Positions 1-32,951 of a stretch of DNA of 32,951 nucleotides are shown in pieces; the first letter of the stretch is position 1; the number at the start of each line of letters is the position of its first letter. The position numbers were made by a program, and so were the translations under genes. The stretch comes from Spirochaetia bacterium (lineage in GTDB: Bacteria; Spirochaetota; Spirochaetia; DSM-16054; Sediminispirochaetaceae), in assembly GCA_021736475.1 (NCBI GenBank), contig JAIPFV010000024.1, positions 1 to 32,951 of the forward strand, read 5' to 3'. Below the pieces are notes generated by a model. It was given only the letters and a program-made list of their open reading frames with translations, was not told where the DNA came from and made no database searches.

Positions 1-1175
1 TCTGTCTCCAACACTTCCAAAATAGAAAGGTATTTTCCAATGTTATCGGACCGCTTGAAGGTAGCCGCATACATCTGTCGTCCTTCTCGACTGTAGGGGT
101 GGAGCATCAGACCTCGGCGGTATTCCTGCCGGGCAAGCTCAATTCGGTTGTCCCGTTCGTAGGCAGCACCATACTCAAACCTTACCTCTGCGGCCGTTTG
201 TCTCTCCTGAGAATCCCCTGCGAAACGGTCCATAAGAAACTCTTCCAGGGCTATTCGTGAAATCTCATCACTTGGTTTAAGACTTAAAGCCGTATAAAAA
301 CTATTCAAAGCCCGCTCTTGATTTCCTATTTTCCAATATGCGTTAGCCCTTAGGTACCACAACAGTGGATTGTCACGATCTATATTGATATTTTTTTCTA
401 CCGCATCAATGGCATCAGTGAATCTATCCTGTGCGTACAAAATTCGTATGAGCACATATATTGCCTCTTCAGATTCAGAGTCCAATTGAAGTGCTTGACG
501 GGCATGCTCTTCAGCTTTACGGGAGTCATCTCTTTTGAAGTAATACTCAGCGGCAATAGAGTGCACCCGCGGATCCTCCGGATAGCTGTCGACTGCCGTT
601 TGAATAAGCTCTGAGGCCTCCTGAAGGTTATTCTGGGCACTATACAACAACGCTGCCGATAACAGACCGCGACGGTTATATGGATCCGATTCTAAGGCCT
701 TTCGATAACCGGCAATTGCATTCTCGACGCTCCCCTTTGCTGCCTGCAGCTCGGCCATTCCAAATTGGGCATCAAGATTGTGGGGTTCCCTTTCAAGGAT
801 TGCATCAAAAATTCGCTCTGCTTCCGAATACTTCCCCAGACCGGTATTGATTCTACCTTGAAGTGCGGTGATACTTGTGTTGTTCCGGTCGAGCCTGCGT
901 GCTTCCCGTATATACACAAGGGCTTGCTCATACTCTTCCAGTCTAAAATAAGCCTGTCCCAGGCCGTAAAGCGGTTTTACATAATCCGAATTATAAGAGA
1001 GAGATTCTTTAAAAAGATCGATGGCCCCGTACACATCGCCGGATTGGAGCCGGTTATCACCCTGCTGATACAAGTCAACCGCCGGATTTACAGCGGACAA
1101 TAACAAGATCCAACTGAGGATTATAAAGCTCAGAGCGCTTCCTATCTTTTTTCTTTTCCCGCATCTATGCGGCAC
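1..1175 (-). CDS. TPR-repeat protein with signal peptide (C-terminus beyond window)
   Basis: About 391 residues are visible and the frame runs open through the left edge, so the C-terminus is missing. The chosen start is a GTG that overlaps the end of corC by 11 bp; AAGGA lies 8 nt before it. The N-terminus is basic (VPHRCGKRKK) and followed by a hydrophobic stretch (SFIILSWILLLSAV), so export to the periplasm or anchoring in the inner membrane is likely. The rest is helical tetratricopeptide repeats, with signatures such as DLFKESLSYN, YGLGQAYFRLEEYEQAL and LLYSAQNNLQEASEL. TPRs act as protein-binding scaffolds; no partner or enzymatic function can be read from the sequence. It is the last visible gene of the phoH-pgpH-ybeY-corC block, and a TPR protein beside tlyC/corC is also what I recall from treponemes. 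The fold is well supported, the function unknown. Confidence 0.82.
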   Translation of the reverse strand, partial: MPHRCGKRKKIGSALSFIILSWILLLSAVNPAVDLYQQGDNRLQSGDVYGAIDLFKESLSYNSDYVKPLYGLGQAYFRLEEYEQALVYIREARRLDRNNTSITALQGRINTGLGKYSEAERIFDAILEREPHNLDAQFGMAELQAAKGSVENAIAGYRKALESDPYNRRGLLSAALLYSAQNNLQEASELIQTAVDSYPEDPRVHSIAAEYYFKRDDSRKAEEHARQALQLDSESEEAIYVLIRILYAQDRFTDAIDAVEKNINIDRDNPLLWYLRANAYWKIGNQERALNSFYTALSLKPSDEISRIALEEFLMDRFAGDSQERQTAAEVRFEYGAAYERDNRIELARQEYRRGLMLHPYSREGRQMYAATFKRSDNIGKYLSILEVLET

Positions 1176-1959
1176 TATCGCTATCCTTAATTACTAATTT
1201 TACAGTTTTTATTTTGTGTCCATCCATTTCCTGGATGATAAAATCGATTCCGCTATATTTTACTTTTTCGTATTTCACAGGAATTTTTCCGAACATATCA
1301 AAGACAAAGCCGCCTAGAGTATCAAAATCCTCCTCCGGAAGCATCAGACTGAGTTTTTCATTTAGATCTTCGATGTCAACTCTGGCATCGCACAAATAAG
1401 TTCCCTCGCCGATCTCTAGAATATCCTCTACCTCGTTGTCAAACTCATCCTGGATGTCGCCCACTATTTCTTCAATGATGTCCTCTAAGCAGACAATCCC
1501 GGAGACCCCTCCATACTCATCTACAGCCACGGCAATGTGAACTTTTCTCCGTTTAAACTCTCGCAGCAGAGAGTCCAGGCGCTTACTCTCCGGCACAAAA
1601 TAGGGGCGTCTGATAATTTTTTCGACACTGAAATCTTCCTGGCTCTTCACCTGTTTCAGCAGGTCCTTTACATATAGGATACCAACCACATTATCAATTG
1701 TGTCTTTATACACCGGAAACCTTGAGTACCCGCCCTCTCCCAGAGTATCAATTAGCTCGTTAAAGGTTGATTCAATCGCCACAAATTCGACATCTATACG
1801 CGGGACAATTACCTCTTTCACTGTGGTATCTGAAAGGGTTACTACCCCGCGAATCATATCCTGCTCTTCAAAATTGAGACTATCGTAATCATCGCCCTGA
1901 GTATCGCTTTGCTGCCCGGACATTCCAAACAACTTTTTGAAAAAAGAAGGGGTACTCAA
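1165..1959 (-). CDS. corC: CorC/TlyC-type CBS-pair protein (hemolysin C family)
   Basis: 264 residues. Two CBS motifs occupy about residues 35-165: the first around GYSRFPVYKDTIDNVVGILY, the second around VDEYGGVSGIVCLEDIIEEI. A C-terminal CorC_HlyC domain follows (about 180-260, with LGGFVF and GKIPV). The N-terminal DUF21 membrane domain of the long CorB/YfjD relatives is absent, so this is the short soluble type, which binds adenine nucleotides through the CBS pair and is linked to Mg2+/Co2+ efflux in enterobacteria and nominally to hemolysin TlyC in spirochaetes. The start is TTG in a TTGA overlap with the ybeY stop, with AGGAGA 9 nt upstream, so translation is probably coupled. Its place after ybeY is a widely conserved arrangement. 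Family assignment is firm; the physiological substrate is not shown. Confidence 0.9.
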   Translation of the reverse strand: MSTPSFFKKLFGMSGQQSDTQGDDYDSLNFEEQDMIRGVVTLSDTTVKEVIVPRIDVEFVAIESTFNELIDTLGEGGYSRFPVYKDTIDNVVGILYVKDLLKQVKSQEDFSVEKIIRRPYFVPESKRLDSLLREFKRRKVHIAVAVDEYGGVSGIVCLEDIIEEIVGDIQDEFDNEVEDILEIGEGTYLCDARVDIEDLNEKLSLMLPEEDFDTLGGFVFDMFGKIPVKYEKVKYSGIDFIIQEMDGHKIKTVKLVIKDSDSAA

Positions 1960-2426
1960 AATATAGTCTCTCCTGTCATCTGCTTCATTAGTTCTTCCTG
2001 CTTCTGCAGCATCTCTTCCTCCGGTGAGTTGGTGGCATGATCCATACCTGCTAAATGCAGTATACCATGAATCAACAAGCGTTTCAGCTCTTCACTTTCG
2101 GCCACTGAAAACTCCTGTGCATGACGCTGTAAGGTGTCTAATGATATTACTATGTCTCCGGCTGTGATTGTAGCATGATCTGCTAAAGTGCTGAAACCTT
2201 TTTCCTGTTCATCCATAAAGGCGGCAAAACTCAATACATCTGTGGCTTCATCCTTGTTGCGGTACTGACGGTTCAACGACTGGATAAAGGTATCATCACA
2301 GAAGAGTAAAGAAACTTCCCATCCATGAATATCCAATTTTTCAAGAATCCGTTTGCAAAACGCAGCGGCCTTATCCAGCCAGACCGGAGGTTCAATTCCC
2401 TTCGTACTTACTTCTACTCTGTTCAT
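1956..2426 (-). CDS. ybeY: Endoribonuclease YbeY (rRNA maturation)
   Basis: 156 residues from the chosen ATG. The zinc-site signature HGILHLAGMDH is intact (His120, His124, His130), and the upstream family block NRQYRNKDEATDVLSF is also present. YbeY is a single-strand metal-dependent RNase needed for 16S rRNA 3'-end maturation and ribosome quality control in the cytoplasm. A longer reading from a TTG at 2471 would overlap pgpH by 26 bp and add 15 residues (starting NIRTKKV) unlike the family; the ATG sits 19 nt after the pgpH stop with a GGTGAG-like site upstream, and gives the usual length, so I prefer it. The gene lies between pgpH and corC, the conserved phoH-pgpH-ybeY-corC order. Confidence 0.93.
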   Translation of the reverse strand: MNRVEVSTKGIEPPVWLDKAAAFCKRILEKLDIHGWEVSLLFCDDTFIQSLNRQYRNKDEATDVLSFAAFMDEQEKGFSTLADHATITAGDIVISLDTLQRHAQEFSVAESEELKRLLIHGILHLAGMDHATNSPEEEMLQKQEELMKQMTGETIF

Positions 2427-2445
2427 AATGTGCTCGTACTCACCC

Positions 2446-4635
2446 TTAACTTTTTTGGTCCGGATATTCAATCCGGCTATGAAATTGTCCGGCTAATATC
2501 TGGATAAAACTATTTTTGATAATTTCTATATCCCGAAAACTCAATTCGGTATTGCTCATTTGCTTCCGGCTTACTTTATGCATAATAGCATCCCAAACCA
2601 TTTTTTCAAACTTTTGTACGGAGGGTTTCTTTATGGTTCTGGACTGTGCTTCGATAGTATCTGCCAGCATTACCACTGCAGATTCCTTTGAGCGAGGCGG
2701 CGTTCCATTGTACGAAAACTCTTCCGGAACGGCCTTTCCTCCCTTCTTTAAGGCCTGCTGATAGAAGTAGCTGATAACATCACTGCCGTGATGGTCCGAT
2801 ACAATTTCCACTACTTCAGGTGGAAGTTTTAACTCTTTGGCCCTTTCTTTCCCGATTTTGACATGAGACTTGATAACCGCCACTGAAAGATTGGGGGTAA
2901 TTTCGTCATGGCGGTTCTTATCTTGCTGATTTTCGATAAAGTAATCGGGTTGATCCATTTTTCCTATATCGTGATAATAGGCACCTACTCGAGCCAAAAG
3001 GTGGTTTGCCCCAATCTCACGGCAGGCGGATTCCGCCAAATTAGCAACTCCCATAGAATGACTATATGTCCCGGCTGCAACAGTCATCATCCGTTTAAAT
3101 AAGGGAGTATTGGTATCCGAGAGCTCCCGTAATCGGAACACGGTAGGAGCATTCAGAAGATGTTCGAGGGCCGGCAAGAGCGCAAGATTTAAGGTTCCGG
3201 TGATAAATGCATGGATAATCCCAATCCCTCCGGCTTTTAAAAACCAACTAATATCTTTTTGCTGGAAAAGACCAATTATCACGGTAATCAGTGCCACTAC
3301 TAGAGCTAACTGTAAGGTTCCAGCCACAAGGTCGATTCTCTTTTCAGCATTGCGAATAAGATAGGTAGCGGTTATCCCTGCTAAAAATGAGAATATGAAT
3401 GTATAGATATCTATATCCGGTATCGCAAAAAAGATCAAAGACAGCAACAAAGAGGATATTATCCCGACCCGTTGGCTGATGAGGGTAGCTATCAGCATAC
3501 TTATCAAGGCGGTGAATATACCTATCGACACCGGAAGTCCGGTAGGTACCAAAGAGAAAGCCAGTACCAGGAAAATATTAAAAGAGAAAACGATCGAGGC
3601 TATCAAAAGTATATAGGTGTGTTGATAAAACCGTCTACTCCTCTTTAAGAGGGGTTTGTACAATATAATTGCCAGAAAGAAAATACCTGCAATGTAAAGG
3701 ATGATAGCAATGCTTTCCTGCATGTCAGGCATAGGCCGTTTCTCCAGTAAAGCTTCAACCTTACGCATATCCTCCTGGTTGATAATGTCGCCCTCTGAAA
3801 TAAGTAATTCGCCTTTTTCTATGTGATAGGTAATTGGCTGTACCTGCTGCCTGGCCTGTTTCTTTAGGGCTGAAGTTAAGGTGGCATTGTAATACGCAGT
3901 TTGTTCAGCGAAGTTAACCAGCAGCATTACCGCGGCTGCCTTTGTTGCGGGCTGAACGTTATATGCGGCAAATTTCTGTTGAGCTACACTTTCTATCTCG
4001 TCTTCTGTAATGATATTTTTCTGAGTATATTTTTCATGAAGTTTTTCTTCTCCCTTCCAATGCCACAACTGCAGTAATCCACCACTTCCCTGATCGATAT
4101 TCACCTCACGCGGAAAAATCCCATTTTCCAGCAGGATACGCAGTTCTTCTTCAATCAGAGGTAGAGCCCTGGACAATTCTTCTGTGTTTGCGAGAATCTC
4201 TATATCACGAATGCCGAAACGATTGGGAAATCTCAGTGAGAGTTCCTCATTAAGCTTCTGAAGTGGCATATCTTGGCCTTCCTGCAGGTAAAAAGACGCA
4301 AACCTTTCAAAATGGCTGATAAGATTCAGAACCTTCGTTTCTTCTATGGTATACACTGGAAGGATATTGGAAGCCTGAAGCTCTTTGAGCTCTTCAGTCT
4401 TCTCGTCATCGACATAAAAAACTTCGTTTTCAGCTTTTACCTGAAAATCCGCTACTTCCCCCACCGCCAGACTGCGCAACTTCTGCTTATATAAGGGCAG
4501 TTGTATTTGAGTCCCAGTGATGAGGAAACCGACATTTAGCGCATAAGCAAGTAGTAAAAAAATCAGAATGTTGCGATTTCTCTTTGCATACCCGGTAATA
4601 TTATTTTTAGAATTACCGTTTACTTTCATTCTCAT
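2446..4635 (-). CDS. pgpH: PgpH-type 7TM-HD cyclic-di-AMP phosphodiesterase
   Basis: 729 residues. One N-terminal membrane segment (about 23-42) is followed by a long extracytoplasmic region (about 43-305), then a block of seven hydrophobic segments (about 308-490), and a C-terminal cytoplasmic HD domain. The metal-binding HD residues are visible as His526 (in TYSHSMG) and His555-Asp556 (in YYHDIGKM). In Firmicutes this architecture hydrolyses c-di-AMP to pApA; the same activity is inferred here by homology only, and no c-di-AMP cyclase is in the window. The start ATG lies within the end of phoH (23 bp overlap); a second in-frame ATG two codons later is equally possible. It is flanked by phoH and ybeY in the standard order, so expression is probably coupled. 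Confidence 0.92.
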   Translation of the reverse strand: MRMKVNGNSKNNITGYAKRNRNILIFLLLAYALNVGFLITGTQIQLPLYKQKLRSLAVGEVADFQVKAENEVFYVDDEKTEELKELQASNILPVYTIEETKVLNLISHFERFASFYLQEGQDMPLQKLNEELSLRFPNRFGIRDIEILANTEELSRALPLIEEELRILLENGIFPREVNIDQGSGGLLQLWHWKGEEKLHEKYTQKNIITEDEIESVAQQKFAAYNVQPATKAAAVMLLVNFAEQTAYYNATLTSALKKQARQQVQPITYHIEKGELLISEGDIINQEDMRKVEALLEKRPMPDMQESIAIILYIAGIFFLAIILYKPLLKRSRRFYQHTYILLIASIVFSFNIFLVLAFSLVPTGLPVSIGIFTALISMLIATLISQRVGIISSLLLSLIFFAIPDIDIYTFIFSFLAGITATYLIRNAEKRIDLVAGTLQLALVVALITVIIGLFQQKDISWFLKAGGIGIIHAFITGTLNLALLPALEHLLNAPTVFRLRELSDTNTPLFKRMMTVAAGTYSHSMGVANLAESACREIGANHLLARVGAYYHDIGKMDQPDYFIENQQDKNRHDEITPNLSVAVIKSHVKIGKERAKELKLPPEVVEIVSDHHGSDVISYFYQQALKKGGKAVPEEFSYNGTPPRSKESAVVMLADTIEAQSRTIKKPSVQKFEKMVWDAIMHKVSRKQMSNTELSFRDIEIIKNSFIQILAGQFHSRIEYPDQKS

Positions 4636-5569
4636 ACGCTCGTACTATTTTTTTAACGATAGGGTTCCTCACTACATCTTGATAATTAAAATGGGTGAAA
4701 AAAATCTCCTCCACCGACTGTAGTACGTTCTGTGCGTGGAGTAAACCGGAATTCTGAGACTTAGGAAGGTCAATCTGGGTCACATCCCCAGTAATGATAG
4801 CTTTTGACCCCTCGCCGATTCTGGTAAGGAACATTTTCATCTGTTCCCGAGTTGTATTTTGAGCTTCGTCCAATACAATATAACTATCCTTTAGACTGCG
4901 TCCGCGCATATATGCCAGCGGAGCTATCTCGATGATGCGGCTCTCTTCCAGCTTGTTGATAACCTGCAATGGAAGAAGATCGTCCATTGCATCATATAGG
5001 GGGCGCAGGTAGGGGCTTATCTTCTGGGTCAAATCTCCGGGGAGAAAACCCAAACTCTCACCTGCTTCTACAACCGGCCGGGTGAGAATTAGTTTTTTCT
5101 TTCTACGCTCCAAGATCTCCTTCAGGGCATAGGCTACCGCTAAATACGTTTTTCCTGTGCCCGCTGGTCCTATTGCAAAGCAAATATCGTAGTTTGACAT
5201 TCCTTCTATAAACTGGGCTTGGCGAATATTTCGGGGAAACACTTTTGGACTGCTGGGTATCGTAATATGAAGTTCTTTTAACAGGTCGCCCTTGCCCTCT
5301 TTTTCTACCGCAACAGTCTTATGTATAGTTCTCACCAATTCAGGATCCGGGGTGTGACCTATACGTTGGTGTTCTTTTATCTGTCGAATTACTTCAGAAA
5401 AATCTGCCTGAACTTCTGCATCTTCCGAATCTAAAATAAGCTCATTTCCTCTGGTGAATATCCGGGCTTCCAGTGCTTGTTCCAGCGCTATCAGATTCTC
5501 ATCCTGTACCCCGCAGATATCTTTTAATGTATGTTGATCATCAAGTACAATGGTAAAACTGTTACTCAA
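4613..5569 (-). CDS. phoH: PhoH family ATPase (PhoH-like/YbeZ)
   Basis: 318 residues, the normal length for YbeZ-like PhoH proteins. The P-loop GPAGTGKT is at residues 134-141, the Walker B-like segment IVLDEAQN follows at about 232, and GDVTQIDLP, a further PhoH signature, is in the C-terminal half. A small N-terminal domain (about 1-100) precedes the ATPase core. The enzyme is a cytoplasmic ATPase of the helicase-like PhoH group, thought to act with YbeY on ribosomes or RNA; its substrate is not settled. The start is TTG with a perfect AAGGAGG 9 nt upstream, which decides the start. A probable promoter lies just before it (5591-5620), so phoH and the genes after it may be transcribed separately from the ispG block. 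Confidence 0.93.
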   Translation of the reverse strand: MSNSFTIVLDDQHTLKDICGVQDENLIALEQALEARIFTRGNELILDSEDAEVQADFSEVIRQIKEHQRIGHTPDPELVRTIHKTVAVEKEGKGDLLKELHITIPSSPKVFPRNIRQAQFIEGMSNYDICFAIGPAGTGKTYLAVAYALKEILERRKKKLILTRPVVEAGESLGFLPGDLTQKISPYLRPLYDAMDDLLPLQVINKLEESRIIEIAPLAYMRGRSLKDSYIVLDEAQNTTREQMKMFLTRIGEGSKAIITGDVTQIDLPKSQNSGLLHAQNVLQSVEEIFFTHFNYQDVVRNPIVKKIVRAYENESKR

Positions 5570-5587
5570 GTAATATAGCCTCCTTGA

Positions 5588-5607
5588 GGGAGTGTATCTA
5601 CGCTCCC
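5588..5607 (-). other. Stem-loop upstream of phoH
   Basis: GGGAGYG and CGCTCCC pair over 7 bp around a 6-nt TATCTA loop, between the lptD-like stop codon and the phoH Shine-Dalgarno. On the coding (minus) strand it is followed by TCAAGGAGG rather than a T-run, so it is not a typical intrinsic terminator. It overlaps the proposed -10 of the phoH promoter. It could end or stabilise the upstream transcript, or be incidental. Confidence 0.35.
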
Positions 5608-5620
5608 TTTCTTACGTCAA
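5591..5620 (-). promoter_or_regulatory. Candidate promoter for phoH
   Basis: On the minus strand TTGACG (5615-5620) and TACACT (5591-5596) are separated by 18 nt, a good match to a sigma-70-type promoter. Transcription would start about 20 nt before the TTG start codon, just ahead of the AAGGAGG ribosome site. The 77-bp gap is the largest inside the block from ispG to the left edge, which fits an internal promoter. Pattern match only. Confidence 0.45.
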
Positions 5621-5646
5621 GTACTATAAAGCAGAGCTCATCAGAG

Positions 5647-8600
5647 CTATTGGAATCCATCCTCGGTGCTGTCTATCTGCTTTTTGATTTCGGGAATTGG
5701 CTTCCACTGTACGAATATACTAAATTCGCTTCTCCATGTGTACCTGTTTGCCTCATTCAATTCTGGGTTTCCTTTGTACTCCATATTAAGCTGCCAATCG
5801 TGCATATAGTGTACTAGTGAAAAGGAGACGTCATGGAGATTGAAATTAGATTCCAGCCGGTCATCGCGGTTAAAAAAGTTAAAAGATTTTAGCAGGTCCT
5901 CAACTACATTCAGACTGGATACTCCAAGCTCATCAGCAAAAGAGGGGAAGTATCTGTAAATTGAACTATTAGAAGAGGTTATGCTGAATTTCAAATCTAA
6001 AAATTCTGCTATTCCAAACTTAGTATCCCAAGAAAACTGCAGAATACTGTCGGTATACCGCAGTAAGTTCAGCTGCAGGGCAGAACTGAGGCTCGAAGAC
6101 AAAGCAACTCTGCCCTTCCAAAACGGATCGGGTTTGACGGGTACTTTCAGTTGAGCAGACAACTGGTACGCCTGAAAACTCTCTTTCTCATCGGTCTTCC
6201 ATCCGTCCGGACTAGAAAAGGTATAGCCTGCGGTATGACGCATTTCAAAAGCACCGGTCAGCCACCAGAATTTGACCTTACTTAGACTCTTTTCGGGTCT
6301 GTTTTTGCTTAAATTCCATTCAAATTGTTCGTAAACCCCCAAAGAATTTGAAAAAAAGTTCAGATCCAGGGTTGAAATACTCGTATCTCCACCGGCAGTC
6401 GGATGCAAAAGAGTGAACTTCTGACTCAATGTATTTGCTTTGTTAAAAGCAAGTCGACCGTTTAGTGCAAGGGGACCGAACTCCCAGGTTTTATCATCCA
6501 GCTCTGTATATTCCCCTTCAGCGGAGGTTTCCAGTATCTTGTACTCAAAGCTCACTCCGCTGGTAATTCGCTGCAGAACGGGGGGCATTCTGTAAATTGT
6601 ATACAGCGCTTGCTGTCCAAACAGACCATCATACACAAACCGGACCTCAGAGGTGTGGTTTTGAATACTCTCGCGATTCCATTCCGGCAGAGTTGGTTCG
6701 AAGCTGCCGATCGTGGAATTATAGGTGTAACGATACAACTCGGTTTCGATAGAATACTTTGTATATGATTTTGAAAATCCCGGCTGTTGCAGCCAAAAAA
6801 AATATTTTACATCGGAGATACTGTACACGGAAAAGTAGCTTAGCGACTTATCCTGTGCAAGGAGGCTTTCCAAATCGTACCCTTCTTCCTCAGCAAAGTG
6901 ATCCCGGTAGCGGCCACGGAACTTGGTAGTCTGATCAAACTGAAGTGAATTTCTGAACAGATCAACCCCATACGCAAGGTTCGCAGTTCCATCGGCAAAT
7001 ACATATGAATACAGAGGCGAAAAGTTAACCTCCTCAGGTTGCTCCACCGTTGTGTCGTATTGGGTGTGGTAGGACAGGCCTGGATTCAGGGTATATTGCA
7101 TGTTATGAGCAAACATCGGCAGCACTGATTTCCTGGGAAGAGGAATTGAACCGCTTTGTGAGGGCAGCTTATATTTTGAGCTATCCTTATCCCGGGACTT
7201 TTTCTCATCGGGAATTTGCCATGGAGGTCTTATTTCAGCCTTCAGGCCCGGATCTTTGTTTTCAGCGGGGTCTATGACCTTTTCCTCCTCCGTAGATTTA
7301 GCTTTTTCGCTCATCAAGGTGCCCCGTATGTTCAGTCCAAAGTCTAGGGGAGTGAAAGTTTGAGGATAGTAATAACCGATTTGATTAAGGCTGTTTTCGT
7401 CAGCATCCAATTTATTTTGAGAAAGTGTTAACCGTGAATCAATCTTGCTGAAATTGAAACTATCGATATACCTTGATTTTTCCGCTAAGCTCCAACGAAA
7501 AGTGGTATGCTGGTAGAACTTTGGATTCGTAAATTCGGAGGTATCGCTGGTCTCCTGAATCTCTTCACCGGTGAGTAATTTGGTCCATCCCAGAGTTTCG
7601 TCTCGGCTTCGTAATTGATCATGCAGTTGTAGGTCCGTATAAAGGGGGGCATTCAAGCTTGTACGGAAGTTGTCTCTTTTATATTCCAGCTGCAGATCGA
7701 AACTGAAACGGAAGGGTAATTGGTTACCCAAAAAATATGGGTTTTGGGGAGTGCTGCTGTATTGATCGGTAGTCGGATCAAAAGTGAAGCTTGTGTAGGC
7801 GCCCGGGTAATCGGAGAGGGGATAAATATAATTAGTAATCCCCAGTCCCGCCAGTAAGTCAAGCTTTTCAATCCATCCAAGCTTGCGTAATTTAAAGTTT
7901 AAGGCCGTAAGCAGACCCAACCGCGTGTAATAGTCTACCTGTAATTTCCCGAAAGAGCCGCTGCTCTCTGCCCAGTCTGGTTCGACTTTTTCTCGGGTGC
8001 TGTGTAAAAAGAAACCCCGCAGTTCCTGATTGTATCCCTGCTGTTCCTCGTCCAAGGCCTGCATGAATGAGAGGGATGATTGTTTTCCCAACTCCTCCGG
8101 TTGTCGGCCGAGAAAATAGGTAGTTGTCTGAATATAGTATCCTTCGACTGTTTTCACCCCTATTGATGGATGCAGTACAAAGGCGGCCCCGGGACGGTAA
8201 TAAAAAGGGATATACAGAACTGGAATGTGTCCCACATATAGAGTGGCATTCTGCAGCGCCCATTCATTTAATCCGAGAATCCATACATTCCCGGCGGAAA
8301 GGTGGTAATAGGGGCTTCCGATACGGCTTGAGCTGATGATTCCTTTTTCCAGGTGAACAATATCTCTTTTTATGCGGTAAATAGTACCGCCTTTAAAATA
8401 GAAACTAATTTGATTTTCTTCAATTTCACTTACTCGACTGCTCATCCCCCGGATAAACACACCACTGTAATTCTCAATATTGAAGCTTATCTGTTCTCCC
8501 TTAAATTCCTGGTCGGATCCATCCTGTTCCATCGTATACAGCACCCCGCCCTGCGCAGTGATACTGCTCTTTTGCTGGTTAAAAAGCAGCGCTTTTGCGG

Positions 8601-9051
8601 TAACAGAATGGGTAGTGTTGCCTTCGGAGTCCCTCATAAACAAACTAACCCCGCCGTCCAGCTCGATGAGGGCCTGTTCTTCCCCTTGGGGCAGATATTT
8701 CATTTCCTGTGCCGATTCTATCTGGATGTTTCTGCCACTAGGTTTTGACGAATCTGAAGAGGACTCATCGAAGCCGGTGAGTGGTACCTCGTTGAACAAA
8801 TTGCGATAGTAGTTTAGTAGACGATTCTCTAAATCCCGCCGGCTTCCATTTTGCTGAAGACCGAGTTTCTGCAGCCATTCTTGAAGTTCATAATAGCTAG
8901 AGGTGGTAATATCGAGGTAGATGGTTTCTTTAATTAGGTCTTCCGCTGAGGAGGTCTCTGTTTGTGCAGAAAGTTGCATGCTCCACAAAGTAAGCAGCAC
9001 TGTACACATGAGTAAAAGTTTGAGTGTTCCCTTCACCTGCTTAGAGTACAT
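5647..9051 (-). CDS. lptD: LptD/OstA-like outer-membrane assembly protein
   Basis: 1134 residues. A Sec signal peptide (basic KQVKGTLK, hydrophobic [12 protein letters not shown], then SAQ) covers about 1-30. Residues about 45-85 look like a small helical SAP-type unit ([13 protein letters not shown]). About 105-285 is an OstA/LptA-like beta region, and the rest (about 290-1115) is rich in alternating aromatic strands, as in a beta-barrel, ending [13 protein letters not shown] plus a short polar tail. A strongly charged, proline-rich insert lies at about 605-665. LptD inserts lipopolysaccharide into the outer leaflet; spirochaete homologues exist even in treponemes that lack LPS, so the cargo here is uncertain. 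After the signal peptide I see no cysteine, so the disulfides of E. coli LptD cannot form. The ATG overlaps the uvrA stop by 11 bp. Assignment is by architecture and by my memory of the treponemal lptD-like/uvrA neighbourhood. Confidence 0.78.
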
Positions 9052-11857
9052 CCCGTAAAAAACCCCCCGTATATGACTGCGCTACCCTCACTATTTCTTC
9101 CGGCGTACCGGCTGCCACAATTTCGCCTCCGTTCTTGCCGCCCTCAGGACCAAGATCAATCACATGATCCGCCTGCTTAATTACATCTAGATTATGTTCA
9201 ATCAATATTACCGTATTCCCGCGGTCAACCAGGGCATGAAGAACTTCCATGAGCTTTTTTACATCGGCAAAGTGTAATCCGGTGGTAGGTTCATCGAGTA
9301 TATAAAGCGTTTTTCCGGTACTACGCTTCGAAAGTTCAAGGCTAAGTTTAACCCGCTGAGCCTCGCCTCCCGAGAGAGTGAGGGCGGACTGACCCAGCTT
9401 TATGTAATCAAGTCCAACCGCATGGAGGGTATCTAACCTGCGTTTAACCGCAGGAATTTTGGTGAAGAAACTGCGGGCTTCCTCTACATCCATCTCCAAA
9501 ATATCATGGATATTTTTGCCTTTATAACGCACATCAAGGGTTTCCTGATTAAAGCGCTTGCCTTTACATACATCGCAGGTCACATACACATCCGGCAAGA
9601 AGTGCATTTCGATCTTGATCGTACCATCACCATGACAGTGCTCGCAGCGCCCCCCTGCCACATTAAAAGAGAAACGCCCGGGTTTATACCCGCGGGCCTT
9701 TGCCTCCGGAAGAGCGGCAAATAACTCTCTGATTGGTGTGAACATTCCTACGTAAGTTGCGGGGTTGGAGCGAGGGGTTCTACCGATAGGGGCCTGGTCA
9801 ATATTTATAATCTTATCAACCTGCTCCTCGCCGTCAAGACCGGAATAGCTTCCTTCTGTAAGGTGGGTTCTTCCTACCCGGTTAGAGAGGGCCGGATAGA
9901 GTAAGTCGTTCATGAGGGTCGATTTTCCGGAACCGGATACGCCGGTAATGCCGATTAACTTGCCCAGTGGAAACTCTACCTCGATATTTTTCAGATTATG
10001 CTCTTTGGCACCCTTTAACAAAAGCGAAGTCCCCTTACCCGCTCTGCGCGTGGAGGGTCCTTGAATCTTTTCTTTTCCGGTTAGATATCTCCCGGTTAAA
10101 CTCTCATCGTTGTCGAGAATATCCTGAAGACTTCCTTGTGCAATTATGCTTCCTCCGTGAATTCCCGCACCGGGCCCAAGGTCGACTATATAATCGGCAG
10201 TGCGCAAGGTCATTTCATCATGCTCTACTACAATCAGGGTATTGCCGAGGTCCCGCAAATGTTTCAACGTACCAATCAGGCGCTCATTATCCCGCTGGTG
10301 CAGGCCAATTGTAGGTTCATCCAGAATGTACAGCACCCCTACCAGGGAGGAGCCTATCTGGGTTGCAAGACGTATCCGCTGCGCCTCGCCCCCTGATAGG
10401 GTGGCGGCCTTGCGTTCAAGTGTAAGGTATTCAAGCCCCACACTTTTCATAAATTCCAGCCGGCTGAGAATTTCCTTCATAATTTGTGTGGAAATCTTTT
10501 GCTCGGTTTCATCTAAGGATATGCTGCTAAAAAAATCGTAGGCCGTGTCGACCGCCATCAGAGTTGCACGGTGGATATCCATCCCGCCGACATATACCGA
10601 GAGAGCCTCCGGTTTCAGCCGCTTCCCTCCGCAGGCGGGACACTTTTTCTGGCTCATAAATTGTTCCAGCCAGTTTTTTACTCCATCCGATTTAGTCTCT
10701 AAATAGCGTCGTTTTAGATCGTTCAATATTCCTTTGAACTTTGAGTTGTATTCAAAGCGGCCTTGTCGGCGCTCGCTGACATAGCTCACGTGGATCTCAT
10801 CATCGCTTCCGTGAAGGAGAATATTGTAAATCTCTTCCGGCAGTTCATTAAAAGCTGTGTCGAGACTAAAATTATAGTGTTCGGCTAAAGATTCAAACCA
10901 GCTGCGGTGCCAGGCTGCCTCGGGGTTTGCAGTGGCAACAGCCCCCTGGTTGAAGGACAGGCTTTTATCCGGAATCACCAGGTCGGGGTCGAATTCCAGG
11001 GTATCTCCAATGCCGGAACAGGTCTCACATGCACCGTTTGGATTGTTGAACGAGAACAGACTGGGCTGCAGCTCGGGTAGACTTATGCCGCAGATTGGAC
11101 AGGCATTTTTCTGAGAAAAAAAGTGTTCCCGTTCTCCTTCATCGGTCTTATTGACGGCAACTAGAGTACCATCAGCGACCTCCAGAGCAGTTTCCACCGC
11201 CTCGGCAATCCGTTTGCGGGACTCAGGATCTATTTTTACCCGGGCTACCACTACATCAATATCATGTTTCTGTTTTTTCTCAAGATGGATCTGTTCATCT
11301 AAAGAGTAAATTTTGCCGTCGATGCGAACTCGGACAAATCCAGCCTTCTGGGTATCATCAATTATTTTTTGATGTTCCCCTTTTTTCCCACGTACCAGGG
11401 GCGCCAGAATCATAAGTTTTGTGCCGGGGGGAAAAGTAAGAATAGTATCGAGTATCTGGTCGACCGACTGCTCTTGAATCGGTCGACCACACACGGGGCA
11501 GTGCGGGTGTCCCACTCTCGCCCACAGCAGCCTAAAGTAGTCGTATATCTCGGTGACGGTACCTACAGTGGAGCGCGGATTCCGGTGAGTAGTTTTTTGT
11601 TCAATCGAAATTGCCGGAGACAAGCCTTCGATATAATCAATATCCGGCTTTTCCATCCGTCCAAGAAACTGGCGTGCATATGATGAGAGTGATTCTACAT
11701 AGCGACGTTGACCTTCAGCATAGATAGTATCGAAGGCTAAAGAGGACTTTCCTGAACCGCTCATACCCGACACCACAATAAGCGCATCCCGCGGTAATTC
11801 TATATCGATATTTTTTAGGTTATGCTGGCGAGCACCTTTTATTATGATCTTATCCAT
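9041..11857 (-). CDS. uvrA: Excinuclease ABC subunit UvrA
   Basis: 938 residues from the preferred ATG ([16 protein letters not shown], the typical UvrA N-terminus), 4 nt after the stop of the preceding gene. An ATG at 11893 would add 12 residues unlike the family and a 32-bp overlap. Two ABC ATPase modules are complete: P-loop GMSGSGKS (31-38) and GVSGSGKS in the second half, signatures [11 protein letters not shown] and [11 protein letters not shown], and Walker B LYILDEP in both. The zinc modules are present as CPVC, CPIC...CETC, CPAC and CEHC...CDVC cysteine pairs. UvrA dimers recognise bulky DNA lesions and load UvrB in nucleotide excision repair; uvrB and uvrC are not in the window. The length is normal for UvrA and no defect is visible. 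Confidence 0.97.
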
Positions 11858-11861
11858 GGAA

Positions 11862-12824
11862 CTACCTGTAGTGGAGCACTGTGGGCAATACATCCAAATT
11901 AGGAGAACCTAACTGGTTTCGCGACAGATTTGCCCATTTACCGGCTTCGGGATGCGTGGCTACGAGGGTCCAAATTTTTTTCGCCTCTTCCTCTGCATCG
12001 CTTGCCAGCATAGCTAAAGCTAACAAGTAGAGTTGACGATATAAACCGACGGTATTGAAATACTCTTTTATGTGCAGCACATCTCTGGAATCTTTCAGCA
12101 GTAAAGCGGTATTACGTGTAAAAAAAAGTTCCAGTCCAGGATTCATTTCGTAGTGTACAAATACATATTCAGGGTCTCGATCCTGCAGAACCTCTATAGC
12201 TAAAGAGAGAGAGGTGGTAACCGACAAGAGCAGATTTTGAAGAGCACTGCGGTAATTACCCTGTTGAAGTGCAAGCAGCCCAAGCTGCTCATAGGCTGCG
12301 CGGACCGGTTTATCGTTCATACGGTAGAGCTCTAACAACTTGTCGGGGCCTTCATTCAGGAACTTTCTTCGCATTGCCTCAATACGCTCTTCCGGCAGGG
12401 GATCTATTTCAGCTTCATCGACAACAGCTTGGAGGTACGTGTGCATGCTTTCCCAATCTTCAAGCCTTCTAGCTACTTCTGCTAAACTGTAGTATGCATT
12501 AATGCGTTCGGATTGGGGGAAAAAATTACGCTCCTCAGATAATGCATCTTTGTATTTTGCCATAGCTGCCGTGTACTCGCCCTCAGCGGCGAATACATGG
12601 CCGATCCACATATGGACATTTGCATATTGAGGGTCATCTTCGGCAATGGTTCTAAATATAGACAAGGCGGAGCCCAGCTGTCCCGCATCGTAATTTTGAA
12701 TACCTTGTTCCATCCTAAGCCACTGCGGCAGGGGTTTATCCTGGCAATATAAAAAAGCGGTAGTAAAAAATAACAAGGCAACTAAAACACAAATCTGTAT
12801 GAGCGGCTTTAGTCGTGTGTTCAC
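11862..12824 (-). CDS. Exported TPR-repeat protein
   Basis: 320 residues. The N-terminus has the shape of a signal peptide: a basic start (NTRLK), a hydrophobic run [18 protein letters not shown], then polar QDKPLP. A cysteine is near the cleavage site (FLYC) but the residue before it is Tyr, so a lipobox is doubtful. The mature part is helical with tetratricopeptide-like repeats ([50 protein letters not shown]). The start is GTG, sharing a GTGA overlap with the ispG stop, with AGGAG 11 nt upstream. Standing between ispG and uvrA, next to an LptD-like gene, it may be part of periplasmic or envelope assembly, but that is only inference from position. I do not recognise a named family beyond TPR. 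Confidence 0.82.
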
Positions 12825-13858
12825 AGTTTTTCCAACTCCTCTACAAATGCTTCGAAGGCTTCCGCTTCTTTCACTTTTCGCAGTATTTCACCATTTTTGA
12901 AAAGTATAATCTCTTTTCCCGCACCGGTAATACCAAGATCGGCGTGGCGGGCCTCGCCCGGACCATTGACTACACAACCCATTATCGCAACCGTAATATT
13001 CTTCTCTAACCCGTAGAGTACCGGCGCCAGTTTTTCTACGAAACTGTGGGTATCGAAGGTAGCCCGTCCGCATCGCGGACAAGAGATAATAGCCGGTCTG
13101 TTAATTCCCATACCGGCGGCACCTAATATCTCTTGTCCGGTGATAACCTCGTTCACCGGCGTATCGGAGAGGCTTACTCTGAGGGTATCTCCGATACCCT
13201 TTTCCAACAGCTTCACCATGGCCACACTGCTCTTCACAACTCCCGGAATAAGCGGACCGGCTTCGGTTACACCAAGATGCAGGGGATAGGGATACTTTTC
13301 GGCAAACAGTTCATTCGCATGCACGGTAGTATTAATGTCGGAAGCTTTTAATGAAAACACAATACTCTCGTAATTAAGCTGCTGAAAGGCATCCATCTCT
13401 CTTTCTGCTGCAGTGACCATCGCTCTGGAAATATCTGGCTCCTGCCTTAGCTCCTTCGGTAGAGACCCGCTGTTTACACCTACACGTATGGGCACCAGTG
13501 TATCGGCGGCAGCCCTTATTACCTCCTCAACTTTCCATCGTGCGCCAATATTACCCGGGTTGATTCTAATCTTATCAATTCCCCCATGGATACACTGCAA
13601 AGCAAGTCGATAATCGTAATGGATATCCGCAACCAAAGGCAGAGGGCTTTTCTGAGAAAGCTCTATTAACAAATTAGCCGCATCCTCATTCGGCACTGCA
13701 AAGCGAACAAAGGCACATCCAACCTGTTTTAATCGACTCAGCTGATCAATTACAGGCTGCAGGTTGCGGGTAAGCGGATCTTTCCACATGGTTTGCACTG
13801 CAACCGGTGCACCTCCGCCTATCGGAAGGTTTCCTATTTTTACCTTATGTGTTTTCAT
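12821..13858 (-). CDS. ispG: 4-hydroxy-3-methylbut-2-enyl diphosphate synthase IspG (GcpE)
   Basis: 345 residues, the short two-domain bacterial form. The 4Fe-4S ligands are visible as Cys260 and Cys263 (CPRCGR) and Cys295 (GCVVNGPGE), with the catalytic Glu302 in NGPGEA. The N-terminal TIM-barrel blocks VADIHYDYRLAL and DKIRINPGNIG are clear. IspG reductively converts MEcPP to HMBPP in the non-mevalonate isoprenoid pathway in the cytoplasm, feeding undecaprenyl carriers and quinones. The gene follows a strong terminator and heads the long minus-strand block. No Shine-Dalgarno precedes the ATG; instead TATAGT lies exactly 6 nt before it, so the mRNA may be leaderless. Its stop overlaps the next gene by 4 bp. 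Confidence 0.96.
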   Translation of the reverse strand: MKTHKVKIGNLPIGGGAPVAVQTMWKDPLTRNLQPVIDQLSRLKQVGCAFVRFAVPNEDAANLLIELSQKSPLPLVADIHYDYRLALQCIHGGIDKIRINPGNIGARWKVEEVIRAAADTLVPIRVGVNSGSLPKELRQEPDISRAMVTAAEREMDAFQQLNYESIVFSLKASDINTTVHANELFAEKYPYPLHLGVTEAGPLIPGVVKSSVAMVKLLEKGIGDTLRVSLSDTPVNEVITGQEILGAAGMGINRPAIISCPRCGRATFDTHSFVEKLAPVLYGLEKNITVAIMGCVVNGPGEARHADLGITGAGKEIILFKNGEILRKVKEAEAFEAFVEELEKL

Positions 13859-13864
13859 GTTACT

Positions 13865-13870
13865 ACTATA
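13865..13870 (-). promoter_or_regulatory. Candidate -10 element for ispG
   Basis: On the minus strand TATAGT lies 6 nt upstream of the ispG ATG and directly downstream of the V-ATPase terminator T-tract. No convincing -35 box is found at 16-18 nt upstream, where the terminator stem sits, so this may be a weak promoter, or ispG may depend on readthrough. Confidence 0.3.
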
Positions 13871-13914
13871 CCAAAATTAAAAAGGCGAAACACCCTTTTT
13901 GAGTGTTTCGCCTT
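13871..13914 (-). terminator. Intrinsic terminator after the V-ATPase operon
   Basis: A 12-bp perfect stem (13882-13893 with 13903-13914; AAGGCGAAACAC) closes a 9-nt loop. On the minus strand it is followed by TTTTTAATTTT, the classical layout. It lies 57 bp beyond the atpK stop codon and separates that operon from ispG. The opposite strand has only TTGAAAAA after the stem, so it works mainly for minus-strand transcripts. Confidence 0.9.
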
Positions 13915-13970
13915 GAAAAAACTATTATCTTCTTGTTTATGCACACTTAGTACCAAGACTTCCTATAGGT

Positions 13971-14399
13971 CTATACTACGCCCATTAAAAATACCATTAC
14001 AAACAGGGCTACCGTTTCTACCAGCCCAAGAACCATGATGTAGTTACCGAACCCTTTTCCTGTCTCGGCCAGTGCATCCGATGCGGCGGCGCCGGCTTTG
14101 CCCTGGAAGGCGGCGGAAAAACCCATTGCTAAACCACCGAACAAACCTGCTCCGAGGATAAGCCAAGGGCTGTTGTCTCCCGCGGCCTGATAAAGGGTGT
14201 TCATCAGAATATAGCCGTAAATTGTCTGTGTAAGAGGTGCACCGACAAAAGCGATCAAGGTAAACGGGGCCGGTTTATTTTGAGCAAAACACTTTTTCCA
14301 GGCTCCCACAGCTGCCATACCGGCTGATCCGGCTCCAATAGCAGATCCACAGGCGGCTAATGCTAAAGCCGCTCCGATTCCCAACAGTCCAAAATCCAT
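13971..14399 (-). CDS. atpK: V-type ATPase subunit K (proteolipid ring, double hairpin)
   Basis: 142 residues forming four hydrophobic helices, i.e. two fused hairpins as in the K subunit of Enterococcus hirae. The first half has GSAIGAGSAGMAAVG. The single ion-binding carboxylate is Glu128 in the fourth helix (LGLVETVALF). The helix-2 motif LTQTIYG and Gln99 in FQGKAG match the side-chain Na+ ligands of E. hirae NtpK (T64, Q65, Y68, Q110, E139), so Na+ coupling is inferred. The subunit forms the rotating membrane ring. A clear ribosome site (AAGGAG, 7 nt) precedes the ATG. It is the last gene of the operon, as in treponemes, and a terminator follows. Confidence 0.93.
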   Translation of the reverse strand: MDFGLLGIGAALALAACGSAIGAGSAGMAAVGAWKKCFAQNKPAPFTLIAFVGAPLTQTIYGYILMNTLYQAAGDNSPWLILGAGLFGGLAMGFSAAFQGKAGAAASDALAETGKGFGNYIMVLGLVETVALFVMVFLMGVV

Positions 14400-14425
14400 T
14401 ATGTTTCTCCTTCTTTCCTAGTTTA

Positions 14426-16315
14426 TTACTTTTCTTGTCTATTGCGAAAGGGATCATACGGAATCCCTGTCCACTCCATACCCAGGTGGCCGGAGAACTC
14501 CAGCAAGTTAAGCCGCACCCCATGAACCACCACCGATAACGCTGCCATCGCCATATTGAGCCCGTGTCCGATTAGCAGAATAATTATTCCGCCGATTATG
14601 CCCACCACGGTATTTCCCATATCTGCCGCCATTGAGTTGAAACTCTTGGCAATTTCTACCGTTGCAAGCCCAACTGCAAACAGACGGATATAACTGATTA
14701 TATCGGAAAATGCCGATATTGAGTCTAAAGCCTTCGGCATAAAGTTCGCCAGCCCTTTAAAGATTCCTTTAAAGAAATTGCCCTCCTGCTCTGACAGCAA
14801 CAGTACCAACGCCAGTCCGGTAAAAATCATGTACAAGCTGAACTGCGGAACCGGATACTGCTCCGGATCTAGAACCAGGTACAAGACCACGTAATAGAGA
14901 CCCAGTACCATCGACAGCCAGCCAAGTTCGGCAATTGCCTTTAGGCGGTTATTTCTCTTCCAGCGGTACAGAAAGTTCCACACATGGGCGATACTCAACT
15001 GGATGGTACCTATGACAAAACAGAGATGCTGGATGGTCTGCATGCTGGCCTCTCCACCGAAACCGGAAATTGGTTCGTAGGTGAGCCATGCAAAAAACGG
15101 GATTTGAGAAATAGTTACAGAACCGAACCATACTCCGCTCAAAGCACCCCATATTACAGTTGCACCGCCGAATACCAGCATCAATTTCTGCATTTCCGAA
15201 AGTGCTTCCCCGGCTCGTTTCTTCTTTACCACGGTATACAGGGTAGTACCCAAAAGGAGAGTTCCGTATCCGGCATCCCCGATTATCATTGCAAAAAATA
15301 TGGTGAGGAAGAATAGAAGATATGCACTTATGTCGTATTCGTAGTATCCGGGTATCGTTCCGAGAAAATCCAATACGGGTTTTACAATTTTTACCGCTTT
15401 TGGGTTTTCTACCTTGGTGGGTATAGGCTCTTCAGGATCCGGATCTTGAATAAGAAGGGCCCAGCCATGAGTAGCGGCACCCTTTTTCAGTTTATCTATT
15501 CTATTTTCCGGCACATATCCGCCTAAATAGATTAGCTCATCCTCCTGACTCAAACCGGACCTTACCTGTTCAAACTCAATATCCTGATCAATCTGTACCA
15601 GCGCCTTCTCAAGTAACTTTCGATACTTGGCCAGCTTAATCATTTCATTATCTATCTGCTCAATTTCCTTGGCATGCCCGGCACGTTCCTGCTCCATTTG
15701 AGAGTAAGAGAGCTGGGGTAATTCAAACTCGGAGAATTTCTCCCCCAGATCAGAACCATCCTCTACGAATGCAGCCATAATTGACCTTGATTTTTCGGTA
15801 TAGACTTCGAATTTGGTAATATCATCCGGAAACTCGCTGCGTTTTTCCTTGGTGACTATAAAGAGGTGAAGGTTAAGCCCCTTTTCCCGCAATTTGCTTA
15901 TATCCTGCGGTTCAAAGTCGCCCAAGGGCTGCACACGCTCCATCTCGCGAACTAACTTATCGATGGCCTCGCGGTGGCTGCTTTTTTGCTCCTGCTGCTG
16001 TTCTACTCGTTTGGCAATTTCGATAGCTTCCTCAACTTCCTTGGAAGAGAGGTAGTGGTCCGCTGTCTTTTTAGGGCCTTCATCAATATCCTGGTCTGCA
16101 GCCTGATCGTTAGATTCTTCTGCAGCAATATCCGCCGGAAGCATGAACTGTGATCGTTCAAGGAGCGACCTTTTCTTCTGTAGGTCATCGAGCGTATCGC
16201 TCTGTCCCTGTATCTCTTCAAGGTGAAGGACTCCAATATCCCGCAGCCGTTTAAGCGTTTCGGTACGCTTAGATTCCTGAGCTACCAGATAAACCTTTTT
16301 CATTGTTACTATCAT
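14426..16315 (-). CDS. atpI: V-type ATPase subunit I (a-subunit homologue)
   Basis: 629 residues. The N-terminal half (about 1-320) is soluble and charged with coiled-coil stretches, forming the peripheral arm; an acidic insert lies around residues 60-80. The C-terminal half has about eight membrane helices. The essential stator arginine is visible as Arg544 in DIISYIRLFAVGLA, next to Glu554, the pattern of subunit I. It provides the ion half-channels facing the K ring. The start ATG is 3 nt after the atpD stop, with AAGGTGA inside the end of atpD; a second ATG four codons later (MKKVYLV) is an alternative. Length and order D-I-K are as in other spirochaete V-ATPase operons. Confidence 0.94.
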   Translation of the reverse strand: MIVTMKKVYLVAQESKRTETLKRLRDIGVLHLEEIQGQSDTLDDLQKKRSLLERSQFMLPADIAAEESNDQAADQDIDEGPKKTADHYLSSKEVEEAIEIAKRVEQQQEQKSSHREAIDKLVREMERVQPLGDFEPQDISKLREKGLNLHLFIVTKEKRSEFPDDITKFEVYTEKSRSIMAAFVEDGSDLGEKFSEFELPQLSYSQMEQERAGHAKEIEQIDNEMIKLAKYRKLLEKALVQIDQDIEFEQVRSGLSQEDELIYLGGYVPENRIDKLKKGAATHGWALLIQDPDPEEPIPTKVENPKAVKIVKPVLDFLGTIPGYYEYDISAYLLFFLTIFFAMIIGDAGYGTLLLGTTLYTVVKKKRAGEALSEMQKLMLVFGGATVIWGALSGVWFGSVTISQIPFFAWLTYEPISGFGGEASMQTIQHLCFVIGTIQLSIAHVWNFLYRWKRNNRLKAIAELGWLSMVLGLYYVVLYLVLDPEQYPVPQFSLYMIFTGLALVLLLSEQEGNFFKGIFKGLANFMPKALDSISAFSDIISYIRLFAVGLATVEIAKSFNSMAADMGNTVVGIIGGIIILLIGHGLNMAMAALSVVVHGVRLNLLEFSGHLGMEWTGIPYDPFRNRQEK

Positions 16316-16318
16316 AGG

Positions 16319-16915
16319 TTATTTCACCTTTTCGATTTTATTCTTGGCCATTTTCCCGCGGACAACTGCCGCCGTCTGCTGGTCGCCAAGATAAATTTGT
16401 ATTTTACGGATATTCTCTTTGGTCTCGGGTATCATCACCTTTTCAAATAGGTTCACCCGCTGAGTGGTAATCCGTAACTCATCGCTTAACAGCTCAATTT
16501 GCCGCTTTAAGACATCTATTCTGGCATCGAGTTCGGCAATCCGTTTTATCGCATCGATGCCTCTATCTGTCCACAGGGGCTTGGTAAATAAGTCGTAGGG
16601 TATTTCCTGCAGTTCCAGGCTCTTGAACACCGGAATATCTACACCCGCTATATTACCGGTTTCCCTTTCAATTCGTTCGACTTTGATCAGATTTTCCATA
16701 CCGATATCCTCACCAAAAACGGCAATCCATTTATCCAGCTCTTCCTGAAGTGTACGGCGTTCTTGCTCAATTTGACGAACCTTGCTCTCGACCTGACGAA
16801 TTACCATCTGCAATTGCTGTTTCTTGAGCATAAGAGTCGGAAGGTACCGCTGAAACCGCTTAAGGGAGTCTTTCTGTTTTTTCAGTTCGTTCTTTGTAAG
16901 CTTAACCTTCGCCAT
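16319..16915 (-). CDS. atpD: V-type ATPase subunit D (central stalk)
   Basis: 198 residues, mostly two long helices forming a coiled coil, as expected for the central rotor shaft. The N-terminal motif KLTKNELKKQKDSLKRFQRY is typical of subunit D, with the second helix (LLSDELRITTQRVNLFEKVMIP) near the C-terminus. It transmits torque between the A3B3 head and the K ring. The ATG lies 3 nt after the atpB stop, so translation is probably coupled. Subunit F, which usually binds D in the shaft, has no recognisable gene in this operon. Confidence 0.93.
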   Translation of the reverse strand: MAKVKLTKNELKKQKDSLKRFQRYLPTLMLKKQQLQMVIRQVESKVRQIEQERRTLQEELDKWIAVFGEDIGMENLIKVERIERETGNIAGVDIPVFKSLELQEIPYDLFTKPLWTDRGIDAIKRIAELDARIDVLKRQIELLSDELRITTQRVNLFEKVMIPETKENIRKIQIYLGDQQTAAVVRGKMAKNKIEKVK

Positions 16916-16918
16916 AAT

Positions 16919-18226
16919 CTAGTTGAGATCCTCTTTGTTCGGCCAGAACTGCTTTAACAGTCCGGTCCGCAGACCCGTTTCTTCCGGGGTAAAACATTCC
17001 GCCATAATCTCCCAGCCTCGGTCGAGAGCCTGTTCGAGTGGAATATTCACCGAAAGATCCATCATCCGTTCCTCAAAGATCTGCCCGTATTTGAGCAGTT
17101 TATTGTCCCAATCGGTCATTCGGAAGCCCATCGATTTTTTCTCCAGGGATTCCTTGTAATTTGCATAGAGGCGTATCATTCCGTCCATCAAGGAACGGTG
17201 GTCTTCACGGGTGTCCTTATTTACCATCTGTTTCAAACGGCTGAGGGAACCAAAAGGTTCTATTCGACCATTGCTCAGATAATACTGTCCTTCGGTAATA
17301 TAGCCGGTATTATCAGGAACCGGATGGGTTACATCATCGCCGGGCATAGTAGTGGCGGCCAAAATGGTGATGGACCCCGACCCCTCAAAGTCAACCGCTT
17401 TTTCGTATCTGGCAGCCAGCTGACTGTAAAGGTCTCCAGGATAACCCCGGTTGGAGGGGACCTGTTCCATAGTAATGGCAATCTCTTTCATTGCATCGGC
17501 AAAGTTGGTCATATCCGACAGCAGTACCAGCACCCGTTTGCCCTCTAGGGCAAAGCGTTCGGCTACTGCCAGTGAAATATCGGGGACCAGTAGACACTCA
17601 ACCACAGGGTCGGAAGCTGTGTGTACAAAGAAGATGGTGCGGCTCATCGCCCCTCCCTCTTCCAGGGCATTCTTAAAGAAAAGATAATCGTCGTATTTTA
17701 ATCCCATTCCGCCCAGGATGATCATATCAACCTCGGCCTGCATTGCAATCCGCGATAAAAGGGGGTTATACGGTTCACCGGATACGGAAAAAATTGGTAG
17801 TTTCTGGCTTTCTACCAAAGAGTTAAACACATCGATCATGGGGATACCGGTACGAATCATATTGCGGGGAATAATACGCTTGGCCGGGTTTACCGAAGGC
17901 CCGCCAATAGGAATCATATTTTCATCCAGCTCCGGTCCGTTATCGCGGGGGCGACCGCTTCCGGTAAAAATACGGCCTAGAAGATCTTCAGAGAAGGAAA
18001 CCTGCATCGAGTGGCCTAAAAAGCGTACTTCATCTCCGGTTGAAATGCCCCGTCCGCCGGCGAAGACCTGCAACGAAACTTTTGGGCCGTCTAAACGGAT
18101 AACATTGGCAAGGGAATCGCCGTATTTACTGCTGACTACAGCCAGATCGTCGTAACGCACATTGTCCGCGGTAACGGTAATAACATTACCGGCAATTCTC
18201 TCGATTTTACTGTATATCTTACGCAT
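16919..18226 (-). CDS. atpB: V-type ATPase subunit B
   Basis: 435 residues from an ATG that overlaps the end of atpA by 8 bp, with AAGGAG 7 nt upstream. A longer frame from 18301 adds a basic stretch lying wholly inside atpA and is rejected. The start [16 protein letters not shown] matches the beta-barrel domain of B subunits. Characteristic blocks are [36 protein letters not shown] and [17 protein letters not shown]. In place of a P-loop it has SVSGEPYN, as expected for this non-catalytic nucleotide-binding subunit. It alternates with A in the hexameric cytoplasmic head. Confidence 0.95.
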
Positions 18227-20009
18227 TGCTATGCTCCTTGCTCTCCGCTGCTTTTCTGGCCCGTTTTGCTTCTTCCATGAGGCCGGTTTGTTTCTGCTCA
18301 AGAAGGGTTTTTATCTTTTTCTCGTTCTCTTTGAACTCATCCGAATCCCATTCAGAGTAATTCCAGTCGATGAAATGCTGACGCAGTTGGTTAAAGAAAT
18401 GCCGTGCATCCTCTTTATCTGATAATTCGAGAATAGAACCCAGAATATCATACAGTTGATCGAAAACGTAGTTCTGCCGTTCTACACTTACCGCTGCATC
18501 GACCGGATCAAAAGAGTTCTGTTGCAAATACACTGCATCTAAAAATTCAGATTTAAGGTTTACAATATAGTCTTCCAGGCTGGTTCCCTCTTCACCGACA
18601 ACCTTCATCATCTGTCCGACTTCATCGCCTCGGGAGAGAATACTTCTGGCAAAATCTACTTTGTCAACAGCGACTACCCCCGGATACTTGCTCCAGCTGT
18701 TTAATGGGTGGATGGAAGGGTATTTACGCGCTTCTGCACGGTCACGATCGAGACCGTGAAAGGCGCCGACTACTTTTAGTGTAGCCTGGGTTACAGGTTC
18801 TTCAAAGTTACCACCCGCCGGACTTACTGTCCCGCCGATAGTAACCGAACCAAAGGAGCCGTCCTTTAGCCTTACAACACCAGCTCGTTCGTAAAAGGCT
18901 GCAATAACCGATTCAAGATACGCTGGAAAGGCTTCCTCACCGGGAATCTCCTCTAGGCGGCCCGACATCTCGCGCATAGCCTGAGCCCAGCGAGAGGTGG
19001 AGTCGGCCAGCAGCAGTACGTGCAGGCCCATTTGCCGGTAATACTCAGCCAGGGTTACGGCGGTGTACACTGATGCCTCCCGTGCGGCGACCGGCATAGA
19101 GCTGGTATTGGCGATAATTACGGTACGTTCCATCAGGGTACGCCCTGTACGGGGGTCGATTAGTTCAGGAAACTCCCGCAGAGTTTCTACAACCTCGCCG
19201 GCCCGCTCACCACAGGCGGCAATTATTACAATGTCTACATCCGCATAACGGCTGGTAACCTGTTGCAGCACTGTCTTACCCGCCCCAAAGGGCCCGGGAA
19301 TACAGTAGGTACCTCCACGGGCAACCGGAATAAAGGTATCGATAATTCTTGTTTTTGTTACCATCGAGGTATCCGGCTCAAGTCGTTCTTCATATGAACT
19401 AATAGCCCGCTTCACCGGCCATTCAAACATCATATTAACTGAATGCTGATTGCCCTTTGCATCTTCCAGTACCGCCATTTCCTGCTCAACCGTATATTCG
19501 CCTTTTTCGGCGACTTTTTTTACAGTATAAGATTCATAAAAATTAAAGGGTACCATAATTCGGTGCTCAAAAATTCCCTCTGGAACGGTACCGAGGGTAT
19601 CGGCGGCGGCCACTGTGTCTCCGGCCTTAACCTTAGGAGTAAACTCCCACTTTTTATCACGAGGCAGTGCATTCATATAAAGACCGCGCGGGAGAAAAAA
19701 TCCGGCTTCTTCCGCCAGCTTGGGTAAAGGATTCTGCAGCCCGTCGTATATCTGAGTAAGCAGCCCGGGGCCCAGCTCAACTGCCAGAAGTTCCCCACTG
19801 AACTCAACCTCATCGTCGACGCCGATGCCTGTGGTCATTTCAAATACCTGCATTTCGGCGGTATCCCCCTGAATTCTGATTACCTCAGATTTCAGATTTT
19901 GCTCGCCTACTTTAACATATCCAACTTCATTTAACGAAATGTCGCCTTCTACTTTTACAGCGACCATGTTTCCGTTAACACCTATAACTTTGCCTGTAGT
20001 CTTTGTCAT
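18219..20009 (-). CDS. atpA: V-type ATPase catalytic subunit A
   Basis: 596 residues. The P-loop GPFGAGKT is at 239-246, with Lys245 as the catalytic lysine; GERAGE carries the catalytic glutamate, and [30 protein letters not shown] is split by the Walker B region. The non-homologous region specific to A subunits (about 115-195) is present, distinguishing it from F-type beta subunits. It hydrolyses or synthesises ATP in the head, coupled to ion movement through I and K. The start ATG has GGAG 7 nt upstream and follows the DUF2764 gene after a 42-bp gap, the longest within the operon apart from none comparable. The C-terminal tail is charged and helical ([12 protein letters not shown]). Confidence 0.96.
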
Positions 20010-20051
20010 GAAAGTTCTCCGAATAACTCAGCGTTTTGGCAAGCCCGTTTA

Positions 20052-20591
20052 CTAGGCCGACTCAATATCTTTTCGTACATGCTGATAAATTTGCTCAAAT
20101 TTCTCTCTTCCCTGTTCGGTAGTGAATTTGCTCCTACGATGAAGCAACTGAAGTTTGAGTGCATACAGCATCAATTTAACCAAATCAAAATAGTGTCCAA
20201 CCTCAAGCTCTTCAAGAAAAGTCCACCGTGCTTTATTGAGTATCTGTTCACCTGCAAGTGGAGAATCTTGGTTTGCAGCCTCCCTGGCTGTTTCCGGGAT
20301 ACCGGGGATTACCTCACCTTCGCGTCTGTACTTTTCCGATTCGACTCCGATTTTTTGACTGCGGAGTTTTACAAGTTCGTTCCGAAGCGAAGTTTCCCAG
20401 GTATACCATTTTTCCAGCAGTTCGTTCCCTTGGGCTGCTCCCGGTTCGAGCGAAACTGTCTCTAAGAGCGCGAGATCATCAGCGTCGATGTTCCCTCTGC
20501 AGGAATAGTAGAGCTCATCAAGTGTGAGAGGAGGCTTATCTTCAAATTGAAGAAGCGGGAGAGTAGCGATCACGTAATAATACTGTCGCAC
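20052..20591 (-). CDS. DUF2764 protein of the V-ATPase operon (possible subunit C equivalent)
   Basis: 179 residues. The N-terminus QYYYVIATLPLLQFEDKPP followed by LTLDELYYSC is the hallmark of the DUF2764 family, found between atpE and atpA in spirochaete, chlamydial and Bacteroidetes operons. No membrane segment is seen and the protein is largely helical. Because a normal C subunit gene is missing from these operons, a role as a reduced C-like link between the central stalk and the ring is the common guess; that is inference. The start is GTG 4 nt after the atpE stop, with AGGAG 7 nt upstream. Family confidence is good, function unproven. Confidence 0.85.
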   Translation of the reverse strand: MRQYYYVIATLPLLQFEDKPPLTLDELYYSCRGNIDADDLALLETVSLEPGAAQGNELLEKWYTWETSLRNELVKLRSQKIGVESEKYRREGEVIPGIPETAREAANQDSPLAGEQILNKARWTFLEELEVGHYFDLVKLMLYALKLQLLHRRSKFTTEQGREKFEQIYQHVRKDIESA

Positions 20592-20595
20592 GGTG

Positions 20596-21219
20596 TTACT
20601 CCTGTTCTTTTGCTTCTTTTGCAGCTTCCTTCAAAATCTCGGCCAATTTAGGGTTGAGAAACTGGGAAACAATTTCAGCTACGCCTTCGGCGGTGAAATT
20701 GTAATATGCCGAACCGTCTTTATAGCCAACCTGAAAACCGGCATCTACATTTGCAAGTGGCTTCAGTTCCATACCCTCAGCCAACTGCGCTGAAAGCTGA
20801 TCGCGCAATCCCTTTTCAATGTTCTGCAGCTCATCCTCGGCAACCAGCAGCTGTACATCGGCAACTTCTTCATCCCAATGGTCAATCAGTTGCTTGATGG
20901 TGCCTTGCAGAAGCTTCCCCTTTAAGGCCGCAGCACTTTCGGTGTAAATAACCGTATCAAACAGAGCCTGAAGTCTTTTTTCCAGGCTAAGAAGCAGATC
21001 GCGGCCGGCTTGCTTCAGACTTTGGCGGCCCGTCTGTTCGCGGCGCTGAGCATCCTCTTCGGCCTTCTGTGTAATTTTGTCGGCTTCTGTTTCTGCATCC
21101 GAGACAATTTGCTTAGCCCGTGATTCAGCTTCCTGCACAATCTTTTGTGCCTGCTGCTCTGCGCTTTCGATACCTTCCGATTTAATTCGGTCAATAAGTT
21201 CTTTTAACTGAACGTCCAT
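20596..21219 (-). CDS. atpE: V-type ATPase subunit E (peripheral stalk)
   Basis: 207 residues. The first 80 or so are a long charged helix with heptad character (GIESAEQQAQKIVQEAESRA), as in the E part of the E/G peripheral stalk; the C-terminal globular part has VQLLVAEDELQNIE and the ending KEAAKEAKEQE. It holds the A3B3 head to subunit I. No gene for the G/H partner helix is seen, so E may pair with a protein encoded elsewhere or act alone. The ATG has AAGGA 7 nt upstream, and as first gene of the operon it is preceded by a candidate promoter. Confidence 0.9.
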   Translation of the reverse strand: MDVQLKELIDRIKSEGIESAEQQAQKIVQEAESRAKQIVSDAETEADKITQKAEEDAQRREQTGRQSLKQAGRDLLLSLEKRLQALFDTVIYTESAAALKGKLLQGTIKQLIDHWDEEVADVQLLVAEDELQNIEKGLRDQLSAQLAEGMELKPLANVDAGFQVGYKDGSAYYNFTAEGVAEIVSQFLNPKLAEILKEAAKEAKEQE

Positions 21220-21270
21220 AAGCGTTTCCTTTCAATAGCAATGTATCAATCAATATTTATTTACCTATTA

Positions 21271-21300
21271 ATAATATAGTGGTATAGTAATGGAGCACAA
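21271..21300 (-). promoter_or_regulatory. Candidate promoter of the V-ATPase operon
   Basis: On the minus strand TTGTGC (21295-21300) and TATTAT (21271-21276) are 18 nt apart, just downstream of the terminator of the preceding unit. The leader to the atpE start would be about 45 nt and includes the AAGGA ribosome site. The -35 is weak. Confidence 0.4.
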
Positions 21301-21333
21301 AAAAAATATCAACATAATTAGGGTGTATTATGT
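21299..21333 (-). terminator. Weak intrinsic terminator after the murI-rsgA-mutS2 unit
   Basis: On the minus strand ACATAAT and ATTATGT form a perfect 7-bp A/T-rich stem around an 8-nt loop, followed after TGATA by a run of eight T. It begins 15 bp beyond the stop of the small gene at 21348. The T-tract abuts the candidate V-ATPase promoter. The stem is weak, so termination may be partial. Confidence 0.6.
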
Positions 21334-21347
21334 GTTTTTTTAACCCA

Positions 21348-21698
21348 TCACATTTCATTGTTCATGTAACGCAGGACCTTGCTCATTCGTTTTTCAATAA
21401 ATTCAGGCACCGCCTGGGGAATACCGGACATTCCGCGTACAATTTTTCGTACCGCCTCTACCGCTTCCTCAAGAGTTTCGTAATCATCCGGATTCAGCTG
21501 TTCTACCCTTTTCTGGATTATCTCCAAAAGCTTTTCTTCCCGCTTCATCAGGGCACTGTTTTCCGTCCATACGTAACCGGTAATCTCATGCTTGCGAAAC
21601 CGCTCTTCGCTGCTGTCTAACAGCATAACCAACCCGTCACGGATATCATCAAACTCAATTGACAAAATAGCAAAAAATTTTCTGATTTTCTCTTTCAT
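21348..21698 (-). CDS. Small cytoplasmic hypothetical protein
   Basis: 116 residues from the ATG (MKEKIRKFFAILSIEFDD); GGAG lies 9 nt before it. A TTG at 21713 would add five residues and is less likely. There is no signal peptide and no convincing membrane segment. The composition is charged and helical (KREEKLLEIIQKRVEQL, EEAVEAVRKIVRG), which suggests a small helical bundle. It follows mutS2 after 71 bp and is followed by a terminator, so it is probably the last gene of the murI-rsgA-mutS2 unit; a weak promoter-like pair (TTGCGT, 17 nt, TACGAT) also lies in the gap. I do not recognise the family. Codon use and context suggest a real gene. Confidence 0.7.
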   Translation of the reverse strand: MKEKIRKFFAILSIEFDDIRDGLVMLLDSSEERFRKHEITGYVWTENSALMKREEKLLEIIQKRVEQLNPDDYETLEEAVEAVRKIVRGMSGIPQAVPEFIEKRMSKVLRYMNNEM

Positions 21699-21769
21699 TC
21701 CTATTCGCTCCAATCACAGCAAGTACTGTTTCTGTTAATCGTAGATATAATCTAATAAATACGCAACAA

Positions 21770-24124
21770 TTAGTGTTTCAATTTTACAATGGTTTTGCCG
21801 GTTCCGCCCTGTTCAGGGCGGGAAAAGTAAAACTCTTCTACCTGAGGGGAATCCTGTAGTAGACGCTGCACGCCGGTTTGCAGGATGCCCTCTCCCTTTC
21901 CGTGAATAATCTCAAACTCATATAGATTGGCCAGGGTTGCATTGTCAAGCTGACGATTTACACGGTCCAAGGCTTCCTCCAAGCGCTCTCCCCGCACATC
22001 CAGAGAGAAAGCGGCCGGTTCGGTTCCGGAGTCGCTCGTATACCCATACCGCGGGGTCGACTGTTTTTGTTTCTGTTCAGAGCTCTCTGCCGGCATCAGA
22101 TCACTCTCCGGGAGGGTAATTTTCATCGCTCCTACCTCGACCAGCCAATACCCCTGCTTAGCGCGCCGTATTATGGTGCCTCTCCGCCGCCCAGGTCCGG
22201 TAATAACCTGCATACCCGGAGAGAACTCGTAGGTATCACTGGAAGCGAACTCGATCTCCTCTTGCTCAACTTGCTCTTTCTCTTGTTTCTCCCGTTTCTC
22301 TACCGTACGAATAAACTCTTTTACCCTTTTGGTATCTTCTTTAGAAACGTTTCCGCCGCTCTTCAATTGGTGCACCAAGTTCTCAAGCTCCTGCCGAGCC
22401 TCGCGTAAAAACTTGTTCAGCTCGCCGTACCCGCTCTGTTTAAGCTGGTGTTCGCGTTGTCGCAGGCGCAGTGCCGCCAGATCATGCTCCTTAATTTGTT
22501 CGTGCAGGCTGCCCTCACGCTGCTTTAAAGACTCTTCATGCCGCTTAAACTCGGTCTGCCTTCGCTCGAGCTCTTTAATCATTTCGCTGACTTGGCCGCT
22601 CTCACTTGACAAGTAGCCCCGGGCCGCCTCTATCACATTCCCCGGCAAACCGCTACGGGCTGCAATATCCAGGGCGTGACTTTCGCCGGGTAGTCCGACC
22701 ACAACTTTATAGTTAGGTGTTAAAGTTGAGGTATCGAAGTCCATTGAGGCATTTTGCACCCTGGGAGTGGTATATCCGTAATTTTTCAGAAGTCCGTGGT
22801 GGGAAGTTGCCAGGGTGGTTGCTCCGCGTTTTAAAAACTCATCCAGCACAGCCATTGCCAACGTAGCCCCTTCGCCCGGATCGGTACCCGAACCGAGTTC
22901 ATCCAGCAGAGCCAAGGCATGTACATCAGCATGCTCCAGCATCTCACCGATTTTTGTCATATGTCCGGAAAAAGTGGAAAGCGAGCCTTCAATTGACTGT
23001 TCATCCCCTATATCTGCATAGATACCGTTAAACACAGCCAACTCCGTGCCTTCATCCGCGGGAATCTGCAGCCCGAATTGATTCATAAGCGAGAGAAGTC
23101 CTACAGTTTTTAAGGTAACTGTTTTTCCCCCTGCATTGGGGCCGCTGATTATAAGACTCTGTATATCTTGTGAAGTTTCAATATCAATGGGCACCGCGCT
23201 TTCGCGGAGCAGGGGGTGGCGGGCACGCTTGAGTTTAAAACCGCGTTCCCGGTAGTTGGCACGTACACAATTATGAAGCCGGGCATACGCGGCCCGGCAT
23301 ATGAAACTGTCGATCTCCGTAACCGCCTCTGTAAGCTGCTCTATCTCGGTCCGACGGGAGGCCACGGCTCTAGTAAGGTCGCGTAGTATTGACAGAATAA
23401 TCTCACGAATTTCCTGTTCAACCAGGGCGATGTCGTTGTTTTTAGTCATCAGTTCCGGCGGCTCGATATACACCGTGGCTCCACGGGCTGAGCTGTAATG
23501 AATGACACCGGAGACCATGTTCTGATACTGGGCTTTTAGGGGCAGGACAATCCGCCCGTCCCTCTGAGTCGGTACATCACTTTGCCAGCGATCGGAGTTC
23601 TGCTGCAGATAGCTCTGAGCGGCCCGATTGAGTTCATTCCGCAGGCGGGCCATATGAGCGCGCTGTTTCCGCAGCTCCGGATGACTATCTTTTACGCTCC
23701 CATCCGGATTAAGAACCGCAGTAATTGCCTTTGCACTCTCTCTGAAATCACCAATCTGCTCGCTGTGGGCGGATATATCCTGATATCCGTATTCTGCCGC
23801 AGCCCGCAAGTAAGCCGAAAGCCGGTGGGCTGAATTAAAATAGCGGGCAAACCGGATAAGCTCCTCGCCCTCAAGGACAGTACCTTCTGTAGAGAGTTCC
23901 CGCAGCTCAGACTCAAGTTCGGGAAACTCAAAGGAAGGGAACTCTTCCCGCTCCATAAACTCACGAGCTTGTTCGACCTTCAGCTGCAACGGTTCTAAAG
24001 CCGATTGGGAGTAATAAAAGCCCTGCAGGCTCACCGCATGACGACCGTTCTCGCTGATACAATACTCTAACAGCTCCGATCTAATTTTTTCAAATTCTAA
24101 AACATTGATTGTGTGTTGATGCAT
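21770..24124 (-). CDS. mutS2: MutS2 family ATPase/endonuclease with Smr domain
   Basis: 784 residues, the standard MutS2 length. The core and clamp helices are in the first 320 residues; the ABC ATPase has P-loop GPNAGGKT at 328-335, then LSTFSGHM and LLDELGSGTDP, and HH in TLATSHHG. A long coiled coil (about 515-630) is followed by a KOW-like segment and a C-terminal Smr domain (about 708-784) with LDVRG and HGKGEG, the nuclease motifs. The mismatch-recognition domain of MutS is absent. MutS2 suppresses recombination in some bacteria and splits collided ribosomes in Bacillus; which applies here is not shown. The ATG follows the rsgA stop by 4 bp, without an obvious ribosome site, so coupled translation is likely. 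Confidence 0.95.
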   Translation of the reverse strand: MHQHTINVLEFEKIRSELLEYCISENGRHAVSLQGFYYSQSALEPLQLKVEQAREFMEREEFPSFEFPELESELRELSTEGTVLEGEELIRFARYFNSAHRLSAYLRAAAEYGYQDISAHSEQIGDFRESAKAITAVLNPDGSVKDSHPELRKQRAHMARLRNELNRAAQSYLQQNSDRWQSDVPTQRDGRIVLPLKAQYQNMVSGVIHYSSARGATVYIEPPELMTKNNDIALVEQEIREIILSILRDLTRAVASRRTEIEQLTEAVTEIDSFICRAAYARLHNCVRANYRERGFKLKRARHPLLRESAVPIDIETSQDIQSLIISGPNAGGKTVTLKTVGLLSLMNQFGLQIPADEGTELAVFNGIYADIGDEQSIEGSLSTFSGHMTKIGEMLEHADVHALALLDELGSGTDPGEGATLAMAVLDEFLKRGATTLATSHHGLLKNYGYTTPRVQNASMDFDTSTLTPNYKVVVGLPGESHALDIAARSGLPGNVIEAARGYLSSESGQVSEMIKELERRQTEFKRHEESLKQREGSLHEQIKEHDLAALRLRQREHQLKQSGYGELNKFLREARQELENLVHQLKSGGNVSKEDTKRVKEFIRTVEKREKQEKEQVEQEEIEFASSDTYEFSPGMQVITGPGRRRGTIIRRAKQGYWLVEVGAMKITLPESDLMPAESSEQKQKQSTPRYGYTSDSGTEPAAFSLDVRGERLEEALDRVNRQLDNATLANLYEFEIIHGKGEGILQTGVQRLLQDSPQVEEFYFSRPEQGGTGKTIVKLKH

Positions 24125-24128
24125 ATGA

Positions 24129-25040
24129 TTAACCGTACTCTACTCTCGATTCTAATTCGTAATATATTCTGGCATAACTCTCGTATCTGTCAGGATGGAT
24201 AAGACCGGACTCCACCGCTGCCTGTACTGCGCAGCCGGGTTCGTGCAGATGGGTGCAGGGTTGAAATTCGCATTTATCGATAAAGGGAACAAAGTCTCTA
24301 AAATAACGATCCAGCATATCCCTATCTTCAATTCCCAGCTCTATCTGCCGGATACCTGGAGTATCGATAAAATAGTTTTCTCCGTATTCGTATAAGCGGG
24401 CATTTTTGGTAACATGCCTTCCACGATCGTACTTGCGGGAAATCTCTCCGACCTCTACATCCACCCCCGGAAAAAGCATATTTAACAGAGAGCTTTTTCC
24501 CACTCCCGATTGGCCGAAAAAGGCGGATAAACCGGAACTTATTCTGTCTTTCAGTTGTTCAATCCCTTCACCGGTTTTTACAGATGTCTCTATTACCTCA
24601 TAGTCCATATCTCTATATATTTGCATTCGCTCTTTAATTGAACTGTCATATTTCAAGTCCACTTTATTCAGAGCAATAACTACCGGTATTTCATCCGCTG
24701 CAATCAGTACACGGTCAATAAAGCGCGGCCGAAAGGGCGGGTTTTTGGCGGAGGTGACCACCACCAGCACATCCAAGTTAGCCGCCACCGTCTGCAGTGC
24801 CCTCCGCTTTCTGTTCCACCTAACAAGAGAATTGTTACGCGGCTTTCTGCGGTGTATGAGCCCTTCTCCGGTAGTATGCAGATCGGTTTCAAAATCCACC
24901 ACATCCCCCGGTGCCAAAGGGTTATATGCCCGCTCGTCCTGTCGTAATATTTTTCCTTTCAGCCGACACATATACGACTCGCCGTCCACCACCACAGTAA
25001 AAATATTATTTGCCCCAAAGGCAACTCTGCCGGTCAGCAT
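24129..25040 (-). CDS. rsgA: Ribosome small-subunit GTPase RsgA (YjeQ/YloQ)
   Basis: 303 residues from the chosen ATG. The GTPase motifs are in the permuted order that defines the family: NKVD (125-128) comes before the P-loop GQSGVGKS (176-183) and DTPG (226-229). An OB-fold is N-terminal (LTGRVAFGANNIFTVVV), and a C-terminal zinc knuckle is formed by Cys257, Cys262, His264 and Cys270. RsgA checks late 30S assembly and releases RbfA. The start is uncertain: ATG at 25040 just after the murI stop, GTG at 25046, or GTG at 25061 (18-bp overlap); the ATG gives the usual N-terminus. It sits between murI and mutS2. Confidence 0.94.
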   Translation of the reverse strand: MLTGRVAFGANNIFTVVVDGESYMCRLKGKILRQDERAYNPLAPGDVVDFETDLHTTGEGLIHRRKPRNNSLVRWNRKRRALQTVAANLDVLVVVTSAKNPPFRPRFIDRVLIAADEIPVVIALNKVDLKYDSSIKERMQIYRDMDYEVIETSVKTGEGIEQLKDRISSGLSAFFGQSGVGKSSLLNMLFPGVDVEVGEISRKYDRGRHVTKNARLYEYGENYFIDTPGIRQIELGIEDRDMLDRYFRDFVPFIDKCEFQPCTHLHEPGCAVQAAVESGLIHPDRYESYARIYYELESRVEYG

Positions 25041-25042
25041 AC

Positions 25043-25864
25043 TCACAGGCGTCCGCTCCACTCCAGCTTGAACATTTTTGAAAACTGGTGATAACGCTCG
25101 TCTTCGCGATAGCTTAAATCGTTGCCGCTTACAAACAAGCGGCTGTTGCTTGTGCTGTTACTGATCCCGTTCTTACCATGCCGGAACAGATGTGCTTCTT
25201 CTAATACTCTCAAAGCTTGTTGGGCCACCCCTTCTCGCGAATCGATTATCTCCACCGAACCCTTTAGCATCTTATGTAATAACTCCTCAACGAATATAAA
25301 ATGTGTACAACCTACTACTAATGCATCTACAGTCTGGGAAGAAAAAAAATCTACCGCCGGCTGCAGTATTGCTGCTCTTTCTTCCTCGGTGCTTGAAAAG
25401 TAGTTGAGCTCAACCATCTGTACAATCTCTACTCCGGCGTAACGCAGCACTCTACAGTCGGCAGCAAAGCGGCTGATTAGATTTTCGGTGTACGGGTCCT
25501 CAACAGTTCTACGAGTTGCCAGCACTCCAATCGACCTCTGTTTCGACAGTTCCGCCGCGGGTTTTACCGCCGGGACTACTCCGATAAAGGGAATATCGTA
25601 TTGGCGGCGCAGTTCTTCCAGGGCTACCACCGAGGCGGTATTACAGGCTATTAGCATGAGCTTAGGATCCGTGGCCTCGACGAACTTACCAACGGACTGA
25701 ACAATTATCTCACGAAGAACTGCATCAGTCTTTTCTCCATATGGGAAATTGCCCCTATCCGCAAAATACACAAAATCTTCAGCGGGAGCATACTTTCTCA
25801 ATCGCTCCAAATAGGGTAAGCCCCCTACCCCGGAATCAAATACTGCTATTGGCCTGTTGTTCAC
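25043..25864 (-). CDS. murI: Glutamate racemase
   Basis: 273 residues. Both catalytic cysteines are visible: Cys74 in ACNTAS and Cys186 in GCTHF, along with the N-terminal substrate motif FDSGVGG and ADRGNFPYGEK. The enzyme interconverts L- and D-glutamate in the cytoplasm, supplying D-Glu for peptidoglycan. The start is GTG with GGAG 8 nt upstream. It is the first gene of the murI-rsgA-mutS2 unit and is divergent from the pentapeptide gene across a 109-bp spacer. The tail after residue 215 (EEAHLFRHGKNGISNS) is a C-terminal extension I cannot assign. Confidence 0.95.
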   Translation of the reverse strand: MNNRPIAVFDSGVGGLPYLERLRKYAPAEDFVYFADRGNFPYGEKTDAVLREIIVQSVGKFVEATDPKLMLIACNTASVVALEELRRQYDIPFIGVVPAVKPAAELSKQRSIGVLATRRTVEDPYTENLISRFAADCRVLRYAGVEIVQMVELNYFSSTEEERAAILQPAVDFFSSQTVDALVVGCTHFIFVEELLHKMLKGSVEIIDSREGVAQQALRVLEEAHLFRHGKNGISNSTSNSRLFVSGNDLSYREDERYHQFSKMFKLEWSGRL

Positions 25865-25896
25865 CCAAGCTACTCCATTTAACCATATTGCGACTT

Positions 25897-25905
25897 ATAT
25901 TAGCA
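25897..25905 (-). promoter_or_regulatory. Candidate extended -10 promoter for murI
   Basis: On the minus strand TGC followed by TAATAT resembles an extended -10 element, about 33 nt before the GTG start of murI. No clear -35 was found. The divergent spacer 25865-25973 holds this and the plus-strand candidate promoter, and nothing else recognisable. Confidence 0.35.
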
Positions 25906-25938
25906 TACAATACAAGTTTTTCCTATCGGACCCAGGTA

Positions 25939-25967
25939 TTGAATAACGGGCCGACAATCGATACTCT
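25939..25967 (+). promoter_or_regulatory. Candidate promoter of the pentapeptide-MBL unit
   Basis: TTGAAT (25939-25944) and TACTCT (25962-25967) are 17 nt apart on the plus strand. The -10-like box ends 6 nt before the ATG at 25974, so the transcript would begin at or next to the start codon. Confidence 0.4.
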
Positions 25968-25973
25968 GTATGT

Positions 25974-26570
25974 ATGTTCCTGTTTAATACATGTCAAAAA
26001 CCGGACTGTCAGCTGTATGCGGCCCACGGAGAAGACTACTGTCTGCATCATGTCGATGACCCTGAAGCCTGTAATGCACGTTTGGTAGAGATTGTCCAAG
26101 ACACTCAAGTCTTAAAGGATTTGAACTCCTCGTGTATCACCGTCGAAGATACCGACTTCAGCGATCATACATTTATGGTGTGCAATTTTTCCGAAAGCAG
26201 TTTTAAGAACGTAGACTTTTCCCATAGTAATTTTGATTTGTGCTTTTTACAATATTCGCGCTTTGAAAACTGCCGTTTTACTGAAACAAATATCAAGTAT
26301 TCTGTATTCGCCGGCAGCACTTTTATTAACTGCGATTTTAAGGACTCGGACATCGTACATACTAATTTTTTAGGCATAAACGCTGAGAACTGTGTATTTA
26401 ACGACTCCGACCTGTATTATTCAAACTTTACAAGTGCAGTATTACATGATGTAAGTTTTGTCGACTGCAATCTAAAGAAAGCAGATTTTGTAAACAGCTC
26501 CAGAGAAACAGTAAGTTTTAAGTACTCAAACTATGAAGAAGCCCGTTTTCAACAGGATACAGCTATATGA
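25974..26570 (+). CDS. Pentapeptide-repeat protein with N-terminal Cys/His cluster
   Basis: 198 residues. From about residue 55 to 190 the sequence follows pentapeptide periodicity with Phe/Leu or Asn/Asp every five residues (SNFDL, SRFEN, STFIN, SDIVH, SNFTS, ADFVN), predicting a right-handed quadrilateral beta-helix. The first 25 residues carry a Cys/His cluster (Cys7, Cys12, Cys23, His25 or His26) that could bind a metal. No signal peptide is seen, so it is probably cytoplasmic. Pentapeptide proteins range from DNA-gyrase mimics to scaffolds; nothing here settles the function. No Shine-Dalgarno precedes the ATG. The stop overlaps the next gene (ATGA), which makes a joint function with the MBL-fold protein likely. 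Confidence 0.85.
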   Translation: MFLFNTCQKPDCQLYAAHGEDYCLHHVDDPEACNARLVEIVQDTQVLKDLNSSCITVEDTDFSDHTFMVCNFSESSFKNVDFSHSNFDLCFLQYSRFENCRFTETNIKYSVFAGSTFINCDFKDSDIVHTNFLGINAENCVFNDSDLYYSNFTSAVLHDVSFVDCNLKKADFVNSSRETVSFKYSNYEEARFQQDTAI

Positions 26571-27145
26571 AGTTATACTTTCACTTTGCTGTTGTAGGCT
26601 TTGCAAACACCTATTTAATTGGTCCCAACGCCGGGGGGGATGCAATTCTTGTTGATCCTGGAATTATGGATAAAGAGCTGTTGACTCTCATTGAAGGAAA
26701 TAAATACACTATTCGTACTATTCTCGTTACCCATCATCATAATTCCCATGTAAAAGGGATTCGAACCCTTAAAAAAATCTACGATGCCGATATATATGCT
26801 TTTTCTCCTTATATTTTAGATTTTCCTTCAATACCGATTAAAGACGGGGACAAGTTTACCGCAGCATCCGGTATAGAAGTGGAGGTTATTGAAGTTCCAG
26901 GTCACTCTTCAGATTCGCTTATTTATCATATCGGTGGCATGGTCTTTACCGGAGATGTACTGGCCGCCGGCCGAGTGGGCAATACAAAAAACAGTTTCTC
27001 CAGAGCCCTGCTCTTGCGATCAATAAGTGAAAAACTGTTTTCCATGCCTGATACTACTTTAGTGCTGCCCGGTCATGGACCCCCATCAAGCCTGAAAGCA
27101 GAAAAAATGTTTAACCCTGATCTTAAACTACTCAGAGATACATAG
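26567..27145 (+). CDS. MBL-fold metallo-hydrolase (glyoxalase II-like), altered metal motif
   Basis: 192 residues, the short single-domain size. The usual metallo-beta-lactamase motifs are present but for one: HxHxDH reads H56-H-H58-N-S60-H61, so Asp is replaced by Ser. The remaining ligands are His113 (PGHSSDS), Asp130 (FTGDVL) and His170 (LPGHGP). The C-terminal motif resembles YcbL/glyoxalase II-like hydrolases. Loss of the Asp, a ligand of the second metal site, suggests a one-metal enzyme or changed chemistry. The ATG overlaps the stop of the pentapeptide gene by 4 bp. Downstream it converges on the pseudouridine synthase gene with only 37 bp between and no clear terminator. The substrate is unknown. 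Confidence 0.88.
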   Translation: MKLYFHFAVVGFANTYLIGPNAGGDAILVDPGIMDKELLTLIEGNKYTIRTILVTHHHNSHVKGIRTLKKIYDADIYAFSPYILDFPSIPIKDGDKFTAASGIEVEVIEVPGHSSDSLIYHIGGMVFTGDVLAAGRVGNTKNSFSRALLLRSISEKLFSMPDTTLVLPGHGPPSSLKAEKMFNPDLKLLRDT

Positions 27146-27182
27146 TGCCTCTCGAACAGAGCTCCAGCGCTCCATTTTCGCA

Positions 27183-28118
27183 TTAGGGATTACTCTTACC
27201 AAAACGAAGTTCGATCAAGGCTTTGCGAAAATGAGACGGCAAGTGTGCCCGGAAAACACGAGCCGCTTTTTCCCCTGGGAGCTGAATCTTTAGTTTATAG
27301 GCATGCAGCATCAGCGAATACGACTTCCCGCTGCCGCCGGATCTGCTGTACAGGGAATCACCGACAATCGGATGGCCAAGTGAGCTCATGTGAACCCGCA
27401 GTTGATGGGTACGTCCGGTGCTGGGGGTTAAGGCTACGAAGCTTGTCTTTGAAAAGTTTCTCATTACCCGGTATTTGGTATGAGCTTCTTTACCGTCGAT
27501 TCTTTTCCAGGTAAAGCGTTTGCGATGGTGAGGGTCTCTGGCAATCGGATAATCTATGTTTCCCTGAGGCTTTTGAATAACACCTTTTACTATCGCAAGG
27601 TAGTGCTTCGACAAAGTTTTATTCACAAACTGCTTAGAAAGAAACTCCAGGGCTTGCGGGGTTTTGGCAGCAATGATAATGCCGGAGGTATCTTTATCCA
27701 AACGATGGACTATCCCAGGCCTTAGAAGATCATCCGCAAAATTCGTCTTCAACTGAGGTACATACCAAAGCAAAGCCTGAACCAGAGTCCCTGTGTAGTT
27801 TCCTGCAGCCGGATGAACCACCATTCCCTGGGGTTTATTTATGACAAGGCAGTGTTCATTCTCATAAATTATATCTAAGGGAATATTCTCCGGTACAATT
27901 TGAAGTGGCTGTTCAGGCATGTAATATACATCCAGCTCATCGCCGACGTGCAGGGCTCTGCTTAATTTAGCCTGCTGTCCATTTATCTCAATTTCCACCT
28001 CGCGCTGTTTAATCTGGCTGCGCGGAAAAAGCTTGAGAAAAACCGAAATATACCGGTCAGCTCGAAGCCCATCCGCTTCGAGTTCCTCTACCTGTGCGTG
28101 TAAATTAGTTTTCTGCAT
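27183..28118 (-). CDS. rluD: RluD-family large-subunit pseudouridine synthase
   Basis: 311 residues. An N-terminal S4 RNA-binding domain (about 10-70, with RADRYISVFL) is followed by the PseudoU_synth_2 catalytic domain. The catalytic aspartate is in HRLDKDTSG (Asp141), with VINKPQGMVVHPA before it and GRTHQLRVHM after it. The domain layout and these motifs indicate the RluC/RluD group; RluD itself modifies 23S rRNA positions 1911/1915/1917, but the target here is not proven. The ATG overlaps the preceding gene by 14 bp. A TTG at 28133 with GGTGGA 8 nt upstream is a real alternative and would add five residues. It is the last gene of the yggS unit. Confidence 0.9.
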   Translation of the reverse strand: MQKTNLHAQVEELEADGLRADRYISVFLKLFPRSQIKQREVEIEINGQQAKLSRALHVGDELDVYYMPEQPLQIVPENIPLDIIYENEHCLVINKPQGMVVHPAAGNYTGTLVQALLWYVPQLKTNFADDLLRPGIVHRLDKDTSGIIIAAKTPQALEFLSKQFVNKTLSKHYLAIVKGVIQKPQGNIDYPIARDPHHRKRFTWKRIDGKEAHTKYRVMRNFSKTSFVALTPSTGRTHQLRVHMSSLGHPIVGDSLYSRSGGSGKSYSLMLHAYKLKIQLPGEKAARVFRAHLPSHFRKALIELRFGKSNP

Positions 28119-28494
28119 TAGTTTGTGTATCAATTATGAAATCCACCAACGCTATAACCAGCGAAAGTGATATACTCACTCCTATTTTTTGCCATCTGGT
28201 ATCTCGGTTAAATTCTTCCTTCTCCGGTGAGGTTCCCAAAAACAGGGGTAAGTACGCCTGCTGAAATCCGCTGGAAGAGTACGCGTACATATCAAAGCCT
28301 AGGGAACTAAATAAAAAAGTAAATGGGATCGAACCGAAAAAGATAGTTTCAAACCGTCTCAAAGAATGGGCCCACTCGGGAAACTCATCCGGTTTATACG
28401 CTTCGTACTCGTCACTTTGCCCCCAGACATGCAGGGGGGAAAAGACAAGAGCCGTAAGTAGAGTGAACAGCAATAATGATCTTGGTACCCTCAT
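28105..28494 (-). CDS. Small exported or membrane hypothetical protein
   Basis: 129 residues. A signal peptide or anchor is clear at 1-26 (basic MRVPR, hydrophobic LLLFTLLTALVFSPL, then VWGQ). A conserved-looking block (SLRRFETIFFGSIPFTFLFS, about 44-63) contains a hydrophobic segment, and another near the C-terminus (GVSISLSLVIALVDFII) probably spans the membrane. I do not recognise a named family; similar RRFE...GSIPFT proteins are, from memory, widespread hypotheticals in spirochaetes. It starts 6 bp after the yggS stop and overlaps the rluD-like gene, so it is co-transcribed with both. The membrane topology hints at an envelope role; no enzymatic motif is seen. Confidence 0.75.
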   Translation of the reverse strand: MRVPRSLLLFTLLTALVFSPLHVWGQSDEYEAYKPDEFPEWAHSLRRFETIFFGSIPFTFLFSSLGFDMYAYSSSGFQQAYLPLFLGTSPEKEEFNRDTRWQKIGVSISLSLVIALVDFIIDTQTNAEN

Positions 28495-28500
28495 GCCGGA

Positions 28501-29187
28501 CTAACGAGACCCAAACAGTGCTGTGCCTATACGCACCATTGTGGAGCCCTCCTCGACCGCAATTTCGAAATCTGAAGTCATTCCCATCGAAAGTTGATCA
28601 ATCGGCAGCTCAGGAAAGCGCTCTTTGCTCTCCTCATAATAACTTTTCAACCGGGCAAATGCCCGCCTTATCGCATCACTGTCGTCGGTAAAGGGGCCAA
28701 TGGTCATAAAACCGCGTATCCGCAGGTGTGGAAATGATGCTATCTGCTCTATATCGGCATACATGGAATCCTTGGAAAGATAACCGCTTTTTGAATCCTC
28801 ACCCGAAGTATTATACTCCATAAAAATATCCATCTGTTTATCAATTGCGGCGCAGCGTTTTTCAAGTTCCCGGGCGGTTTTCAGTTTATCAATTGATTGA
28901 ACACAGCAGGCAATTTCCACCGCCTGCTTAGCCTTGTTGCTTTGCAAATGTCCAATTATATGAAGCCTTGCGTCCGGGTAAAAGTTCTCATATTTTTCGT
29001 AGGCTTCCTGTACCCGGTTTTCTCCAAACAAGCGCAACCCCGCCCGATAAGCCGCTTCGACCTGCTCACGGGTTTTAGTTTTGCTTACCGCCATAAGCTG
29101 AACATCTTCTCCGGTATGGCCGGCCTTCTCGGCGGCTTTGTCTATTCTATTGCGTATGTCGTTTATATTTTTCTCTACATCGTTCAT
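28501..29187 (-). CDS. yggS: YggS/PLPBP pyridoxal-phosphate homeostasis protein
   Basis: 228 residues, normal for the family. The PLP-binding lysine is Lys36 in LMAVSKTK, followed by FGENRVQEA and HIIGHLQSNKAK, then MGMTSDFEIAVEEGSTMVRIG and the ending FGSR. It is a fold-type III PLP-binding protein without known catalytic activity that keeps vitamin B6 and amino-acid pools balanced. No Shine-Dalgarno precedes the ATG; a strong promoter (TTTACA, 17 nt, TATTAT) ends 6 nt before it, pointing to a leaderless mRNA. It heads the unit yggS - hypothetical - rluD-like. Confidence 0.95.
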   Translation of the reverse strand: MNDVEKNINDIRNRIDKAAEKAGHTGEDVQLMAVSKTKTREQVEAAYRAGLRLFGENRVQEAYEKYENFYPDARLHIIGHLQSNKAKQAVEIACCVQSIDKLKTARELEKRCAAIDKQMDIFMEYNTSGEDSKSGYLSKDSMYADIEQIASFPHLRIRGFMTIGPFTDDSDAIRRAFARLKSYYEESKERFPELPIDQLSMGMTSDFEIAVEEGSTMVRIGTALFGSR

Positions 29188-29193
29188 ATCGAC

Positions 29194-29222
29194 ATAATAT
29201 AGCCTGGATAGTTACCTGTAAA
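29194..29222 (-). promoter_or_regulatory. Promoter of the yggS unit
   Basis: On the minus strand TTTACA (29217-29222) and TATTAT (29194-29199), each 5 of 6 to consensus, are 17 nt apart. The -10 ends 6 nt before the yggS ATG, so transcription would begin about at the start codon. Confidence 0.55.
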
Positions 29223-29246
29223 GAGATTGACCAACTTGTGCCGCTT

Positions 29247-30341
29247 TTACTTATGGATGTCTACTCCAGCCTCTTCAAAGAAGAAGGGGTGGAATTTGCG
29301 GTAAAAGTGCTCAGGTACTAAAAAGTTCACCACGTGCGGCATAATAGAGACTTTTATTTCAGCCTCAGGGCCTGTATGATACAGCTCACCATCTACATGG
29401 AAAGAAAAGGGGGTATCCATACGGATTACGGTAGATTCAACCTCGTAACGTTCAATCAGCGGATCCCCAGCTTTAACCAAATGCCGATTAACTCTATCGT
29501 GCCAGCCGTTCCAAACTGAAATAATATTCCTAATAACTGAGAAATGATTGGTAAATTGAAACAAGTAGGCATCCATTTTACCATCGTTACAAACTACATC
29601 AGGACAGATTTTAAACCGTTTTCCATAGTACGGCCGGGTGCCGATTTCAATTAAAGTGGATTTTGTACTGCGTACCAGCGTTCTGAAAGGATATTCGGCA
29701 TTGATTTTACCGCCTTTCAATGCATACTTTCCATTAGAAAAGGTAAGAGTCTTACTCCCTACCTTGTTAAAATCAAAGCTCTTGAGCACTTTTAGTCCGG
29801 CAACGATGTAAAACCGGAGACCTGCTACAGTTGCTTTGTCCGAAGCAGTCACAAATTGATCGTTTCTTATCTTTAAAATATCAGCATCTACGCCAACGCC
29901 TATCAGCTGTCCGTATAATGTTTTTTGCCCTGTCTCTATTTTCAGCATATCCACAGCTACATAATAGTTATTCTCCGCACTCCTGATGTAGGTTTCAATT
30001 TGACGACTTATTCTCCAGGGAATTTCATAGGAATCTTGAATGCCATTGCCAGTGCCGCCGCGCAGAAAACCAAGAGCTTTTCCTTGAGGCGGGTGGATCA
30101 TCATGGCGTTGATTGCATCATGCACAGTCCCATCGCCCCCCCAGATCACAAGATTTTCCGCTTGACCTTTGCAGAACTTAACCACCTCGCTGCGCAGCTC
30201 TTCACTACTGGAGGTTTCGATTATCTCCGCGGAGGTTCGTCGTTTGATGATTTTTTTCAGAACCTTCACCGAAGAAGGATGCCTGGTCGGATTGATGAGA
30301 AAAGTACAGCTTTTTAGAGCCTGGTTTAATTTCTTGTCCAC
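29247..30341 (-). CDS. Diacylglycerol kinase family lipid kinase (YegS/DgkB-like)
   Basis: 364 residues. The DAGK catalytic signature GGDGTVHD is at 68-75, preceded by the N-terminal INPTRHPSS block; GFLRGGTGNGIQDS follows, as in YegS/DgkB-type kinases, and VDGELYH near the C-terminus belongs to the beta-sandwich domain. No transmembrane segment is present, so it acts at the inner membrane face on a lipid such as diacylglycerol; sphingoid bases are possible because the length exceeds typical bacterial DgkB (about 300). The start is GTG without a ribosome site and sits 6 nt behind a -10-like box. The 59-bp gap to yggS holds the yggS promoter. Confidence 0.88.
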   Translation of the reverse strand: MDKKLNQALKSCTFLINPTRHPSSVKVLKKIIKRRTSAEIIETSSSEELRSEVVKFCKGQAENLVIWGGDGTVHDAINAMMIHPPQGKALGFLRGGTGNGIQDSYEIPWRISRQIETYIRSAENNYYVAVDMLKIETGQKTLYGQLIGVGVDADILKIRNDQFVTASDKATVAGLRFYIVAGLKVLKSFDFNKVGSKTLTFSNGKYALKGGKINAEYPFRTLVRSTKSTLIEIGTRPYYGKRFKICPDVVCNDGKMDAYLFQFTNHFSVIRNIISVWNGWHDRVNRHLVKAGDPLIERYEVESTVIRMDTPFSFHVDGELYHTGPEAEIKVSIMPHVVNFLVPEHFYRKFHPFFFEEAGVDIHK

Positions 30342-30347
30342 GCTGTT

Positions 30348-30376
30348 ACTTTAATAAAGAATTCCAGTTGGTGCAA
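30348..30376 (-). promoter_or_regulatory. Candidate promoter of the lipid-kinase gene
   Basis: On the minus strand TTGCAC (30371-30376) and TAAAGT (30348-30353) are 17 nt apart and lie downstream of the tRNA-Val terminator. The -10-like box ends 6 nt before the GTG start codon. Confidence 0.4.
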
Positions 30377-30406
30377 CTTGATCATGAGCTGCACGCAAGG
30401 GCGGCT

Positions 30407-30437
30407 TTACACAAGGACACGTTATACAAGGAACACG
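30407..30437. repeat. Imperfect tandem repeat, two 15-16 bp units
   Basis: TTACACAAGGACACG is followed directly by TTATACAAGGAACACG, which differs by one substitution and one inserted A. It lies between the tRNA-Val terminator and the lipid-kinase promoter. Only two copies are present; function unknown. The rest of 30377-30453 holds nothing I recognise. Confidence 0.6.
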
Positions 30438-30453
30438 CACTTAAGAAGGTTAT

Positions 30454-30483
30454 AAAAAAAAGCAGCCCCGGTTAAGGCTGCTT
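30454..30483 (-). terminator. Intrinsic terminator after tRNA-Val
   Basis: AAGCAGCC and GGCTGCTT form an 8-bp stem around an 8-nt loop (TTAACCGG on the minus strand), followed by a T-run on the minus strand. It begins 35 bp beyond the 3' end of the tRNA. Confidence 0.92.
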
Positions 30484-30517
30484 AATTCTAAATTGTTATG
30501 CAATAGGCAATTAAGAA

Positions 30518-30590
30518 TGGGCGGTACTGGACTTGAACCAGTGACATCCTGCTTGTAAGGCAGGCGCTCTCCCAACTGAGCTAACCACCC
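30518..30590 (-). tRNA. tRNA-Val (anticodon UAC)
   Basis: 73 nt folding as a full cloverleaf on the minus strand. The acceptor GGGTGGT pairs with ACCGCCC (one G-U), discriminator A; the D arm is GCTCAGTTGGGAGAGC; the anticodon stem CCTGC/GCAGG holds the loop CTTACAA with anticodon TAC, reading valine GUA/GUG codons; the T arm is ACTGGTTCAAGTCCAGT. The 3' CCA is not encoded and must be added by nucleotidyltransferase. It is a single-gene unit with its own promoter and terminator. Confidence 0.97.
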
Positions 30591-30605
30591 CCAACTGTTG
30601 AATGG

Positions 30606-30634
30606 AATCTATCAAATAGCGAAAAAAGTGTCAA
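30606..30634 (-). promoter_or_regulatory. Promoter of tRNA-Val
   Basis: On the minus strand the perfect -35 TTGACA (30629-30634) and TAGATT (30606-30611) are 17 nt apart. Transcription would start about 10 nt before the mature tRNA 5' end. Confidence 0.75.
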
Positions 30635-30701
30635 TACAGCAAATGTAAAAATAATATTTTGATTCTACCATGCCGATTGCTTATCCAAAAGAATTTACAG
30701 C

Positions 30702-30730
30702 TTTTCACGTTCCATATTTTTTTATATACT
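30702..30730 (+). promoter_or_regulatory. Candidate promoter of the EF-G gene
   Basis: TTTTCA (30702-30707) and TATACT (30725-30730) are 17 nt apart within a very A/T-rich stretch on the plus strand. The leader would be about 44 nt and contains the AAGGGG ribosome site. Other spacings in this stretch are possible. Confidence 0.4.
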
Positions 30731-30780
30731 TAATATTACCTAAATACTTTTAGTTAATGAACATAACAAGGGGACACCGA

Positions 30781-32820
30781 ATGGCACATAAACTTATGCG
30801 CAATATAGGAATCATGGCTCATATAGATGCCGGAAAGACCACTACTACCGAACGGATTTTATACTATACAGGAAAAAGTCACCGTATCGGTGAGGTCGAT
30901 GACGGCGAGGCGGTAATGGACTGGATGGAACAGGAACAGAACCGTGGAATCACCATTACCTCCGCAGCCACTACCTGTTTCTGGAAGGACTGCCAAATAA
31001 ATATAATTGATACCCCGGGACATGTGGATTTTACAGCCGAGGTAGAACGTTCATTGCGGGTGTTGGACGGTGCTATCGGTATTTTTTGTGCCGTTGGAGG
31101 AGTCGAACCGCAGTCGGAGACAGTATGGCATCAATCCGATTACTATAAAATTCCACGAATTGCCTATATAAACAAAATGGACCGGCTTGGCGCCGATTTT
31201 TATGCGGTAGTCAAAGAAATATCCGACAAATTAAACGCGAATCCCCTGCCATTATACCTTCCAATGGGCAAGGAGAGTGATTTTTACGGAATCATCGATC
31301 TGGTGAGTATGGAAGAAGTTAATTTTGAAGCTACCACTTACGGCAGCGAGGTTAAGCGTAACCCTATCTCCGAGGAATGGAAGGCCAAAGCCGGGGAATG
31401 GCGGGAACACCTAATCGATACTGTCTCGGCCTATTCTGAAAAGATTACCGACCTGTATCTTGAAGGAAAGGATATCCCGGTTGAAATGCTTCAGGAGGCA
31501 ATTCGTACTCAAACTCTGAATAGAACAATAGTGCCGGTATTTGTGGGAGCATCCTTAAAAAACATTGGAGTGCAACCGCTATTAGATGGAGTGCTTGATT
31601 ATCTGCCATCCCCTTGGGAAGCCCCTCCTATCCATGGTATCGATGTAAAAACAGAAGAGACGGTAGTTGTTGAGGCCGATGAAAAGGAGCAACCCCTGGG
31701 CCTTGTGTTTAAAATTCAAGCCGATCGGGAAGCCGGTTCATTGAGTTTTATACGAATGTACCGCGGTGAGATAAAAAAAGGAACTGCGATTTACAATATT
31801 ACCAAAAACAAGAGAGAACGGGTGAACCGTATACTCCGTATGCACTCAAACCGTAACGAGCCCCTGGATAAGGTAAGCGCAGGAGATATTGCAGTGATAG
31901 TCGGTTTTAAGCTTGCTCAAACCGGAGATACAATCGGCTCGGAAGGGAAAAAAATTCTGTTAGAGAAGATGCAGTTCCCCGAACCGGTTATTCATGTGGC
32001 CATTGAACCTAAAACCATTTCCGACCAGGCGAAACTGAAAAAGGTTTTAGAGTTGCTTAAACAGGAAGATCCAACTTTTATAGTAAAAGAAAACGAGGAA
32101 ACCGGGCAGTTGATAATTTCGGGTATGGGTGAACTCCATCTAGATGTGCTGGTGACACGAGTCATGAAGGACTTTAAAGTAGATGCCAAGATAGGAAATC
32201 CCCAGGTCACCTATCGTGAATCTATCTCGAAGACGGTCACCCATACCGAAGAGTTCCACAAAATTGTTGCCGGTAAAGAGAACAATGCAGGAATTACCTT
32301 GAAGGTTGAACCACTTACCCGCGGAGAGGGTGATCAGTATGTGTGTAATATTGATGAAAAGGTGCTGCCTCGAGAGTATCAAGACGCGGTAGAAAGAGGG
32401 GTAAAAAATGCCTTTTCCTCCGGGATTATGTACGGGTATCCTTCTATTGATATTAAAGCAACCCTGGTTGACGCTGAATATGACGAACAAACAGCAACTA
32501 GTTTTGCCTATGAAGCAGCGGGCTCCCTTGGTTTTGATGCTGCCTGCCGAAAAGCCGATCCGATACTACTGGAACCGGTAATGCATGTTGATGTAATGGC
32601 ACCGAAGGAGTTTATAGGCGATGTAATGAGCCATCTTACCGGCCGCAGCGGTTTGATCGAAAGCCTTGAGAGCAAACCTAGCATGGAACATGTGCGAGCC
32701 TCAGTACCCCTGGCCCAGATGTTCGGCTATTCAACAGCCCTTCGGAGTATTACCCAGGGGCGTGGAACATTTGGGATGGAGTTCTCGCATTTCGCTAAAA
32801 AAGAGGGGGGGCTTAGTTAG
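30781..32820 (+). CDS. fusA: Elongation factor G, divergent paralogue (EF-G2 type)
   Basis: 679 residues from the ATG with AAGGGG 7 nt upstream; an earlier ATG at 30757 lacks a ribosome site. The GTPase motifs are complete: AHIDAGKT (13-20), RGITITSA (switch I), DTPGH (77-81) and NKMD (131-134). Domains II to V follow, ending [26 protein letters not shown]. In domain IV the usual QSGGxGQ loop of translocating EF-G is replaced by [12 protein letters not shown] (about 491-502). Spirochaetes carry two EF-Gs; in Borrelia one translocates and the other recycles ribosomes with RRF. The altered loop and the [20 protein letters not shown] block suggest the recycling type (inference). It is a separate plus-strand unit overlapping the next gene by 1 bp. 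Confidence 0.92.
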
Positions 32821-32951
32821 TGGTTCAAACCATGGGGGAAGCGAGTTTTCACACGCTCCCTGCGAGTTTTGGCGATTACATCCATATATATTTCGGCCAA
32901 TATATTCCGTCAAATTTATCCAGGGTTCCGGTCATCCGTGCCCACACCATC
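32820..32951 (+). CDS. Unidentified protein, N-terminal 44 codons only
   Basis: An open frame starts with GTG sharing its first base with the last base of the EF-G stop codon (TAGTG) and stays open to the right edge. A G-rich AGAGGGGG site lies about 8 nt upstream, which supports this start; an ATG four codons later (32832) is the alternative. The visible sequence begins [20 protein letters not shown] and continues with aromatic and hydrophobic residues, without a signal peptide. I do not recognise the family from this short piece. Its coupling suggests co-transcription with EF-G. Confidence 0.5.
   Translation, partial: MVQTMGEASFHTLPASFGDYIHIYFGQYIPSNLSRVPVIRAHTI

Follow-up and report, generated by a model that had tools for sequence, protein, structure and literature searches.

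Promoter-like boxes six nucleotides before the start codon point to a probable class of leaderless mRNAs in Spirochaetia

Four genes of a Spirochaetia genome, i.e., yggS, a lipid kinase gene, a pentapeptide-repeat gene and ispG, probably have sigma-70 type promoters from which transcription would start at the start codon itself, giving leaderless mRNAs; the probability of this reading, which is drawn from the sequence, is put at about 0.87. The −10 box, its spacing, the −35 element, the missing Shine-Dalgarno (SD) sequence, the genome-wide excess and the conservation are observed. The four genes belong to a class that makes up about one in ten of the unit heads and is common to most of the sampled Spirochaetia.

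Between a sigma-70 −10 hexamer and the first transcribed base there are usually 6 nt. The gap found here is the same, and therefore the polymerase should begin transcription at the A or G of the start codon. According to the proposed mechanism: (i) RNA polymerase with the housekeeping sigma factor would start at, or 0-3 nt from, the first base of the start codon, the −35 element sitting 16-18 nt above the −10 box or being replaced by an extended −10 (ispG); (ii) the resulting mRNA would have neither a 5' leader nor an SD; (iii) its 5'-terminal AUG or GUG would be bound by the 70S ribosome, or by the 30S subunit together with the initiator tRNA. Where transcription really starts and how the mRNA is translated are thus predictions from the promoter position.

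Sites in the window

The window, i.e., the whole stretch of 32,951 nucleotides that was analysed, is one contig of a 3.2-Mb genome in 160 contigs (labelled G000). The four promoter-like strings reported in a preliminary description are present letter for letter (Table 1), and the gap of 6 nt between −10 box and start codon is found in all four genes. The reported lack of an SD is equally borne out, since none of GGAG, GAGG, AGGA and AAGG occurs at −20 to −4 in any of them. The first T of TANNNT is 12 nt before the start codon in the four cases, within the roughly 10-12 nt that characterize TA-led genes. A −35 element at 16-18 nt from the −10 box is present in three genes. For ispG, described as having no clear −35, this element is indeed missing, but an extended −10 (TGG-TATAGT) is present. 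In the Rfam search of the window a tRNA is the sole match, thus a riboswitch leader is not involved.

Table 1. Coordinates of the promoter elements, genes and terminators in the window, and of divergent gene pairs in other genome stretches.
Feature	Position	Strand	Remarks
yggS −35 element TTTACA	29217..29222	-	string check and independent promoter scan
yggS −10 element TATTAT	29194..29199	-	17 nt from −35, 6 nt from ATG; promoter scan
yggS-type PLP protein gene (Ala_racemase_N)	28501..29187	-	ATG at 29187-29185
Lipid kinase −35 element TTGCAC	30371..30376	-	string check
Lipid kinase −10 element TAAAGT	30348..30353	-	17 nt from −35, 6 nt from GTG
Diacylglycerol/lipid kinase gene (DAGK_cat, YegS_C)	29247..30341	-	proposed GTG start 30341-30339
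Intrinsic terminator behind tRNA-Val	30460..30483	-	promoter/terminator scan
Pentapeptide-repeat gene −35 element TTGAAT	25939..25944	+	TTGACA in G001-G003
Pentapeptide-repeat gene −10 element TACTCT	25962..25967	+	17 nt from −35, 6 nt from ATG
Pentapeptide-repeat protein gene	25974..26570	+	ATG at 25974; Pfam Pentapeptide_4, E=1.2e-19
ispG −10 element TATAGT	13865..13870	-	TGG before box (extended −10); 6 nt from ATG
ispG (GcpE) gene	12821..13858	-	ATG 13858-13856; Pfam PF04551, E=3.7e-128, from residue 3
Intrinsic terminator of the unit upstream of ispG	13882..13914	-	T tract runs almost into the −10 box
Divergent leaderless-type pair	L165:11133-11197		
Divergent leaderless-type pair	L167:5202-5281		
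Divergent leaderless-type pair	L199:17449-17507		
Divergent leaderless-type pair	L200:8537-8611		
Divergent leaderless-type pair	L203:5209-5289		

An in-frame stop is found 12-30 nt upstream of each of the four proposed starts (12 nt upstream of the GTG in the kinase frame), and these starts are therefore the earliest possible ones. It could be supposed that the boxes are promoters but that the true start codons lie further downstream, the mRNAs having ordinary short leaders. The kinase gene lends itself to this explanation: a GTG located 24 codons into the gene is preferred by the gene finder, and relatives align to the product from residue 10-12 onwards. However, the starts of the other three genes match the family profiles and the N-termini of orthologues, the next in-frame candidate starts are 20-36 codons inside, and misplaced starts would blur the 6-nt peak described below, not create one. 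Downstream starts are thus very improbable for the four genes; for the class, in which they would smear the peak, this explanation is rejected.

The yggS product matches Pfam PF01168 (E=5.9e-23, residues 9-227) and has its closest named relatives in Candidatus Marispirochaeta (50%) and a Spirochaetaceae MAG (47%). The gene follows the kinase gene in the same orientation after 59 nt, and no terminator was found between them; read-through from the kinase unit is therefore possible, and yggS may be transcribed also together with the kinase gene. The four genes had been presented as heads of transcription units: this holds for the class as a whole, but for yggS it is ambiguous.

The lipid kinase is the weakest of the four cases: its start is a GTG, its N-terminus is only partly confirmed, and the gap in relatives is 9 nt. 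Its promoter is isolated from upstream transcription by the terminator behind tRNA-Val. This tRNA-Val(TAC), just upstream of the kinase gene (30460-30634 with its terminator), has its own promoter, TTGACA-17-TAGATT, with an extended −10.

Conservation in orthologues

The order of the source genome is represented by four genomes of one family only. In orthologues the box-to-start spacing is conserved, mostly at 6 nt with 7-9 nt also seen; for the kinase gene conservation is looser, the boxes being TTGCCC-17-TACGTT-9-ATG in G002 and G003. For yggS, they are TATTAT-7-ATG in G001, TATGCT-6-ATG in G002 and G003, TACTAT-6-GTG in Marispirochaeta and TAGAGT-7-ATG in Spirochaetaceae 4572_59. For ispG, a box at 6-7 nt is retained in the four family genomes, i.e., TGTTATAAT-7-ATG in G001 and TAAAGT-6-ATG in G002 and G003 besides that of the window, and a TG stands one base upstream of the box (extended −10) in the source genome and its congener G001. 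The ispG promoter is located in the tail of the preceding terminator, and a similar hairpin with T-run is found directly upstream of the box in G001 and G003.

The pentapeptide-repeat gene is the clearest case of conservation. The start position is common to the orthologues. Within the class, 16 of 19 loci have a box 5-7 nt before the conserved start, with protein identities as low as about 32%; the gap is exactly 6 nt in 13 of 15 re-aligned loci, these 15 having been picked for the presence of a box. The three exceptions all belong to genus g4 and match only from residue 37-38, thus their N-termini cannot be compared; an SD-led start is seen in two. Outside the class, the four orthologues (4/4) have an SD, and no box was found at their start. 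Since this gene looks leaderless in one class and has an SD in others, it is well suited to studying how genes switch between the two modes of translation initiation. The protein carries an N-terminal Cys/His stretch (CQKPDCQLYAAHGEDYCLHH) ahead of the repeats and is found in 20 of 120 genomes of the phylum at E<=1e-15.

Among the sampled unit heads, reciprocal-best orthologue pairs agree in box state: both members are boxed in 8 pairs, one only in 4 and neither in 29 (Fisher p=1.9e-5, the pairs not being phylogenetically independent).

Genome-wide distribution of the boxes

The gene-based sample contains 40 genome stretches and the window, i.e., 726 kb and 570 genes. Genes were called with a hexamer-based finder that is blind to upstream signals and places 36 of 41 annotated E. 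coli starts at the exact position. Genes were counted as unit heads when the neighbour upstream was divergent or separated by at least 60 nt (313 in the sample). The SD was called by a simple four-letter match, which is crude, and the selection of SD-less genes slightly favours T/A-rich upstreams.

In the 726 kb, TANNNT stands exactly 6 nt from the start in 22 of the 172 SD-less unit heads, vs. 4.9 per offset at 12-49 nt. At this distance it is found before no SD-bearing unit head and before a single operon-internal gene (1/194; 75% of these 194 genes have an SD). A box at 5-9 nt occurs in 51 genes, vs. 23.2±4.3 (maximum 37) in 200 dinucleotide shuffles. The fuller pattern TTGNNN-16..18-TANNNT, searched before any in-frame start of head genes, has 16 matches at 6 nt. 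Each offset of 0-5 nt has 0-2 matches, and the offsets of 13-39 nt have 4.4 on average. If the boxes set the start of the transcript, the sharp edge at 6 nt would be due to the fact that the start codon cannot precede the first transcribed base. A −35 hexamer in which 4 or more of the 6 positions match accompanies 54% of the boxes at 6-8 nt, vs. 15-16% of the control positions. ATG is used at 83% of the boxed starts in G000, vs. 60% in the other SD-less heads, and at 100% in G001 and G003.

The excess at 6-9 nt (about 36 genes) amounts to about 12% of the unit heads (313) and to 6% of all genes in the sample, TANNNT boxes alone being counted. When the selection of SD-less genes is omitted, the 6-nt peak remains in G000 (p=5e-4) and G118 (p=4e-10); in G003 and G022 it is then not significant and becomes so for SD-less heads only. 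G006 and G007, which were sampled more closely and serve beside E. coli as negative controls, have little signal by the gene-based test. Nucleotide frequency profiles alone are too blurred to be informative.

It may be argued that the upstreams of a genome of 46-49% GC are rich in A/T and yield −10-like hexamers, four of them at 6 nt being a coincidence; TANNNT is short, and about 5 of the 172 SD-less heads have one at any given offset. This does not account for a sharp peak at a single offset that is missing before SD-led and internal genes, for the −35 elements that accompany the boxes, for the conservation of the boxes across 31-68% protein identity, or for a whole-genome excess obtained without gene calling (see below). 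The probability of mere coincidence is next to negligible for the four genes, and chance is rejected for the class on the basis of the single-offset peak, the −35, the conservation and the counts that are independent of the gene caller.

Another explanation is that transcription starts 3-10 nt upstream, or at a second promoter, and that the SD-less leaders are translated by way of protein S1 or of a lack of structure. The offsets of 7-9 nt, which are likewise in excess in G000, and the possible read-through into yggS are in its favour. On the contrary, the modal spacing equals the canonical distance from −10 to transcription start, and the bases at the start codon, with A/G at +1 and G at −1 in none of 41 boxed starts (6-8 nt), suit an initiator located at the start codon itself. 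Upstream starts are thus improbable, and initiation at the start codon is the reading that is retained. The preliminary description had supposed a regular class behind the repeated 6-nt spacing; the genome-wide peak and the conservation support it, and box-to-start spacing is far above chance in the 726 kb as well as in the whole-genome patterns.

Whole-genome counts and distribution among lineages

Without any gene caller, TTGACN-16..18-TANNNT-6-ATG is found 32 times in the whole genome, vs. 9 times with a 12-nt gap; the controls read backwards give 3 (6-nt gap) and 10 (12-nt gap). For the source genome plus 15 genomes of the same class, the totals are 420 (6-nt gap) vs. 100 (12-nt gap). Family f5 (G068, G093, G098 and G122) and the 1.1-Mb genome G052 have merely 1-3 matches each, which suggests that leaderless-type promoters have been lost in these lineages. 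It can be added that the f5 genomes and G052 are small genomes of the class (1.0-1.5 Mb). An excess is also found in several families outside the class (e.g., f8, f9 and f15), thus the trait is not exclusive to it.

There is about an even chance that 6-nt-spaced leaderless transcription is an old trait of Spirochaetia, kept gene by gene, lost in f5 and G052, and sometimes arranged in back-to-back pairs with overlapping −35 elements.

Comparison with known leaderless genes

The preliminary description held leaderless mRNAs to be more familiar in actinobacteria and Deinococcus than in spirochaetes, which is only half right. Zheng et al. (2011) defined TA-led genes with a matching geometry and already named Spirochaetes as one of the groups for which leaderless genes had been computed (PMC3160421). 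In Leptospira interrogans, dRNA-seq revealed leaders of 0-10 nt in about 440 mRNAs, roughly half of which have leaders shorter than 2 nt (PMC5243855). A study of Deinococcus from 2025 found a −10 motif adjoining ORFs in many phyla (PMC12340547). The phenomenon and its mechanism are therefore already known. The present case is a well-supported new instance, and the mechanism is not new. What is added is the sharpness, the breadth and the gene-by-gene conservation in the class Spirochaetia, where leaderless expression has hardly been described before; a literature search limited to open papers found no start-site study of this class that mentions leaderless genes.

The comparison with known systems leads to the following points: (i) as in the TA-led genes of Actinobacteria and Deinococcus-Thermus, the first T of TANNNT is about 12 nt before the start, the genes are SD-less and often have a −35, and in our data boxes are absent before operon-internal genes. 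The share is however about 12% of unit heads, vs. about 20% in Actinobacteria and 30-46% of genes in Deinococcus-Thermus (PMC3160421, PMC12340547), and in contrast to these groups the SD is common here, as the internal genes attest; (ii) Leptospira interrogans belongs to the same phylum but to a different class, and its starts were measured, whereas ours are read from sequence alone. No general −10 motif was found in that study (PMC5243855), whereas −35 and −10 are clear here, with a fixed spacing; (iii) the promoters resemble those of E. coli sigma-70 (TTGACA-17-TATAAT-like, 6 nt to the predicted start, and an extended −10 where a −35 is lacking), but the latter rarely abut the start codon, and no 6-nt peak was found in E. 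coli MG1655 with the identical pipeline.

If confirmed, these results would mean that a definite set of genes is expressed from leaderless mRNAs in a class to which the treponemes and many free-living spirochaetes belong. The annotation of starts and promoters in Spirochaetia would change, and a promoter signal would be readable from sequence in organisms with little transcript data. The understanding of the leaderless mechanism itself would be unchanged.

Additional observations

Some divergent genes separated by only 58-80 bp have overlapping promoters, and both members of the pair look leaderless (Table 1). In the L165 pair, TTGACAA serves as −35 in both directions. Compared with the numbers expected from independence, such pairs are not commoner overall (2 vs. 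2.9 in G000, 3 vs. 1.0 in G003 and 3 vs. 2.9 in G118).

Genomes of candidate division WOR-3 have a very strong leaderless-type signal, with 20 of 42 SD-less heads and near-consensus TTGACA/TATAAT elements (stretches L011, L017, L020, L032, L038, L041, L058, L059 and L067). In several of these genomes the yggS orthologue is preceded by TTGACA-17-TATAAT-5-ATG.
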